Source of the DNA: Oceanisphaera pacifica | GTDB taxonomy: Bacteria > Pseudomonadota > Gammaproteobacteria > Enterobacterales > Aeromonadaceae | DNA: 64,000 bases | Assembly (NCBI RefSeq): GCF_017498065.1 | Contig: NZ_JAGDFX010000016.1 | Location: 1 to 64,000 of the forward strand | Reading direction: 5' to 3' | Part shown: one piece after another, positions 1 to 64,000 of the stretch | How positions within the stretch are numbered: the first letter of the stretch is position 1 | How the letters are laid out: each line of letters opens with the position of its first letter | Program-made: the position numbers and the translations under genes | The notes under the pieces: model-generated | The model's input: the letters and a program-made list of their open reading frames with translations, nothing else | Database searches by the model: none | What the model was told of the DNA's origin: nothing

Positions 1-448
1 TCGTGGTTAAAAGTCTGCTCGACGTTAGAGCCGTTGCACTCTTTTAGATCATGAAGTCGTGGTTAAAAGTCTGCTCGACGTTAGAGCCGTTGCACTCTTT
101 TAGATCATGAAGTCGTGGTTAAAAGTCTGCTCGACGTTAGAGCCGTTGCACTCTTTTAGATCATGAAGTCGTGGTTAAAAGTCAACGCGACGTTGGAATC
201 GTTGCACTCTTTTAGACCGTGAAGTGGTGGTTTGAAATCAGCTCAACGTTGGAGCCGTTGCACTCTTTTAGACCGTGAAGTGGTGGTTTGAAATCAGCTC
301 AACGTTGGAGCCGTTGCACTCTTTTAGATCATGAAGTCGTGGTTAAAAGTCTGCTCGACGTTAGAGCCGTTGCACTCTTTTAGATCATGAAGTCGTGGTT
401 AAAAGTCAGCGCGACGTTGGAATCGTTGCACTCTTTTAGACCATTAAG
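1..448. repeat. Eight 56-bp tandem repeats at the window edge
   Basis: Eight complete 56-bp units start at 1, 57, 113, 169, 225, 281, 337 and 393. Each begins TYGTGGTTWRAAGTC or similar and ends with CGTTGCACTCTTTTAGAYC and a short tail. Five of the eight contain a GATC Dam site in the tail; units 4, 5 and 8 have GACC instead. A degenerate ninth unit follows at about 449-530. The array probably continues to the left beyond the window. Units are joined directly with no unique spacers, so this is a satellite and not a CRISPR array. Its function is unknown; a partition, incompatibility or recombination role is possible on a plasmid. Confidence 0.9.
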
Positions 449-526
449 TGGTGGCTAAACGTCGACGACACTTTAAGACACTTTAAATCTGTAGCACTTT
501 CTGTAACGCTAACTCGTCGTTAAATG

Positions 527-1462
527 TCAGCGCTTATCTATTACAGCTAAGCATCTTTTCTTGGCTATAAACGGTGCTTTATTCATTGAGCTCGATCCAC
601 CCATCCGACATTCCGCACCTGATTTAAGAATAAATAGCGAGGTAGTATTCCCCAGTATAATTAATGATAGCCTGCTGCGGAGGCTGAAGGTTCCAGGGCA
701 AGATAACGAAACCTCTTGCCCTGCAAAGATTCGCGATAGGTAGTCATTATTTCGACCAGCCCATTTTTGCTTTCGTTTAATGCCGGCTTTAAAACTGGTA
801 TCTGCACTAAGTAGGTTGAGCGCTATGTGGCGTATCGCCGCAAAGTTTTCTCCTGCTTGCTCACATCGGATCCGGCACTCATCTTCACGCATTCCAACAT
901 CTAATCGCCAATACAACTGCGATTCAATTGACCAATGAGCGCGGCTAGCTTCTAACAACTCTTTTGATGTTAACTAGGCTGAACTAATGTAATAACGCAA
1001 TGTGATATCGGTCGCTGGCTGGCCTTTTTCTTGGCGTATGGTAGCTACTATGCCCATTGTTTTAAGCTCAGGTCATTCAAAGGCGATATCGCCGAGTACG
1101 GAGAGCTCATCATTGACTAGGCATAATCTTGTTTCTACCAGGCCATGGCCTTGCTCTTTGGTGCTATAGGTATCACCATCTTCGCGTTGGAGCATTTCAA
1201 GCTTGAGGTAGTCATCAAACGCAGCTTCTAACCGCCGTTGATTACTCTTATCTGCTATTTTAACCTGTCCTAACACGACCTTATTCGCTGCACTAAACGC
1301 ACTCACCATATGGATAATGCCTTGCCTACTATCTTTGCTATAAGTACCACGCAAGCTTTTACCATCAATAGCAATCACTTCGCCTTTGGTCGCTATATGG
1401 CAGTCTCTCATCCACGCTGCAAAGCTCTTTTGAAGCTGCTTTGCTGAAATCATGTTCATCAC
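527..1462 (-). pseudogene. ISAs1-family transposase remnant
   Basis: Two minus-strand reading blocks together resemble an ISAs1 (H-repeat) DDE transposase. The first (1462 to 1073) has the AIDGKSLRGTY motif with the first catalytic Asp and the following IHMVSAF and LGQVK blocks. It then jumps from KSN directly to a later QGHGLVETR block, so the segment with the second Asp is deleted. The second (958 to 527) has HWSIESQLYWRLDV with the catalytic Glu, then RHIALNLL. Between them the frame is readable as transposase but carries a TGA where a Trp codon is expected and a TAG. The N-terminus is also missing. It cannot make an active transposase. Confidence 0.85.
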
Positions 1463-1619
1463 ACGGGGGCCTTTTTATGCCGGATTTTACCACTAAAGAC
1501 TGAGTAGGCTATTGATGCGCCATTTTCTATCCGTTACATACTAAGCCTACTGCTAAAGTCAGCCAAGGCTTGAGCTACATCCTGCTAGCAAGCAAAGGTT
1601 TTTTACAAAAATTTTGGAG

Positions 1620-1658
1620 CTGCTTAAGCTCTTGGGTGCTTGTCTTAAGCAGTTTTTT
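1620..1658 (+). terminator. Terminator-like hairpin
   Basis: CTGCTTAAG (1620-1628) pairs perfectly with CTTAAGCAG (1644-1652) across a 15-base loop and is followed by six T residues. It has the form of a rho-independent terminator for plus-strand transcription. It lies between two transposase remnants, so it may also be a leftover insertion-sequence end. Confidence 0.45.
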
Positions 1659-1715
1659 GCTTACGGTCTTCTGTTCCCGATGAGTGGTCTGCTCACTACA
1701 CACCATCAACCAACG

Positions 1716-2225
1716 TTAGAGAACGTCAGCATAGTCAGCCTCGAACCTGTAAGAATAGCCCTCCCCCAATGCGTCCAACTGGTCTGTTTTGAGGGACGAG
1801 ACGGCGTACTTTAAGTTTTTTAACATCATCGGTACACGAGTAACAAGCAATTGTTCTTGCTGATGCAGCGCTAAGATAGACTCAGCAGTATATAAGGCGG
1901 CATCACCAATAAAGTAACAGCTTTGCTGTGCCGATTTTAAAGACGGTACGTGGTGGAGAATGACATCAGAAAAGGCTTTCTGATCATTGGTATTGCTGCT
2001 CATCGCCTGCATATAAACGGGAATACCCGCAATATTCTCGCAAATGAGCTCCAATACGACTTGATTCAACTCGGGCGATAATCGCGACTGTAGCCTTTAA
2101 CGAGCTGAATACCCACCGAGTCATAAACACCATCTATATGAAAACTGGTGATACCAAGATGAACAGCGCTGCTATTTAAGCCTAACTGAGTGACAACTTG
2201 TTCCGATATGGCTTGGTAGAAGGAT
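1716..2225 (-). pseudogene. IS1634-family transposase remnant
   Basis: The minus strand from about 2069 to 1716 encodes a segment typical of IS1634-type DDE transposases (NQVVLELICEN, GIPVYMQAMSSNTNDQKAF, YFIGDAALYT). The preceding DNA, 2225 to 2070, encodes an earlier segment of the same protein in other frames, with a GINSFH-like HIDGVYDS block and LVKGYSRD. Both termini are missing and the frame is broken, so this is a fragment. It sits in a cluster of unrelated transposase remnants and helps explain the irregular composition of this end of the window. Confidence 0.75.
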
Positions 2226-2363
2226 ACATTAAAAAATCAGGCTTTGACCTTGCTCTCGCTGATACACCCCAAAATGCAAGAGTGATTCGCAACTTGCTTT
2301 TAATTAATGGTCATAGGTAGGATATGGAAAGCTAAATACTCTTATAAAATAGGTTTTTCTAAT

Positions 2364-3065
2364 ATGGAAATTGGTGATATAAACATAAAACTTTTGGAAA
2401 CAGGAGCAAACGTTAGGTTTGGCCTGACACTAGCTATTTATGCTGAGCTGGCTGACGCGCTGTTTCCTAACGCTCCTGTTAACGTTGTCGCTGTTGAAGA
2501 GTACCTCGCTGAGCACAATATTAAAATCAGTCGCCGACGACTATATGAGTTAAACCAGTACCGTGCGTGTGTAAACGCAGATTGGTTTAGAGAGGCTTTG
2601 CTTCGGGATGAAATCAAAGTACTGCAACAAGCGACTGCTAACGACTCTGCGACCTCATCCGCGCACCTTAATACGAACAACCGTCAATTAATCATCGCGA
2701 GCAAAATAGCCTCAGCCGTTGATTTACGGTTGTCAGAAGGTGAATACTGTCCTTATATCGTAAACACATCGAGCATCAAACGAAAAGACCCGCGAGGAGC
2801 TACTATCGCTTTCGCCCTCTTGTTGGCTATTCCGATATTCAATTACGGCCGTCAACGAAAACAGCAGCAATCTATTCTTGATCAAGCACAAACTTGGCCA
2901 GAGCCTATATTAACCGACACTCTTGAACACTTTATCATTGAGCTAGCTAGGAATATTGGGTATAGCTCAGCATGGGCACTTACGTCTGGCATTCGCATAT
3001 TCCATGAAGACTACATCGAGCCATGGATTAGTAAAGATTACTGCACGCTGTTGGGTATCAAATAG
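2364..3065 (+). CDS. Hypothetical protein, 233 aa
   Basis: I do not recognise this protein. An open frame runs from an upstream ATG at 2307, but ATG 2364 (MEIGDINIKLLE) is a plausible internal start; neither has a strong ribosome binding site. The region around residues 40-75 (EYLAEHNIKISRRRLYELNQYR in the sequence, positions near 2500-2560) looks helical and basic, and could be a DNA-binding or dimerisation segment. The C-terminal half has Arg/Lys/Gln-rich helices and no predicted membrane segment apart from a short hydrophobic stretch near residue 160. It is the only intact gene among four transposase remnants. Whether it is plasmid-borne cargo or part of a lost element cannot be told here. 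Confidence 0.6.
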   Translation: MEIGDINIKLLETGANVRFGLTLAIYAELADALFPNAPVNVVAVEEYLAEHNIKISRRRLYELNQYRACVNADWFREALLRDEIKVLQQATANDSATSSAHLNTNNRQLIIASKIASAVDLRLSEGEYCPYIVNTSSIKRKDPRGATIAFALLLAIPIFNYGRQRKQQQSILDQAQTWPEPILTDTLEHFIIELARNIGYSSAWALTSGIRIFHEDYIEPWISKDYCTLLGIK

Positions 3066-3105
3066 AGCCATCGGCTAAATATTAAATCAATAGGATAAGC
3101 TACAG

Positions 3106-3360
3106 GTTTATCTTGATCATAGCTCAGTGGCGATTGACAACAACCGCGCCAAGCGGGCCATTAATCCGTTCGTTATCGACAGGAAAAAATGGCTGTTCTC
3201 CAATAGTCGCAGTTGTGCCCAAGCCGACGCCATGCTGTACGGCCTGATTGAGAAACCGCTAAAGCCAATGATGTACCGCTAGGTGTTTATCTCACTGCGC
3301 TGTTCGAACAACTGCCCCAGCTCAACGATGGCGACGCCGTCGATCACCTACTGCCTTGGG
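3106..3360 (+). pseudogene. IS66-family transposase C-terminal remnant
   Basis: From 3121 the plus strand reads VAIDNNRAKRAINPFVIDRK followed by KWLFSNS, which is the highly conserved C-terminal region of IS66 TnpC transposases containing the last catalytic Glu neighbourhood (usually IDNNxAERAI). A stop occurs at 3280-3282. The tail resumes in another frame as YLTALFEQLPQL ... HLLPW, the typical IS66 end. Only about the last 80 residues remain and they are frameshifted, so it is dead. Confidence 0.8.
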
Positions 3361-3431
3361 CTATCTGCGTATAATTCATCTCTAAGACGCCACGTTAATA
3401 TCGGTTAATGTGGCTTGTTAGGTGCGGACAT

Positions 3432-3575
3432 AGTGAAGCTTACGTTAAAACGAGTCAAACTTGCCCAGATTGCGGTGTTAAGAAGAAAAAGACCTTGGCA
3501 GAGCGATGGCACTCATGTCCATGCTGTTGTGAAAAGCACCGAAATGTAGCCAGTGCGCAAGTCAATCTGAATTAG
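3432..3575 (+). pseudogene. TnpB zinc-finger remnant (IS200/IS605)
   Basis: The plus strand encodes KTSQTCPDCGVKKK ... ERWHSCPCC, matching the C-terminal zinc finger of IS200/IS605 TnpB proteins (TSQxCxxCG ... CxxCG), followed by NVASAQVNLN, which corresponds to the usual RDxNAAxNI end. Only about 47 codons remain; the RuvC catalytic residues upstream are missing. It is a fragment of a transposon-encoded RNA-guided nuclease and cannot be active. Confidence 0.75.
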
Positions 3576-3703
3576 GCACTAGGATTAGCAATATAGGCTG
3601 GGAACCTGCCTGAAAAAGTAGCTTAGGCTATTTTTAGAAACTCTTTCAAAATGCGCAGCATTTAGTGGGAGTTATTCATTATCAATATCCATTTTTATCT
3701 TCC

Positions 3704-3973
3704 TCATATCGTATTTTTATTTTTTAGTAGTTTGAGGACTTCATCTAACTTAGCTTGCAGATTTTCATGACTTTTTTGGTAATATCGAGTTGACTCTAGC
3801 CCACCAAATCCCCTTAGCTGATTACATTCAGCGCCCGCTTCTTCAGCTTGAAATGTCTGCTGCAGCCTGCCAACAATCTCAGCGTTCATAGACTTACTAC
3901 TGACTTCTGCCTCCCTACTTAGCTTGTCATGAAGGGGTTCAGGTATTCTGAGAGTGATCCTTGTGTACTTCAT
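3704..3973 (-). CDS. Mnt-like ribbon-helix-helix repressor
   Basis: This 89-residue protein has an Arc/Mnt ribbon-helix-helix fold: a beta-strand RITLRIPE (residues 4-11), a first helix with LHDKLSREAE, and the NAEIVGRL second helix. The C-terminal half (HENLQAKLDEVLKLLKN) looks like a coiled coil, as in P22 Mnt (82 aa), where it makes the tetramer. I chose ATG 3973; six extra codons upstream lead to 3991 but are not needed. It is divergent from the Arc-like gene at 4105, with two operators between them, exactly as mnt and arc are arranged in phage P22 immI. By analogy it represses the antirepressor promoter. Confidence 0.8.
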   Translation of the reverse strand: MKYTRITLRIPEPLHDKLSREAEVSSKSMNAEIVGRLQQTFQAEEAGAECNQLRGFGGLESTRYYQKSHENLQAKLDEVLKLLKNKNTI

Positions 3974-4033
3974 ACTATCTCGCTCAATCAATACATCAAT
4001 TTATATTATACCAAATTGGTGCTATTAACATTT

Positions 4034-4087
4034 GACACTAAAACAGTGTCAGTGATAGATTGAATCAACCGACACTAAAACAGTGTC
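4034..4087. promoter_or_regulatory. Twin 17-bp operators between divergent repressors
   Basis: The dyad GACACTAAAACAGTGTC occurs twice, identically, at 4034-4050 and 4071-4087, with starts 37 bp apart. Each has six-base inverted arms (GACACT/AGTGTC) around AAAAC. They lie in the 131-bp gap between the divergent Mnt-like and Arc-like genes and so are the obvious operators for one or both. Ribbon-helix-helix repressors of this family bind such paired sites as tetramers. Confidence 0.8.
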
Positions 4088-4104
4088 ACAAAAAAGGGGT
4101 GGCT

Positions 4105-4245
4105 ATGGAACAAGCACGCATGACCCTGCGATTACCAATAGAGTTACATCTATGGCTTAAGGCCGAAGCAGCAAAAAACCGACGTTCTCTTAATAGTGAG
4201 ATTGTGGCAAGAGTAGAAAAACTGCAACAAAAGGAAGGTAAATAG
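4105..4245 (+). CDS. Arc-like ribbon-helix-helix repressor
   Basis: A 46-residue Arc-type DNA-binding protein: beta-strand RMTLRLPIE, helix A with LHLWLKAEAAKN, the RRSLNSEIVARV turn and helix B. P22 Arc (53 aa) has the same order and the same NSEI core. ATG 4105 has an AGGGG ribosome binding site about nine bases upstream; an in-frame ATG at 4060 lies inside the operator region and is unlikely. The gene ends TAGTG, one base overlapping the possible GTG start of the antirepressor gene. It should autoregulate the arc-antirepressor operon. Confidence 0.8.
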   Translation: MEQARMTLRLPIELHLWLKAEAAKNRRSLNSEIVARVEKLQQKEGK

Positions 4246-5213
4246 TGAATCAAAGAAAAATGAGAGCCCAAGCGGCGGCAACCGCTAAGACCCAAACGTC
4301 AAACCAAACGTCTATGAAAGGTGACAAAATGAACTCTACTACAGAAGCGATAACTGTTCCATTCTATGGTGCCCAGTTAGTTTTAGTTGAGCACAACAGT
4401 CAGCCCTACACATTAATTAAGCCACTTGTTGAGGGTATGGGTATTTCACTGCAAGGTCAGAATGATAAGTTCAAAGCTAACCAAGTTCGCTGGGGCATCA
4501 AGAAAATATTGATACCTTCTACTGGTGGTAAACAGAAGATGGTTAGCCTCCCCCTTCGCAAGCTTCTCGGCTGGCTGATGTCCATCAATCCGAATCGAAT
4601 TAAAGACTTGGTCGTGAAGGAGAGAATTATCCTGTACCAGAATGAGTGTGACAATGTACTTTGGGACTACTGGACCAGAGGCGAAGCTATTAACCAGTGC
4701 ATTAAAAATAAGAATGCTTTACCTAGTGGTTTAACTAAAGAGCAGCAAGACACGATTAAAGCCATGGTTCTCGCCAGAGCAGACACCTTACCTTTAAGTA
4801 AGCGCACCAGTGCCACTATTAAGCAATGGTCAGCCATCAAGAGTAAGTTTGGTTGTAGTTACAAAAAGATTGCGCCCCAACACTTCACTGAAGTGATCAG
4901 CCTGCTTGCTCGCATCGATCTTGAAGATAAGCTTCTGCATGAGGAGCAGCCAGCAATACCAGCCCAGTCAACTATTCCCCCAGAACAGATTTTTGTTCTA
5001 CCCCCGAAGAGTCAACTTATCGCAACTAATTACAACGGCAAAACTGTCATTCAAGATATAACCAATAGTGCAGTAGTTCCAGTCAGCCAAGTTATTAACC
5101 TGCGTCGTGACTTTATGAGCCTGCAAAAGCTCAATAGCGAAATGATGACTCGACTACAAGTGCTTATCGGAGAAAAGAGCACCAGCATTCTTGAGCAACC
5201 GTTGGACATGTAG
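4245..5213 (+). CDS. P22-type antirepressor
   Basis: The protein (322 aa from GTG 4245; 294 aa from ATG 4329) contains a P22_AR_N domain: VPFYGAQLVLVEH, PLVEGMGISLQGQNDKFK and SLPLRKLLGWLMSINPNR, then YQNECDNVLWDYWTRG. The C-terminal half (KEQQDTIKAMVLARAD ... WSAIKSKFG) resembles the ORF6C antirepressor domain. P22 Ant (about 300 aa) inactivates C2-type phage repressors. The GTG start is favoured by AAGGAAGG six bases upstream and by overlap with the Arc-like stop. No other phage gene is present, so its target on this replicon is unknown; it may interact with repressors of resident prophages or control another plasmid gene. Confidence 0.8.
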   Translation: MNQRKMRAQAAATAKTQTSNQTSMKGDKMNSTTEAITVPFYGAQLVLVEHNSQPYTLIKPLVEGMGISLQGQNDKFKANQVRWGIKKILIPSTGGKQKMVSLPLRKLLGWLMSINPNRIKDLVVKERIILYQNECDNVLWDYWTRGEAINQCIKNKNALPSGLTKEQQDTIKAMVLARADTLPLSKRTSATIKQWSAIKSKFGCSYKKIAPQHFTEVISLLARIDLEDKLLHEEQPAIPAQSTIPPEQIFVLPPKSQLIATNYNGKTVIQDITNSAVVPVSQVINLRRDFMSLQKLNSEMMTRLQVLIGEKSTSILEQPLDM

Positions 5214-5230
5214 CATGTCCCAGTAAAGAC

Positions 5231-5263
5231 AAGCCCCTATTGTTCGGGGCTTTTAGCTTTTTT
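5231..5263 (+). terminator. Rho-independent terminator after the antirepressor gene
   Basis: AAGCCCC (5231-5237) pairs with GGGGCTT (5246-5252) and is followed by a T-rich tract (TTTTAGCTTTTTT). It begins 18 bases after the antirepressor stop codon and closes the immI-like operon. The remaining 5264-5571 is AT-rich and I see nothing else in it. Confidence 0.85.
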
Positions 5264-5571
5264 CAAAAACTAACTTGATGGCGACGCTCAATCATCTTGA
5301 TATAACGTATTAATAATAGGCACTTCCCAAATAATTTAATCTTCTTTAAGTTGCAACTAGTCTCATAGAAATTGAAATAGAGTGTTGCAGTTATTAGTTT
5401 AGGATCTATTATTTATGCAGACATTTTGATACTCGAACTAAAATTTTGCTTTATAACAGCATTACGGCTAGTAAGTCTTAATTCGTTAATAGTAAAGTAT
5501 ATTGCTGATAGCAACCTCCTTGAATGCTATTTACAAACTGTATTTTAGCTAACGAACTATAAAACTTATAA

Positions 5572-7503
5572 TCAATCAGAAAACATATAAGAAATAATAT
5601 TCACGGTATCTTCTACAACACCAGTTTCAGAAACTAACTTTCTAATTAAATCATTAGTTGCTAAGTGATATATTACTTCCTCTATTGTTAAATCTGTTCC
5701 TAGCTTTAACAGTTCAACCTTAAGTAGTAAAATTTCATTTTTATCTATCTTTTTTCTTAAGTATGTTAAAGGTCTAAGTCGTTCTCTTGCAGATATAAGA
5801 TATTTACTAACGTACAATGCGTCTACTGCATACCTTTTTTCCATATCATAAACATAATCATGAATTACATTATCACCAGTAAAATCTACAATGATAAGGT
5901 CTTTGCCAAGTGATGCTATCTTTATTTTTAATGCGTATGGTGTTCTAATTATCTCAGCATTAACTGCTTCAAATATTTTATTGGCGCGATCCCAAAGAGC
6001 TTTACCTGTAACTTCTTTTTCTTTATGCTTCTTATTATTACTTGATCTGAGTAATGCTTGACCTGTAGAGAATAGTAGATTAGGTAACGTTGGTGCAGAC
6101 TTCCCACCTTTTTCATTTGGTTTAACACCTGAATGACGAAGAACATCGTTTATTGAAAATGTTACATTTATTTTTGAGAAAGTTCTTTTACCAGTAACAA
6201 TAAGCTGTACTTTAAAGCCAAACAAATCTCGCTCAACTATAACAGGAGCTTGTCGTTTTGCATTTTTTCTTGCTTCTTTAAGAGTATCTTTAAGCTCAGC
6301 ACCTTGTGTTCTAACAAGAGCATTCATGAATCCTCTCTGAAATACGTACTCATCACTATCATCTAGAAGTATCGATGCTAAATCATTTTTACTTATAGAA
6401 ATTCCGTTAGGATTTAGTCTTTGCATCCTTTTTCTTAAATCCAAATACAAGCTAAAAATTTGCGTAGGCTCTTTAAATACAGATTCAGGAAAGGCAAATA
6501 GAAATTTATTATTAAATATAGCTTTAAATACAATTGGATGCCAAGCAATCTCATAAACAGCTGGGGAAACCATACTTTCATCGTTTAGTTCCATCGCTTG
6601 TTCTGATAGAGATGGAGTACTTTCTATGAATCTAAATTGATTATTTTTGAATAATTGACGGTCTTGATCATCAATAAATGGAGTTAACGAATGAACATCA
6701 TATTCTGTTGTTCTTAATTTTACAATTTGTCGCCATATATGCCTTCTATTACTTAGCTCACCAGGTCTTCTTCCTATCATTTCTAAAATAGTATCAGCAT
6801 AAATAGGAGTTAAGTTTGTTGCAGCTTCACCGCCTCGACTAAATGATGAGTGATAAGCTGTTTGGTATTGAATAGTATGTGATATTAAAGCATATAATGT
6901 TTTAATATCATCAACATCAATAATTCCATTACCACCTGATGCTATAACAATCGCTTTTTCTTTTTCTTGTCCAATATTAATAACAAATCGTCTATTATAA
7001 ATAACCGTATTAGCTGGAACACATAGTGCTGATAAATCTCCCAGAGGGAGTTTTATCATTACATTAACATCAGGCCCCTCTTTAAGTGGAGGCCTTTTTC
7101 TGTGTTTATCTTCGATTATTGTTTTAACACTTAAAGTATTTTTACGTCTAATATGAGGATTTACTTTATCTTCTTTATTGCTGATAGTTTTTTCATATTG
7201 TAGTAACCATATAATATTACTATTGATCTCTGTTTTTTCAAAAATAGCAGAGCGACGCAATCTAGCATACAGTGACTTTTTTTGAATCTGTAACACCTGT
7301 GCAACTAAGTCTATATCAGTAACGACGGTGTCTTTAGCTAAACCTATTACTGTAGGATCAAGCTTAGATTCGTGAGCAATTTCCATTGTTTTTTGGATTA
7401 GTTCTTGTGTCGCTTTAGTTTGGCTGCTGAACATTTCTGCAAGCTTTTTTGAGTCAACATTGACGAGCCCAAGGCTTATGTAGGTATTAGTCTTGCTAGT
7501 CAT
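5572..7503 (-). CDS. RctB-like replication initiator
   Basis: This 643-residue protein resembles RctB (658 aa), the initiator of Vibrio chromosome II. From memory of RctB, matches include VDDIKTLYALISHTIQYQ (residues 197-214; RctB VDDLMTLFALFTLTVQY), NLTPIYADTIL (230-240; NKTPLYITDIL), FSLYLDLRKRM (350-360; FQLYSYFRSRM) and APTLPN (470-475, identical). Length and order agree throughout. These lie in the winged-helix DNA-binding core and the regulatory C-terminal part of RctB. The gene is transcribed away from an iteron array about 290 bp upstream, which supports an initiator role. The codon usage is very AT-rich compared with the surrounding cargo. RctB-like initiators on plasmids are known but little studied; identity is by eye and should be confirmed by profile search. 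Confidence 0.8.
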   Translation of the reverse strand: MTSKTNTYISLGLVNVDSKKLAEMFSSQTKATQELIQKTMEIAHESKLDPTVIGLAKDTVVTDIDLVAQVLQIQKKSLYARLRRSAIFEKTEINSNIIWLLQYEKTISNKEDKVNPHIRRKNTLSVKTIIEDKHRKRPPLKEGPDVNVMIKLPLGDLSALCVPANTVIYNRRFVINIGQEKEKAIVIASGGNGIIDVDDIKTLYALISHTIQYQTAYHSSFSRGGEAATNLTPIYADTILEMIGRRPGELSNRRHIWRQIVKLRTTEYDVHSLTPFIDDQDRQLFKNNQFRFIESTPSLSEQAMELNDESMVSPAVYEIAWHPIVFKAIFNNKFLFAFPESVFKEPTQIFSLYLDLRKRMQRLNPNGISISKNDLASILLDDSDEYVFQRGFMNALVRTQGAELKDTLKEARKNAKRQAPVIVERDLFGFKVQLIVTGKRTFSKINVTFSINDVLRHSGVKPNEKGGKSAPTLPNLLFSTGQALLRSSNNKKHKEKEVTGKALWDRANKIFEAVNAEIIRTPYALKIKIASLGKDLIIVDFTGDNVIHDYVYDMEKRYAVDALYVSKYLISARERLRPLTYLRKKIDKNEILLLKVELLKLGTDLTIEEVIYHLATNDLIRKLVSETGVVEDTVNIISYMFSD

Positions 7504-7624
7504 CCAAAGTCAGATCCTAATCCAGTAAATTAATCAGATTGCATCGTAATTCATCATACAGCATTTTGGAAGCATTGCTTGTCATTTTTTGTAACTGATA
7601 ATCTTTATGAAGAGACGTTATAAA

Positions 7625-7660
7625 GATCATTATCTTTTGATCTTACTGATCTTACTGATC
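7625..7660. promoter_or_regulatory. Cluster of four Dam (GATC) sites
   Basis: GATC occurs at 7625, 7639, 7648 and 7657, four sites in 36 bp, within the AT-rich DNA between the initiator gene and the iterons. In Vibrio chromosome II, Dam methylation controls initiator binding and SeqA sequestration. A similar role here is inference. Confidence 0.55.
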
Positions 7661-7790
7661 TATTGATTACTTGATTAACTGATATTGATAGAGACAAAAA
7701 CATTCAGTATTACCTTAATACAAGGTTACTGTAACTTATTGAAAATAAGAGATTTAAAAGTTTTATATCTCATTTCACCTTTGCTTTTTC

Positions 7791-7930
7791 TGACAGGTTA
7801 CACCCATAACTCTGACAGCTACACTTCATAAAATGACAGTTACAGGCCATAACAGTGACAGCTACTTGCCATATTCATGACAGCTACCAGTCATAGCCCT
7901 GACAGTTACAAGTCATAAAATGACAGATAC
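7791..7930. repeat. Seven 21-22-bp iterons (replication origin)
   Basis: The core TGACAGYTAC (variants TGACAGGTTA and TGACAGATAC) recurs at 7791, 7813, 7834, 7856, 7878, 7900 and 7921. The spacing is 21 or 22 bp, two turns of the helix, so all copies face the same side. Most are followed by a CAT tail, giving TGACAGCTACNNRYCAT. They lie upstream of the initiator gene and are the likely initiator binding sites. Two DnaA-box-like sequences and AT-rich DNA follow immediately. Confidence 0.85.
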
Positions 7931-7959
7931 ACTAAACGGTATAACAGAAAATTAACAGC

Positions 7960-7979
7960 TTAACCACAGGTTACGCACA
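7960..7979 (+). promoter_or_regulatory. Two DnaA-box-like sites next to the iterons
   Basis: TTAACCACA (7960-7968) differs from the DnaA consensus TTATCCACA at one position, and TTACGCACA (7971-7979) at two. They are tandem, two bases apart, at the right edge of the iteron array and precede about 140 bp of AT-rich sequence suited to strand opening. Confidence 0.5.
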
Positions 7980-8127
7980 GATTTTATCGGCTTATATTGC
8001 AACGTAGATCACATAGTTATTTATGAATTTTTGTCGATATTTTATTTTTAGTGCTAAGCAGGGTATTACATCACGAATAGTAGAGTGCTTTTTAATCAAC
8101 TGCTGATTTTTATATTATGTGCGATTT

Positions 8128-8165
8128 TGACAGTTACCGGTCATAGCTCGCTATGACCGGTAGCT
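8128..8165. promoter_or_regulatory. Inverted iteron pair
   Basis: An iteron core (TGACAGTTAC) at 8128 begins an inverted repeat. AGTTACCGGTCATAGC (8132-8147) pairs with GCTATGACCGGTAGCT (8150-8165) with only one mismatch and a 2-base loop. Such inverted iterons in other plasmids act as operators for initiator autoregulation or as handcuffing sites. Here it lies about 200 bp beyond the direct iterons, away from the initiator gene. Confidence 0.6.
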
Positions 8166-8259
8166 AAATGATTGGGCAATAGATGTAGGTTGAAATACAA
8201 AAAATACTCACTCTAGGCAGAATTTACTGGGGTAGGTGTAGAGTAATGAGATGTTTGAG

Positions 8260-8346
8260 AAGTATAAATTTTTGCAAGCTTTTGCTGTCATGCGTTTGTA
8301 ACCGCTACTCAGTATCGCATTTATTTTTAGGTGTTTTTTTTAAACC
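8260..8346. repeat. Left flanking direct repeat of the 53-bp array
   Basis: About 85 bp here, from TATAAATTTTTGCAAG through TTGTAACCGCTAC to a T-run and AAACCC, recurs in the same orientation at about 9077-9168 (TATAAGTTTTTGCACG ... TTGTAACCGCTAC ... T8, AAACCC). Identity by eye is roughly 80 percent. The two copies bracket the 53-bp satellite. The T-run end resembles a terminator fragment, but no gene is seen. Confidence 0.65.
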
Positions 8347-8404
8347 CCACTACTCCAATGTACTGCTTTTTTTATGTACTACTTTCCTTGACGCTCCTCA
8401 ACTA

Positions 8405-8987
8405 TCAATCTGACTGCTATCAGCCATGGTACATGAGGGCTTGAGTGGGCTGTAGTATCAATTTGACAGCTACCAGTCATGGCACATGGGGACTTGAGTG
8501 GGCTGCAGTATCAATCTGACAGCTACCAGTCATGGTACATGGGGGCTTGAGTGGGCTGCGGTATCAATCTGACAGCTACCAGCCATGGTACATGGGAACT
8601 TGAGTGGGCTGCGGTATCAATCTGACAGCTACCAGCCATGGTATATGGGAGCTTGAGTGGGCTGCAGTATCAATCTGACAGCTACCAGCCATGGTACATG
8701 GGAACTTGAGTGGGCTGCGGTATCAATCTGACAGCTACCAGCCATGGTATATGGGAGCTTGAGTGGGCTGCAGTATCAATCTGACAGCTACCAGCCATGG
8801 TACATGGGAACTTGAGTGTGCTGCAGTATCAATCTGACAGCTACCAGCCATGGTATATGGGAACTTGAGTGGGCTGCAGTATCAATCTGACAGCTACCAG
8901 CCATGTTATATGGGAACTTGAGTGGGCTGCGGTATCAATCTGACAGCTACCAGCCATGGTACATGAGAGCTTGAATGGGCTGTGTAA
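8405..8987. repeat. Eleven 53-bp repeats containing iteron cores
   Basis: Units start at 8405 and then every 53 bp (8458, 8511, 8564, 8617, 8670, 8723, 8776, 8829, 8882, 8935). Each begins TCAATCTGACAGCTACCAG, carries CCATGGTACATGG or close variants and ends CTTGAGTGGGCTGCRGTA. The TGACAGCTACCAGYCAT part equals the origin iteron, so every unit offers one presumed initiator site at a five-turn spacing. Copies are nearly identical, with A/G and GGTA/TATA alternation, which suggests recent amplification. It is probably a copy-number or incompatibility locus that titrates the initiator. Confidence 0.9.
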
Positions 8988-9076
8988 GCAATAGGCGACG
9001 ACTAGTCAAAGTGCTTAAAGCTTGATTTATTAGCTATCTTTTGGTGTTTCTAAGTGTGTAAATAGAGCAATATTGG

Positions 9077-9168
9077 TTTATATAAGTTTTTGCACGCCTT
9101 TGCTGTCAGGGATTTGTAACCGCTACCACAGTATAGCTGCTGCTGGTGACGGTTTTTTTTAAACCCTA
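9077..9168. repeat. Right flanking direct repeat of the 53-bp array
   Basis: Partner of the repeat at 8260-8346 in the same orientation. Shared words include TTTGCTGTCA, TTGTAACCGCTAC, CAGTAT and the T8-AAACCC end. With the left copy it encloses the 53-bp satellite, as if that region arose by duplication of a longer origin-proximal unit. Confidence 0.65.
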
Positions 9169-9295
9169 TACCTTGAAGGAGAGGGTTTCATTAATTTTTC
9201 GCGGGGTATTAGCTCACATATTAAATAATGCTGATTGCTCATGTATAAAAAACAACCGATAGCAGGTGATATACATGTATAGCAAGAGAATTATC

Positions 9296-9427
9296 ATGCT
9301 AGAAATTCGTTTACCTCAAGACATAGAGTAGCGATTGGTGAGTTTAGCCGCTGATGTCAGTGCTCGTATCGCTCACGGTGAAGAAACCACTCATAGCACA
9401 GAAGAAGTAAGGGCAGCCTTGGCCTGA
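9296..9427 (+). pseudogene. RelB-like antitoxin remnant
   Basis: From ATG 9296 the frame reads MLEIRLPQDIE, then a TAG at 9329-9331, then RLVSLAADVSARIAHGEETT ending at TGA 9425. Without the stop it would be a 43-residue fragment typical of RelB/ParD-type antitoxins that precede RelE toxins. The nonsense codon and short length indicate decay. A toxin remnant follows directly. Confidence 0.65.
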
Positions 9428-9627
9428 ACGACTGAATACTCAAAACAGGCAATCAAAACGTTTAAAAAGATGAATAAACAAGCCGCGATACGTATCGTTG
9501 ATTACTTGCGTAGCTCCTCTTGGTGATCCGCGTACCTTGGGTTAAGCATTAAAGGGGGGAGCCTGGTGAGTTCTGGCGCTACCGTATGGGCGACTACCGT
9601 ATCGTGTAGGTATCTAAAAAAAGATTG
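9428..9627 (+). pseudogene. RelE-like toxin remnant
   Basis: The plus strand reads YSKQAIKTFKKMNKQAAIRI and VDYLR, the N-terminus of RelE-family toxins, then hits TGA. The rest appears in another frame as APLGDPRTLG, stop, ALKGGEPGEFWRYRMGDYRI, the conserved RelE C-terminal half with GEFWRYRxGDYRI. At least one frameshift and two stops make it inactive. Both partners of the toxin-antitoxin pair are dead, so it no longer stabilises the replicon. Confidence 0.75.
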
Positions 9628-9644
9628 AATGGGGATGAGGCATC

Positions 9645-9905
9645 ATGACACTACAAGAGCATGCCGCCAGATGGCGAGTAGTGAACGGCTATATCGGGAA
9701 AGGTGGTGTAGTGATCATTCATCAGGATAAAGTGCAGGGCTGGGTGAATGAGCTGCGTAATCCGGAGCATTGGGTGTCCGGTTGTACTGCCATTGACGAA
9801 CGAGGCCGCACGTGGACGGCAATCGCTGGCAATGATAATAACGGTGCACTATTTTGGTTACCTAGTCATCCGGTTGAGGGCGGTACGCGATCGCCGCTGC
9901 GGTAG
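9645..9905 (+). CDS. Hypothetical protein, 86 aa
   Basis: I do not recognise a family. ATG 9645 is preceded by GGGGATGAGG, a good ribosome binding site. The protein is soluble, with several Trp residues (WVNELRNPEHW, RTWTAIAGNDNNGALFW) and a sequence suggesting a small beta-rich fold; the ending is Arg-rich. It follows the relBE remnants and precedes a candidate parS site. An alternative frame (9748-9981) overlaps it but has unlikely composition. Confidence 0.6.
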   Translation: MTLQEHAARWRVVNGYIGKGGVVIIHQDKVQGWVNELRNPEHWVSGCTAIDERGRTWTAIAGNDNNGALFWLPSHPVEGGTRSPLR

Positions 9906-9976
9906 GGTGAGGAGTACCCCTCGCTCTGCAGAAACGTATGTATATAGTAGTAGTTGTTTGTTTATTGAGCTAAAAA

Positions 9977-9993
9977 AGTAAACAGTGTTTACT
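9977..9993. promoter_or_regulatory. Candidate parS palindrome, site 1
   Basis: AGTAAACAGTGTTTACT is a perfect palindrome around a central base. The same 17-mer, or its C-centred twin, recurs beside parAB at 21220, 24440 and 24785. The flanks at 9954-10009 also match those at 24762-24817, about 86 percent over 56 bp. This copy is about 11 kb from parB. Confidence 0.7.
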
Positions 9994-10142
9994 CTAATTA
10001 ACCATCGTAACAATGGCGTATCGACTTGCTAGTTACGAGAAGCAAAATGTTTACTACAGATATTAATGGTTATAAATGATGCACAAGCTAATATTACCTT
10101 CGGCAGTATCAATCGAATGACTCATACCCACCGGAGCCTAGA

Positions 10143-11321
10143 GTGATTGAAAGGATATATGTAAATAATTTTAAATCATTGGTTGAGTTTGAGCTTAGGT
10201 TGGCACCATTCAACTGTCTCATTGGCCTAAATGGTGCCGGTAAAAGTACTGTATTGCAGGCATTAGATTTTGCTAGTGCCATTATGCAGGGCGAAGTGGA
10301 AGAGTGGTTAACTGCTCGCCAATGGCTGCCTAGAGATCTAAAATCTCAGTTACTCGCTCGCCGCAACATAGAGCTAGAAGTGGACTTGCTGATAGGTACT
10401 CAGTGCTATCGTTGGCAAGCCACCTTTAACCACAGTAAGCTGTGTTGTACTTTCGAAAAAATAACCTGTTTAGATGATCAATATCAGCAAGCATTGTTTA
10501 TTCTTAAAGATGGCCGTTATCAGTTGAATGCTGAAAAAACTAAGAGTATTCCGTTTGAATACTACGGATCTTTGCTGTCTCAGCTTAAGCCTGAATTTCT
10601 AAGCGGCGAGCTTAAAGCCGTAAAAAATCGTATTTGTGCGCTGCGTTCGTTCGACCTACTGTCTCCTCAGGCGTTGCGAGAAAAGGCTAGAAAAACCGAC
10701 TGTGCCGATATTGGTATTGGCGGTAAGCAATTGTCGGCGTTTGTCCATCAATTAACTGATATACAAAAAGCACAGTTACTCGAACAGTTGCAGCACTATT
10801 ATCCGCAGATCATTGCTGTGAATACCAAGGCGCTGCGTTCAGGTTTGATCCAACTAGGTATTACTGAGCAATATCGTAATGCGCTGGGCGAAGTATATGA
10901 GCAAGCAACCGAAGCTCGTCATATCAACGGTGGTTTACTGCGTTTGTTAGCTATTTTAGCCCAACAGTTTAGCTGCCTAGAATCTTTACTATTTGATGAA
11001 ATAGAAAACGGCATCAACCCTGAAGTGATCGAAAGAATCGTGGATGCACTGGTGGCATCGCCCAAACAAGTCATAGTGACTACGCATAGCCCCATGATGC
11101 TCAATTACTTAGACGATTGCATTGCCCAAAAAGCAGTGGTGTTGTTATACAAGCGATCCAATGGTCAAACTTGTTCGGTTCGACTCTTTGACTTACCCAC
11201 AGCCGCATACAAATTAGAAAGCTTGGCGCCGGGCGATGCCATGCTAGATGTATACTTACACAAGATGGCTTTAGAAGCCGAGCAGCAGGGTAATAATATG
11301 CTGCAGCAACTAAAAGAATAG
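10143..11321 (+). CDS. AAA family ATPase (AAA_21/OLD-like)
   Basis: A 392-residue SMC/ABC-type ATPase. Residues 1-20 (IERIYVNNFKSLVEFEL) are the usual first strands, Walker A GLNGAGKST is at 28-36, Walker B LLFDEIENG at 282-290 and an H-loop TTHSPM near 314. There is no fused TOPRIM domain: about 70 residues follow the H-loop, too short for an OLD nuclease. GTG 10143 is the start, with CCGGAG eight bases upstream. Proteins of this type occur in phage-defence and toxin systems, often with a partner nuclease. The next gene, 49 bp downstream on the same strand, encodes a Fic protein, and they may form one unit; that is inference. Confidence 0.8.
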   Translation: MIERIYVNNFKSLVEFELRLAPFNCLIGLNGAGKSTVLQALDFASAIMQGEVEEWLTARQWLPRDLKSQLLARRNIELEVDLLIGTQCYRWQATFNHSKLCCTFEKITCLDDQYQQALFILKDGRYQLNAEKTKSIPFEYYGSLLSQLKPEFLSGELKAVKNRICALRSFDLLSPQALREKARKTDCADIGIGGKQLSAFVHQLTDIQKAQLLEQLQHYYPQIIAVNTKALRSGLIQLGITEQYRNALGEVYEQATEARHINGGLLRLLAILAQQFSCLESLLFDEIENGINPEVIERIVDALVASPKQVIVTTHSPMMLNYLDDCIAQKAVVLLYKRSNGQTCSVRLFDLPTAAYKLESLAPGDAMLDVYLHKMALEAEQQGNNMLQQLKE

Positions 11322-11370
11322 TTGCTCGCATTTAGATAAAAGTGGACAGCTATTTACGTAAGGAATTGGA

Positions 11371-12117
11371 ATGAATAACAAGCAATTTACACAGCTGGAT
11401 GCGCTAAAAGCAAAGTTAGACGAGTACCGTCCTTTGGACCCTGAAATCATCAGAAATTTGCATGAGAATCTAGTGTTGCAATGGACTTACCACAGTAATG
11501 CGATTGAAGGTAACACGCTAACGCTAAAAGAAACTAAAGTCGCTATGGAAGGCATTACCATTGGTGGTAAAACTTTGCGTGAGCATTTTGAAGCCATTAA
11601 CCACCGTGATGCGATTTTATTTGTTGAGGACTTAGTAACCAAGCAGCAGCCCTTAGATGAACGCGCTATTAAATCTTTGCATCAACTGGTGCTTAAAAAC
11701 ATTGATGCTGACAATGCGGGACGTTACCGCCAAGTGAACGTGCTGATTTCAGGTGCAGACCATAAGCCACCGCAAGCCGTACAAGTGCCGGAACAGATGG
11801 AGGCATTTATACAGTGGTATAAGAGCGATGCCCAACACTTACACCCTGTTGAACGTGCTGCTCGTGTACATGGAGAGTTTGTAAAAATACATCCCTTTAC
11901 CGATGGTAATGGCTGCACTTCACGCCTACTGATGAACTTAATACTTATGCAGTCTGGCTTTCCAGCCACCGTTATAGAAGTAGAACAACGCTTAGCCTAT
12001 TATGAAGCATTAGACACTGCTCATTGTACCGGCGACTACAGCCGCTTTATTACATTGGTAGCAGAGAGCGTTAAACGCAGTTTTGAACCTTATTGGTGGG
12101 CGTTGGGAGAGATTTAG
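11371..12117 (+). CDS. Fic family protein with altered catalytic motif
   Basis: A 248-residue Fic-domain protein. The N-terminal inhibitory motif [S/T]xxxE[G/N] is present as SNAIEG (residues 42-47), so it is a class II (self-inhibited) Fic. The catalytic loop at 174-185 reads HPFTDGNGCTSR, whereas the family consensus is HPFxxGNGRxxR. The first Arg, which contacts the nucleotide phosphates, is Cys182. The catalytic His174 is intact. Fic proteins usually transfer AMP to target hydroxyls; the substitution may weaken or change this. AGGAATTGG precedes ATG 11371. It probably shares a transcript with the ATPase upstream. Confidence 0.85.
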   Translation: MNNKQFTQLDALKAKLDEYRPLDPEIIRNLHENLVLQWTYHSNAIEGNTLTLKETKVAMEGITIGGKTLREHFEAINHRDAILFVEDLVTKQQPLDERAIKSLHQLVLKNIDADNAGRYRQVNVLISGADHKPPQAVQVPEQMEAFIQWYKSDAQHLHPVERAARVHGEFVKIHPFTDGNGCTSRLLMNLILMQSGFPATVIEVEQRLAYYEALDTAHCTGDYSRFITLVAESVKRSFEPYWWALGEI

Positions 12118-12241
12118 TTTCCGCAGAACTTGATTCATTCACCTCGTTTATGATGGCACAGGGCTGTAAGCCACTGTGCCTGCAGTTTACCCACTTACAG
12201 GCTGGCTAATCTTATTGAGAGTTCGTGTATCTATCAATCTT

Positions 12242-12308
12242 TATGCCTAGTACTCCGCCTAAGTCAATGCGCTTTAGCGAGTTGATTTAGGCGGTGGTGT
12301 AAGGCATA
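12242..12308. repeat. Long hairpin element, left copy
   Basis: TATGCCTAGTACTCCGCC plus TAAGTCAA pairs imperfectly with TTGATTTAGGCGG and GGTGTAAGGCATA across a loop containing GCTTTAGCGA. A related, more perfect hairpin lies at 20815-20876 beyond the other end of the hsd cluster; both share GCCTAGTACTCCGYCTAAGT and TTAGCGAGTTRATTTAG. The pair therefore brackets the restriction-modification island. Confidence 0.7.
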
Positions 12309-12441
12309 CACTTTATCTTTAACTACTTGCAAAGATAATAGTGAGTGACGCGTTGCCGTTGGCTTGCTCACCTTGTCTAGCTTTAAATTATAGATATGAG
12401 ATCAGGTTAAAGCGCATACCAAGCTTGACGCTAGGCTTATA

Positions 12442-12474
12442 AAGGAGGCATTGCACACTAATTGATGTCTCCTT
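12442..12474 (+). terminator. Terminator-like hairpin between fic and hsdR
   Basis: AAGGAGGCAT (12442-12451) pairs with ATGTCTCCTT (12465-12474), one G-T mismatch. The plus strand then has GGTTTGTTTATTT, so it best fits termination of the ATPase-fic transcript; it may also stop hsdR transcription from the other side. The rest of 12118-12492 holds only this hairpin and the long hairpin element. Confidence 0.5.
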
Positions 12475-12492
12475 GGTTTGTTTATTTCCAGC

Positions 12493-15400
12493 CTAGTGCG
12501 TCCAAGCATTAGAGAGCACTTCTGCCTGCTTCAAGATCAGCTCTATCGCTGCTATCGCTTTATCTGGTGGGTATTTATAACGTTGCAGGGTGCGACGCAC
12601 CAGAATGCGTAACCGAGATCTTACGCTCTCTCGCACCTGCCAATCTACCGTTGTTGAGCGGCGCAGTTTATCAGTGATCTCAACCGCTATTTTTTTGAGA
12701 ACCTCATCACCCAACTCTCGGGCGGCACTTTCGTTATTGCTTAACGCATCATAAAACGCCACTTCATCAGGAGTTAACCCAAGCTCGGCTTCGCGCTCCA
12801 TTTCTTGCTGAAACTGCTTGGCCATGGCAATGAGCTCTTCGATCACTTGCGCGGTTTCTATGCCGCGGTTGTTGTACTTGCGCAGGGTTTCTTGCAGACG
12901 TTCGGCGTATTTTTTCTCTTGCACTACGTTGTTGTGGGTCTTGGCTTTAATGTCGTCTTTTAGCAGTTTTTCTAATAACTCAACGGCAAAATTTTTATAG
13001 GGCATGCTCCGCACATCATCTAAAAATTCATCAGATAATAAGCCAATGTTGGGCTTATCTAGCCCACATAAGGCAAACACATCGTCGACACCTTGAGCCA
13101 CTACCGCATTATCGAGGATTTGCTTTAGTGCTGTGTTCTTCTCTTCTTGGGTGAGCTTACGATCCACACTGGTATTTTTAGTGATGGCGGTTTTAATGGC
13201 GCTTAAAAAAGCAATTTCTTTGCGTAACGCTTTGGCTTCATCCAGTGTGGCACACAAAGAGAAAGCTTTAGTCATGGCCAATACTGCATCTAAGAAGCGT
13301 TTCTTGCCGTCTGGTAATCCTAAAATATGATTGGCGGTGGGCACTAATAGCTGATAGGCCTGGGTTTCAAACTCACTGTAATCAAAGCGCTCGTTGTCTG
13401 GCCCTTTGGCAAACATGCCACGAATAATATCCAGCTTCTCTAGCAAGATGGCGAATGCTTCTGCCGTATCATGAGTGGGCTCGCCGCGGCCTTTAGAGTC
13501 GGTGTAAGTTTTTAATGCCTGCTTAAGCTCATTAGCAATGCCAATATAATCCACCACTAAACCACCGGGCTTATCTTTAAACACGCGGTTTACTCGGGCG
13601 ATGGCTTGCATCAGATTGTGGCCCTTCATGGGTTTGTCCACATACATGGTATGACAAGCGGGTGCGTCAAAGCCGGTCAGCCACATATCGCGCACTATCA
13701 CTAGCTTAAGCGGATCATTTACGTCTTTAAAACGCTGCTCTAAGCGCTTTTTAGTTTGTTTATTGTAAATGTGCGGCTGCAATAACGGCTTATCAGAAGC
13801 TGAACCAGTCATGACCACTTTAATGCCACCCAGCTCGGGATCCGTGGAATGCCATTCTGGGCGAATAGCCACTATCTCGTTATACAGTTGCGCACAAATA
13901 TCACGGCTCATGGCCACTATCATGGCTTTACCGGCGATGGATGCATTGCGGGTTTCGTAGTGAGCCACTAAGTCTTCGGCAATTTGTTGTAAGCGCGGCT
14001 GAGAGCCCACTAATTTTTCTAGTCGGCTCCACTCGCCCTTAGTTTTTTCGCGGTTACCAGCATCTTCTTCGTCTTCTACCACTTCGTCTACTTGGTCGGA
14101 TAACTGATTAATTTCTTCTCGATTTAAGTCGAGCTTAGCCAGTCGCGACTCGTAATAGATAGGTACAGTTGCGCCGTCCTCTACCGCATCTTGAATGTCG
14201 TAGATAGACACATAATCGCCAAATACGGCGCGAGTGTCTTTGTCATCGTTAGCGATGGGCGTGCCGGTAAAACCAATAAAAGAGGCGAAGGGTAGGGCGT
14301 CACGCATGTGCTTGGCGTAACCAAACTTGTAACTGCCGTCCTCTTTTAACGTGGCTTTTAGACCATATTGGCTGCGGTGTGCTTCGTCCGATATCACCAC
14401 AATATTATGGCGAGCGTTTAACACTGGATGTTCGGTTTCGTCATTGAGCAGCGCAAACTTTTGCACCGTAGTAAAAATAATGCCGCCAGCTTCGCGCGCG
14501 GCCAATAACTCGCGCAAGCTGTCGCGATCGTGAGCTTGCATGGGATCTTGTTTTAGTAACTCGTTTGTGCTGCTAAAGGTGGAAAACAGCTGACCATCAA
14601 GATCGTTGCGATCTGTTACCACAATAATGGTTGGGTTATTCATTTCAGGCTGTTGTATGAGTTTGCCCGCATAACAACACATTGAAATACTCTTGCCCGA
14701 CCCTTGTGTGTGCCATACCACACCGGCTTTTTTACTGCCTGGCTCTATTTCACTGCCGTAGCTAGCACGGCGGTTAGCGACCATGCCAAGGCTTGGCTCT
14801 TGGGCAGCAATCACAGTCGCGTTTACCGCCTCGCGCACCGCGTGAAACTGATGATATCCGGCTATTTTTTTGATCAACTTGCCGGCGTCGGTTTCAAACA
14901 ACACAAAGTAGCGAATATAGTCGAGCAGCATTTCTCGGTCGAAAAAGCCACGGACCATGGTTTCTAGTTGCCATTCCAATAATGGTTTATCGTCTTCATG
15001 CTTAATGGTGCGCCACGGCATAAAGCGCTCTTGGTTAGCGGTAAGCGAACCCACCCGAGCGGTATAGCCATCGCTAACCACCAGTGCTTCGTTGTATACA
15101 AATAAGTCTGACACTTCATCTTTATAGGTTTGCAGCTGATTAAAGGCCGCCCACACATCGGCATTGTCACTACTGGGGCTTTTCAGCTCTAACACTGCCA
15201 ACGGTAACCCATTGATAAAACAGACTACATCGGGACGACGTAGCTGTTTGCTACCGGAAATAGTGAACTGATTAATGGCACGAAAACGGTTGGCGTCTAA
15301 CTGTTCAAAATCAATGAGAAAGGCATGGTCGTGAACTTGTTTATCGTCACGCTTATATTCTACTGGCACGCCTTCAAGCAGTAAGCGGTGAAAAGCACGG

Positions 15401-15648
15401 TTGCTCACCGTGACATCCAAGCTTTCGGGCTTGCTTACTTTGGCCAGCACTTGTTCAATAGCTGAGGCGGGCAAATGAGGATTAATACGAACGAGCGCAT
15501 GCTCAAGATCAGCCAGCAGCAGCACTTGTCGATAATCACTACGCTCAGGAGCAGGGCCATCGGAAGCCAGATCGGGGCCATAACTAATTTCCCAACCGCC
15601 TTCTGCCAGCCATGCTAAGCACAACTGCTCTAACTGATCTTCATTCAT
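12493..15648 (-). CDS. hsdR: Type I restriction enzyme R subunit
   Basis: HsdR, 1051 residues, the translocating endonuclease subunit of a type I system. The PD-(D/E)xK nuclease motif is visible as RRPDVVCF (Asp140) and LAVLELKS (Glu154, Lys156). The helicase motor has Walker A HTQGSGKS (313-320), DEAH at 421-424 and motif III-like FIGFTGTP. Later helicase motifs are present (QAIARVNR). Length and order are normal for the family. It lies last in the minus-strand cluster, after hsdM, hsdS and two inserted genes, with a 75-bp gap from the preceding small gene. All key residues are intact, so it should be functional with HsdM and HsdS. Confidence 0.95.
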   Translation of the reverse strand: MNEDQLEQLCLAWLAEGGWEISYGPDLASDGPAPERSDYRQVLLLADLEHALVRINPHLPASAIEQVLAKVSKPESLDVTVSNRAFHRLLLEGVPVEYKRDDKQVHDHAFLIDFEQLDANRFRAINQFTISGSKQLRRPDVVCFINGLPLAVLELKSPSSDNADVWAAFNQLQTYKDEVSDLFVYNEALVVSDGYTARVGSLTANQERFMPWRTIKHEDDKPLLEWQLETMVRGFFDREMLLDYIRYFVLFETDAGKLIKKIAGYHQFHAVREAVNATVIAAQEPSLGMVANRRASYGSEIEPGSKKAGVVWHTQGSGKSISMCCYAGKLIQQPEMNNPTIIVVTDRNDLDGQLFSTFSSTNELLKQDPMQAHDRDSLRELLAAREAGGIIFTTVQKFALLNDETEHPVLNARHNIVVISDEAHRSQYGLKATLKEDGSYKFGYAKHMRDALPFASFIGFTGTPIANDDKDTRAVFGDYVSIYDIQDAVEDGATVPIYYESRLAKLDLNREEINQLSDQVDEVVEDEEDAGNREKTKGEWSRLEKLVGSQPRLQQIAEDLVAHYETRNASIAGKAMIVAMSRDICAQLYNEIVAIRPEWHSTDPELGGIKVVMTGSASDKPLLQPHIYNKQTKKRLEQRFKDVNDPLKLVIVRDMWLTGFDAPACHTMYVDKPMKGHNLMQAIARVNRVFKDKPGGLVVDYIGIANELKQALKTYTDSKGRGEPTHDTAEAFAILLEKLDIIRGMFAKGPDNERFDYSEFETQAYQLLVPTANHILGLPDGKKRFLDAVLAMTKAFSLCATLDEAKALRKEIAFLSAIKTAITKNTSVDRKLTQEEKNTALKQILDNAVVAQGVDDVFALCGLDKPNIGLLSDEFLDDVRSMPYKNFAVELLEKLLKDDIKAKTHNNVVQEKKYAERLQETLRKYNNRGIETAQVIEELIAMAKQFQQEMEREAELGLTPDEVAFYDALSNNESAARELGDEVLKKIAVEITDKLRRSTTVDWQVRESVRSRLRILVRRTLQRYKYPPDKAIAAIELILKQAEVLSNAWTH

Positions 15649-15723
15649 CCTATATCCCTATTTTATATAGCTGGACTAGCATAGCCGCTTCAATTATTTA
15701 TCTTTCGTTACTCCGCTAAATAA

Positions 15724-16233
15724 TTAGGCAGTTTTGCTCAGTAATCCGTGACTTCTTGCCATATCTTCGTTGATCACGAATATATTGATACGCCAGATTT
15801 TTAGTTGCCGATGGAGAGTTTGCCTTAGTTTATCAGTCAGACTATTTAGAAACTCTCGCGGGGCTCTAGGTATGACTAGATAGAATTGAATATCAGCTTG
15901 TTGCCAATTGATATTAGCCATGCTGGGACCCAACTCTCTCACCAATTCTGTATGTCGCGGCGCAGTACCGGCAAGGAGTAGTTGAAGTGAATTATCAAAT
16001 TTCTCTAACATGTCGCTAAAATACTGCTCATATTCCGACAAACTTTTCTGAGGATTTGGCACTGAAGCTCTCGCTTCAATAAACACCAGCTTGTTGTTGC
16101 TCGCTGACCACCATACAAACTCGCACGCCTTAATGCCGCCCAAGCGCGCAGCACAAGGTGAGTTCTCAACGCGAAAAATAGTATCCTGAGCGAAGGGTCC
16201 GAAGGTTACCCCTGATTCAGTTATTGTGATCAT
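15724..16233 (-). CDS. Unknown 169-aa protein, possible degenerate PD-(D/E)xK nuclease
   Basis: I do not recognise a named family. ATG 16233 is two bases after the stop codon of the ATPase gene, so the two are translationally coupled. Residues 32-57 have the pattern G-x-KACEFVWW ... KLVFIEARAS: an acidic residue (Glu38) at a strand end, a hairpin, then Glu53-x-Arg55. That resembles the PD-(D/E)xK core with Arg in place of Lys; this is inference. The C-terminal part is helical with basic residues, then a final beta segment. Its place in the hsd operon between the ATPase and hsdR suggests a two-protein accessory defence module or a modulator of the restriction enzyme. Confidence 0.6.
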   Translation of the reverse strand: MITITESGVTFGPFAQDTIFRVENSPCAARLGGIKACEFVWWSASNNKLVFIEARASVPNPQKSLSEYEQYFSDMLEKFDNSLQLLLAGTAPRHTELVRELGPSMANINWQQADIQFYLVIPRAPREFLNSLTDKLRQTLHRQLKIWRINIFVINEDMARSHGLLSKTA

Positions 16234-16235
16234 AC

Positions 16236-17246
16236 TTAAATACCCTCGAATTCCTGCTCAAATAGCCGAATCGACTCGTTGATGATTTCATTGTCAGGTA
16301 AACCATGTTGCAACAAGCAGCTCTGTTGCCAATTACCTTCGTCATTGGCAATAAAGCAGGGGATAGGTAGATTGTTCTGACGTGCAATCAGCAGCATTTT
16401 CTTGACCACATAATAAGAGTGCGTGGCCATAAATATCTGAATACCTTGTTGTGCCAGCATGTGCACTATATCTAACAGCTGCACAATAGCAGTGGGGTGC
16501 AAGGCTGACTCAGGCTCGTCGATAAATACTACTGAGCCCGGTGTGAGATAGCGATTACCCAACAATGTATCGAGTATTGCAATCTTCTTAATGCCTTCCG
16601 CAGTGCTGTGAATAGAAAAGCGTGAGTTGCCTTGCTTATAGACCCATTGCTGGTCTTCAAACATCACTCTACCCTGAAATATCGATTCTAGTTGCTTGCG
16701 AGACTTAGAGAAGCTATCGAAGTTACGGCCCGCTTGCGTTGGGTTTTGCAAAGCTAGTACCAAGTCAGCATAAGTAGAGTCATAGCCAAACTCTCGGTTC
16801 TGCACTGCACTTTTAAGGATCACATGCCACAAAGTCAGCACTTCTTTGGGCGGTAAAAATACAGAATTGTCGCTTCGCAGTTGTAGTGTATTGTTGCTGG
16901 CTTTTACCTGTTTGCTGGTATCTTTGCCAAAGCTAAAAGCGATCTCGCTGTTATCACCCATCCGAATGCTCGCTTCCAGCCGGCTACCTTGAGTGCGCCG
17001 CACCATGTCTCCTAAGTGCTGGGTCTGAAAGGTCCAGTAGAGTTTATCGCTGAGTACTTCGTTAAAGTTACGGTTGTCTTGACCTCGGCCAAACTCTTCT
17101 TGTGCTCTTATCGCGCAATAAAGCATTTTTAATAACCAAGTTTTCCCGCAGCTATTTCTCCCAATAAGTAAATTAAGCTTGCCTAGCTGCAGACCTTCGG
17201 CCTTTTTAACCGGGCCACTGTTGTGTATGGAGAATTGGCTAATCAT
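16236..17246 (-). CDS. AAA family ATPase inside the hsd cluster
   Basis: A 336-residue ABC/SMC-type ATPase. Walker A GRNSCGKT is at 29-36, a signature-like STAEGIKKIAIL at 214-225, Walker B VVFIDEPESAL at 238-248 and an H-loop ATHSYYV at 274-280. The insert between is only about 170 residues, so no long coiled coil as in Rad50 or RloC, and there is no anticodon-nuclease or TOPRIM domain. Lying between hsdS and hsdR, and coupled to the small gene at 15724, it fits the general plan of ATPase-plus-effector defence pairs. I cannot assign it to Septu, PARIS, Gabija or Rlo systems. Confidence 0.8.
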   Translation of the reverse strand: MISQFSIHNSGPVKKAEGLQLGKLNLLIGRNSCGKTWLLKMLYCAIRAQEEFGRGQDNRNFNEVLSDKLYWTFQTQHLGDMVRRTQGSRLEASIRMGDNSEIAFSFGKDTSKQVKASNNTLQLRSDNSVFLPPKEVLTLWHVILKSAVQNREFGYDSTYADLVLALQNPTQAGRNFDSFSKSRKQLESIFQGRVMFEDQQWVYKQGNSRFSIHSTAEGIKKIAILDTLLGNRYLTPGSVVFIDEPESALHPTAIVQLLDIVHMLAQQGIQIFMATHSYYVVKKMLLIARQNNLPIPCFIANDEGNWQQSCLLQHGLPDNEIINESIRLFEQEFEGI

Positions 17247-17377
17247 AGTCTCAACCTTTTGATTCTTTATGAGAATATATCATGGATACAAACGTGGCTC
17301 ATTACTGCGGTACTTGTGAAGTATCATGTGTACACGGGTTTTGTTCATTGCACGCCCTTATTATTCATCACTGTTTT

Positions 17378-17509
17378 CTAACCCCGGTAAAGATTTTGCC
17401 AAACTTTGGGCAGTTCACCTTTGCCATCACGGCCACCCGCCAGCTTAAAATCAATGGATGATGTTTCTCGTAGCAGATTGAAATCATCTATCGAGTCGAG
17501 GCTAAACAT
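17378..17509 (-). pseudogene. Truncated AlbA_2 (Schlafen-like) domain gene
   Basis: From ATG 17509, which overlaps the last codons of hsdS by eight bases, 43 codons read MFSLDSIDDFNLLRETSS and then IDFKLAGGRDGKGELP before a TAG at 17380-17378. This is the N-terminal strand and loop of AlbA_2 domains (ExxxLEFKLAxGxDGKGxLP), which start putative DNA-binding or ATP-binding proteins often found in type I restriction operons. The rest of the gene is missing. The remaining 17247-17377 shows no gene. It looks like a deletion or replacement scar at the point where the ATPase pair was inserted. Confidence 0.65.
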
Positions 17510-19013
17510 CTAAAGCTTCCTTGGTTTTGCTGGCTGGCACTGAATCATCGGCTAATACTGAAACGTCTAACTCGCCGGAAAGGAGTTTGGGGATCAGGGT
17601 ATCGCGGAGCTCTTGAACAAATAAAACCTCTTTCTTTGACGAGGAAACTTTATTATAAATATTTCCAGCTAGTTCATGGAAAACATCCATTAAAGACTTA
17701 CATGGTACAACCGTTTCAATTTTCCTTAAATTACTTACAGGCCTAGAAATAGAAGGAACTCCTACTTGCGATGTATTAGCTAACAGCTCATATTGACCTA
17801 AATATGATTTAAAATAATTAACAATATACAAAGAAGAAACTAAATTTTTATTTGGTCGCATATAAAACTGACGTTGAGACAATACGTAACGCTTATGTCT
17901 TGAATTCTCGGGAATAAACGCAACTTGACCTATACTTCCCGCATGAGTAAATACGACATCACCTCTACAAACATTAGCTTTACCCAATTTATCAGCATGT
18001 TTTAACGTCAAGTAATTAAATGAGCTGTCCTCTAACATAACCCCTTTTAAGTGCTGCCCACTAATTACCGGAATTCCAGACTCTACAAAAGTGTCTACTT
18101 TTATATTTGAGCCAAACGGCCCCATTGCAATTATTTCTGATAACTGCTCCATTGTTTTCACCTCCCAGCCCTCTGGCACACTTCCCAGCTCTGACTCCAC
18201 CAGCGCGTTGGGGAATAACGCGGCGGTGATGGCGAGTTGTTCGGCCTTGATGGGGGTTGGGGTGTTGTGGTTGAGTTTTTCGTCAATGGCTTGTTGCAGG
18301 TGGCGGTTTAGGTTTTGCTGAATATCTGTCAGTTGTTCTAGCGTGATGGCACCGCAAATAATCGCTTGAGCGGCGAGTTCTTGGGTGGCGGTGTCTGCGC
18401 CCATATTTTGGGCGGTGATTTTGGCGCGAGTGGGTTCAAAATCGACAAACCAGCTTTTGAAAATCGCTTGCGCGATGTGCTCTAGAGTTTGGTTGGTTTG
18501 ACGGTTGAGCTCGATTTTATTTGCTATATCTGACAAAACCTTTGCAACTCCACCTTCAGCACTACCATGCCTTGGTATTTTTAATGCTTTTAATACTGGA
18601 ATTCTAACATTGCTAACAGTAGAGCCTGTTCCCTCATTCCAAGCGATTTGGTGCTGAACAAAAGGTGATTGCAAAGCCCAAAACAAATACTCTCCATTAA
18701 CACTTTCTTTAGGGCGCAATAAAACCTGTCTTTGACCAAGACAGCACTGAAGTCCTTTCGGGATAATACAAACTTCACCCATTGGTGCTTCACGCGTAAA
18801 TACTATATCGCCAGCTTGTGGCACAGCTCTTCTAATACGTTTTTCATAATCCTCTTGGTTAGTGAAACTTGGGGAGCTTAAATCTAAAACACCATTTCTA
18901 ATATTTTGATTGCGTAAGACAAGGAAGCCCTCATCCGTCCATTTTGGTGTTGAGTGTGGACAATCAACTACTAGTTCGCACATTGACTCCAAGGTATCGT
19001 ATTCAGCATTCAT
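17502..19013 (-). CDS. hsdS: Type I restriction specificity subunit S
   Basis: HsdS, 503 residues, chooses the DNA target for methylation and cleavage. Two target recognition domains are visible: the first starts near the N-terminus (VVDCPHSTPKWTDEGFLVL) and ends with the conserved helix (NRQTNQTLEHIAQAIFKSWF, about 170-190). The second starts at SVPEGWEVKTMEQLSEI and ends with ELRDTLIPKLLSGELDVS. The start overlaps the hsdM stop by 11 bp. The recognition domains have AT-richer DNA than the conserved helices, as is usual when these domains are exchanged. The extra segment between the two halves (about 190-275) is longer than in many family members. Confidence 0.93.
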   Translation of the reverse strand: MNAEYDTLESMCELVVDCPHSTPKWTDEGFLVLRNQNIRNGVLDLSSPSFTNQEDYEKRIRRAVPQAGDIVFTREAPMGEVCIIPKGLQCCLGQRQVLLRPKESVNGEYLFWALQSPFVQHQIAWNEGTGSTVSNVRIPVLKALKIPRHGSAEGGVAKVLSDIANKIELNRQTNQTLEHIAQAIFKSWFVDFEPTRAKITAQNMGADTATQELAAQAIICGAITLEQLTDIQQNLNRHLQQAIDEKLNHNTPTPIKAEQLAITAALFPNALVESELGSVPEGWEVKTMEQLSEIIAMGPFGSNIKVDTFVESGIPVISGQHLKGVMLEDSSFNYLTLKHADKLGKANVCRGDVVFTHAGSIGQVAFIPENSRHKRYVLSQRQFYMRPNKNLVSSLYIVNYFKSYLGQYELLANTSQVGVPSISRPVSNLRKIETVVPCKSLMDVFHELAGNIYNKVSSSKKEVLFVQELRDTLIPKLLSGELDVSVLADDSVPASKTKEALDV

Positions 19014-20712
19014 AACCCAACCCCGCTAAGTTCTTTTTAATCTCGGCTTCTAATCGGGCTGATTCGGCAAACTGTTCTTTTAAGGTGCTGGTTAGGCGTG
19101 CCATTTTTTCAGCAAAGGGTTCGCCGTCATCGATCTCTGCGGCGGCACCCACATAGCGGCCGGGGGTCAGCACAAAGTCGTGCTTTTGCATATCTGTGAG
19201 GCTGGCACTAAAGCAAAAGCCTGCTTGGTTTTCATACCCCTCGTCTTTTTGCCATGCATGAAACACGTCGGTCACGGTAGCTAAGTCTTCGGCGGTAAAG
19301 TCGCGCAACACACGGTCGCGCATATAGCCTAATTGGCGAGCGTCGATAAACAGTACTTCACCTTGGCGGTTGACCTTGCCACTTTTTGTATCAGCGGCTT
19401 TATTCTTGGTTAAAAACCAAATACAGGCCGGAATTTGGGTGTTGGTAAACAACTGGCCGGGCAGGGCGACCATGCACTCTACTAAGTCTTCTTCTATTAA
19501 ACGCTTGCGGATCTCGCCTTCATTGTTGGTGTTTGAGCTCATGGAGCCATTGGCCAACAATAATGCCATTGAGCCGGTAGGCGCTAAGTGATGCAGCATG
19601 TGCTGCACCCAAGCAAAGTTGGCGTTGCCTTTAGGCGGCGTACCGTATTGCCAGCGCACATCGTCTGCTAAAGACTCATGCCACCAATCTTTGATATTAA
19701 ACGGCGGGTTGGCCATTACAAAGTCGGCGCGCAAGTCAGGATGCTGATCGTCTAAGAAGGTGTCGGCATTCTTTTTACCAAAGTTAAAATCGATACCACG
19801 AATCGCCATGTTCATGGCGGCCAACTTCCAAGTAGTGGGATTCGACTCTTGGCCATAAACGGAAATATGTTGGCGTTGCTCGGCGGCATCGTAATGCTGA
19901 ATAGTGGCTTTTTCTTCGATAAATTTATCGCTAGACACAAAAAAGCCGCCGGAGCCCATGGCCGGATCGTATACTCGGCCAGAGTAGGGCTGCAGCATTT
20001 CTACAATCAAGGTCACAATGCTTTTGGGCGTGTAATACTGACCGCCTTGTTTGCCTTCGGCGAGGGCAAATTGACCTAAGAAGTATTCGTACACATGGCC
20101 CAGAATATCTTTACTGTGCAGGCTGAGTGCTTGGCCTTTGTATTCAGGGCTGGCAAACGAGGTATCAGAAAAAGAGTGGATCAGCCCAATCAATTTATCG
20201 CTGTCGAGTTGGTATTGGCTAATGCGGTTTAAGATACCTTTCAGCTTGGCGTTATTGCTTTCAATGGCTTCTAGCGCATTATCTACCAACCAAGAGACTG
20301 AGCGTAGTTTTACGTCTTCACCTTGTGCATTTTTCCACAGTACCGAGCCGGTGGGCAAAATAGCCTTTTCTTTGAGCGTGCTCCAACGAGCGGCTCTAGG
20401 CACCCAAAACACGTTGGCTTCGCGGTAGTAATCCAGTATCTCTAGCTCGTCCGCCAGTGCCTGTTGGTACTCTTGCTCGCTGTCGTAATCTTCACGTGGC
20501 ATAAAGTAGATGTTGTCATCACCGTCTTGCTGAAACAGCGCAATTAGCTCTTTTTGGCGTTCATCAAAAGCATCAGACACATACTTTAAGAAAATCAGCC
20601 CCAGCACTATGTGTTTATAGTTAGCGGCATCTAAGTTAGCCCGCAGTTTATCTGCGGCCTTCCATAGCTTGTCATCCAGCTCTTTTAAAAATTCTTGTTC
20701 TAAGTTTTGCAT
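19003..20712 (-). CDS. hsdM: Type I DNA methyltransferase M subunit
   Basis: HsdM, 569 residues from ATG 20712, an N6-adenine methyltransferase. The SAM-binding motif DPAMGSGGFF is at about 249-258 and the catalytic motif NPPF at about 335-338. The N-terminal helical domain precedes it (LWKAADKLRANLD). I prefer ATG 20712, with GGGGA five bases upstream, over the TTG at 20733. The gene leads the operon hsdM, hsdS, AlbA fragment, ATPase, 169-aa protein, hsdR. Confidence 0.95.
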   Translation of the reverse strand: MQNLEQEFLKELDDKLWKAADKLRANLDAANYKHIVLGLIFLKYVSDAFDERQKELIALFQQDGDDNIYFMPREDYDSEQEYQQALADELEILDYYREANVFWVPRAARWSTLKEKAILPTGSVLWKNAQGEDVKLRSVSWLVDNALEAIESNNAKLKGILNRISQYQLDSDKLIGLIHSFSDTSFASPEYKGQALSLHSKDILGHVYEYFLGQFALAEGKQGGQYYTPKSIVTLIVEMLQPYSGRVYDPAMGSGGFFVSSDKFIEEKATIQHYDAAEQRQHISVYGQESNPTTWKLAAMNMAIRGIDFNFGKKNADTFLDDQHPDLRADFVMANPPFNIKDWWHESLADDVRWQYGTPPKGNANFAWVQHMLHHLAPTGSMALLLANGSMSSNTNNEGEIRKRLIEEDLVECMVALPGQLFTNTQIPACIWFLTKNKAADTKSGKVNRQGEVLFIDARQLGYMRDRVLRDFTAEDLATVTDVFHAWQKDEGYENQAGFCFSASLTDMQKHDFVLTPGRYVGAAAEIDDGEPFAEKMARLTSTLKEQFAESARLEAEIKKNLAGLGYEC

Positions 20713-20814
20713 GTGTTCCCCAAAAAGTGCCAACCGAATCGTGCGGCAAACTGGCCAAATGATACCCCGTTAAGCAACAGAGCTTCAATTTAGGTAAATA
20801 TTTATCAGGTTTTG

Positions 20815-20876
20815 TGCCTAGTACTCCGTCTAAGTAAAGGAGCCTTAGCGAGTTAATTTAGACGGAGTACTAGGCA
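20815..20876. repeat. Long hairpin element, right copy
   Basis: TGCCTAGTACTCCGTCTAA (20815-20833) pairs perfectly with its inverse at 20858-20876 across a 24-base loop. It lies 102 bp upstream of hsdM and matches the hairpin at 12242-12308 in sequence and orientation. It has no transposase. The rest of 20877-21212 shows no gene. Confidence 0.8.
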
Positions 20877-21212
20877 TGAGCTTCTCATTACTTACAAAGA
20901 CAGTCATTGTTGATACGGTTTTATTATGAGTAAACCGATTGATACAGAGCCTGTGTCAGATCGGTTAGCAAGGTAAAAGCCTACGCTATTGCCCTTCAAT
21001 TCTAAATGAAGAACAGTACTAGTGCATGGCTCACTTTTGCTGAGAGGATTACTAAATATACGCTTAACGCTCGTAGCAATGTGTGGAGAGAAGGCAGATA
21101 CGGGAGATACGCCTGGAGTTACCCCCCGCTATACTTAACTCCTAACTAGCGCGTACTGACAATAAGGCGTATACCGGTGCACTGATCGCCTTATATTACT
21201 CCGTATTTAGCC

Positions 21213-21243
21213 CAAAGTTAGTAAACAGTGTTTACTAACTTTG
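21213..21243. promoter_or_regulatory. Candidate parS palindrome, site 2 (31 bp)
   Basis: A perfect 31-bp palindrome: CAAAGTTAGTAAACA, central G, then its inverse TGTTTACTAACTTTG. It contains the 17-bp core AGTAAACAGTGTTTACT at 21220-21236. It lies 153 bp beyond the parB stop. It could double as a transcription terminator, but it lacks a T-run and the core recurs elsewhere without long arms. Confidence 0.75.
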
Positions 21244-21300
21244 GTTGTTATTTGCACAAACGCTTAGATTTTACTCGTTGTGTGTTTTTCATGCTAAAAC

Positions 21301-21317
21301 GGTAAACACTGTTTTCT
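21301..21317. promoter_or_regulatory. Degenerate parS-like site 3
   Basis: GGTAAACACTGTTTTCT matches AGTAAACACTGTTTACT at 15 of 17 positions. It lies between site 2 and the end of parB. Confidence 0.5.
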
Positions 21318-21395
21318 CTTGATGTTTTAAATCCAAAATAAGTAGGCTTCATCAACATAAATTGATGTGGCCTACTACGCTTGGGTCCACTTAGC

Positions 21396-22571
21396 CTAAT
21401 CGTTGGTAGTGCTTTCCATTGCTGCCAAATACTGGGCAACCATTTTTTTTATTTCTGCCATTTGTGATTCTGGGAGCTTACGGAATGTCATTTTCATCCC
21501 ATCTTTTACCGTCGTACTAGTTACAATTGACTCTCGTCCTGTAAATACTGACTCACTGGTTTCTTGAACTTCTGGGGTCGGTGCTAGCGTCGCAAAGGCT
21601 TCTGTTATTTCTGCTCTCGCTGCGTTATCAATAACCCGAATAACTGTTTCAGATAATCCAAGCAACTCGACCATTTCGGGAAGCTCCATCAACTGAGCCA
21701 AGTTTTCGCAGGCTATTACCGGTGCGAGTTCATTATCAACAAACTCACTTTGCTCTAGCATTAATGCTCTTGTCTGCTTTACTGCTCGCTCTAACTGTAT
21801 GTCTTTAACGCTAATATTAGCGGCTAGTTTTTCCGGTTTAAGCGACTTTATAAACTCTAAAAGTTCTTTATCAAACTTTAACTCTTGGGCTTGAGACCAC
21901 ATAGTCCTATAAGCATTGATTCGTGGGCGTCCTAAATCAAAGCCACTAGCGTGTGCTTGGTAAAACTCTTTTGGTAGCAAGTATGCATCTCTTGCTTGAT
22001 ACACTTTGACCTTACTTATACCTTCTTGGCGTGCTATCTCTACCGGCGACACTCCTTTATCAATAAGGAGTGTGTATTGCTTCCCTTGCTCATACTGTGA
22101 TAATTGCTTATAGACGTTGCCAATCTCTGAAAGATACCGAGCTGTTTTCTCATCAACTAGCGGACTAGTGGTGATATACATATAGTAAGGACGTTTGGTA
22201 ATTATACAGGTTGCGCGACGACGAGAGCCGTCCAGTGCTTCATAGCGGCCATCAGGTAATTGGCGACCTATAGCTGGAAACGTCATGCCGTGTTTGCGTA
22301 CAGACGGTATCAAGTCACGCAATGCAAATGTGTTTAATGCTTCTTGAATTCTGCCATTACCACTAAAGACTGTCGTTTTTTTCTCGATATCTTCTGGTTG
22401 TATGGTAATTAATTTGAACGTTACTTCTTTTTCATTACCTAAGTTTAAGGTGATTTCTGACTTCTGTTGATGTGCTTGTTGAGCAAATACGTCTTTTGCT
22501 CCTTCTTTCTCCAGCTCAGCCATACTAGTCACGGCGCCGGGAGTAAATGCTTGGCGTCTTACTTTTTTCAT
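21396..22571 (-). CDS. parB: ParB-like partition protein
   Basis: A 391-residue centromere-binding protein. The ParB/RepB N-terminal domain is seen as LIPSVRKHGMTFPAIGRQL and the GSRRRATC box (about 155-162). A helix-turn-helix follows (VSPVEIARQEGISKVKVYQA, about 216-235). The C-terminal third is helical and variable, ending in a probable dimerisation segment. It follows parA with 66 bp between. Four 17-bp palindromes close to the operon, two on each side, are the likely DNA targets. Length is larger than chromosomal ParB and fits plasmid and secondary-chromosome type Ia partition proteins. Confidence 0.85.
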   Translation of the reverse strand: MKKVRRQAFTPGAVTSMAELEKEGAKDVFAQQAHQQKSEITLNLGNEKEVTFKLITIQPEDIEKKTTVFSGNGRIQEALNTFALRDLIPSVRKHGMTFPAIGRQLPDGRYEALDGSRRRATCIITKRPYYMYITTSPLVDEKTARYLSEIGNVYKQLSQYEQGKQYTLLIDKGVSPVEIARQEGISKVKVYQARDAYLLPKEFYQAHASGFDLGRPRINAYRTMWSQAQELKFDKELLEFIKSLKPEKLAANISVKDIQLERAVKQTRALMLEQSEFVDNELAPVIACENLAQLMELPEMVELLGLSETVIRVIDNAARAEITEAFATLAPTPEVQETSESVFTGRESIVTSTTVKDGMKMTFRKLPESQMAEIKKMVAQYLAAMESTTND

Positions 22572-22637
22572 CTATTTAATCTCTCTTAAAAATGTCAGCA
22601 ATAACATCTAAACTTTGTTGTACTTACCAGAGGCGAG

Positions 22638-23867
22638 TTACTGTGTGTCAACTTGGTCCAGCACTGAAATATCTAATAACCCCCACCGATTAAGTAACAT
22701 CCCTTCAATTTCAGCCAGCACTCGGTAAAACTCGGCTTGGGCGTTTCTAAGGGATACTTTGCCTTTGTGGTACTCGTGGGGGGAGTACTCATAAATAGTA
22801 GACATTTGAGTAGAGCAATGTTTTACCGCTTCTGAATTAATAAACTCTGAATTCATCATAAAATGGCCGAATTTTTGACGGTAAATTTCAGTACTTTGTA
22901 CTTCAGCTTGTGAGCGACGGTCAAAGCGTGTCACTAGCATTTTTATATTGTCGTAACCCTTATGGCCAGCAAGCTCCAGTCGCTCATAAATTCGCGTCAT
23001 GGAGCGTAAGTATTTGCCTGTGGCATCTTGATCGTTTTGGTGAGCTTGTACTGGGATGAGGATGCTATTTGCTGCATAGAGTGCGTTCATTACCTTATAG
23101 TCAAGGCTTGGGCCAGTATCAATTAAGATGATGTCGAAGTCATTACGTACTGCTTCAATCACTTTCTCTAAGTGGCTATAAGGGTTAAAGTTTTTGCCAT
23201 GCTCTCGAGACTTATCCTGCATCCATAGTTCAACATAGTTGTCATCGACACTAGCAGGGAGAACACGAAGGTTAGGTACGTTGGTTGGCAAGAAGGCGTT
23301 GTTGCATACATCTGTATAAGTTACACCTTCACTTAACTCATACCCCTCAGTCATTAAATCCCCTACAGTTAGCATATTGTCACTATCAAACTGGGGAGCT
23401 AAATACATAGTTGCTGTGCCTTGAGGGTCACAATCAATAATGCCGATCCGGTATTCATTTTTAAGTTGAACGGCCAAGCCTACACCGGCAGTTACAGTGG
23501 TCATAGTCTTAGCAGCACCACCTTTTAAGTTTGCAATGGTGATGACAAGAGGGTTAACGTCCGATGGTGCTTCCCATCTCTCTTTAAGTACATGACGACG
23601 TAATTCTTGTAGCTGGGGAAAAGTAATAGACCAGCGAGCGCCACCTTCTTTAGGGTCAATTCCAAGCTCAGCAATGCGCTTATTTAACGTTCGACTATTA
23701 ATCCCTCCTAAATCTTCACATACCTCAGACTGGTTATAATTACGAAAGAACTTCCCGTTAGGTGCGTCACCATCTTCAGTTAAAAAGTTACGCTGTTCGC
23801 GTGAAAGGCTTTCAGCTACTCGGGCAAGTTGCTCAATTTTTTGCAGTGTGCTTTTACCTGCGTCCAT
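22638..23867 (-). CDS. parA: ParA-like partition ATPase
   Basis: A type Ia ParA of 409 residues. The N-terminal about 100 residues form an HTH-containing domain (NYNQSEVCEDLGGINSRTLN) that usually autoregulates the operon. The deviant Walker A motif is KGGAAKT (about 115-121), followed by IIDCDPQGTATMYL and IILIDTGPSLDY. ATG 23867 has GGAG just upstream and is preferred over the TTG at 23879. With parB it should segregate the replicon. It resembles P1 ParA and Vibrio chromosome II ParA in architecture. Confidence 0.92.
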   Translation of the reverse strand: MDAGKSTLQKIEQLARVAESLSREQRNFLTEDGDAPNGKFFRNYNQSEVCEDLGGINSRTLNKRIAELGIDPKEGGARWSITFPQLQELRRHVLKERWEAPSDVNPLVITIANLKGGAAKTMTTVTAGVGLAVQLKNEYRIGIIDCDPQGTATMYLAPQFDSDNMLTVGDLMTEGYELSEGVTYTDVCNNAFLPTNVPNLRVLPASVDDNYVELWMQDKSREHGKNFNPYSHLEKVIEAVRNDFDIILIDTGPSLDYKVMNALYAANSILIPVQAHQNDQDATGKYLRSMTRIYERLELAGHKGYDNIKMLVTRFDRRSQAEVQSTEIYRQKFGHFMMNSEFINSEAVKHCSTQMSTIYEYSPHEYHKGKVSLRNAQAEFYRVLAEIEGMLLNRWGLLDISVLDQVDTQ

Positions 23868-23894
23868 GTGACTCTCCAAGTTCCTGGTATGTAT

Positions 23895-23970
23895 TGCTCT
23901 TAGTTAAGCTCATTAGAGCACTTAATTTGACTGTATGCACTGTTTTTCGTTGTATGGCGCTCAATTAGAG
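23895..23970. promoter_or_regulatory. Dyads upstream of parA
   Basis: GCTCATTAGAGC (23908-23919) is a dyad (GCTC-N4-GAGC), TGCTCT/AGAGCA (23895-23900, 23915-23920) pairs around it, and a second GCTCAATTAGAG occurs at 23959-23970. These lie 28-103 bp upstream of the parA start and may be the ParA autoregulation operator. Confidence 0.4.
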
Positions 23971-24071
23971 AGTTGTAATGATTGATAGTGTATTCTTTGT
24001 ATATTAATGTTCATAAGATAGGATGTGAGAACGCTACAGTTATAGTGTTTTGTTAATCTAAAGGTTCAGTG

Positions 24072-24093
24072 TTATGCACACAGCTGTGGATAA
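24072..24093. other. Convergent pair of perfect DnaA boxes
   Basis: TTATGCACA (24072-24080) and TGTGGATAA (24085-24093) are both perfect DnaA boxes (TTATNCACA, the second on the minus strand), in inverted orientation around a CAGC centre, forming a near-palindrome. They lie about 205 bp upstream of parA. Their role is unknown. The rest of 23971-25136 (besides sites 4 and 5) holds no gene that I can support. Confidence 0.65.
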
Positions 24094-24437
24094 CTATTTC
24101 ATATGCGCTATCAAACACTGCTACGATTCCTCTCTTTCATGTGCTGCGATGACCAGTGCTGGGTTCGCTAGAAAGAGCTTTACTCTAACGAGCATTCAAC
24201 AGGATTTTTAATTTGGTCATATATAACGTCAGCAGGCTATCCCCTGCTCTAAAAGAATGGTTTTTTGCGGAGAAGATGAAAATGAAAAACGTTACGCTGA
24301 TAAGCTCTGAGTTGGGTTAATCAGATAAAACACCGAATTCTACCAGTCCATATAATAGGTGCTAAAGCTCTATGAGATGTAAAATTGACTCAGGTTAATA
24401 TTCTAACGATTACTGGTTGTTTGTTTTTTATACTAAA

Positions 24438-24458
24438 AAGTAAACACTGTTTACTTTA
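24438..24458. promoter_or_regulatory. Candidate parS palindrome, site 4
   Basis: AAAGTAAACACTGTTTACTTT is a 21-bp perfect palindrome around C. Core AGTAAACACTGTTTACT at 24440-24456. About 570 bp upstream of parA. Confidence 0.7.
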
Positions 24459-24784
24459 AAGGTTTTAGATTAGTTAGCTGAAATACTACTAAGCCGCTAC
24501 CGTACGAGCCGTCAGATGAAGAAGGTAGGGATGATAAGCTGTCAGCTTCCAGAGCACACTGATAAGAAAACAAGTAATGAGCATGTTGAAAAAACCAATG
24601 AACTCATACCAATCGGATTACAGTCAGTTGAGACCGCATCAGCACAATGGTGGAATGAGCCCAAATAAAGCTGAGGAAAACTACTAGAATAACTATAAAC
24701 CGGTGGCCAGTTTTACTTGACCACTACACCTTCACTTACAATATCTCCTATATAGCAACAACTGTTTATTTATTGAACTAAAAT

Positions 24785-24801
24785 AGTAAACAGTGTTTAC
24801 T
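24785..24801. promoter_or_regulatory. Candidate parS palindrome, site 5
   Basis: AGTAAACAGTGTTTACT, identical to sites 1 and 2. Its flanks (24762-24817) match those of site 1 at 9954-10009 in the same orientation, with eight differences over 56 bp. Confidence 0.7.
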
Positions 24802-25136
24802 TTAGTTAATCATTGTATGCAAGGCTCTGTAGAGAAGTGAGTTCTCCCTGTGTATAGCGAAAGGTATTTAGCTACAGCCTGCCTTAAGCTTTGAAAGCAG
24901 TTGGGTTTGTGTATTAAATACATTCATTAAGTCAGCTTACTACCTAGTAAAAAAACTCTACCTTTAGACTTGTTCAACTTTACTGGCTAACTCAAACTTT
25001 TATCATCCAATGCACTACCTTTCTCTGTGAAATCATCTTTTTATGATCTATATATCATAAGGAAAAGTAATATTAGGATATGGTTATACTGCTGTTAATT
25101 TTGGTATAAGTAACTATTAGAATAAGGTTCCATCAT

Positions 25137-26435
25137 ATGTTTAAGAGTAAAGCATTAAAATATGAGCTTGGTGTTATTAAGGAAAAACAATACAAAGTTC
25201 AGTCAGTACTTAACGCCATCCGCTCGCACATGGCTGTAATAGAGTTCACTCCGGAAGGAAAAGTACTGGATGCAAATACTAACTTTTTAAACATAGTAGG
25301 ATACTCACTGGAAGAGATAACTTTTGCTCCACATAGTTTGTTCTGTAGCCCAGGTATCGATAGAGAAAAAGCTTATCAAGACTTCTGGGCTAAGCTAAGG
25401 CAGGGAGTATCTCAAAGTGGCACTTTTCAACGATTTAACAAATTAGGTGAGTCGCTTTGGCTGGAAGCTACTTATTTTCCTGTGTTAGATAAACAAAGTC
25501 GCGTATATAAAATAGAAAAGATAGCGAGTGATATCACAGAGAAACAGCAGAAGTTAAAAAGCCAAGAAGCAGTACTTAGTTCCCTACATGAGTCAATGGC
25601 AGTTATCGAGTTTTCAACTGATGGCACTGTGGTGACAGCGAATGACAACTTTTTAAATGTTATGGGCTATCGGTTAGATGATGTGGTCGGTAAAAAACAT
25701 GAAATATTTTGTGAACCAAATTTTTATACTCAACATCCTAACTTTTGGCAGGACTTACTATCAGGCACACACAAAGGAGGTCGTTTCAAGCGTATCAATG
25801 CGTACGGTGAAGAAGTATGGCTTAGAGCAACCTATAATCCTATCTTTGATGATAACAATGAAGTCAATCGTATTATTAAGTTTGCTAGTGATATAACCGA
25901 TAATATCAGGCAAGCAGAGCGTAATATGGCTATTTCAGAGGAGATAGGAGTAATTGCTAGAGAGACTTCAGAGATTGTTGAACAAGGTAATCATTCCCTA
26001 AATTCTTCTGTAGAAAGCTCTAGCAAAGTATCCACGGATCTTGAGAATTCGATAGAGATTGTTCAACGTTTAAACGAACAAGCTCATAATATTGAAGAAA
26101 TTGTTGCCACTATTAGTGGCGTTGCAGATCAAACTAATTTACTTGCGCTCAATGCTGCTATAGAAGCAGCTCGTGCAGGCGAGGCGGGTCGAGGATTTGC
26201 TGTTGTTGCCGATGAAGTTAGATTGCTAGCGGGCCGAACTAGTCATGCAACAGTAGAGATTGGAGACGTTGTGCACGAAAATCGCCGTTTGACAGCCCAA
26301 GTCTCATCATCTATATCAGAAGTTAATGATGTCGCATTGCTTAGTCGAGAGCAGGTTCATCAAGTAGAACAAGTGATGACAAAAATACATAGAAGTGTCA
26401 TGTCAATACAGAGCGCTGCTGCCGATCTATCTTAA
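25137..26435 (+). CDS. Soluble PAS-PAS methyl-accepting chemotaxis protein
   Basis: A 432-residue cytoplasmic chemoreceptor. Two PAS domains in tandem (about 25-135 and 147-257) share the pattern MAVIEF ... NFLNxxGY ... LFCxP and end with KIASDITE and KFASDITD. The MCP signalling domain follows, with the invariant hairpin tip ([20 protein letters not shown], near 330-350). There is no transmembrane segment, as in Aer2-like and other soluble receptors. PAS domains often bind haem, FAD or small ligands, so a redox or oxygen signal is likely. No che kinase genes are in the window; it must use host proteins. Confidence 0.9.
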
Positions 26436-26540
26436 GGCGATGTGATCAGTTGTTATACAGGTAATAGCTAAAGGCTATATCATCATAAGTCACTCCTATT
26501 ATGGAGTGACCATAATATTAAAAACGTACTGTTTAAACGC

Positions 26541-27899
26541 TTAGCAAGCTATGTCTGAGCTAGAGGCTATTTCAACAATCATAGTATCTAACAAACTCAA
26601 GACTTCTGATGAGCATGACTTAAGAGTATGCACTAACTCTCTCGATTGCTGATTATAGCGTTCAGGATCAATGCGTTTATTATTAAAATCTTGTGCTAGC
26701 TTAAACAGCTCACGTCCAGCCGCGTGAACTTGAGGATGAACTTGGTTAACCAATCGATCGGCATTGCTTAGTTTTAATATTCCTGTAGCGTCTTCACTCG
26801 CTAAAAATACACCTAAGCGGCATTGATTATGGTCTCTAACTTCAACCTCTTTGATTGAATCTTCATTAAAAATAGCATAGCGGATAATTTTATCTACCCA
26901 GATGACATGATCTCTTTTTGCGCTTGCTAATGCTAGGCAGGGTGAAATTATACGAACATTAGCAAAAATATCATCAGCATCAGTGCGTAGTGGCTCTAGT
27001 GCGCTCATAAGACTTTTAAAAATATCGGCTAAAGCATTAGAGTCATCAGAGTTAGAGCTGACTTGTAGCGCCATATCATGAGCAACTTGACTTTGCTCTT
27101 CAGCAGCTGAGGCGATTGCGGTTGCTTGATCAAAGTTTAGATTAGCGGAATCTCTCGATTGTTGAATAACGGTAGAGACGCGCTCACGGCTTTCACCTGA
27201 TTCTTTTACCGCATCAACAGATTGACTCAACCGCTCCTGCACGCCCTCAGAGCCAACGGTAATCTCATTTACAATCCCATAGATTTCTTTGGCGGCTTCG
27301 GCGCTTCGTGCTGCTAGTAGACGCACTTCGTCTGCAACTACAGCAAATCCTCGACCCGCTTCCCCGGCTCGTGCTGCCTCGATTGCCGCGTTAAGGGCAA
27401 GTAAGTTTGTTTGCTCTGAGATGGCATCTACAGTACTTGTAAGAGATTGGATGCTTTTAGTTTGCTCTGCAAGCTCATTCATTTGCTGATGAGCCTGAGT
27501 CAGAGAGAGATCCACTTCTGCGAAACGGGCTTCCATTTCATCTAAAGCAGAACTAGACTCTCTGGTGTATTCAAGTACGTTAGATGCTTGTTGTAATACA
27601 TCTTGCCCTAAGTTACCTACTTCTGATGCACTGGCTGACATTTCTTCGATTGCGGCTGATAAGGTTTGAATATTACCCACTAAATTATTAATTCGGCGAT
27701 CAAACTCCAGTGCATTTAAGCCAAGCTCAGAGGTGTGTGACGAGAACTTTACCAAACCGTTCACAATACCGATCTCTTTTTCGATGCTTTCTTTTAAATA
27801 AAGAGATAATGGTAGTAACCATGCTGGTGGACTATTCTTAACCCCACCATGTAAAAGTTTCTCGATTGTTATCTTTGTGTTGTTTTTTGTTAGAAACAT
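26541..27899 (-). CDS. Soluble chemoreceptor with CZB zinc-binding domain
   Basis: A 452-residue receptor on the opposite strand, convergent with the PAS-type receptor. About 50 residues of unknown N-terminus lead into the MCP signalling domain (hairpin tip [20 protein letters not shown] near 165-185). The C-terminal 130 residues form a CZB domain: His in AKRDHVIW, Cys in [10 protein letters not shown] and two His in [10 protein letters not shown], the His3-Cys zinc set. CZB domains sense zinc and hypochlorous acid. No membrane segment is visible, so it should be cytoplasmic. The signalling domain has the same hairpin-tip sequence as its neighbour, so they could share host CheA/CheW. Confidence 0.9.
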
Positions 27900-28345
27900 A
27901 GGCTCGCTTCGTTTTTTATTAGCTTCGATTGATAATACTGTGCCACTGTGTGCTAGAAATTAATGACAACATTACTGTTATCTAATGAACAATCACTATA
28001 TGTAATCACTAAAGCTGACTTAACACTCGATCATCTAATACACTTTCAGTATATCACTCTCTCTTATCGGATAATGTTGAGTTAGTAAAAATGCTGCTCA
28101 AGACGCATTTCTTTTATTTAAATCAGTTGATTAGGTACCAGACAGTTTACTCAATAAGGTGGACCCGGTGTGCATTTATATGAATTCTTATACAGAGGCT
28201 TAACCCCTTATTAGTGATAAGTCACTAGCACTTTTCCATCAAGTTAATAGTAATTCTATAATTACTACTGGTATAATAGTAGTTTCTAATGTATCTGTTG
28301 TGATATGTAGACACAAAGATTTAATAATTTACTGATGGAAAGCTG

Positions 28346-30300
28346 ATGAAGCAAAATACTAATGTAGTCATTACTCAGATCAACAAAAAAATTAACATTT
28401 GTATTGCTTTAACCGTTTTTATGGCTGCTGTGGTACTTATATATAGTTTCGTACTTGTAGAGCAGAAACTTACAGAGCAACCTTTTATCGTATCAAATTT
28501 TGTATATTTATTTTTATTTTCCATTATTACATTAGCGTTGCTGGCTGGGGCTTTCCTGCAAAAGGTGCACCACATTTATGCAAGCTATGAGAGGAAAAAG
28601 CAAAGTTTACAAAGCGCTAACAAAAAAGTGGCTGAACTAGAAATGGCGCTAAATGCGCATGCGATTGTGGCTATTACAGACTCTAGTGGTGTGATCACTC
28701 AGGTTAACGATAAGTTTTGTTCCATTTCTCAATACGCTCGCGAAGAGTTAATAGGCAATACTCACCAGATCATCAACTCAGGAGTGCATAGTAAAGAGTT
28801 CTTTAAGGATCTGTGGCAGACGCTTACTCGTAATGAGGTTTGGAATGGTGATATTTGTAATAGAGCAAAAGATGGTTCGCTATATTGGGTTCATCAACCC
28901 TGGTGCCTGTTCTTGGCCAGAGCGGTAAACCGGAACGCTATATCGCCATACGAGCAGACATAACATCAAAAAAGAAAACGGAAGCTAAAAACGAGTATAT
29001 GGCATTACACGATGCACTCACTGGATTACCTAATCGTAGGTTCATGGCTGAAAAGCTTAACCTTGCGATATCTAGAAAAGAGAATGAGTCAGGCCATGGT
29101 GCCGTTATGCTAATTGACTTAGATAACTTTAAAGAAGTGAATGATATGCTTGGGCATGGTGTCGGTGATGAGCTTCTTATGCAAACAGCAACTCGATTAT
29201 CTTCGATCTTGCGTAAAACTGACACCGTAGTGCGTTTTGGTGGTGATGAATTTGTTCTTATTTTGAATCACTTAGATGCGGAACGTGATGTAGCAGTGAA
29301 AGATGTCAAAAATATAGGGACAAGTATTCAGGCTGAATTAACAGTCCCTTATCTGCTTGGGGGGCAACAGCTAGAAGTGACACCAAGCATAGGTGTGGCT
29401 TTGTTTAATAGTGAGAAAGATGAACCAGAAAACTTGCTTAAAAAGGCAGATATAGCACTGTATGCGGCAAAAGAGGCTGGTCGTAATCAGCTGACTATCT
29501 TCTCGCCTTTATTACAAGATAAAGCACTTGAGAGAGCATTATTAGTACAAGATTTACGGCAAGCTCAAGATAAAGACGAGCTTATATTATTTTATCAACC
29601 TATTATTGATAGTGAAAAACGGATTAAAGGAGTTGAGGCGCTGTTACGTTGGGTTCACCCGATTCACGGAATGGTATCTCCAGAAAAATTCATTCCTTTA
29701 GCTGAAGAGAACGGCTTAATTGTACCAATAGGCGAGTTAGTATTAGAAATGGCTTGTAAGCAATTAGCTAAATGGCAACATGATGATATTCAAAAGACGT
29801 TGACTATGGCGGTCAACATTAGTGTCAGACAACTCAACCAACCAAACTTTGTCGAAATGGTTAAACGTGTGGTTGCAAGAACCGGTATACACGCAAGCAG
29901 CCTAACACTTGAGATTACTGAGAGCATCTTTCAGAGGGATGTGAATAGCGCTATTACTAAAATAAACTCCCTACGAGAAGAGGGGATTAAGTTTTCACTG
30001 GACGACTTTGGCACTGGTTATTCATCTCTTACTTACCTAAAACAGCTGCCTATTGATTACTTAAAAATTGATAAGTCTTTTGTCAATGATATCTTAGAGG
30101 ATAAGAGTAGCGCGGCCATTGCGGTTGCTATTATTGCTTTGGCAAAGAGCTTGGAACTCAAAATTGTTGCAGAGGGAATAGAAGATCATCAGCAACTAGA
30201 TTGGTTATTAGCTAATGGTTGTGATTTTTTCCAAGGCTACCTATTTAGTCGGCCTCTACATCCTAACAATCTACAATTAACGTTAGAAACAAAGGCGTGA
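28346..30300 (+). pseudogene. PAS-GGDEF-EAL protein split by a frameshift
   Basis: From ATG 28346 the first frame encodes two membrane segments (about 18-36 and 48-70), a PAS domain (HAIVAITDSSGVITQVNDKF) and stops at 28963 after shifting into WVHQPWCLF. The expected PAS continuation appears in another frame as SSTLVPVLGQSGKPERYIAI, then a GGDEF domain with FGGDEFVL and an I-site RKTD five residues before it, and an EAL domain with VEALLRW, DDFGTGYSS and VAEGIED. The break is near 28890. The rest of both enzyme domains is intact, so a c-di-GMP protein could still be made by internal initiation (a TTG at 28885) or the frameshift may be an assembly error. Confidence 0.8.
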
Positions 30301-30827
30301 TTGTTATTCTCTGCATAATGAACACCTGACAGGGTAGGATTACACTTCAATAGCGGCTATTTAGTCGACAAATATTGTATTACTGTGTGAAATTTTCATC
30401 GGCCTACTCAGAAAAAAGCGTCCGATAATTCACGTACTAACACCTGGTGGATAAACAATAAAAAAGTTAAATCCTGTCCTGGAGTATCTGAAAAAATGGT
30501 CGGCACAGTAACTGCGCTTTATAGTAACGCATCTATTTAACATAAATAATGTTAAGCGAGGTGTGGTTGTTGTTCCTCTGCGAGCACACTTCCTCTTGAA
30601 TCCCATTCATGCCGAAAAGCACTCTAATTTCTCTACTATTTAAAATGTTCGTTTTAACTAGTAGCTTTTATGAAGTACCATTGATGGTAGTAATTAGCCT
30701 CACAATTAAAGATATTTAAGGCTTGTAATTGTATGAAAAGTAAACAGCATACTAATGCGTTTATGTAGTAACCCTGTATAGCAATGTAGGTACTTTGAAG
30801 CTCGTTTAGTTGAGGCTTAAAAATTTT

Positions 30828-31805
30828 ATGAGAGAGTCTAACGTTATCATTGGAGAAGCTACGATTACTGCAGACCAAGCGATGCTGGTCAACAGCAGTG
30901 ATTTAAAAGGAGTGGCTCATAATCCTGCAGCGGCTTATCTTATAAGCCTAAGCTCTAAAAGAAGCAGAACGACTATGGCATCTTTTTTAGGAGTTGCCGC
31001 AAGGATGCTTGGCTACCAAGGAATAGCTGACTGTCCTTGGAATACACTACAACGATTTCACCTCCAAGCTATTTTAGAGTTACTTACTGCAGCTAACAAA
31101 GCGCCGGCTACTATTAATACCTACTTATCTGCTATCAAAGGTGTTGCTTTTGAGGCGTGGGTAATGAAGCAGATGGATATTGATACCTATCAACAAATAA
31201 AGCATGTTCGTTCGGTAAAAGGCTATCGGATCCCGAAAGGGCGCGCACTTAGTAGGCAAGAAATAAAGGCGCTATTTAAGGTTTGCCAACAAGATAATAG
31301 TGCCAAAGGACTACGAGATGCGGCCATTATTAGTGTGTTATTAGGATGTGGTTTACGGCGTTCTGAGATAGTTGCACTAGACATAGAAAATATAAAAATA
31401 CGCGATTGTGCATTGAAAGTGATAGGAAAAGGCAACAAAGAACGTCTATCTTACATGCCAGAGAGCACATTCGAACGAATAGAGGCATGGACTGAAGAAG
31501 TTAGAGGTAACGAGTGTGGGCCACTTTTTACTCGGATCCGGCGTTTTGACGATGTCACTATGGTGCGGCTAGCTGACCAGTCAATTCAATATATTTTAGA
31601 TACAAGAAGGCTTGAAGCTGGGATTGAAAAGTTTACACCGCATGATCTCCGAAGAACGTTTGCCTCAGAAATGCTCAATAATGCAGAAGATATTATTACA
31701 GTTAAAGACGCGATGGGGCACGCCAGTATCACGACAACTGAACAATACGATCACCGTGGTAGTGAGCGTCTTAAACGAGCTAGTCAGCGACTAAAATTAG
31801 AGTGA
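30828..31805 (+). CDS. Tyrosine recombinase/integrase
   Basis: A 325-residue tyrosine recombinase (numbering from ATG 30828; a TTG at 30810 also opens the frame). Catalytic residues: Arg in GLRRSEIV (about 177), Lys in GKGNKER, His and Arg in HDLRRT (about 272 and 275), His in GHASITTTEQYDH (about 298) and the nucleophile Tyr (about 307). The N-terminal SAM-like DNA-binding domain is present (TINTYLSAIKG). It belongs to the family of XerC-like integrases on mobile elements and plasmids, where it can resolve multimers or insert cassettes. The next gene starts six bases later. I see no flanking att repeats. Confidence 0.9.
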   Translation: MRESNVIIGEATITADQAMLVNSSDLKGVAHNPAAAYLISLSSKRSRTTMASFLGVAARMLGYQGIADCPWNTLQRFHLQAILELLTAANKAPATINTYLSAIKGVAFEAWVMKQMDIDTYQQIKHVRSVKGYRIPKGRALSRQEIKALFKVCQQDNSAKGLRDAAIISVLLGCGLRRSEIVALDIENIKIRDCALKVIGKGNKERLSYMPESTFERIEAWTEEVRGNECGPLFTRIRRFDDVTMVRLADQSIQYILDTRRLEAGIEKFTPHDLRRTFASEMLNNAEDIITVKDAMGHASITTTEQYDHRGSERLKRASQRLKLE

Positions 31806-31811
31806 TAAATC

Positions 31812-32306
31812 ATGAGTGAACAAGTTTTTGGCGAAAGCATGAAGTTCTTTTCTGATCGGCACCCTGATCCTAATAAAAGGACTGCGCTGAATGTGCAATA
31901 TACCCTTACTCGTGCCGGCCACCCTACAGTTAGTATAGAAATTGCACCGATATATCAAGTCGGTGCGCCTCCCGCATGGACTGAAAAGATAACCGTACAA
32001 TTGACTCGTACCGAGTTAACTAGCTTTAGTTGTGTATTATTCGAGCTAAAAAAGGAAGTGAAAAGCTCTTATCATGGTGTAGCGAAGAATAAGAGCATTG
32101 CTGTGTATGGAAATGGCCCTTTGGGGTCGGCAATCAACTTAGCCGAAAGTGGACGCCAGCTACAGCATTTTTTAACTACCGAAGATCGTTTAGAACTAGC
32201 TGTATTTGTAGTTAGAAGGCTTTCTGAAGCTTGGAAAGTAGCTCCTTCTGATACGATAGCACTACTTCGTCAAGCTGCATGGATGGAAAAAGAGGCCACA
32301 AGATGA
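31812..32306 (+). CDS. Hypothetical protein coupled to the integrase
   Basis: A 164-residue soluble protein of no family I recognise. It starts six bases after the integrase stop, so the two are almost certainly cotranscribed. Middle residues (TEKITVQLTRTELTSFSCVL, FELKKEV) suggest a beta-rich fold; the C-terminus is helical. A role as a recombination directionality or accessory factor is possible from position only. Confidence 0.7.
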   Translation: MSEQVFGESMKFFSDRHPDPNKRTALNVQYTLTRAGHPTVSIEIAPIYQVGAPPAWTEKITVQLTRTELTSFSCVLFELKKEVKSSYHGVAKNKSIAVYGNGPLGSAINLAESGRQLQHFLTTEDRLELAVFVVRRLSEAWKVAPSDTIALLRQAAWMEKEATR

Positions 32307-32318
32307 TCTGTAAGGCAG

Positions 32319-33086
32319 TTATAAGCGGCTAGCCCGCTTTTTAACTCCAGAAAAAATGGCTTCACTAATCTCGACTGGAAATCCATCAGGTAATGATGCT
32401 CTTACTGTTTCTATAGCGTGATCTATCTTAGATTTTACTTCGTCCATAATGTGCTGCATGGCTAACTCATCAAAATTAGCAGCGATTGCTGTAGTTAAAA
32501 AGTGTCTTGGAAACAAATTATACCATTTGTATTGACGGCCGGAGGTACCTGTAAGTGACATAGCCATCTTAATTTTTCGCTCTGATAGACCTGCTCCACC
32601 CATCACGGGGTATGTAGAAAGAATATCGTACAAGGGGGTCAGCTTGTAAGCGCCAGACGGTAATAGAAAAACTGAAAAGTTCTTTGCATGGCCGTCCGTT
32701 GCTGCCAGTAGCCAGAATATAAGCTGGGCACGCATAAAAGTAGATCTATCTTTATCAGGAGAGATAGAGCCTAATAAGTGGTTCATTATATCAATTATTC
32801 CAGGCCCACCATCGTTTTCATATTTCTTCCCAGGTGATACTCCAAGTACTTGGCAATAATCTTCTTGTGGGATCCGCATAATCCACTTACCATCTGCAGA
32901 TAACCTGCGATCAAAGCGTTTGACAGAAAGCGCACGAATGTCACCTACATCAAGGATGTCAGCTTCAGCAACTTCTAAGCCTAATTCACTGGCTAGGCGT
33001 AAGCACACTAACTCATTTTCAACGCTCGTACTGAGATCAATTACCTGAGAATGGCTCTGAATGGTTCCGATTGCGGTGGTTTTCAA
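32319..33086 (-). pseudogene. hipA: HipA-like kinase, N-terminus removed by an IS3 element
   Basis: The last 255 residues of a HipA-type Ser/Thr kinase toxin. It enters at SHSQVIDLSTSVENELVCL, the middle of the HipA_C domain, then has VKRFDRR, the catalytic ATDGHAKNFS (HxDxxxKN-like) and PLYDILST metal-binding loop, and the family C-terminus. About 170 N-terminal residues are absent. The break lies at the IS3 end at about 33090. No HipB antitoxin gene is present. The fragment still has catalytic residues but lacks the start of the fold, so it is unlikely to work. Confidence 0.85.
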
Positions 33087-33105
33087 CCCAGTTGTCCAAA
33101 TAATA

Positions 33106-34083
33106 CTAACTAAAAGCTATTTTATTTCGTTCCATCTCCTCGAGTTTACAAGGGTTAAGTGAGACGGCTGCGGCCACTGCCCAGTTGCGGGTCTTACCTG
33201 ACCAACGTCGAGGGTTTTGGCGCTTTGCTTCTTCATAAACCTGTGCTCGTTTTGTTAACACCGCCTGGTCACAGCCTCGGTGTCGAGCTGCGGGTGTGAC
33301 GAAGTTAATACCACTATGCAAATGCTGTTCGTTATATCCGTACTCAAACGCGAGCATCCATTCCCGCAACGTAGTTAATGAAGCGAAGCCCTTAGTTGGC
33401 CATGCGGGACAATACTTCACTGTCCGAAACATCGACTCTGAGTACGGGTTATCGTTACTGACTCGAGGGCGATTGTAAGACATCAACATACCGAGCTCTG
33501 CCAATCTTGCTTTCAGCACATACGACTTCATCGGCGCACCATTATCGGAATGCAGTACAGGCGGTTTTTGCGTACATCTTTCACGCAATAAAGCACGCTC
33601 AACTAGCTGTCGAGCTAGCACTCCTGACTCTTCTTCATGGACTTCCCATGCCACTATCTTACGGCTATAAATGTCCAAGATAAGATATAAATACCAGTAC
33701 TGACCACGCACCAAAGAGGGACAGTAACTAATGTCCCATGTCCATACTTGATTAGGACCGGTTGCGGTAAAGCTCGTGGGCGGTGTCGCTTTTCGTGGTG
33801 TTTTAGCATGACCTCGGTGGTTTAGTTGTTCGTGCTTCTTTAACACTCGGTAAAAGGTTGATTCCGAGGCGAGGTAAACGCCCTTGTCAGCCAGTAGCGG
33901 TACTATTTGCGATGGAGGTAAGCTCTGATATTCCTCCTGATTGCAGAAAGCTAAAATAGCCGCTTCCTCTGCCTCGGTCAGGGCATGCTTTTGTACTGCT
34001 GGCTTAACCAAGGGGCGCTGGTCTTCCAACACAGCGCCATTCTCAGCCCGCCAGCGTCTCAGGCTACGCTCACTGGTCCCCAT
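33106..34083 (-). CDS. IS3-family transposase OrfB
   Basis: The DDE integrase-core (rve) part of the IS3 transposase. The catalytic triad is VWTWDISY (Asp), LHSDNGAP (Asp) and SESMFRT (Glu). It is shown from ATG 34083, but homology continues upstream in the same frame (GAPRYKAAALMGTSERSLRR, up to about 34215) without an ATG. It therefore probably starts by programmed frameshifting from orfA, as is usual for IS3. The frame is uninterrupted to its stop. Confidence 0.85.
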   Translation of the reverse strand: MGTSERSLRRWRAENGAVLEDQRPLVKPAVQKHALTEAEEAAILAFCNQEEYQSLPPSQIVPLLADKGVYLASESTFYRVLKKHEQLNHRGHAKTPRKATPPTSFTATGPNQVWTWDISYCPSLVRGQYWYLYLILDIYSRKIVAWEVHEEESGVLARQLVERALLRERCTQKPPVLHSDNGAPMKSYVLKARLAELGMLMSYNRPRVSNDNPYSESMFRTVKYCPAWPTKGFASLTTLREWMLAFEYGYNEQHLHSGINFVTPAARHRGCDQAVLTKRAQVYEEAKRQNPRRWSGKTRNWAVAAAVSLNPCKLEEMERNKIAFS

Positions 34084-34169
34084 AAGCGCAGCTGCTTTAT
34101 AGCGTGGCGCCCCCGCATTTACCGCTTCATCAAGTAATACTAATAGCCTTGTACGCTCATCCAGAGGAG

Positions 34170-34679
34170 TTAGCTCTCCTCGTCGCTGCCCTGCTCGTTC
34201 TCGTACAAGGCTTCCAGCTTTTTTGATAGCACCAAGAGCGCTGTAGTTTCAGCTAACACCCTGTCTTTACGGCGCATTTCTGACCTGAGTTTTTTAATAG
34301 TTCTCTGGTCTTCCTTACGCTGTTTCTGAGCGCTTTTATTGTCATTAGGCTGGTCGCTTGTGCCCTGGAAGCAGGCTTCTTTCCAAGCTTGTATCTGGCC
34401 CGGATATAATCCTTTCTCGCGGCAATAAGTACTGAGTTCAACTTCAGATAGTGAAGCAGTTTCAATAATCACAGCCAACTTAGCGTGAGCAGACCAATCA
34501 TCTTTAGCGCTACGACTCCCCGGCACAGGCACTCCTTGTTCTCGACTCTGTTTTAACCAACTATACAGGGCTGATTTAGAAATACCTTCTTCTTTAGAAA
34601 CAGCCATGACACTTCTATTATGTGGTGGCAACAACTGGGTTACCACTTCGGCTTTACGCTCTTCAGAGTACAATGACAT
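34170..34679 (-). CDS. IS3-family OrfA
   Basis: A 169-residue helix-turn-helix protein from ATG 34679 (MSLYSEERKAEVVTQL). The N-terminal HTH (VSKEEGISKSALYSWLKQSR) and the C-terminal leucine-rich coiled coil (KLRSEMRRKDRVLAETTALL) are typical of OrfA. It ends DEES just upstream of the orfB frame. With orfB it would form the fused transposase. Confidence 0.8.
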   Translation of the reverse strand: MSLYSEERKAEVVTQLLPPHNRSVMAVSKEEGISKSALYSWLKQSREQGVPVPGSRSAKDDWSAHAKLAVIIETASLSEVELSTYCREKGLYPGQIQAWKEACFQGTSDQPNDNKSAQKQRKEDQRTIKKLRSEMRRKDRVLAETTALLVLSKKLEALYENEQGSDEES

Positions 34680-34711
34680 AATCACTCCCACACCGGCCCT
34701 ATTAATATACA

Positions 34712-35635
34712 TTAGGCAGAATTGCCAACCGGACAACTAGGATGACAGAGCGGGGTGTTCTTTATGATTTCCTGCAGCACCAAGGTTCTGGCGTCAGCGT
34801 CGGAGGCTTCATTGCGGGCAAGCTCAAGCAGCACCTCCGTATCATCGCGCATGTTTTGCATGGCCCGGCGAATTCGGGCGAGGGTTTTCTGGTCGGCTGG
34901 AGACAGGCTTTGTCTTTGTTCGAGCACATTCAGGGCGCCACTCATTACGGCCAGAGGCGTACGAAGTTCGTGGCTGGCCAGCTTCACAAAGGTTTTTTCC
35001 CGTTCGATATGATGCTCAAGCTCTGACAGAAAGCGATTAAACGCCTCGGCAATGTCGCAAAACTCCTGGTCACGGTAATCCGTGGTGATTTGCGGCATCG
35101 GAGTTCCGGGTGTCGTGTCCAGCACTTCACGGGTTAATTTCCTGAAAGGGCGTACCAGATATCGCGCGCCCGTGCGTGCAACAATAAAACCAACCAGCAG
35201 CATTAATCCAGCCACACCAGCCAGAGCCAGTTGAACCAGTGCTTCACGGTTTTCCATGATCGTAATGTTCTGGGCCAGAAAAAGCTTGCCACCAGGAGCT
35301 TCCATTCGTTCCCCGACGACAAGCAGCGTTGTCTGACCTATCTCGACTTCCCGGGAAAACGGTAAATCGCGGCTCTGAAAATATTCCGGGAGTAAGGCTT
35401 CTGCCTCGCCATCAGGCAGAAAAACAACCTCAAGTTGTGCGGTTTTTACCGGTTGAAAGCGCCCTTCCCGCAGTTGCCCTTTGAAATACTCAGCCTCCGC
35501 CTTGAGTTCCAGTTCAAGAATGGTGTCCTCAACGTCATAAACAAATACTTCAACAATAAACATCGAGGTTGCTGTGGTGGCCACAATCAGGAAAAACAGG
35601 GTTCGGGCCAGGCGCGTGGTCAAGGATGACTTCAT
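34712..35635 (-). pseudogene. Histidine kinase truncated before its ATPase domain
   Basis: The N-terminal part of a membrane sensor kinase. It has a first membrane segment (about 12-32), a periplasmic loop, a second membrane segment (about 135-155), a HAMP linker and the H-box FVKLASHELRTPLAV. The family continues for a further 130 or so residues with the HATPase_c domain (N, G1, G2 boxes), all missing. The last true kinase residues (LVLQEI) run out near 34740 and the ending CPVGNSA is read from IS3 DNA. Without the ATP-binding domain it cannot phosphorylate the response regulator. It overlaps that regulator gene by four bases. Confidence 0.9.
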
Positions 35636-36351
35636 GGTGTGCCCGCACGCGTATCCGCAGGAACTTCCAGGCTGTAGCCGCGCCCGTGGATGGTTTTTAC
35701 CAGCACGTTACCCAAGCCTGTCTGCAGGGATTTTCGAAGCGTATAAATATGAGTCCGAAGGCTGTTGCCCTCCATCTCTCCATGACGAGCTCCCCACAAG
35801 GCATCACTCAACGCCTCGTGGCTGAGAAAACTCGGGTAGGCTCGAACCAGTAATTCAAACAGCCGGGCTGGCGTGCCAGACAGAGCGGTTTTCGATCCAC
35901 GCAATTCCACTTCCAGCGTACCCGGATCGAACCGAATATCTCCAGCAACCAGGATGGGCCTCTGTGGCGAATTGCGCCTATGCAGAGCATCAATTCGCAG
36001 TTGCAATTCACGCAGCTCGAACGGCTTCACGAGGTAATCATCTGCGCCGCAGTCAAACCCCTTTTCCTTGTCGTTCAGGGCGCTCAGTGCTGTCATCAGA
36101 ATAACCGGGGTCTGGCATTTCAGGTCCTGACGAATCCGCCGGCAAATGTCATAACCATTAACCCCGGGCAGCATCAGGTCGAGCACGATAACGTCGTAGC
36201 TGTGGGTAGCCAGCAGATGCAGCGCCGTCAAACCATCAGCGGCGAAGTCCAGTGTGTAGCGTTCCTCACCCAAAAACTCGAACAGGTTGTCTGCAAGATC
36301 CACCTGATCTTCGACAATTAATAGTCTGAGCGGTGGTTGGTTAGATGTCAT
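35632..36351 (-). CDS. OmpR-family response regulator
   Basis: A 239-residue two-component regulator: receiver domain (phosphoacceptor Asp in VIVLDLMLPG near 55, Lys in DYLVKPFEL) and a winged-helix DNA-binding domain (NSLRTHIYTLRKSLQ, VKTIHGRGYSLE). The start overlaps the stop of the ArnT-like glycosyltransferase gene by 11 bp, so it is cotranscribed with the envelope-modification genes it probably controls. Its kinase partner is truncated, so any activation must come from elsewhere. Confidence 0.93.
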   Translation of the reverse strand: MTSNQPPLRLLIVEDQVDLADNLFEFLGEERYTLDFAADGLTALHLLATHSYDVIVLDLMLPGVNGYDICRRIRQDLKCQTPVILMTALSALNDKEKGFDCGADDYLVKPFELRELQLRIDALHRRNSPQRPILVAGDIRFDPGTLEVELRGSKTALSGTPARLFELLVRAYPSFLSHEALSDALWGARHGEMEGNSLRTHIYTLRKSLQTGLGNVLVKTIHGRGYSLEVPADTRAGTP

Positions 36352-37840
36352 TCGAACGAACTCCGTTGGCGCCAGACACAGATTGGTGATCCCGTGGCAG
36401 TCCCTTAATCACCAACAATTGATAGCGACTATTTGACATGACCTTTCGCACGGACATGGATAAGCCCACCAATTTTCTGTCTGGCCAGGTTCGGGGAACC
36501 GCGACATACAAGCGTTGAAACGGTTTGTTCTTCAGCAATTCACCCAAGCCACTTTCTGTTACTTCCAGAGCGTTCCCGTTTGAGTAGAAGCGGGCTGAAA
36601 ATGGCAGGTCGTTAAGGTAGATCAACGGGCTATCATCTGTGTTGCTGGCCTGCTGATAATAGCTTACCAGTTCTTTCTCGGTTTTCAGCGGCGCCCAGCC
36701 TGCTTCAGCCAGGCCCACGAACACAGTCAGTAAAACTGGCACCAATGCCACCGCCCCACCCCGCATCCGGCATAACCATAAAGACTCACATTGCGACGCC
36801 CAGCGGCCGATCAGCATGGCCGTAAACGGCAATGATGGCAGTATATAAGTCCAGAGTGTATTACCTGCGAGTGTGAAAAACAGCATGGGTGCCAATGCGC
36901 TTGCCAGTAAAAAGCTGACGTCCGGGTCTGATATTGTCTTGCCCACAATGCCACGTCTGTTCCCCCTGAACCATGCAAGTGCCAGGCTCACCAAGGCAAC
37001 AATGCCCCAGGGAAACGACGCCCACAACCAGAACATCCAGATCATACCTTCAGGTTGATTATGGGCGCTGCCGTAAAGATCGCCTGCCCAGCCCGGATCC
37101 AGAAACCGGCGCACATGCTCCCCTAGGATAAAGTAGTCCAGAAAACCCGGGGTCTTGAGTTCTGCCAATATGTACCAGGGGCATACCAGCAGGGCTGTCA
37201 GAAGGCTCCCCCGCCACCAGGGCAGCCGACGCAGGTTGTTGGTTGCTTCCCGCCATGAAAGGAGCAACCACAAGACGATGGGAATACCGATCAAGACTGG
37301 TGCCAAGGGCCCTTTGGACAAAAGCCCTATCACCAATCCAAGAAAAAAAGACCACCGCCAAGGGCCGCCCTCTCCTGCCATCACCAGATAAAAGCTGACA
37401 AGAGCAAGGGTAGTGCCCAGTGCCAGGAAGGCGTCTGTCATCACTGCGCCGGCGCTGATGTACGTGAGCGCCATGGTTGCAAAAACCAGACAACTCCACT
37501 GGGCTACCTGAACACTCCAAAACTGCCGCGCCAGGCGCCAGACCAACCACACCATCCCAAGCGTTGCCAGCCAGGACGGAAAGCGCAGCGAAAACTCCGA
37601 AATACCAAATACCTTGATGGCAGCAGCCTGCGCCCAGAATGACAGAGGCGGTTTGCCCCAGAAGGGAATTCCGGGCTCAAACCATGGTGTAATCCAGTCG
37701 CCAGTCTCAGCCATCAGGCGGGCAATTTCTGCATAACGCGGCTCCGTGGTATCGGCAAAGGGGAAAAATGCCATAGCGATAAAACGGCTGACCAGCACTG
37801 CGGCCAATATTAGCAGGCAGACATTAAACCGCTTTGACAT
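36341..37840 (-). CDS. ArnT/PMT-family membrane glycosyltransferase
   Basis: A 499-residue integral membrane protein of the PMT_2 (GT83) family. The first loop has the acidic catalytic motif (DTTEPRYAEIARLMAETGDW) and WGKPPLSFW, both typical of ArnT-like transferases that move a sugar from undecaprenyl phosphate to lipid A or another glycolipid. At least nine hydrophobic segments follow, then a soluble C-terminal domain of about 130 residues. It overlaps the GT2 gene by 17 bp. The substrate cannot be read from sequence. Confidence 0.88.
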   Translation of the reverse strand: MSKRFNVCLLILAAVLVSRFIAMAFFPFADTTEPRYAEIARLMAETGDWITPWFEPGIPFWGKPPLSFWAQAAAIKVFGISEFSLRFPSWLATLGMVWLVWRLARQFWSVQVAQWSCLVFATMALTYISAGAVMTDAFLALGTTLALVSFYLVMAGEGGPWRWSFFLGLVIGLLSKGPLAPVLIGIPIVLWLLLSWREATNNLRRLPWWRGSLLTALLVCPWYILAELKTPGFLDYFILGEHVRRFLDPGWAGDLYGSAHNQPEGMIWMFWLWASFPWGIVALVSLALAWFRGNRRGIVGKTISDPDVSFLLASALAPMLFFTLAGNTLWTYILPSLPFTAMLIGRWASQCESLWLCRMRGGAVALVPVLLTVFVGLAEAGWAPLKTEKELVSYYQQASNTDDSPLIYLNDLPFSARFYSNGNALEVTESGLGELLKNKPFQRLYVAVPRTWPDRKLVGLSMSVRKVMSNSRYQLLVIKGLPRDHQSVSGANGVRSNDI

Positions 37841-38864
37841 GACGTGCCCCAGTAGAAGTGCGACTGGACTGTTGGCGTGTTGACTCGCGGTTCTCGATCA
37901 CTTCGTCTGTTACGTACACAGGCCTCTGCTTTGCTTCCATGTAGGTCTTGCCGACATATTCACCCACAATGCCCACGCTCATCAACTGAATACCGCCCAG
38001 AAAGCTTATGATGGCCACCAGCGACGGATAACCGCTGGTGGCATCGCCCAGCATGAGCGCCTTGACCACTATCCACAGGCCAAATACCGCGCCCATGCTG
38101 GCTGCGAGCAATCCGGTCAGGGTCGCCCAGCGCAATGGAGACACAGAAAACGACGTTAGCCCTTCCAGTGCCAGGCCGACCAGCCCGGGGTAGTCCCATT
38201 TTGTTTCGCCGGCCACACGGGGTTCACGGTCGTACTGAATGACCTGAGTCGGCATACCAATCCAGGCGAACAGGCCTTTCATATAGCGGTTACGCTCTTT
38301 CAACTGCAACAATGCGGTAACGGCCTTGCGACTCATCAGCCGAAAGTCACCGGTGTCCACCGGGATATTCGTGCGGCTGGTTCGGTTCAACAATCGGTAA
38401 AACAGATGCGCACTCCAGCGCTTGAATGCCGTTTCGCCCGCCCGGGAACGGCGCTGCATCAGTACAACATCCACTCCTGACTGCCAACACTCGACCATGG
38501 CTGGAATCTGCTCAGGTGGGTCTTGCAGGTCTGCATCCAACACGATCACCGCATCGCCTTTGGCGTGCTCCAGTCCTGCGGTCATTGCGGCCTCTTTGCC
38601 AAAATTACGACTCAGTTTGATCAACCGGATGCCGGGCATTCGGTCAATAACGCTGCGGATGTATTGGGCACTGCCATCATCACTGCCGTCATCAATCAGC
38701 ACGATCTCCCAGTGCACGTCCAGGGGGGCAAGCAACGGTAGCACCCGATCAAAGAAAAGAGGCAGCATCGGGCGTTCGTTGTACAGCGGCACCACCAGTG
38801 ATAACAGCGGCTTGTCAAGCGGGCCATCAAAAGGTACCACGGGGAATTCAACGCGTTTGTTCAT
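37824..38864 (-). CDS. GT2 polyprenyl-phosphate glycosyltransferase (GtrB/ArnC-like)
   Basis: A 346-residue family 2 glycosyltransferase with LSLVVPLYNERP, the DDGSDDGS loop and VLDADLQDPPEQ (DxD), then two membrane segments near 235-290 and YVGKTYMEAKQRPVY at the end. This is the GtrB/ArnC/DPM layout: it loads a sugar onto undecaprenyl phosphate on the cytoplasmic side. It overlaps GtrA upstream and the ArnT-like gene downstream, so the three likely form one pathway: load, flip, transfer. Confidence 0.9.
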   Translation of the reverse strand: MNKRVEFPVVPFDGPLDKPLLSLVVPLYNERPMLPLFFDRVLPLLAPLDVHWEIVLIDDGSDDGSAQYIRSVIDRMPGIRLIKLSRNFGKEAAMTAGLEHAKGDAVIVLDADLQDPPEQIPAMVECWQSGVDVVLMQRRSRAGETAFKRWSAHLFYRLLNRTSRTNIPVDTGDFRLMSRKAVTALLQLKERNRYMKGLFAWIGMPTQVIQYDREPRVAGETKWDYPGLVGLALEGLTSFSVSPLRWATLTGLLAASMGAVFGLWIVVKALMLGDATSGYPSLVAIISFLGGIQLMSVGIVGEYVGKTYMEAKQRPVYVTDEVIENRESTRQQSSRTSTGARHVKAV

Positions 38865-39237
38865 GGAAAACCAACCTCTGATAAACGGTGTAATTCAGTG
38901 CAGCGACAAGCCCTGTAGTCACGATTTGTGACAGCGTTACGGGCAGTGCCAGAACGTTGTTGAGCAGGAAAAAGAAGACGAGATTGCAGAACCAGGCGCC
39001 AAAACAGGAGCCGATATAACGCCACACCGTAACCCTGTGAGGGCCGGCATTGCGAAATGCCAGGCGCCGTTGGAGGCCGTAATTTAGCACCGCGCCAGAC
39101 ACGCTCCCGCTAGCTGTTGCCAGCACCGGTTCAAGCCCGGCAGCGATCAATGCGGCCATTACAAGCCAGTGGAACAGCGTGGCAAAACCGCCGGCCGCCA
39201 CAAATCCCCGTAATTGGCGAGGTAATAGTGTGTTCAT
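38848..39237 (-). CDS. GtrA-family membrane protein
   Basis: A 129-residue protein with four hydrophobic segments and the GtrA core (LRGFVAAGGFATLFHWLV, NYGLQRRLAF, TVYQRLVF). GtrA proteins flip undecaprenyl-linked sugars. I chose ATG 39237 because an upstream start at 39312 adds a non-conserved tail; GGAGTGG lies about 13 bases upstream of 39237. First gene of the operon; 39238-39441 shows no other gene. Confidence 0.85.
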   Translation of the reverse strand: MNTLLPRQLRGFVAAGGFATLFHWLVMAALIAAGLEPVLATASGSVSGAVLNYGLQRRLAFRNAGPHRVTVWRYIGSCFGAWFCNLVFFFLLNNVLALPVTLSQIVTTGLVAALNYTVYQRLVFHEQTR

Positions 39238-39441
39238 GACAATAACCACTCCATTGGCGACTGATGAAGTCGACCTGACATTGAGTGGGTATGATGACCT
39301 ACCTTGTGTCACAGCTTTGTGGAGGTTTTATCAGGAAAATGTCAAAACGTGAGATGATCCGCGCCTGAATCAGGCTTGCGGATTGATAATGAGCCGAATA
39401 GTTAAAGCAGGCTTGAAATATAAGTGGCGAGTAAAAATCTC

Positions 39442-40131
39442 TTACGCAACCACGCCAAATATTCGCCCTACGCCAGCCGTGATTGCCATTGCGAGTGCGC
39501 CCCAAAATGTAACTCTGATTGCGCCGATAGTAATCGAGGCCCCACCTGCACTTGCCGCAACCCCGCCCAGAAGCGCGAGAAAAACCAGAGAGGATACTGC
39601 AACCACATAAATTAGCTGGCTACCCGGTACAACCCATGCCGCCGCCAACGGAAGTGCGGCACCAATGGTAAAGGTACCTGCCGATGAGAATGCCGCTTGG
39701 ACGGGCTGGGCGCTAACCGTTTCCGAGATGCCTATTTCATCCCTGGCGTGTGCACCAAGAGCATCGTGAGCCATTAACTGCTCAGCGACTTGCTTCGCGA
39801 GAGCCGGCTCAAGCCCTCTGCTTTCGTATATTAAAGCGAGTTCCTCTTTTTCAAACTCGAAATCCTGCTCCAATGATCTTTTTTCAATAGCCAGATCTGC
39901 CTTTTCCGTATCGGACTGCGAGCTAACGGACACGTACTCCCCAGCAGCCATAGACATAGCGCCCGCTACTAACCCGGCAAGTCCTGCCAGAAGAATGCCT
40001 TCATGAGCACTGCTAGCGGCGGCCACACCAATAATCAGACTTGCCGTGGAAACTATTCCGTCGTTTGCACCTAATACAGCTGCACGTAACCAACCCACGC
40101 GATGTGACCGATGGACTTCACTATGACTCAT
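39442..40131 (-). CDS. VIT1/CCC1-family metal transporter
   Basis: A 229-residue membrane protein of the vacuolar iron transporter family. N-terminal segment WLRAAVLGANDGIVSTASLI carries the conserved ANDGIV motif. A cytosolic metal-binding segment with acidic residues (about 75-140: EYVSVSSQSD, LEQDFEFEKEEL) follows, and three more membrane segments end the protein. It would export Fe(II) or Mn(II). ATG 40131 is preferred to TTG 40143. It is followed by the BON gene upstream on the same strand, 59 bp apart. Confidence 0.88.
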   Translation of the reverse strand: MSHSEVHRSHRVGWLRAAVLGANDGIVSTASLIIGVAAASSAHEGILLAGLAGLVAGAMSMAAGEYVSVSSQSDTEKADLAIEKRSLEQDFEFEKEELALIYESRGLEPALAKQVAEQLMAHDALGAHARDEIGISETVSAQPVQAAFSSAGTFTIGAALPLAAAWVVPGSQLIYVVAVSSLVFLALLGGVAASAGGASITIGAIRVTFWGALAMAITAGVGRIFGVVA

Positions 40132-40189
40132 AGGTTTTCCCAATAAATAAAATTGAAAACGATGCTGTAGAAAACCCCTCGCAGCACGC

Positions 40190-40528
40190 TCACTTCCTGA
40201 TGATCAACTCATTATGGATGGTATGGAAGCCGTCCGCTCTCTGAGCGAGCTTTATGGCGGTATCGATTTGCCTCTGCGTGTCGACGACGCCAACCAGGCG
40301 CACATCACCTTTCCGCGTGGTCACGATAATAACAAGGCCATTCAGTTCAGGGTCTCCCTGCAAGGCCCTCTTGACGTTTTCGGTTACGTCTGCATCCGCC
40401 ACGTTGACGGCGTTCGAGCTGGTTCGCTGTAGACCTTCGAAATTTCCCGGAGGCTTATTGCAAGCAGTCAACAGCGCAACGGTGATCAAAGTGATGCTCA
40501 AGAACTGTGTTCCACGATATTTATTCAT
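40190..40528 (-). CDS. BON-domain lipoprotein
   Basis: A 112-residue lipoprotein: signal sequence with lipobox LLTAC (Cys near 23) and one BON domain (VTENVKRALQGDPELNGL, TRKGDVRLVGVVDTQRQID). BON domains bind membranes or osmotic-stress partners (OsmY-like). It is between the VIT transporter and the ferric-reductase-like gene, all on the minus strand. Confidence 0.85.
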   Translation of the reverse strand: MNKYRGTQFLSITLITVALLTACNKPPGNFEGLQRTSSNAVNVADADVTENVKRALQGDPELNGLVIIVTTRKGDVRLVGVVDTQRQIDTAIKLAQRADGFHTIHNELIIRK

Positions 40529-40572
40529 TGGACTCTACTCATTGTTGGCTGGGCTGAAAGACAAGCCCGGTT

Positions 40573-41865
40573 TCAACGAAACTTAAAACTTTCCTGGTGA
40601 AAGCGTAATGAAATGGACTGTTGCTTCAGACCGCTTCGCAAGGCTTTAGCCAAGCCCTGCGGGCCGCAGAACCAGATATCCACTCTGCGGTCATGGATTT
40701 TCAGTTGCGTCGCGGTCAACCACTGCCCCTGCAGGCTGTCGTAGATGTGCAGCGATATGTCCGGAAGTTGCTGCACCAGTTGTTGCAGGCGAGCCAGCAT
40801 GGGATCACCCAAGGCTTCGGCAGTGCAGTAATGCAGTGTGACCCCTGGATATATTTGGTCGGTATTGATAAGGCGCTTTTCCAGGGCAGCCAGAAACGGT
40901 GTGATACCGATGCCGCCAGCAACCCAGATTTGCTGGGCATTTTTTCTGCCGCTGTCGGGGTCAAAGCGACCATAAGGTCCTTCCAGCGTAACTGCCTGAC
41001 CACTCCGTAGCTTCCGCGGGATCTTGCGGGTGTAGTCCCCCAGCGCCTTGATATGGAAACTGAGCTGCCCGCTGTCATTGTCAGCGCTGGACAGGCTGAA
41101 AGGATGCGCTCCTTCCATCCGGTCGAAGGTCACCAGAGCAAATTGTCCGGCTTGATGGCCAGGCCACCGCTTGCCCATCTCACAGACAACTTCCGTGATG
41201 TTAGCTGGTGTCTGCCTGACGGCCTGAACCAATCCCTTATAGCGACGACTCCTGCCGATTTGCCCGGTTAGCGATTGCAGGCTTGCGACGGCACCACCTG
41301 CTATCAACAGCGCCATCAGCCAACCAGTGGGTTGTTGCCACCATTTCAGCGGGGCCAGCAACAATGCGTGGGTGGCCAGTACCAGATAAATCACTGGCAT
41401 CACCCGATGCAGGTGGCGCCAGTAACCATAAGGCACCCAACGCAGGAGAGTGATAACAACCAGAAACGCCAGCACATACAGGCCGGGCTCGCCGAGGTCT
41501 TCAGCGCCATCCTGCAAGCTGTCCAGCAGGCCGGAGAAGTCAGCTTCCTTCAAGCTGCGATCTGATCCAAGCAGCGCTTCGAGGGCGTCATCCGCCATTT
41601 CAATCAACCAGTGTGACAGCGCAAAAACGACGGCCAGAATGCCGGTCCATTTATGCAACTGATACATGCTGTCCAATCCACGTAATGGCGATTCCAGCCA
41701 TACCGGCCGGGTTGCCAGCAGCATAGTGATAGACATGAAATTGATGGCAAGATAGCCACTGAGTGTGAGGAAATTTTCATAGCTCAGCCCCGGGGCCCAG
41801 AAGCTGAACTGAGCCGCCAAAAGCAGAAAAAGGGTGACACTGGTACGTAGGTTAGGCACAAACAA
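40573..41865 (-). CDS. Ferric-reductase-like membrane flavoprotein
   Basis: A 430-residue protein. The N-terminal half has six hydrophobic segments with haem-ligating His candidates (LHKWTG, LSHWLIE, LHRVMP, ATHALLL) of the ferric-reductase domain. The C-terminal half has an FAD-binding domain (GQFALVTF, HPFSLSS) and an NAD(P)-binding domain (GGIGITPFLA, FCGPQGLAKAL). It should move electrons from NAD(P)H through FAD and haem across the inner membrane, perhaps to ferric chelates. It is adjacent to the QseBC-like regulators and the PepSY operon, which also concern reductive iron or flavin chemistry. Confidence 0.88.
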   Translation of the reverse strand: MFVPNLRTSVTLFLLLAAQFSFWAPGLSYENFLTLSGYLAINFMSITMLLATRPVWLESPLRGLDSMYQLHKWTGILAVVFALSHWLIEMADDALEALLGSDRSLKEADFSGLLDSLQDGAEDLGEPGLYVLAFLVVITLLRWVPYGYWRHLHRVMPVIYLVLATHALLLAPLKWWQQPTGWLMALLIAGGAVASLQSLTGQIGRSRRYKGLVQAVRQTPANITEVVCEMGKRWPGHQAGQFALVTFDRMEGAHPFSLSSADNDSGQLSFHIKALGDYTRKIPRKLRSGQAVTLEGPYGRFDPDSGRKNAQQIWVAGGIGITPFLAALEKRLINTDQIYPGVTLHYCTAEALGDPMLARLQQLVQQLPDISLHIYDSLQGQWLTATQLKIHDRRVDIWFCGPQGLAKALRSGLKQQSISLRFHQESFKFR

Positions 41866-41915
41866 ACTCCGGCTTGGGTTTGTCTGAATTCTGCAAGATT
41901 AACCTGACACCAGCC

Positions 41916-43253
41916 TTAAACCCCTGAGTGTTGCACGACAATATTCACTTCTGCTTCAAAACCGCCGCTTTGGCCTGAGGCTGGTGATCGAAGGTTAAGG
42001 GCAGTACCTGCGCCGGTGGCAATGGCGTCCACTATGGCAAGTCCGATACCGGAGCCCAGTGTTTTCGAATCGGAGCGTACAAAACGGTTGCGCAATAATG
42101 CGAGCTTCTCTGGCGGTACAACATCACCTGCATTAGCGACTCGTAAAGTGCCCTCACCTGTAAGGCTTATATGTACTGCCCGGTCGGCTGCGCCGTGCCT
42201 GAGTGCATTCTCTATAAGGTTTCGTGCCAGGATGGCAAAGGCATCAGGATCGAGTAATGACATTACGCGGTTGCCTGGCAAATTCAGCTTGAGGCGACCG
42301 GGAGCTTCACGCTCGTAATCGTTGGTGATCATTTGCAGGATAGGCACCAAATCATTTTCGTTTTCAGACAGAGCACTGCCACCTTCAGCCTTGGCCAGTT
42401 CCAGCAACTTTTCCGACAATCTGGACAAAGTGCGAAGCGATTCTTCAATTTCGCCGGCTCGCGCTTTAACTCCGGCATCCCGGGCTTCAGTTTTTAACCG
42501 CTGAAGCTTCGCCAACGCCGTTGCCAGTGGCGTTCGCAATTCATGGGCACTGTTAGCAGTAAAGCTTCGCTCGGCTTCAAGCGCTCTGCGCAAACGCTCC
42601 AATAAGCGGTTAACTGAAACCATGGTAGGTTCAAACTCTTTTGGCAGGCGGTCTACCGCCACCGGAGAGAGGTCACTGCCACCGCGGGTTTCTATCGATT
42701 GCTGCAGTATAACCACCTGACGAAGCGACCGTTTTATCACCCACCACACACCAACCAGGCTGATGGGAATCAGAAGCACCAGTGGAGTGAGCAATGCAAG
42801 GCTGGTATCCAGTATGGCTTCGCGGCGGTGGCCCAAGGGTTCGGCAACCTCGATGAACAGGGTATCGCTGATGGCCCCCTCGCCGTATATCCGGTGTGTA
42901 GGCGTTTCAGAGAATCCTTCGCGAGGCTTGGCACCGAAAATACGCGGATCTGCGTCATGGGATTGCAGCAGCAGCTTGCCTGACGCGTCTCGAACCAGAT
43001 AAGTGAGATATTCATCGTGTTCTTTCAGGGCCAATGCCCGCTGATCGCCTGTGTCATTTTCCCGGTTGAGAATATCGGTCACCGCCAATGGCAGGATGCG
43101 CTGCGCCGTCTCTTCCAGGGCGCTGTCGAACACTTCATTCATTTCATGGCGCGCAATAACCCCGGAAGCAATCACGCCCAACAGCCAAAGCAAGGTCACG
43201 CCGAGGGTAAGCCAGGTACCAAGGGTTTTCTGCAAGCTGGTTTTAGTGGTCAT
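41916..43253 (-). CDS. Sensor histidine kinase (QseC-like)
   Basis: A complete 445-residue kinase: two membrane segments (about 15-35 and 150-170) around a periplasmic sensor, a linker, H-box NSAHELRTPLATAL, N-box NLIENALRH, and G-box GSGIGLAIVDAIATG. The periplasmic part has two acidic stretches (DILNRENDTGDQ). It overlaps the regulator gene by 11 bp. Compare the truncated kinase at 34712. Confidence 0.9.
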   Translation of the reverse strand: MTTKTSLQKTLGTWLTLGVTLLWLLGVIASGVIARHEMNEVFDSALEETAQRILPLAVTDILNRENDTGDQRALALKEHDEYLTYLVRDASGKLLLQSHDADPRIFGAKPREGFSETPTHRIYGEGAISDTLFIEVAEPLGHRREAILDTSLALLTPLVLLIPISLVGVWWVIKRSLRQVVILQQSIETRGGSDLSPVAVDRLPKEFEPTMVSVNRLLERLRRALEAERSFTANSAHELRTPLATALAKLQRLKTEARDAGVKARAGEIEESLRTLSRLSEKLLELAKAEGGSALSENENDLVPILQMITNDYEREAPGRLKLNLPGNRVMSLLDPDAFAILARNLIENALRHGAADRAVHISLTGEGTLRVANAGDVVPPEKLALLRNRFVRSDSKTLGSGIGLAIVDAIATGAGTALNLRSPASGQSGGFEAEVNIVVQHSGV

Positions 43254-43908
43254 AAGCGTTTAACCGGTAACCCATACCTCGGACCGTCACTATGGCGTCG
43301 CGCCCAAGTTTTTTGCGCAAACGGCTAATGTAGACCTCAATGGTATTGCTCTCGATCTCGGCCCCGAATTCGTACAGCCGATCTTCAAGCTGTGAACGCG
43401 ACAGCAGTATTCCCGGGCGCTGCAAAAACCCTTCAAAGAGCGCCCACTCCCGGGCGGTGAGCTCCACTGGCTCGCCGTTGCGGCTAATGCGATGGTCACC
43501 AAGATCCACTTCAAGATCGCCAATATGCACCAGAGGGTTCGGATTGCCGCGATAGCGGCGTGCCACGGCCGCTACCCGGGCAGACAGCTCTGATAAATCA
43601 AAAGGCTTTATCAGATAATCGTCAGCACCGGCATTCAGCCCTGCAATCCTGTCTGAAACCTGGTCCCTGGCGGTCAGAATGATGACAGGCGTTGTATCAC
43701 CGGCTGCTCGCAGTTTTTTCAGAAAATCAAAACCGTGGCCATCCGGCAGCATCAAATCGAGCAAAATCAGATTATAAGCGGTGGTTTTCACGCTGGTATC
43801 CGCAAAACCGAGGCTCTGCACCCAGTCCACGGCATGGCCATCCTCACTGATCTGATCCCGCACGGCCTCACCCAGCCCGGCTGTATCCTCAACCAACAGT
43901 ATCCGCAT
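43243..43908 (-). CDS. OmpR-family response regulator (QseB-like)
   Basis: A 221-residue regulator with receiver Asp in LILLDLMLPDG (about 51), Lys in DYLIKPFDL and a winged helix (TIEVYISRLRKKLG, VTVRGMGYRLN). It is divergent from the PepSY operon that starts at 44075, with 166 bp between, and likely controls it. QseB/PmrA-type regulators act on adjacent operons. Confidence 0.92.
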   Translation of the reverse strand: MRILLVEDTAGLGEAVRDQISEDGHAVDWVQSLGFADTSVKTTAYNLILLDLMLPDGHGFDFLKKLRAAGDTTPVIILTARDQVSDRIAGLNAGADDYLIKPFDLSELSARVAAVARRYRGNPNPLVHIGDLEVDLGDHRISRNGEPVELTAREWALFEGFLQRPGILLSRSQLEDRLYEFGAEIESNTIEVYISRLRKKLGRDAIVTVRGMGYRLNAYDH

Positions 43909-44074
43909 CTTTCACCTTTTGCCTTATTTCAACCAGAAGATACTACAACCCTCACCTGACAGCAGCCTGAACAATTCTATTACTGCTTGCCATCCTGTTA
44001 TCTGGTCCCCCGTTCAGGCCAGTGTCAGGAAAAAGCCTTAGGGTTGATTAAACCGACCCAACGGGAGACACATC

Positions 44075-44458
44075 ATGAAACTCAAACCCATTGTGATCAG
44101 CCTTTCGCTACTGCTGGTGAGCGGTAGCGCCCTGGCCGACGATGACTGCGATGACCCGGCTGCCCAATGGCAGCCCCGGGAAAACCTGCGAAAGCAACTG
44201 GAAGCCGAAGGATGGACGGTGTTCCGCATCAAGGTGGACGATGGTTGTTACGAGGTCAAAGGAAGGGACCCGGATGGCTACCGCGTGGAAGCAGAGTACT
44301 CACCAGCAACCTTCGAGCTGATGGAAATGGAGCGGGACGACGACGATGAGGATGACGACCATCGTGACAAGTCCAGGCGTTACAGCGAACCGACCAATGA
44401 AGACCGGGTTCCACGCAAGGGCATTGTTAAAGGTCGCCCCAGCGTAACGGTTGAGTAA
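44075..44458 (+). CDS. PepSY-domain periplasmic protein
   Basis: A 127-residue exported protein. The signal peptide ends at GSALA (about residue 21). A PepSY_2-type domain follows (LRKQLEAEGWTVFRIKVDDG CYEVKGRD). The C-terminal third is very acidic (a DDDDEDDD run) and then basic. AACGGGAGACAC precedes the ATG. First of three genes in an operon with DUF2271 and PepSY-flavodoxin reductase proteins. Confidence 0.85.
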   Translation: MKLKPIVISLSLLLVSGSALADDDCDDPAAQWQPRENLRKQLEAEGWTVFRIKVDDGCYEVKGRDPDGYRVEAEYSPATFELMEMERDDDDEDDDHRDKSRRYSEPTNEDRVPRKGIVKGRPSVTVE

Positions 44459-44475
44459 TTAAAGGAGATTACATC

Positions 44476-44949
44476 ATGAAAAAGATTCTGTTTACTCTGG
44501 GCCTTGCAACCCTAATGGCATTACCGGCTTATGCTCAGGCCCGGGAAGTCACCTTTACCACGCAACTGAAAAATTATGGCGGTGACGGGGCTTACCTGGC
44601 TCTCTACCTTACGGATACCAACGGACAGTACCAGGGAACTCTCTGGATTTCAGGTGAGAAGAGTAAATATTACAAGCACCTGCGTGACTGGGCACGAGGC
44701 AGTGGTTTGAATCAGGCTGAATACGATGGCCTGACCGGCGCCAGTGTGACCAGCGGCCGCGCCTTGAAAGTGACTCTGGAACTTGAAGACGCTTTGATCG
44801 ACTCTGGCTATCAGGTTCGTGTTGATACTGCCGTTGAAGACATGCGTGATAACCGTTCGGATGTGGTTGTGCCTCTGACCACAGAAGATTCCGGGAAAAC
44901 GGTATCCGGCCGCGGCTATGTTCAGTCCTTTGTCTATGACCTCAAGTAA
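44476..44949 (+). CDS. DUF2271-family periplasmic protein
   Basis: A 157-residue exported protein with signal peptide ending near YAQA (about 22). The domain reads TFTTQLKNYGGDGAYLALY and SKYYKHLRDWARGSG, then TGASVTSGRALKV, which fits DUF2271. It follows the PepSY gene by 17 bp; AAAGGAG precedes its ATG. DUF2271 genes commonly sit beside PepSY-type membrane reductases; the biochemical role is not known to me. Confidence 0.8.
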   Translation: MKKILFTLGLATLMALPAYAQAREVTFTTQLKNYGGDGAYLALYLTDTNGQYQGTLWISGEKSKYYKHLRDWARGSGLNQAEYDGLTGASVTSGRALKVTLELEDALIDSGYQVRVDTAVEDMRDNRSDVVVPLTTEDSGKTVSGRGYVQSFVYDLK

Positions 44950-44967
44950 ACGACGGGAGACACATTA

Positions 44968-47193
44968 ATGTTGCGCAAGCTCCATGGTTTACCCGGATTG
45001 GTCGCTGCATTACTGCTCGTAGTGCTGGCGACCTCGGGAGTTGTTTTGTCCGCAGTGCCGGCAATTGAGCGGTCGAGCGCTGTTGTCCCGACCGCTGGCG
45101 AACTCACCGTGGCCGATCTGACCGAGCGTGTGGTGGTGAATTATCCCGGCACCGAACAGATCGCACGTTCTCTCGCGGGCGAAGTCGTCGTTTATTACAG
45201 CCGTAATGGCAAGCCGGGTGCCGACCTGGTTAACCCTCTTACCGGCGAAGGTATTGCACCCTACCAGCCATCGGCATTCTTGCGATGGGTAAAGAACCTG
45301 CATCGATCGTTTCTTCTTAATGATGCCGGGCGAATACTGGCCGGGGTTTTGGCGGCACTGATGGTATTGATCTGCCTGTCCGGAGCTTTTCTGCTGGCTC
45401 GACGCCTGGGGGGCTGGAATGCGATTTTTCGACCCATTCCAGGCTCCGGTGGCCCCCGGATTCACGCCGAACTGGCACGATTTGCCGTGATTGGTTTGTT
45501 ACTGTCAGCACTGACTGGCAGCTATATGTCGGCTGTCAGGTTTGACCTGTTACCGGAGGGTGCCAACACAGAGCCCTCTTTTCCTGCGAAGGTTTCAGGC
45601 GGTACACCCGTACCGGCAGGCTCTTTGAGCGCGCTGAAAAACGTGGATGTCAACGAGCTACGGGAACTGGTATTCCCTTACCCGGATGACCCCACGGACG
45701 TCTATTCACTGAGCACCACTCAGGGTTCCGGGTTCGTGGATCAGGCAACCGGTGAACTGCTGCAGTATGAGGCGCGTTCTACCGGCAGCCAGTTCCATCA
45801 CTGGATAGTTCGCCTGCATACGGGTGAAGGCTTGTGGTGGTTAGGCCTGATTCTCGGGCTAGCCGCACTGACCGTGCCGGTGCTGTCATTCACCGGCCTG
45901 CAGATCTGGTGGCAGCGGCGCTCATCCGCCATAAGCCTGGGTGAAAATGAGAGCATTGACGCCGCTGACACCGTCATTCTGGTGGGCTCTGAAGGCAATA
46001 CCACCTGGGGTTTTGCCAAGGACCTTCAGAACAAGCTCAATCAGGCCGGAAAGAAAGTGCACTGCGCGCCCATGAATGATCTGGCGGAGCACTACCCGAA
46101 CGCCTCTGTACTTTTTATTCTGACATCAACCTATGGTGACGGTGACGCGCCCTCTTCCGCCAGCCAGTTTCTGACTCGACTTGAACACTTTCAACCAGAG
46201 GACGGATTGAAGTTTGTGGTTCTCGGTTTTGGTGACCAACAGTTCCCGAAATTCTGCCAGTATGCGCTAGATGTGAACTCAGCTCTCAGCAACAAAGGCC
46301 TGCAACACATGCATCCGGTTACCCGAATTGATCGCGGCTCCGCCACACAGTTCCGGGAGTGGGGCGAGGCTATCAGCGAGCGCATGGGCATTCCGCTGGT
46401 GCTGACCCATAATCCCGCGCCCGCTGTCACTTCAGAGTTCGAGCTTGTAGAGCGCGTGGACTACGGCGTTGCGGTGAATGCGCCTACCAGCATATTGCGC
46501 TTCAAGCCGTTAAAAAATAAAAGAAATCTGTGGCAAAGACTGCCCTTCCAAAACCGGAAACAGCTGCCGGACTTTGAGGCTGGCGATCTGCTCGGGGTTG
46601 CGCCACCCGGAGATGAGGTCGCCCGATTCTATTCGCTGGCCTCCTCTGCGTCGGATGGGATACTGGAAATCTGTGTGCGCAAACAGACTGATGGCCTTTG
46701 CTCAGGATATCTGCACAGCCTCAAACCGGGCGATCGGATTGCCGGGTTTATCCAGAAAAACCCCGGCTTTCGTCCTGCGGGGGGTACTACACCCATTATT
46801 CTCGTTGGCGCTGGCGCGGGAATCGGACCACTTGCCGGTTTTATCCGGAAAAATACCGAGCGCAACCCCATGTACCTGTACTGGGGCGGCCGTAACCCAG
46901 ATTCGGATTTTCTCTACCAACCGGAGCTTGGCCGTTATCTGGATGACCAGCGGCTTACCAGGCTGAATACCGCGTTTTCAAGGTCGGCAGAGAACGCCTA
47001 CGTTCAGGATGCCATCGTTGCCGATGAAACCGCGTTGCGACAACAGATTGAGATAGGTGCACAGATATTGGTATGCGGAGGGCGGGAGATGGCCGCAGGT
47101 GTACGCCAGGTGTTTGACTCGATTCTCAAACCGTTGCATATGGATATCGAGGAGTTGAGAGCAGAAGGGCGTTACCTAGAGGATGTTTACTGA
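44968..47193 (+). CDS. PepSY membrane protein fused to flavodoxin and FAD/NADP reductase
   Basis: A 741-residue three-part protein. N-terminal PepSY_TM region with about four membrane segments (near 10-30, 120-140, 170-190, 290-315). A flavodoxin-like FMN domain follows (about 330-470: VGSEGNTTWGFAKDL, TSTYGDGDAP). The last 250 residues are a sulfite-reductase/P450-reductase-like FAD and NADP module (FYSLASSASDG, VGAGAGIGPLAGF, LVCGGREMAAGV). It should pass electrons from NADPH through FAD and FMN to a membrane or periplasmic acceptor, probably ferric-siderophore-type substrates. It is the last gene of the operon; 18 bp from DUF2271. Confidence 0.88.
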   Translation: MLRKLHGLPGLVAALLLVVLATSGVVLSAVPAIERSSAVVPTAGELTVADLTERVVVNYPGTEQIARSLAGEVVVYYSRNGKPGADLVNPLTGEGIAPYQPSAFLRWVKNLHRSFLLNDAGRILAGVLAALMVLICLSGAFLLARRLGGWNAIFRPIPGSGGPRIHAELARFAVIGLLLSALTGSYMSAVRFDLLPEGANTEPSFPAKVSGGTPVPAGSLSALKNVDVNELRELVFPYPDDPTDVYSLSTTQGSGFVDQATGELLQYEARSTGSQFHHWIVRLHTGEGLWWLGLILGLAALTVPVLSFTGLQIWWQRRSSAISLGENESIDAADTVILVGSEGNTTWGFAKDLQNKLNQAGKKVHCAPMNDLAEHYPNASVLFILTSTYGDGDAPSSASQFLTRLEHFQPEDGLKFVVLGFGDQQFPKFCQYALDVNSALSNKGLQHMHPVTRIDRGSATQFREWGEAISERMGIPLVLTHNPAPAVTSEFELVERVDYGVAVNAPTSILRFKPLKNKRNLWQRLPFQNRKQLPDFEAGDLLGVAPPGDEVARFYSLASSASDGILEICVRKQTDGLCSGYLHSLKPGDRIAGFIQKNPGFRPAGGTTPIILVGAGAGIGPLAGFIRKNTERNPMYLYWGGRNPDSDFLYQPELGRYLDDQRLTRLNTAFSRSAENAYVQDAIVADETALRQQIEIGAQILVCGGREMAAGVRQVFDSILKPLHMDIEELRAEGRYLEDVY

Positions 47194-47308
47194 TTGGGCG
47201 GGCCGTTGGTCATAGGTTTGGTGCGTAGTTTCAAAATGGCACTTATTAATTACGAAACAGCGGCAACCGGGATGGTAAGGGGATTATCCGGGCCGGCGCA
47301 CATAACGC

Positions 47309-47579
47309 TCAAAGCCCGATAACGACGGGGTTTAGCAACGGAGAGGTAAATAAAAACACCATCATCGGCCTAAAGCCGGCACGTGCACGAGTCATACCTT
47401 TCAGCATGGGAATAGTCGAGCAGCTGCAAAAAGGCGTGATAGCCCCAAGGCCAGCGGCAAGAAAAGCAAGCATGCTCAGGGTATCTTGTAACTGAAAGGA
47501 CACAGGAAAGCACCATATTTCTAGAATTACCGAATATATGAAAACAATTAGATCCAGTACTGAGCTGTGTCAACTTCAA
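47309..47579 (-). pseudogene. YraQ/ArsP-type permease fragment
   Basis: The minus strand encodes GLGAITPFCSCSTIPMLKGM and TRARAGFRPMMVFLFTS, which matches the signature of UPF0718/YraQ-like permeases (the CSCSxxP motif). Only about 60 residues remain; both ends are lost. 47194-47308 and 47580-47838 show no intact gene. Confidence 0.75.
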
Positions 47580-47838
47580 TACTGGGGTCTCCTTGACTAA
47601 TCCCCGATTTCCATCAGCCTCGACTGAAGAGGGCTAAAGTTGGAAAATCCAGGCGGCTGGCATTTTTGGCCAGATCACGGTAGTGCATCATGCTATAATC
47701 AAAAAACTGTTTTATATGCCAGTACGGATACGCCATATTAGATATGATGTTTTGACCTGCCCATCCTCAACGATCGAGGGTTATCGTTGGGGATAGGTAA
47801 ACAACCCTTGGACAGAGCTATATTGAGGAGGGCGGGTC

Positions 47839-48063
47839 ATGACCCAGTTTAACGCTGAATCCATTTCAATATTGCGGTGGCTGAGCCAAGGCGGCAGGGG
47901 CCGGGTTAGGAAGGTAAGATTGCCAACACGCCAAAACGGGTCGGGCGCAAGATTCAGCAACTCAGCGAACGGTACGGCGGCGGGGCGTTCCTGATTGCCT
48001 ATTTCACCGCCGTTATTATTGTGGTTCTGCCACTGATGATCCTCGAGGTGGCCGCCGGCCGAC
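47839..48063 (+). pseudogene. Sodium-dependent (NSS) transporter N-terminal remnant
   Basis: ATG 47839 has GAGGAGGGCGG upstream and begins an ORF that soon leaves frame. In another frame YGGGAFLIAYFTAVIIVVLP and LMILEVAAGR match the first conserved region of neurotransmitter:sodium symporters. The IS630 element at 48066 interrupts it. The remainder of the gene is not found beyond the element. Confidence 0.7.
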
Positions 48064-48065
48064 TA

Positions 48066-49246
48066 GTGTAACGTTCGGTTAATTCGCTCATTTATTATCA
48101 ATTAAACTCAGCTTTGCCCGAGCCACTGACGTCATAATCGATTCTGCGCTTTTATGCCAACGGAACGGCTTTGCCAGTTTTTCGTTGTGAACCTTGATGA
48201 ACTTTTTAATCGCAGACTTTAATTCGCCGACGCTGGTGAAAATACCGCGGTATAGGGCTCGTCGTTCCAGTTGGCCAAACCAACCCTCGACCGCATTCAG
48301 CCAGGAAGCGCTCGTGGGCGTGAAGTGCAGCTTGAACCGAGGGTGCTCGGCCAGCCAAGCTTTGACTTCCGGCGTCTTGTGAGTCGAGCTGTTATCCAAG
48401 ATCAAGTGCAGATCCAGACCCTTCGGAGTTTCCCGGTCGATCTGTCGCAAGAAGTCTAAAAACTCCTTGGCTCGGTGACGCTGAGTGATTCGTCCGATCA
48501 CCTGACCCGTCAGCGTATTGAATGCAGCGTACAGGCTGGTTGTGCCATGACGTTTGTAATCATGTGTCTGTCGCTCAACTTGTCCCGGGCGAAGCTGTAA
48601 TTTCGGCTGGGTTCGGTCAAGAGCCTGAATCTGGGTTTTTTCGTCAACAGACAGAACCAGTGCATTGTCCGGAGGATTCATATAAAGCCCGACAACATCG
48701 CACACTTTTTCAGCGAAGTGGGGATCGTTGCTGATCTTGAACGTTCTGAGCCGGTGCGGCTTCAAATCGGCTGCTTTCCAGATCTGGTGCACTTGCCAGC
48801 GCGTTACCCCGGCATGCTCTGCCATGAGACTGATACTCCAGTGTGTGGCCTCTTTCGGAACTTTATGGACTGTGTCGTCTAAAATTTTCTTGACGGTTTT
48901 ACCGTCGAGTTTTCGAGGCTGGCCAGGTCGCGGCGCATCATGAAGCCCCTCAAGACCTCGATCACTGTAGCGTTTGCGCCACTTGAAGACCGTTTGGGTG
49001 CTAACCTGAAGAGACTCTGAGATTCCTTTTGGGGTCTGACCTTCATTCAGTAACAAAAGTATCCTGGCGCGTTGCGCCAGATGCTGGCTCAGCGTATTGG
49101 TTCGGCACCAACTTTCGAGTTCCAATTGATCGTTTACAGTCAGATTAAATGGCGCTGCGGGTTTGGGCACAATGGGAACCTTTTATTGCTGTTTGACGAT
49201 TCCTATTATAACAAACATGCGCCAGCGAATTAACCGGACGAAACAC
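48066..49246 (-). mobile_element. IS630-family insertion sequence with TA target duplication
   Basis: Inverted ends of about 25 bp: TAGTGTAACGTTCGGTTAAT plus TCGCT at 48064 and, on the minus strand from 49248, TAGTGTTTCGTCCGGTTAAT plus TCGCT. The dinucleotide TA stands at both ends (48064-48065, 49247-49248), as expected for IS630 insertion at TA. It encloses one intact transposase gene. Confidence 0.88.
48088..49170 (-). CDS. IS630-family transposase
   Basis: A 360-residue intact transposase. N-terminal winged HTH (GISESLQVSTQTVFKWRKRY) and DDE catalytic domain: VLSVDEKTQ (Asp), LILDNSSTH (Asp) and NAVEGWFGQLE (Glu). The length is usual for single-ORF IS630 members. Confidence 0.92.
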   Translation of the reverse strand: MPKPAAPFNLTVNDQLELESWCRTNTLSQHLAQRARILLLLNEGQTPKGISESLQVSTQTVFKWRKRYSDRGLEGLHDAPRPGQPRKLDGKTVKKILDDTVHKVPKEATHWSISLMAEHAGVTRWQVHQIWKAADLKPHRLRTFKISNDPHFAEKVCDVVGLYMNPPDNALVLSVDEKTQIQALDRTQPKLQLRPGQVERQTHDYKRHGTTSLYAAFNTLTGQVIGRITQRHRAKEFLDFLRQIDRETPKGLDLHLILDNSSTHKTPEVKAWLAEHPRFKLHFTPTSASWLNAVEGWFGQLERRALYRGIFTSVGELKSAIKKFIKVHNEKLAKPFRWHKSAESIMTSVARAKLSLIDNK

Positions 49247-49298
49247 TAGCAATCAAGGTAGGCTTAGACTGGCGGTTGTCGAGCTTATAGTCGGTCAT
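49247..49298 (-). pseudogene. Truncated start of an unknown gene
   Basis: From ATG 49298 the minus strand reads MTDYKLDNRQSKPTLIA up to the IS630 end, with GGAATCTAGGGA before the ATG. This may be the start of a gene cut by the element, or chance. The rest of 49299-49632 contains no gene that I can support. Confidence 0.3.
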
Positions 49299-49632
49299 TC
49301 CCTAGATTCCTGAGAAGAATGCCCCGACTTTGCCACAAGGCTCGATAGTTACCAACTAGCGACAACGACAGTAAACTGGTTGCAACTAATCTGTTGAGCG
49401 TATTTTCTGCCATAAGGGAAAGGTGCCGACCAGCGGATAAGCTGAGTCCATTCCTTCGCCCATCTGCTCTCTGGTTACGGCAGAAGGGGGGGGTAAGCTA
49501 CGATAAAGTTATTAGTTTCGTTTTACTCAAAGTTCCCATGATTTCCAATCACGTTTATTGTGAAGGAATAGGCGTCAGATGCGCTTGGCTGCGTAGAGAA
49601 AAATCTCGATGACTTTGACTCCGAAAACAAGA

Positions 49633-50826
49633 CTAAGAATGATAACGACCACTAGCCAAGCAGTGAGTCGAGCTTCCTGAACCCCGGTTTACAATTATCC
49701 GATGTCCCTCATATATCCCCAGAGCCAGAATCGTAAAACCGGCCGCGACCACGCTCAGATACTCGCTCCCAAACGCTTGAGATACATGCTTTCCAATAGA
49801 CGCAGAAAGCGAAACCCCCAGATATATAGCTGAAGTATTCAGCCCCAGAACGATGGATGCGCTAGAGGGCGCCGCTTTCACTAACTGGTGCTGCAGTGGC
49901 ACCAGACAGCTCCACGCAATCGCCCCCCAAACGGCAAGCGGCAAAACCGATATGAACGGAGAATAGGTAAGCACTGGAAACAGTAAGAAGTTGAGGCTCA
50001 AAACCGTGAGCCCGCCAACAATAATTGGCCTCGCACCCCATCGGTCGGTCAGCCTGCCCGCGGTAAAGGTTCCAATAGTAGCCGCAACGCCCCAAGCCGC
50101 CATTAAAAGCGCCAATGTCTCACCCCTTCCATTAGTAGCGGGCATAAGAATTACACTGGCATAGGTGTGAACGATGTAGGATCCGATCATTAAAAACAGT
50201 GTCGTTCCCAACACGCCGAATATCGCCGGTTTCGTCACAGAGGCCAACAAATCCCTGGATCTCTTCTTTGTATCCGGTCTTGGGATGGCCTCTAGTAAAG
50301 TACCAACCCCAATAGCCGCTGCACCGGCTAGTGCAGCGACAAGCCACATACCCAGCCGCCAGTCACCAAAACTCGTAGAGAGAGCAATTCCCACCGGCGC
50401 TCCAATTGCGGTTGACGCACTCAAGCCGGCTGTAATGATAGCCAATGAACGCCCCCAATGTTCCTGCGCGACTATCGCGGTCGCCGCTGCTCCGGCAATT
50501 GGCATAAACAGTGCCCCGCCCAAGCCTCCCAGCGCACGACCGGCAATCGCCACTTCCAGATTTGGCGCCAGCGCTGAAACCACATGGCCTGCGGCAAGAA
50601 TGCTCATGCCCACCACCAGTATTGGCTTATAAGACAAGTTCACCATCAGAGTTGCTGCGATCGGTATCACCAGAGCATAAGCTACGGCGAACGCAGCGAT
50701 CATACTCGCCGCGTCACCAACACTGATATTAAAACTGGCTGCCATCTCCGGCAGAAGGCCTGCCATAACGAAACTGGCCGTGCCAATGGAAAACATTCCT
50801 AAAGCCAGGATGAGTAATCTATTCAT
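49633..50826 (-). CDS. MFS efflux transporter (DHA1 type)
   Basis: A 397-residue 12-helix major facilitator. The motif-A-like AGRLTDRWGARPII loop lies near the centre, and the first helix reads LILALGMFSIGTASFVMAGL. DHA1 members export drugs or small organics. It is the last gene in the run of minus-strand detoxification genes; a 121-bp gap separates it from the aldo-keto reductase. It may export the aldehyde, electrophile or acid product. Confidence 0.88.
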   Translation of the reverse strand: MNRLLILALGMFSIGTASFVMAGLLPEMAASFNISVGDAASMIAAFAVAYALVIPIAATLMVNLSYKPILVVGMSILAAGHVVSALAPNLEVAIAGRALGGLGGALFMPIAGAAATAIVAQEHWGRSLAIITAGLSASTAIGAPVGIALSTSFGDWRLGMWLVAALAGAAAIGVGTLLEAIPRPDTKKRSRDLLASVTKPAIFGVLGTTLFLMIGSYIVHTYASVILMPATNGRGETLALLMAAWGVAATIGTFTAGRLTDRWGARPIIVGGLTVLSLNFLLFPVLTYSPFISVLPLAVWGAIAWSCLVPLQHQLVKAAPSSASIVLGLNTSAIYLGVSLSASIGKHVSQAFGSEYLSVVAAGFTILALGIYEGHRIIVNRGSGSSTHCLASGRYHS

Positions 50827-50947
50827 TGGTTCTTCAAACGCCTGTTACAAGAATATCACTCCGCATTGCAGAGCCATTCGGTTAACGAGAAAGCCAGTTC
50901 AGTCTGCCGTGGCCTCTTCATGGCTGGTTTTGTTAGGTTTAGGACCA

Positions 50948-51937
50948 TTAAATATCGACGTGCCGCATCCCTTCAATCGTATAACGCTCACCGCTTACCG
51001 CGCCTTTCGGAGCAAGGTTATCAAGGGCAGAAATGTCTTCCGCAGTCAAAGACAATGACCCCGCACCTATATTTTCATCGATATATCGCTCGGTACGTGT
51101 TCCAGGAATAGGGATGACATGATCGCCCTGCGCCAGAACCCACGCCAAAGCCAACTGTGCCGGTGTACAGCCTTTTGAATCCGCAAATCTGGTCAGTGCA
51201 TCAACCACAGACAGATTCTTCTGCAAATTGTCTCCCTGGAACCGTGGTTGAGAGGTCCGCCTAAAATCGTCGACAGCCATGTCGTCAACCGATCTAATCT
51301 TACCCGTCAAAAACCCCCGACCAAGCGGGCTGTATGGAACAAAAGCTACACCGAGCTCCTTACAGGTCTGCAACATTCCGTCTTCTGGATCGCGCGTCCA
51401 CAGGGAGTATTCCGATTGCACTGCAGCAATAGGGTGAATAGCATGGGCGCGGCGCAAAGTCTCAGGGGACACCTCGCTCAACCCCAAGCCCCGTACTTTG
51501 CCTTGCTTGACGAGTTCAGCCATCGAACCCACCGTATCTTCGACGGGTACACCCGGATTTAGACGGTGAGCATAGTAGAGATCGATTGTTTCTATACCCA
51601 GCCGCGTTAGCGAAGCCTCACAGGCGCTGGCCATGTAGGTCGCGGTATTGTCAATTCGGCGATCCGCAAGTGGGCCATCGCGCTTAATGCCGAACTTGGT
51701 CGCCAGAGTGATCTGCTCTCGGTGTCGGGCGAGAAAGCTGCTGAGAAGATTCTCATTACGGCCAAGGCCGTAGGTATCTGCAGTATCAAAAAACGTTACG
51801 CCTTTTTCGAATGCATACTCCAGCGTCGCGAGCGATTGCGCCCTATCAGCGGGCCCATAGAATTCAGACATTCCCATGCAGCCGAGGCCAATAGCAGAGA
51901 CAGAGCCCAGTCCGGCGCCTAAATTACGAGATTTCAT
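50948..51937 (-). CDS. Aldo-keto reductase
   Basis: A 329-residue NADPH-dependent reductase of the AKR fold. The tetrad is visible: Asp and Tyr in DTADTYGLGRNE, Lys in ATKFGIKRD, and His in YYAHRLNP. The C-terminal loop IPGTRTERYIDENIGA binds NADPH. It resembles the AKR12/13-type stress-induced reductases that act on aldehydes. ATG 51937 has an AGGGG-like site upstream. Confidence 0.92.
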   Translation of the reverse strand: MKSRNLGAGLGSVSAIGLGCMGMSEFYGPADRAQSLATLEYAFEKGVTFFDTADTYGLGRNENLLSSFLARHREQITLATKFGIKRDGPLADRRIDNTATYMASACEASLTRLGIETIDLYYAHRLNPGVPVEDTVGSMAELVKQGKVRGLGLSEVSPETLRRAHAIHPIAAVQSEYSLWTRDPEDGMLQTCKELGVAFVPYSPLGRGFLTGKIRSVDDMAVDDFRRTSQPRFQGDNLQKNLSVVDALTRFADSKGCTPAQLALAWVLAQGDHVIPIPGTRTERYIDENIGAGSLSLTAEDISALDNLAPKGAVSGERYTIEGMRHVDI

Positions 51938-51982
51938 CGTCGTTCCCCTCTTTTTTCTTCCAGAAACCAGTCATAAATGCTT

Positions 51983-53113
51983 TCAACCAGGAGTATTCAC
52001 TTCCAGGAAAGGGTAATCGATATATCCTTCGACTCCTCCGCCATAAGCCGTTGCGCTGTCAAGCGAATTGAGAGGCGCGTCTCGCTCAAGTCGAGTTACA
52101 AGATCAGGGTTGGCAATATAGGGGCGCCCAAAAGCAATCAGATCAGCGGTATTACTACGCCGCGCTGATAGAGCCAGGTTGCGGTCATAGCCATTGTTGG
52201 CCATGTACAACCCTTTGAAGCGCTGCCGCAAAACATTCAGGTCAAACCCGCCTTCAACGGTTCGCGACCCGCCTGTCACTCCTTCCACAACGTGAAGATA
52301 AGCCAGGTCAACATCATTCAGTTGGTCGACAAGCGCCGTGAAGACCGGCTCAGGGTTGCTGTCACTAAGGCCGTTGGCGGTACTGACCGGAGATATCCGC
52401 AGCCCCGTACGCCCTCCATCGCAGATTGCTGCAACAGCTTTGGTAACCTCAAGTGTCAGCCGAATACGATTCTCGACCGACCCACCATAGGCATCAGTGC
52501 GCTGATTGGCCCCATCCCTCATAAACTGATCAAGCAGGTAACCATTTGCGGCGTGAATTTCAACGCCATCAAATCCTGCGTCCAGAGCGTTGCGGGCAGC
52601 CTGCTCATAATCCGCCACAATTCCCGGCAGCTCGTCCATACGTAGTGCTCTTGGCGTCAGTGCCGGTTTCTTTCCCTCTGCCGTGAACGCTTCGACATTG
52701 GGGCGAACAGCAGATGGAGCAACTGGTAGCACGCCGCCAAGTTGCACGTCCGGGTGAGAAACCCTACCAACATGCCAAAGCTGAGCGAATATGCGTCCGC
52801 CTTTATCGTGAACAGCCGTTGTTACAGGGCGCCAGCTTTCGATCTGTTCAGTGGTCCAAAGGCCTGGGGTAAAGGCGTAACCCACTGCCTGCGGTGAAAT
52901 GTTCAACGCCTCACTGATGATCAGTCCTGCCGATGCGCGCTGCGTGTAATACTCTTGCATCATCGATGTGGCGATACTTTCAGGCGAGCGCGCCCGCGTT
53001 AGCGGTGCCATAACAACGCGGTTTGTCAGAGCATAAGGCCCTATTTCAACCGGAGAAAAGAGGTCAGTTTCAGGAACGTTAGTCGTATTGACGCGCGAGT
53101 TACGAGTTTTCAC
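51983..53113 (-). CDS. Old yellow enzyme (ene-reductase, NemA-like)
   Basis: A 376-residue FMN-dependent ene-reductase. Signature parts: LFSPVEIGPYALTNRVVMAP, FAQLWHVGRVS, GVEIHAANGYLLDQFMRDG (the HxxN substrate-binding pair), then the FMN phosphate loop near LIAFGRPYIANPDL. I chose GTG 53113, seven bases after GGGAG; a GTG at 53170 would add 19 unlikely residues. NemA-type enzymes reduce N-ethylmaleimide and other electrophilic alkenes, and lie beside aldehyde detoxification genes in many proteobacteria. Confidence 0.92.
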   Translation of the reverse strand: MKTRNSRVNTTNVPETDLFSPVEIGPYALTNRVVMAPLTRARSPESIATSMMQEYYTQRASAGLIISEALNISPQAVGYAFTPGLWTTEQIESWRPVTTAVHDKGGRIFAQLWHVGRVSHPDVQLGGVLPVAPSAVRPNVEAFTAEGKKPALTPRALRMDELPGIVADYEQAARNALDAGFDGVEIHAANGYLLDQFMRDGANQRTDAYGGSVENRIRLTLEVTKAVAAICDGGRTGLRISPVSTANGLSDSNPEPVFTALVDQLNDVDLAYLHVVEGVTGGSRTVEGGFDLNVLRQRFKGLYMANNGYDRNLALSARRSNTADLIAFGRPYIANPDLVTRLERDAPLNSLDSATAYGGGVEGYIDYPFLEVNTPG

Positions 53114-53252
53114 ATGTTTTCTCCCAAACAAGAATCGTATTTCATGCCAGCTGCATGACAGCTCAAGCACTCACGCCCCTCAGAATTACGACCTGTTCGG
53201 AAGAGAGAGAGGCTTCACAGCGGAGCTAGATTAATTCGGTCATCGTTTTCCG

Positions 53253-53930
53253 TTATTTCAGCAACGCAAGTAGCTCCTCTGCGGCGGCAGCTGATGAAGC
53301 CGGGTTCTGACCGGTGACGAGCTTGCCGTCCCGCAGCACAAAGCTGGCCCAATCAGCGCCTTTCTCATAAATGCCACCATTGGCTTTAAGCATATCCTCG
53401 ACCAGGAAGGGCACAACGTTGACCAGGCCAACAACCTCTTCTTCTGTATTGGTGAAGCCTGTCACTCGTCGCCCTGAGACTAAGGGCTTACCATCTGTGC
53501 CTTGAGTGTGGCGGAATACGGCGGGGGCGTGGCAGACGGCCCCAACAGGCAAGTCAGCGGCGGCAAAGGCTTCGATCAGGCGTTTGCTGTCTGCATCCTC
53601 GGCGAGGTCCCACAAAGGGCCATGGCCACCAGGATAGAAGATTGCATCGAACCCGTCTTCTGTCATCTCGGAAAGTTTCACCGTAGTCGCAAGATGCTTT
53701 TGCGTCTCAACATCGCCCTTGAAACGACGGGTGTCGTCGGTTTGCGCTTCCAGACTATCGCTGGACGGATCAATGGGTGGTTGCCCACCCTTAGGCGTGG
53801 CCAGAGTAATATCCGCTCCGGCATCCTTGAAGACGTAATAGGGCGCGGCAAACTCCTCCAGCCAAAAGCCGGTCTTCCTGCCGCTATCGCCCATCTCATC
53901 GTGCGATGTCAGTACCATTAAAATTTTCAT
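53253..53930 (-). CDS. DJ-1/PfpI-family glyoxalase III-like protein
   Basis: A 225-residue class I glutamine-amidotransferase-like protein. The nucleophile elbow is AVCHAPAVF (Cys about 133), the oxyanion part FYPGGHGPLWDLAED, and the N-terminal Asp/Glu (residues ETGFW area). The family includes Hsp31-type glyoxalases and deglycases. It is nine bases from the SDR gene. Confidence 0.88.
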   Translation of the reverse strand: MKILMVLTSHDEMGDSGRKTGFWLEEFAAPYYVFKDAGADITLATPKGGQPPIDPSSDSLEAQTDDTRRFKGDVETQKHLATTVKLSEMTEDGFDAIFYPGGHGPLWDLAEDADSKRLIEAFAAADLPVGAVCHAPAVFRHTQGTDGKPLVSGRRVTGFTNTEEEVVGLVNVVPFLVEDMLKANGGIYEKGADWASFVLRDGKLVTGQNPASSAAAAEELLALLK

Positions 53931-53939
53931 GTACTTTCC

Positions 53940-54536
53940 TTAAATTGACTGCATGGTTAGCGCTTTGTTATTCCACTTTTCATCATCCACTGCCTCGGCC
54001 AAAACTGCGGCGACATCGCCTCTCGCAGCGATTCCATCAACATCAACCGTGTCGCCAAAGCGCATGTTTCGGGTCCCATTTTCATCGGTCAACCGCACCG
54101 GTCGCACTATGGCATAGCTCAGGTCGGAGGCTTTCAGGTATTCGTCAGCGTCATGCTTGGCCTGTAGATAATGTGCGAGCTTGCTCTCAGGATCGGGATT
54201 GTCTGCGCCAACACTACTGAGCATGACGAAACGGGAGACCTTCGCTTTCGCCGCAATATCAACGAGACGCTGCGCCCCATCGCGGTCGACCTTGTCGGTC
54301 ATATCGGCACCCGTGTGGCTGCCGGAACCTGCTGCAAAGATGACAGCGTCACAACCCTCACAGACATCCTCTTGCAAGTCGGTCAAATCGCCATAGCGTA
54401 GCTCAACATCAGAAGACAGTGTGGACGTGTCGGAACTTTCACGAACCAACGCAATCGGATAATGGCCACGAGATTTAAGCTCACCAATCAAGCGAAGCCC
54501 GGTTTTTCCGGTAGCTCCAGCGACAAGAACTTTCAT
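53940..54536 (-). CDS. Atypical SDR, NAD(P)H-binding protein
   Basis: A 198-residue NmrA/SDR_a5-type protein with the Rossmann start VLVAGATGKTGLRLIGEL (GxxGxxG) and VMLSSVGAD. It lacks the YxxxK catalytic pair, so it may bind NADPH as a sensor or act on quinones. It is separated from the upstream MDR gene by 176 bp (no gene seen in that gap). Confidence 0.85.
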   Translation of the reverse strand: MKVLVAGATGKTGLRLIGELKSRGHYPIALVRESSDTSTLSSDVELRYGDLTDLQEDVCEGCDAVIFAAGSGSHTGADMTDKVDRDGAQRLVDIAAKAKVSRFVMLSSVGADNPDPESKLAHYLQAKHDADEYLKASDLSYAIVRPVRLTDENGTRNMRFGDTVDVDGIAARGDVAAVLAEAVDDEKWNNKALTMQSI

Positions 54537-54712
54537 TGTCTACTCCATTTGTTATGAGTTGAGGCCTAATGGCTTACCGCCGCGGCCAGAGTCTCGACGC
54601 TAACCTTCCAGGCCGGAAAATCGCAGGCATGGTTCCGCGTCAACGACACCGTAATGAATCAGCTACGAAAGCTGCTACGTCGGCACCATCAGAACGTACA
54701 TTCGTTTTACTG

Positions 54713-55747
54713 TTAGTTTTGGCCAACCCGGATCACTCGCTTGCCAAAGTTCTCGCCGTTGAGCAGACCGAAGAAAGCTTCTGGGGCATTTTCCAGACCA
54801 TCAATGACCTCTTCGCGATACTTGATTTTTCCACCTTCAACCCAAGTACCCATCTGCTTGGCGAAATCCGGGTAAAGGTGACCGAAACTGTCAAAGATGA
54901 TAAAACCCTGCACCTTGATCTTGTTGCGCAGGATCTGCCCCATCAGCCAATTCATTCGATCCGGCCCACTGGGCAGTTCGGTGGCGTTATATTGCGATAC
55001 CAGTCCACACACCGGCACACGCGCATGTGGGTTCAACAGCTGGATCACCGCATCAAGAACCTTGCCGCCCACATTTTCGAAATAGACATCAATGCCGTCA
55101 GGGTTGGCCTTGGTAAGCTGATCAGCAAAGTCTTCTGCCTTGTGATCAATGCATGCGTCGAAACCCAGCTCGTCAACCGCATAGGCGCATTTTTCTGGTC
55201 CGCCTGCGATGCCAACAACACGACAGCCCAGCAGTTTGCCGATTTGGCCCACGGTTGCGCCGACCGGACCAGTCGCAGCTGCCACCACAATGGTCTCGCC
55301 GGGTTTGGGCTCACCGATCTGTGTCAAGCCAGCCCAAGCGGTAAAACCGGGCATGCCCAGGATGCCGAGTGCCCAGGATGGATGCTCAGGCGAAGCACCA
55401 AGATTAGTAACCCCATCGCCATCTGACAGAGCGTAGTCCTGCCAGCCATTTTGGCTGAGTACCCAGTCACCCACTGCAAAGCCATCAAGCTTCGAAGTAA
55501 CCACTTTGGCAACCGTGCCGCCAACCATCACATCACCAACCTCAACCGGTGCAGCATAAGAAGGCGCATCACTCATTCTGCCGCGCATATACGGGTCGAG
55601 TGACAAGTACTCGGTACGCAAAAGCATCTGATTGTCACCGACAGAAGGAATCGCCTCCTCTTCTAGCCTTAGAGTGTCCAGAGTCGGCTCGCCCTTAGGG
55701 CGCTCCGCCAACACGAGCTTGCGGTTTGCGGTGTCTGCTTGCTTCAT
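54713..55747 (-). CDS. NADP-dependent enone reductase (MDR/CurA type)
   Basis: A 344-residue medium-chain reductase without the zinc ligands of alcohol dehydrogenases. It has LDPYMRGRM, VVVAAATGPVGATVGQIGKL (NADPH loop) and YFENVGGKVLDAV. These are typical of leukotriene-B4 12-hydroxydehydrogenase/CurA enone reductases, which saturate alpha,beta-unsaturated ketones and aldehydes. It begins 12 bases after the Fe-alcohol dehydrogenase stop. Confidence 0.9.
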   Translation of the reverse strand: MKQADTANRKLVLAERPKGEPTLDTLRLEEEAIPSVGDNQMLLRTEYLSLDPYMRGRMSDAPSYAAPVEVGDVMVGGTVAKVVTSKLDGFAVGDWVLSQNGWQDYALSDGDGVTNLGASPEHPSWALGILGMPGFTAWAGLTQIGEPKPGETIVVAAATGPVGATVGQIGKLLGCRVVGIAGGPEKCAYAVDELGFDACIDHKAEDFADQLTKANPDGIDVYFENVGGKVLDAVIQLLNPHARVPVCGLVSQYNATELPSGPDRMNWLMGQILRNKIKVQGFIIFDSFGHLYPDFAKQMGTWVEGGKIKYREEVIDGLENAPEAFFGLLNGENFGKRVIRVGQN

Positions 55748-55759
55748 GTTCGACTCCTC

Positions 55760-56917
55760 CTACAAAGCAGCTTCAAGAATGCGACGAGCATCATCGGGGC
55801 CGATAGCTTTATGTTCCCCAAGTGCAGTCATTCCGTGTTCCTTTAAGGCACTAACGATGTGATTAATTCCGTCAGCATCAACGTCATAGTCGCCTAACCG
55901 AGTCTTGATACCCATCTGTTCGAAGAAACCGCGCGTTGCTTCGATTACCGCGTCAATTCGTTCATCATCGGATCCTTCGCGGATATCCCAGACATTGTTG
56001 GCATACTGAAGAAGCTTCTCACGCTTAGGCTCGCGCTGATCATTCAACAATGAGGGCAGCACAACGGCTAGGGTACGGGCGTGATCGGTGTCCTTCAGTG
56101 CAGTAATCTCATGCCCGATCATATGAGTGGCCCAGTCTTGAGGTACACCTGCGCCAATAAGCCCATTCAAAGCCATTGTCGCGGTCCACATCAAATTGGA
56201 ACGAATGTCGTAATCTTCGGGTGTCTCAAGCGCCTTGGGGCCAAGTTCGATCAATGTGCGCAGAAGGGTTTCGGCAAAACCATCCTGAACCGACGCGGCA
56301 GCTGGATAGGTTAGATATTGTTCGATCGTATGAACGAAGGCGTCCACTACACCGTTGGCAATCTGACGCGGTGGCAAGGTATAGGTCACCTCTGGATCTA
56401 ACACCGAGAACACCGGGTAACAATGAATGCTGCTAAACGGCAGTTTTGCTTCTTTTTCAGGGTTGGTAATCACCCCGCCAGAGTTCATCTCAGACCCAGT
56501 GGCAGGTAGCGTCAACACAGAGCCAAACGGCACTGCTTGGGTAATGACTGATCCACGTGAGGTGAGAATATCCCAGGCATCACCATCATACTTTGCCGCC
56601 GCCGCAATAAATTTGGTGGCGTCGATGACCGACCCGCCGCCAACGGCAAGCAGGAAAGTGACGGCATTTTCGCGAATCATCTCAACTGCTTTTAGCGTTG
56701 TAGCATAGCGTGGGTTAGGTTCAATGCCTCCAAACTCAAGCATTGCCCGGCCAGTAAGAGCTTCGCGCACCTGGTCCAGCACACCCGTGCGTTCGGCACT
56801 GCCACCGCCATAGAGAATCAAAACTTTCGCATCAGCGGGAACCTGATCCTTCAGTTCTGCAATGCTGCCTTTGCCAAACAAAATTCGGGTAGGGTTGTGA
56901 AAGTTGAAATTTTTCAT
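55760..56917 (-). CDS. Iron-containing alcohol dehydrogenase (YqhD-like)
   Basis: A 385-residue group III alcohol dehydrogenase. The NAD(P) loop is GGGSVIDATKFIA; metal ligands are in ANGVVDAFVHTIEQY and WATHMIGHEITALKDTDHA. YqhD-type enzymes reduce toxic aldehydes such as methylglyoxal and acrolein with NADPH. The start is ATG 56917 with GAAGGA upstream; a frame opening at 57133 overlaps OsmC and is rejected. One base separates it from the OsmC stop. Confidence 0.9.
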   Translation of the reverse strand: MKNFNFHNPTRILFGKGSIAELKDQVPADAKVLILYGGGSAERTGVLDQVREALTGRAMLEFGGIEPNPRYATTLKAVEMIRENAVTFLLAVGGGSVIDATKFIAAAAKYDGDAWDILTSRGSVITQAVPFGSVLTLPATGSEMNSGGVITNPEKEAKLPFSSIHCYPVFSVLDPEVTYTLPPRQIANGVVDAFVHTIEQYLTYPAAASVQDGFAETLLRTLIELGPKALETPEDYDIRSNLMWTATMALNGLIGAGVPQDWATHMIGHEITALKDTDHARTLAVVLPSLLNDQREPKREKLLQYANNVWDIREGSDDERIDAVIEATRGFFEQMGIKTRLGDYDVDADGINHIVSALKEHGMTALGEHKAIGPDDARRILEAAL

Positions 56918-56918
56918 A

Positions 56919-57335
56919 TCAGTTTCCTTCAGTTTCAATATGTAAGCGGACATCAATATTTCCGCGGGTAGCATTGGAGTAGGGGCAAAGCTGATGTGTC
57001 GCCTCGACCAGGCGTTGAGCGTCCTCGCGGGCCATGCCCGGCAAGTGAGCAGTGATGTCGAGGTCAAGCCCGTATCCGCCATCGGATCGTTGGCCGATAC
57101 CCACTTCGATTGAAGTTTTTGCCCCCTTGGCATTCAGCTTGAGCTGTTTTGCGGTGATCTCCATCGCACTGTCGAAACAGGCGGCATAACCAAGTGCAAA
57201 CAGTTGTTCAGGGTTTACGCCATCTTCATCGCTATCGGGCCGAACCATTTGGACCGAAAAGCTGCCGTCGTTCAGGGTTGAAGTTCCTGAGCGTCCGCCC
57301 GTTGCCGTCGCAGCGGTTTTGTAGAAAATCTTCAT
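56919..57335 (-). CDS. Ohr/OsmC organic hydroperoxide reductase
   Basis: A 138-residue Ohr-type protein. The first catalytic Cys is in GYAACFDSAM (about 55) and the second in HQLCPYSNATRGN (about 120). It reduces organic hydroperoxides, probably with lipoyl-dependent recycling. Upstream is a dyad (TCGACCGGTCGACTA, 57353-57367) related to the two upstream of the aldehyde dehydrogenase. Confidence 0.9.
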   Translation of the reverse strand: MKIFYKTAATATGGRSGTSTLNDGSFSVQMVRPDSDEDGVNPEQLFALGYAACFDSAMEITAKQLKLNAKGAKTSIEVGIGQRSDGGYGLDLDITAHLPGMAREDAQRLVEATHQLCPYSNATRGNIDVRLHIETEGN

Positions 57336-57352
57336 GATCTATCACTCCTTAT

Positions 57353-57367
57353 TCGACCGGTCGACTA
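57353..57367. promoter_or_regulatory. TetR-type operator-like dyad upstream of osmC
   Basis: TCGACCGGTCGACTA matches TAGACCGGTCGTCTA, found upstream of the aldehyde dehydrogenase, at 13 of 15 positions. It is 18 bases upstream of the osmC start. Confidence 0.55.
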
Positions 57368-57419
57368 TCGAATGGTTAAAAGCAAAATACCTCGAGGGCA
57401 TCGTTTAACACGTCACCAC

Positions 57420-58811
57420 CTAGAATGGCGCGTCAATATCAACTACTGCGATGAGCTTGTGATTGACGAACTCCCTGATTCCCAAGCCGATCAGTTCTCG
57501 GCCGTACCCCGACCGCCCGATACCACCGAAAGGCAAGTCTGCCTTGGCCATGGTCGGGTGATTGACAAAGACCATGCCGGTGGAAATCTGCTTCGCAACA
57601 TCGGCACCATGCTTTGGATCGGCAGTAAACACAGACCCGCCAAGCCCGAATGGTGAGTCATTGGCAATGCGCACGGCATCCGCCTCATCCTTCGCGCGAA
57701 ACAGCATTGAGACGGGGCCGAAGAACTCCCAATACCGAGCAGGGTTATCTTCTGAAATATTGGTCAGAATGGTCGGCTGAACGAATGCACCCGAACCGGG
57801 AACCTTTGGTCCAACTTCGGTTGCCGTGGCTCCGTAGGAAACCGCTTGGCGTATCTTGTTTTTAATCTCGTTTGCAGCTGCCTCAGAAGACAGGGGCGCT
57901 AACGTTGTGGTTGGGTCCGTCGGATCCCCTACCCTAAGTTTCGCAACGCCAGCGGTGTAACCCTCAAGAAATTCATCATAAACGTCATCAACGACGATCA
58001 TTCGCTTGGAGGACACACAGACCTGGCCGCCATTCCAGTGCCGCCCAACGATCGCCCAGTTGATGGTTTTCTCCATATCCGCATCGGCCAACACCACAAA
58101 CGCATCTGCACCGCCAAGTTCAAGCGTCGATTTCTTCAGTGCTTTACCGGCCTGCGCGGCAACTACCGAACCTGCGCCTTCCGATCCGGTCAGCGCGACG
58201 CCATGAACACGTGGGTCGTTAATGATGGTTTCGATCTGCGAGCGTGTTGCATACAGGTTTTTGAACGCCCCTTGGGGCAAACCAGCCTCCAGCATCAATT
58301 TTTCGAATGCGGCAGCAGCTTGTGGAACATTTGAAGCATGCTTGAGCAACATGGTATTGCCTGCGGACAATTGTGGCGCGGCGATACGGGCCACCTGGTA
58401 AAACGGAAAGTTCCACGGCTCAATTGCCAGCAATACCCCCAGCGGCTCTGCGGACAAAACGGCATCACCTTCATCAGGATTGGCTACGGGCAGCTTTTCA
58501 GGTGCCAGCAGGGCTTCTGCATTATTGGCATAATAGTCAAAAATATCCGCTGACAGGGCGATTTCGGCTTTAGCTTCAGAGACAAGCTTGCCCATTTCAG
58601 TCGTTAACAAATTTGCAAAGAAATCGACGTCACGACGCAATATGGTTGCAGCGGAGTGCATTACACGGGCACGTTCCGCAAACCCGATTTCCTTCCACAA
58701 TAAAAATGCCGCATGAGCATTTTCAATCGCTTGATGGACTTCAGTATCGGTCGCGTCCGGGTATGTTTCCAAGAGCTCGCCGGTGTAAGGGTTTCGTGTT
58801 TCATAAGCCAT
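57420..58811 (-). CDS. NAD(P)-dependent aldehyde/succinate semialdehyde dehydrogenase
   Basis: A 463-residue aldehyde dehydrogenase. Catalytic Cys in WNGGQVCVSSKRM and Glu in LELGGADAF; NAD(P) binding in LAIEPWNFPFYQ and GSEGAGSVVA. It resembles the GabD/Sad-type semialdehyde dehydrogenases that also oxidise general aldehydes to acids. It is the first gene of the reductase run and follows two TAGAC dyads. Confidence 0.92.
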   Translation of the reverse strand: MAYETRNPYTGELLETYPDATDTEVHQAIENAHAAFLLWKEIGFAERARVMHSAATILRRDVDFFANLLTTEMGKLVSEAKAEIALSADIFDYYANNAEALLAPEKLPVANPDEGDAVLSAEPLGVLLAIEPWNFPFYQVARIAAPQLSAGNTMLLKHASNVPQAAAAFEKLMLEAGLPQGAFKNLYATRSQIETIINDPRVHGVALTGSEGAGSVVAAQAGKALKKSTLELGGADAFVVLADADMEKTINWAIVGRHWNGGQVCVSSKRMIVVDDVYDEFLEGYTAGVAKLRVGDPTDPTTTLAPLSSEAAANEIKNKIRQAVSYGATATEVGPKVPGSGAFVQPTILTNISEDNPARYWEFFGPVSMLFRAKDEADAVRIANDSPFGLGGSVFTADPKHGADVAKQISTGMVFVNHPTMAKADLPFGGIGRSGYGRELIGLGIREFVNHKLIAVVDIDAPF

Positions 58812-58880
58812 AATTAAGACCTTTCTCGTGGGACGTGGTTAGGTTGTAAAACTCGAGGTTACTCATAATTTGCCTACTCC

Positions 58881-58895
58881 TAGACCGGTCGTCTA
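58881..58895. promoter_or_regulatory. TAGAC-N5-GTCTA dyad 1
   Basis: TAGACCGGTCGTCTA, with five-base inverted arms, 70 bp upstream of the aldehyde dehydrogenase start. Looks like a TetR/AcrR-family operator. Confidence 0.65.
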
Positions 58896-58961
58896 GAGGC
58901 AGGGCAAATAAAAAAATGGAATCTACTTGCTTATCACGCTAATTTTTAGCTTAACGATGAA

Positions 58962-58976
58962 TAGACCAGTCGTCTA
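58962..58976. promoter_or_regulatory. TAGAC-N5-GTCTA dyad 2
   Basis: TAGACCAGTCGTCTA, one base different from dyad 1, starts 81 bp away. The repressor that binds is not in this window. Confidence 0.65.
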
Positions 58977-59030
58977 CAGTTTTTTTGGAATAACCATGTT
59001 TTTTTAAGAGTAACACCCTCCAAAAGGCCG

Positions 59031-60158
59031 CTACTCCGCCTCATGAATTCTCGCGGCTCTGTATTTCAACATGCCACCGTTTCGACCGTTTACCACCGCA
59101 CTGATCTCTGAGAGGATCGCCATAGCAACGCTCTCTGAGGTGTCTCCCCCAAGATCAAGACCAACAGGGTAATAGAGCTTTTCACGAGCCTGAGCAGTTT
59201 GTGCATCATCACCAATGTCAGCCAACAGTCGCTCTGTTCGGTACCGAGGCCCCAACTGCCCAACATAGCAAGCACCGCTCCTCAGGGCTTTGTTCAACCA
59301 CCGTGTATCCTGAGTCACGCTATGGGTCATCACGACAACAGCGGCGCCATCTAGCAAGGAACTCGTGGACAGCGGCTCGTCAACATTCATCACCCGAACA
59401 TCATCAGCTTCAGGGAAGCGGTGTGCCATCGCGAAGTTTGCCCTTCCGTCTATAACGGTGACATGCCAGCCTAGAGTTTTCGCCAACCGGACCAGTGGTT
59501 GAGCATCATGCCCCGCGCCAAACAGCACAAGCTTTTGAGGTGGCGATACAACTTCCAGGAACACCTCAACCTCAGCCGCTTGGTCGCTGTATTGATTCAG
59601 CGCAGATTTCCCGCTTGCCATTACCTCACGTAAATCGTCGGCAAGCACTTGCTCCAATGAGCTATCCACCAAACTGCCGTCTAAACCTCCTTCAGGGGGA
59701 ACTATCAGACGGTCTCCGACAACAAAGGCGGACTCGTCATCCGCCGAGATTACGGTAGCGATCGCTGCCTTTCGTTTTTCTTCATGAACCATTTTCAGGG
59801 TTCGGACAAGTGGAGACGCAGCGGCAGGCAAAATTCTCTCAAACAGCAGAAATATCTTGCCATCGCAACCGAGACTAAAGTGATAAGAGGATTCGCTTTC
59901 TTCACCATCTTCAGCCGTACTATAGCTGCGAACCACCGGGCCATCGGAGGTCAGCCACCAAGCCTTTTTGATGACATCCTGCTCCAGGCAGCCTCCACTG
60001 ACCGTTCCTTCAGATTGTCCAAGCGCGGAAATCAACATTCTGGCCCCGGGGCGGCGATAGGCCGAGCCTTCGACTTTAACAACCGTTGCGAGGACAAATC
60101 CCTCGCCCAGGCGCTCCTGCTCGTCGATCGTCTTTATCAACGACACTAATCCCGACAT
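59031..60158 (-). CDS. xdhC: XdhC/CoxI-family molybdenum cofactor insertion protein
   Basis: A 375-residue XdhC-like protein: N-terminal XdhC_CoxI domain (VEGSAYRRPGARML, VSGGCLEQDV) and C-terminal Rossmann domain (LVLFGAGHDAQPLVRLA, YVGQLGPRYRTERLL). XdhC proteins sulfurate and deliver the molybdenum cofactor to xanthine-oxidase-family enzymes. It lies directly downstream of the cytochrome c gene in the oxidase operon and so probably matures the oxidase encoded there. Confidence 0.9.
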   Translation of the reverse strand: MSGLVSLIKTIDEQERLGEGFVLATVVKVEGSAYRRPGARMLISALGQSEGTVSGGCLEQDVIKKAWWLTSDGPVVRSYSTAEDGEESESSYHFSLGCDGKIFLLFERILPAAASPLVRTLKMVHEEKRKAAIATVISADDESAFVVGDRLIVPPEGGLDGSLVDSSLEQVLADDLREVMASGKSALNQYSDQAAEVEVFLEVVSPPQKLVLFGAGHDAQPLVRLAKTLGWHVTVIDGRANFAMAHRFPEADDVRVMNVDEPLSTSSLLDGAAVVVMTHSVTQDTRWLNKALRSGACYVGQLGPRYRTERLLADIGDDAQTAQAREKLYYPVGLDLGGDTSESVAMAILSEISAVVNGRNGGMLKYRAARIHEAE

Positions 60159-60179
60159 ACCTCAACACCCCGTTCACCT

Positions 60180-61406
60180 TCAGTGCAATGACAACGACCG
60201 ACGCTCGCCGACCTGCTCCGGCTCTATTGCAGTATCAAGCCTGCCAAAATGGCTCAGTACAAACGTCGCCAAGGCCGCCAGCTCCTGGTCATTATAGATA
60301 GCGCCGAAATCGGGCATTCTATGATTCACCGGCAACGACGATGCAGGGTTCCCCTCCAGCAATATGCCTAGCAGATTAGAAGCACGAGGGTCGCTTACTG
60401 TCTTCAGACCCGACAGTGTAGCTGTGGGGCTCTGATTACCTCGCCCATCCCACTGGTGGCAACTAACACAGGCATCGGCGAAGATTTTACTGCCCAGATC
60501 TTCATTCAACGGTGCTCCCGCTAGTTTCGGCTTCACGGCGGGCCTCGGTACCCCAACAGCTTTGGGGTCGGTTGCTTTTAGATAAGTAGCTATGGCCCTG
60601 AGATCACTCTCACTCAGGTGTCTCAGGCTATATTCAACCACCTCGGCCATTGGTCCCCCAGCTACGCCATGACCTTCTGCATACCCCTCCCTGAAATAGG
60701 ATACCAACTGATCTTCTGACCACTGGCCAATTCCGTGCGAATCACTTGAGGTAATGTTATAGGCTCGCCAGCCCCCAATATCGGCACCAGCAAACAGCTC
60801 GCTGGACTGCGTCGCCTGAAAAATATTTCTCGGGGTATGACATTCGCCGCAATGCCCGGGCCCATTCACCAGGTAGGCACCGCGATTCCAGGCCTCGCTT
60901 TGATCAAGGTCAGGCTGGAAGCGCTTGTCATCCAAGAAGACAAAATTCCAAAGGTACATTCCCCAGCGCTGATTGAAAGGAAAGCCAATATCGTTCTCCC
61001 TCGCTGGTTGGTGCACCGGTTCCAGACTGAACAAATACGCCTTGATTGCAAGAATATCTTCCCTTGGCATTTTGGTGTACGAGGTATATGGGAAAGCGGG
61101 GTAGTAATGCTCACCCTCTCGGCTTATCCCCTCCTGCAACGCCCTGACGAACTCGTCATCTGTCCAGTCTCCAATACCCGTTTCAGCATCTGGCGTAATG
61201 TTCGGGGTGTAGAGCGTCCCGAACGGCAATTCAAAAGCAAGCCCTCCGGCGAACGGCTTTTCACCCGGAGCCGTGTGGCAAGCCACACAATCCGCAGCGG
61301 TTGCCAGGTATTCGCCTTCGGCGACTAACGCCTTGTCGCTGCTAACTGCCATAACATCAACACACACCAGAAGGTACGCGAGCAGGCCAAAAATAATCTT
61401 TCTCAC
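60180..61406 (-). CDS. Three-haem cytochrome c of the aldehyde oxidase
   Basis: A 408-residue exported cytochrome with three CxxCH motifs: CVACH, CGECH and CVSCH. GTG 61406 with AGGAGG upstream starts it; a signal peptide follows (FGLLAYLLVCVDVMA). The layout is that of the cytochrome subunit of membrane-bound aldehyde dehydrogenase (AdhB-like). It should carry electrons from the molybdenum subunit to the respiratory chain. It follows the large subunit by 10 bases. Confidence 0.88.
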   Translation of the reverse strand: MRKIIFGLLAYLLVCVDVMAVSSDKALVAEGEYLATAADCVACHTAPGEKPFAGGLAFELPFGTLYTPNITPDAETGIGDWTDDEFVRALQEGISREGEHYYPAFPYTSYTKMPREDILAIKAYLFSLEPVHQPARENDIGFPFNQRWGMYLWNFVFLDDKRFQPDLDQSEAWNRGAYLVNGPGHCGECHTPRNIFQATQSSELFAGADIGGWRAYNITSSDSHGIGQWSEDQLVSYFREGYAEGHGVAGGPMAEVVEYSLRHLSESDLRAIATYLKATDPKAVGVPRPAVKPKLAGAPLNEDLGSKIFADACVSCHQWDGRGNQSPTATLSGLKTVSDPRASNLLGILLEGNPASSLPVNHRMPDFGAIYNDQELAALATFVLSHFGRLDTAIEPEQVGERRSLSLH

Positions 61407-61416
61407 AACGCCCTCC

Positions 61417-63615
61417 TTATGCAATAAAATAGCCCGAACGAACAAGCGGTAGACGGCGAACCCGATCTCCGAATGTCGCGTTGACCGCGTTAAGCAAAGC
61501 AGGCCCTATTAGCGCGGTACCAGCTTCTCCCACCCCTCCCGGCGCTTCAGCGCTGGGTACTATATGCACTTCTACAGGCGGTGCCTCGCTGATGCGCAAC
61601 TGGCGGTATGCATGGAAGTTTTCTTGCTGCACCTGACCGCCTTTAATATCAATTTCATTAAACAGCGCTGCTGACAACCCAAACAAGGTGCCGCCCTCCA
61701 TTTGTGCTTTCACCGAGGTCGGATTCGTCACCAGTCCGCAATCAACGACGGTGACCAAACGCTCGATTCTGACGCCCTTTTCTCCAATGGCGGATAGCTC
61801 AACCATCGTAACCACAATGCTGCCGAACACTTCCCCGACAGCCAGCCCTCGACCGCGACCACGGGGCACCGGGCTATCCCACGCAACCTTGCTGGCCAGC
61901 AGATCCAATGCCGTCAGCACCCTGGGCTTGTGGGCCAACAAGGTTTTTCGGTAGCTCAGTGGATCTTTTCCGGCGTTATGAGCTAACTCATCAACAAAAC
62001 ACTCAATGGCAAAAGTGCTGCGCAGAACACCAACACCTCGCCACCAGGAAACGGGCACCACTTCAGGCTCTTCACGAATGAAGTGGACCTTCAGGCTGTC
62101 CAGTTTGTAGATGGGGTCAACGGCCACTTCTACGGCGTCAGGGTCGACACCGCTGGCCGGGAGGCTCCCCACATAACGGGCAAATATAGATCCCCCTGCA
62201 ATGCGGTGCTGCCAACCAACCGGAAACCCTTCGCCGTTAACAGCAGCGGTCATCCGATCGGCATACTGTGGGCGGTAGAGGTCGTGGGTCATGTCCTCTT
62301 CCCGGCTCCAGGTCAGCTTGACTGGATAGCTAACTTTGCTCGCGATCCGCACCGCCTGGGTAATAAAGTCAAAATCCAGGCGCCGCCCAAAAGCTCCCCC
62401 GATCCATTGGTTATGCACTTTGACTTGCTCGGGTTTCAAGCCTGTTACTGCTGCTGCGGTTTGCTGCGCAAATCCAGGCACTTGCGTTCCTACCCAGAGA
62501 TCGCATCCGTCATCCCGCACATGCACCACACAACTCATTGGCTCTAACGGTGAGCGGGACAGAAAAGGCTGTTCATAAACGGCCTCAAACTTCGAGCTCG
62601 CCGCTTGAAGCGATGCGTCTATAGCCCCTTTCTCAGTGGCAACTACACCATCCCGCTGAATTGCATCCTGAAGTTTCTGATCGACCACAGCGGAGTCGAT
62701 CTTGCTGTTGGCTCCATAGTCCCATTCAATATTCAATGCCTTGAGGCCCTGAAAGCAGGCCCAGGTGTTGGTCGCTGTTACCGCAACCACATCCTCGAGG
62801 ATCACAATATCTCTCACTCCAGGCACACGTCGGGCGGCTTTGTCATCGACCTGCCGCACCTTCCCACCATAAACGGGACAGGCCCGTGCCGACGTTATCA
62901 ACATGCCCGGCATATCCAGATCGATGGTGAATTTTGCCTGACCATTCACTTTGGTCGGTGTATCCAGACGTGTGGCCGGGGTGCCGATCAGATGAAAATC
63001 TTCCGGTCGCTTCAAGATCACATCGTCGGGTAAAGCGTAGGTCGCGGCGAGATCAACCAGGTCGCCATAGCTGATTTTCTGCCCAGTCGGGCCAAAAACC
63101 TTGCCGTCCCGTGCATGACACAGGTTGGAATCCGTTTCCCAAACCGAGGCTGCTGCTCGAACCAACAGCATTCGAGCAGTAGCACCGGCCCGTCGCAACG
63201 GTTCCCATGTGTAACGCGTTGACGTAGAACCACCGGTCGCCTGGAACTGAAGCAAAGCGTCGGTGTACAGTTCCGCGTTGGGTGGAGCTTCCTGTATGTC
63301 TATCTGATCCAGACCGACTTCCAGCTCTTCTGCCACCATCATGGCAATGCCCGTCTGGATGCCTTGCCCCATCTCGGCCTTGGGCGAAATCAACGCGACG
63401 CGACCGTCATGCCCAACACGGACAAAAGCGCCGAATCCATCGGCCAAAGAATCCCCGAGCGAAGCCTTTCCCTGTGCAACCGCCTCTGCCGCGGCACTTT
63501 TAGGCGCCATTGGCGGTAACCAGGCGCCAACCACCAACCCGCCCAAAGCTGCACTAATACCTTTCAGAAAACGTCTCCGGGAAGCCATCTCAAGTTTCAC
63601 CTGCTGATCCTTCAT
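61417..63615 (-). CDS. Molybdopterin-binding oxidase large subunit (IorB/AOR type)
   Basis: A 732-residue xanthine-oxidase-family large subunit with a twin-arginine signal ([15 protein letters not shown]), so it is periplasmic. Motifs: [12 protein letters not shown] (Mo cofactor) and [18 protein letters not shown] with the catalytic Glu. It resembles isoquinoline 1-oxidoreductase beta and the related aldehyde oxidases. ATG 63615 overlaps the stop of the small subunit as ATGA. Together with the iron-sulphur subunit and the cytochrome it would oxidise aldehydes to acids in the periplasm. Confidence 0.92.
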
Positions 63616-64000
63616 GGCTGCCATACTCCCACGCTTTCACTCACATCTTTGATTGCTTCCCGAATACGCGTATACGTTGCACATCGGCAGAGGTTGCCTG
63701 CCATCGCAAGATCGATCGCATGATCATTGATTGATGTCTGGTCGTTCAGCAAAGCCAAAGCCGACATGATCTGGCCTGACTGGCAATACCCGCACTGCGC
63801 CACCTCATGGTCCAACCAAGCGCGCTGCACCTTTCGAGCCAAGGGCTTTTCAGAAATACCTTAAATCGTTGTTATTTCTTGCCCTGCAACACTTTGAACC
63901 GGCAACACACAAGAGCGGACAGGTTTCCCGTCCATATGAACCGTGCACGCGCCACACTGGGCGATACCACATCCGAACTTAGTGCCAGTGAGCTTCAAAA
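63612..64000 (-). pseudogene. [2Fe-2S] small subunit with an in-frame stop, cut by window end
   Basis: The minus strand from the window edge reads [20 protein letters not shown] and SCVLPV, the plant-type [2Fe-2S] domain (C-x4-C-x2-C), and then TTI, a TAA at 63861-63863, [19 protein letters not shown] and the second cluster domain ([21 protein letters not shown]). All in one frame. The TAA replaces what is usually a Glu codon. As written the subunit is broken into its two cluster domains; a single base change or a sequencing error would explain it. The start is outside the window. Confidence 0.8.

Follow-up and report, generated by a model that had tools for sequence, protein, structure and literature searches.

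The RctB-family replicon of Oceanisphaera pacifica carries a 53-bp tandem satellite that repeats the core of the replicon's own origin iterons, an observation confirmed here. The best reading is of recently expanded iterons with a putative role in copy number or incompatibility, and it is strengthened because the same arrangement, each time with a plasmid-specific core, occurs in eight other RctB-plasmid lineages. By analogy with known control iterons, the satellite probably serves its RctB-family plasmid as a control (incompatibility) locus at which the initiator is titrated or handcuffed. The interpretation offered by the first-pass annotation of this DNA is partly supported overall.

The satellite and its replicon

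The window is the whole 64,000-nucleotide stretch that was analysed, bases 1-64000 of an 89,549-bp contig in a 3.1-Mb genome. Judging from its genes and sites, the contig is taken to be a plasmid because it combines an RctB-family initiator, a ParA/ParB pair and exact parS-like palindromes found on this contig only. It is not closed, since a scripted comparison of the contig ends detected no exact terminal overlap of 15-200 bp. A 56-bp tandem repeat of 8.3 copies occupies positions 1-463, at the contig start, and is perhaps the reason assembly stops there. Broken reading frames of 143, 129 and 117 aa follow at 527-2069 and presumably resemble pieces of transposases. The features relevant to the satellite are:

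5572..7503, minus strand: replication initiator of the RctB family, 643 aa (PF11826 and 5ubf matches)
7791..7937, plus strand: seven origin iterons, spaced 21-22 bp (repeat finding)
7960..7968, plus strand: DnaA-box-like TTAACCACA, one mismatch, just past the origin iterons
8128..8165, plus strand: lone iteron and inverted half-site forming a palindrome between origin and satellite (16-nt arms, 94% complementary)
8263..8347, plus strand: left copy of the imperfect direct repeat found on both sides of the satellite
8403..8982, plus strand: 53-bp iteron satellite of 10.9 units, each with one core (Tandem Repeats Finder, core matches)
9081..9166, plus strand: right copy of the flanking repeat, 77% identical to the left copy
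9978..9992, no strand assigned: parS-like palindrome GTAAACAGTGTTTAC, some 1 kb past the satellite
21396..22571, minus strand: ParB-like partition gene (PRK13698, TIGR00180)
22638..23879, minus strand: ParA-like partition ATPase gene (PF13614, E 1.5e-26)

The initiator matches the RctB_central domain (PF11826) with an E value of 1.8e-23 and 83.7 bits against a cut-off of 27, and its residues 159-372 match the V. cholerae RctB structure 5ubf (E 5.1e-25). The domain match places it in the RctB family, and the second mark of an RctB plasmid, evenly spaced iterons with a DnaA box upstream of the initiator gene, is also present. The ParB-like gene matches NCBIfam PRK13698 at E 3.4e-26, below the cut-off of that model, and TIGR00180 at 58.4 bits against a cut-off of 58.45. 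The closest relative found is plasmid pA of Oceanisphaera sp. IT1-181, whose initiator is 56% identical. Positions 7601-9300 had no DNA match in the plasmid collection, and the initiator had none among phage records or viral contigs. Against the genome contigs collection, the initiator as a single protein returned no match, and a four-row initiator alignment returned one, in Aliivibrio sp. S3MY1. PF11826 recovered only the window's own match across 369 genomes of the class, despite which an alignment search across the order matched 37 of 394 genomes.

Moving away from rep, the order is origin iterons, DnaA-like box, lone iteron palindrome, left repeat, satellite and right repeat, with the satellite 900-1479 bp from the rep start. 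As had been proposed, the origin iterons are spaced at 21-22 bp: the seven start at 7791, 7813, 7834, 7856, 7878, 7900 and 7921 (spacings 22, 21, 22, 22, 22 and 21). The proposed 53-bp period of the satellite was recovered by Tandem Repeats Finder with 10.9 copies, 93% matches and no indels. The first-pass annotation had also stated that eleven units each contain the core; ten carry it exactly (TGACAGCTACCAGYCAT), and the first, at 8411, has the degenerate form TGACTGCTATCAGCCAT. The cores lie on the same strand as the origin iterons. Across the 3.1-Mb genome, the core pattern TGACAGNTACNNGNCAT has 15 matches, ten of them inside the satellite. This clustering is not due to chance, because all 15 lie on the plus strand of this contig at 7834-8957 and the reversed pattern has no match genome-wide. 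As in control iterons, the satellite has the putative initiator-binding core of the origin and yet sits outside it. In the interval 7504-9644, no open reading frame of at least 60 aa was found on either strand, and no Rfam family reached its gathering score at 7400-9700.

The suggestion of recent expansion is borne out by units 4-5, which equal units 6-7 across 106 bp without a mismatch; on the sequence, units 4-7 record a two-unit duplication. The span of 8260-9168 first given to the satellite takes in the array proper together with its flanking repeats, and the imperfect direct repeat of about 85-86 bp around the array was likewise recovered (77% identity, E 4.4e-11). No third copy of this repeat was found genome-wide at E <= 0.001 (two further rows are 20-base matches, E 0.92), and the best E values against 3 kb of pA sequence upstream of rep were 0.08 for the left copy and 0.43 for the right. 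With two genome copies only at that threshold and no significant match in this stretch of pA, the repeat was rejected as a mobile-element end or a general feature. In the lone-iteron palindrome, the GACAG part is missing from the inverted half-site; the palindrome is possibly an operator or a counterpart of the 39-mer of V. cholerae. A similar-looking arrangement lies between origin and array in pA, where TGACAGCGGGTTAAGAG is followed by an inverted TTAAGAGCT.

One alternative places the array within the active origin, as a second set of activating long iterons. According to the accessible part of PMC8490738, R478 RepHI2 has 80-81-bp repeats that were described as iterons and for which cloning suggested functional activity. 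In the window, however, a stretch of 59% A+T with seven iterons spaced 21-22 bp and a DnaA-like box looks like a complete origin by itself, and the array has 51% G+C and no DnaA box at up to one mismatch. We regard an activating role as very unlikely.

A partition site has to be weighed as well. The palindrome GTAAACASTGTTTAC has four exact sites in the genome, every one on this contig: those at 21221-21235, 24440-24454 and 24786-24800 surround parAB, and that at 9978-9992 lies about 1 kb past the satellite. With up to two mismatches, the window holds five parS-like sites against 0.13 expected. Tandem arrays are common centromeres, and the single palindrome 1 kb from the array fits such a role. 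Yet the array is 12 kb from parAB, around which the separate contig-only palindromes cluster; pA has an analogous pair of similar palindromes adjoining parB; and the array core matches the iterons of the initiator, not the parS-like palindromes. The array is probably not a centromere, and we give this role a very slim chance.

Arrays of other kinds were seen near partition genes. In pA (L006), a 33-bp array of 8.7 copies with TGTGTGTCACAGCACACA lies at 12504-12790, about 2.4 kb from parA, and overlaps an annotated hypothetical gene. Two Photobacterium plasmids carry palindromic-core arrays near ParB or AAA-ATPase (ParA-like) genes, one from 2761 bp downstream of rep on (L081) and the other 3281-3940 bp upstream of rep (L094). 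These two are possible centromeres, unlike the iteron satellites.

Iteron arrays in RctB-family relatives

The sample comprised 30 RctB-family records: the window, 20 records from the plasmid collection and nine genome stretches. The plasmid records were chosen from overlapping match lists of 24 and 34 records; most large Chr2-like records and several near-duplicates were left out, and NZ_AP027047 was taken by its upstream piece only. Two of the 30 are Chr2-type (G575 and G790), and L095-L098 are cut by contig ends to 701-1508 bp of upstream sequence. In 28 of the 30, the first 600 bp upstream of rep include a DnaA box with at most one mismatch. Genes annotated as 'DNA replication terminus site-binding protein' (Tus-like) were noticed near the RctB-type initiator in three records (L007 9832-10812, L088 1305-2306 and L092 1222-2211).

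Arrays and origins were compared in both directions. From array to origin, Tandem Repeats Finder arrays of period at least 28 bp and at least three copies, starting more than 480 bp and lying within 4 kb upstream of rep, were taken with nested periods merged; L089 was not included, since its 44-bp array consists of the iterons themselves. From each array, the 10-mer with the most occurrences in the origin stretch of that replicon was compared with 60 dinucleotide shuffles. Among the 26 long-period arrays tested, 13 (in 12 records) have a 10-mer that occurs at least three times in their own origin, as against 0/60 shuffles each. Eight of these 10-mers were matched by none of 29 other origins and five by one of 29, presumably that of a sister record. 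The other 13 arrays did not pass: those of L007, L085, L094, L102 and L103, two of L083, the 55-bp arrays of L081 and L105, the 47-bp arrays of L093 and L106, the 40-bp array of L099 and a second 141-bp array of L106.

From origin to array, the region 0.47-4 kb upstream was searched with the origin-iteron motif, the threshold being set to give 0.5 hits per shuffled stretch. These calibrated thresholds were a second try; with its few training sites, the first scan was too strict and missed arrays visible by eye. Tandem matches at a constant period lie upstream of rep in 13 of the 29 testable records (30 sampled), namely the window, L006, L007, L081, L082, L093, L095, L096, L097, L098, L099, L105 and L106. 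Dispersed matches occur in four, two from V. nigripulchritudo (L091, L104) and two of Chr2 type (L100, L101). No iteron-bearing array was found in 12 of the 29, which have at most three motif matches and no constant period, and such an array is therefore not essential in the family. Nine of these 12 have at least four origin iterons, and five carry a long-period array without the core.

Iteron positions were set by hand in L007, L095 and L096 after the arrays had been seen, the automatic finder having taken another seed. In L096, a recount blind to the array returned the same word, with five sites 22-23 bp apart and four outer matches on the plus strand against none on the minus; its outer stretch is only 231 bp and its threshold 2.6 bits, at which the motif scan gave four hits on each strand. 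For L007 and L095, the blind recount did not single out the hand-chosen word, and its top word finds no array. The A. wodanis-type lineage formed by these two is supported by the hand-chosen word, which has 13 hits in L007, and by L095 in the array-to-origin test, with three matches (0/60 shuffles); L007 gave two there (3/60). Once sisters are merged, the 13 array-bearing records form nine lineages, eight of them without hand-chosen words or with these confirmed. The merged pairs are L007/L095 (initiators 98.9% identical), L097/L098 (84.6%), L081/L105 (identical initiator gene) and L093/L106 (upstream regions 91% identical across 2.8 kb). In a tree built from 34 initiators, of which 11 come with satellites, at least five changes of the satellite label are needed; several branches are long and the deep order is unsure.

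The core-bearing arrays start 0.5-1.2 kb upstream of rep, past the origin iterons, and mostly share their orientation. Exceptions are a second V. penaeicida array (18 hits on the other strand) and G506 (low threshold, both strands); the 55-bp array of P. damselae is perhaps also opposite (two matches). The second V. penaeicida satellite (plasmid L082) lies 1661-2334 bp upstream of rep and has a period of 81 bp, with the iteron core about every 40 bp and opposite in orientation to the origin.

Array periods among the relatives range from 34 to 141 bp. The first-pass annotation had emphasized a strict five-turn period. As a rule, helical phasing had to be dropped: 11 hand-entered core-to-core periods of 34-141 bp gave a mean cosine of -0.06 (Rayleigh p about 0.25), with 53 and 42 bp being near-integral numbers of turns. 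At E <= 0.01, array consensuses are dissimilar between plasmids, except for sister records and the pair L102/L103. By this comparison, cores are plasmid-specific and spacers unrelated, so that it is the core that is retained.

Conservation within arrays was compared between core columns and circularly shifted masks, with core words chosen after origin and array had been seen. The core is better conserved than nearly all shifts in five of 12 arrays, the more diverged ones: V. penaeicida 66-bp (rank 1/66) and 81-bp (4/81), G551 (1/39), V. vulnificus 141-bp (2/141) and P. damselae 46-bp (4/46). The other seven are uninformative or opposite: the window array (17/53), L006 (37/42), L007 (11/34), the L081 55-bp array (55/55), L096 (47/47), L098 (19/38) and L099 (31/55). 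Unit number also changes in nature. Two plasmids of P. damselae that share the same initiator gene are identical over 1,214 bp before and 515 bp after their 46-bp arrays, yet the arrays differ by 138 bp, exactly three units. Among the relatives, 141-bp arrays count 16.1 units in V. vulnificus and 15.2 in V. parahaemolyticus.

These data bear on a neutral origin, in which slippage or unequal crossing-over duplicated an iteron-bearing stretch whose length then drifted without function. Near-identical units, the exact two-unit duplication in the window, the three-unit difference in P. damselae and the seven arrays without core-over-spacer conservation are in line with such drift. However, satellites with plasmid-specific cores recur in nine lineages on one side of the origin, mostly in the orientation of its iterons, and in five arrays the core is better conserved than the spacer. 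We consider a neutral satellite unlikely.

Proposed function

The control-locus reading builds on direct observations of a shared core, position, orientation and recurrence, and of a unit-number change in a related plasmid. The identity of the sequences suggests that the RctB-like initiator binds not only the origin iterons but also the core of each 53-bp unit. On the model of F incC, P1 incA and V. cholerae ori2-inc, the eleven extra sites, against seven at the origin, would take up initiator, and the bound array may handcuff with the origin through initiator-initiator contacts. Initiation would thereby be restrained until the cell has grown. The strength of this brake might be easily tuned because the sites sit in a tandem satellite, where their number can change in one recombination step. 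The open-licence literature yielded no reports of binding, copy number or incompatibility for arrays in RctB-family plasmids.

Work on V. cholerae gives grounds for a brake and also for a different effect. In the sections of PMC6090056 available, ori2-inc lowers copy number (ori2-min alone reaches about tenfold more copies than the whole ori2), and inhibition comes mainly from a 39-mer that does not resemble the iterons. The accessible text of PMC3937223 states that oriII copy number falls when a plasmid supplies additional RctB sites. The ori2-inc iterons act both ways, since they titrate RctB and also restrain the 39-mer (PMC6090056, same sections). The array could thus bind the initiator with a main effect other than inhibition, storing it or pairing with inhibitory sites and so relieving the origin, as ori2-inc iterons can; the lone iteron with its inverted half-site, between origin and array, could be such an inhibitory site. 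Against this, the window shows no established 39-mer equivalent, and in F and FIB replicons a separate iteron block is the inhibitor, on the evidence of the available portion of PMC11983097. A mainly non-inhibitory array seems unlikely to us.

If the satellite is indeed a control locus, a broader generalization may be ventured, tentatively and with more doubt than confidence. Iteron satellites might be a general and rapidly evolving rheostat of large plasmids, those of the RctB family and some others, in which lineages rebuild the satellite from their own diverging core, copy number and the strength of incompatibility follow from unit number through titration and handcuffing, and recombination allows retuning within a population in the manner of a contingency locus. 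Chr2-type chromids would then show the other solution, in which this place is taken by dispersed GATC iterons and 39-mers. To our knowledge, most of what is known about control iterons comes from a few close-spaced examples. Nine RctB-plasmid lineages with own-core arrays of very different periods upstream of the initiator gene, and one natural pair three units apart, form a convenient series in which to study how copy number and incompatibility depend on the number and spacing of initiator sites. The series also bears on the divergence of incompatibility groups and on changes from plasmid to chromid.

Comparison with known systems

The first system for comparison is chromosome 2 of V. cholerae, whose ori2-inc shares with the window an RctB-family initiator, extra initiator sites (predicted in the window) beyond the minimal origin and a parS nearby; we infer that it occupies the same place as the core-bearing arrays. 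It differs in that Chr2 iterons carry GATC and form no tandem satellite, whereas the window shows the reverse, with no GATC in the satellite or in the iterons, and so falls outside the Chr2 type as defined by GATC-containing TGATCA iterons. As a 39-mer/29-mer counterpart, only the inverted-iteron palindrome at 8128-8165 was seen, without use of a 39-mer model. According to the sections of PMC6090056 available, parS2 lies near ori2-inc and ParB2 competes with RctB there. An analogous interplay of ParB and initiator at 9978 is possible.

The contrast extends to 59 loci, the best-scoring ones from initiator searches and not a random draw. Long-period arrays were present in five, all plasmid-type (L020-L024), and upstream of none of the 54 Chr2-type loci, 52 of which have 1.0-1.4 kb of upstream sequence; L033 and L065 are short upstream, the start codon of L044 is misplaced, and arrays starting beyond about 1 kb would escape. 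TGATCA occurs in 6-11 copies within 600 bp in 52 of the 54, the other two being cut short.

As a class, long-period iteron arrays are already known, and precedents answer the remark in the first-pass annotation that it knew of no iteron satellite of this form. The precedents, as given in the accessible part of PMC8490738, are pALWED1.1, with ten 83-84-bp tandem repeats of constant number 830 bp from the start of rep, and R478, cited there for twelve 80-81-bp iterons about 500 bp from repHI2. The available parts of PMC8826520 note RctB-domain initiators on Vibrionales plasmids and leave satellites unmentioned, and the open-licence literature searched, as far as its text was accessible, held no recognizable description of satellites in RctB-family plasmids. 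Nor was a description found there of their recurrence in RctB plasmids, their match to each plasmid's own short iterons or natural change in unit number.

F incC, FIB and P1 incA resemble the window in having a second iteron block separate from the origin; they differ in that their iterons lie beyond the 3' end of rep and form no long-period satellite. The iterons of F incC, FIB downstream and P1 incA are close-spaced, and the P1 incA block, apart from the origin, inhibits replication by handcuffing. In F and FIB replicons, too, the separate block inhibits by handcuffing, and the FIB downstream block alone displaces the plasmid (PMC11983097, available portion).

Among long-period systems, the pALWED1.1-type Acinetobacter mega-plasmids share long repeats close to rep. 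The relative pAHTJR1 has an 84-bp array of 9.8 copies, next to which no cluster of 22-bp iterons was detected, in contrast to the window. R478 (IncHI2) comes nearer in design: like its RepHI2 array, the window satellite lies within about 1 kb of rep and contains the short-iteron core. In R478 (L128, L129), short 21-22-bp iterons (21-bp period at 261593-261663) and an 81-bp array of 10.2 copies at 258949-259777 have the core TCACTACCRNTGTCA in common, chosen after both had been seen. It has 13 matches, all at 258440-261996, and none in the 12 other pieces scanned, with 762 bases unscanned. R478 differs from the window in that its array lies beyond the 3' end of rep with cores on both strands, and its initiator, annotated RepHI2, had no match to the Rep_3 profile. 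The pA plasmid shows the window's own design, 22-bp iterons followed by a satellite with its own core GACAGCTC, and differs in a period of 42 bp, 7.6 copies and a spacer unrelated to that of the window.
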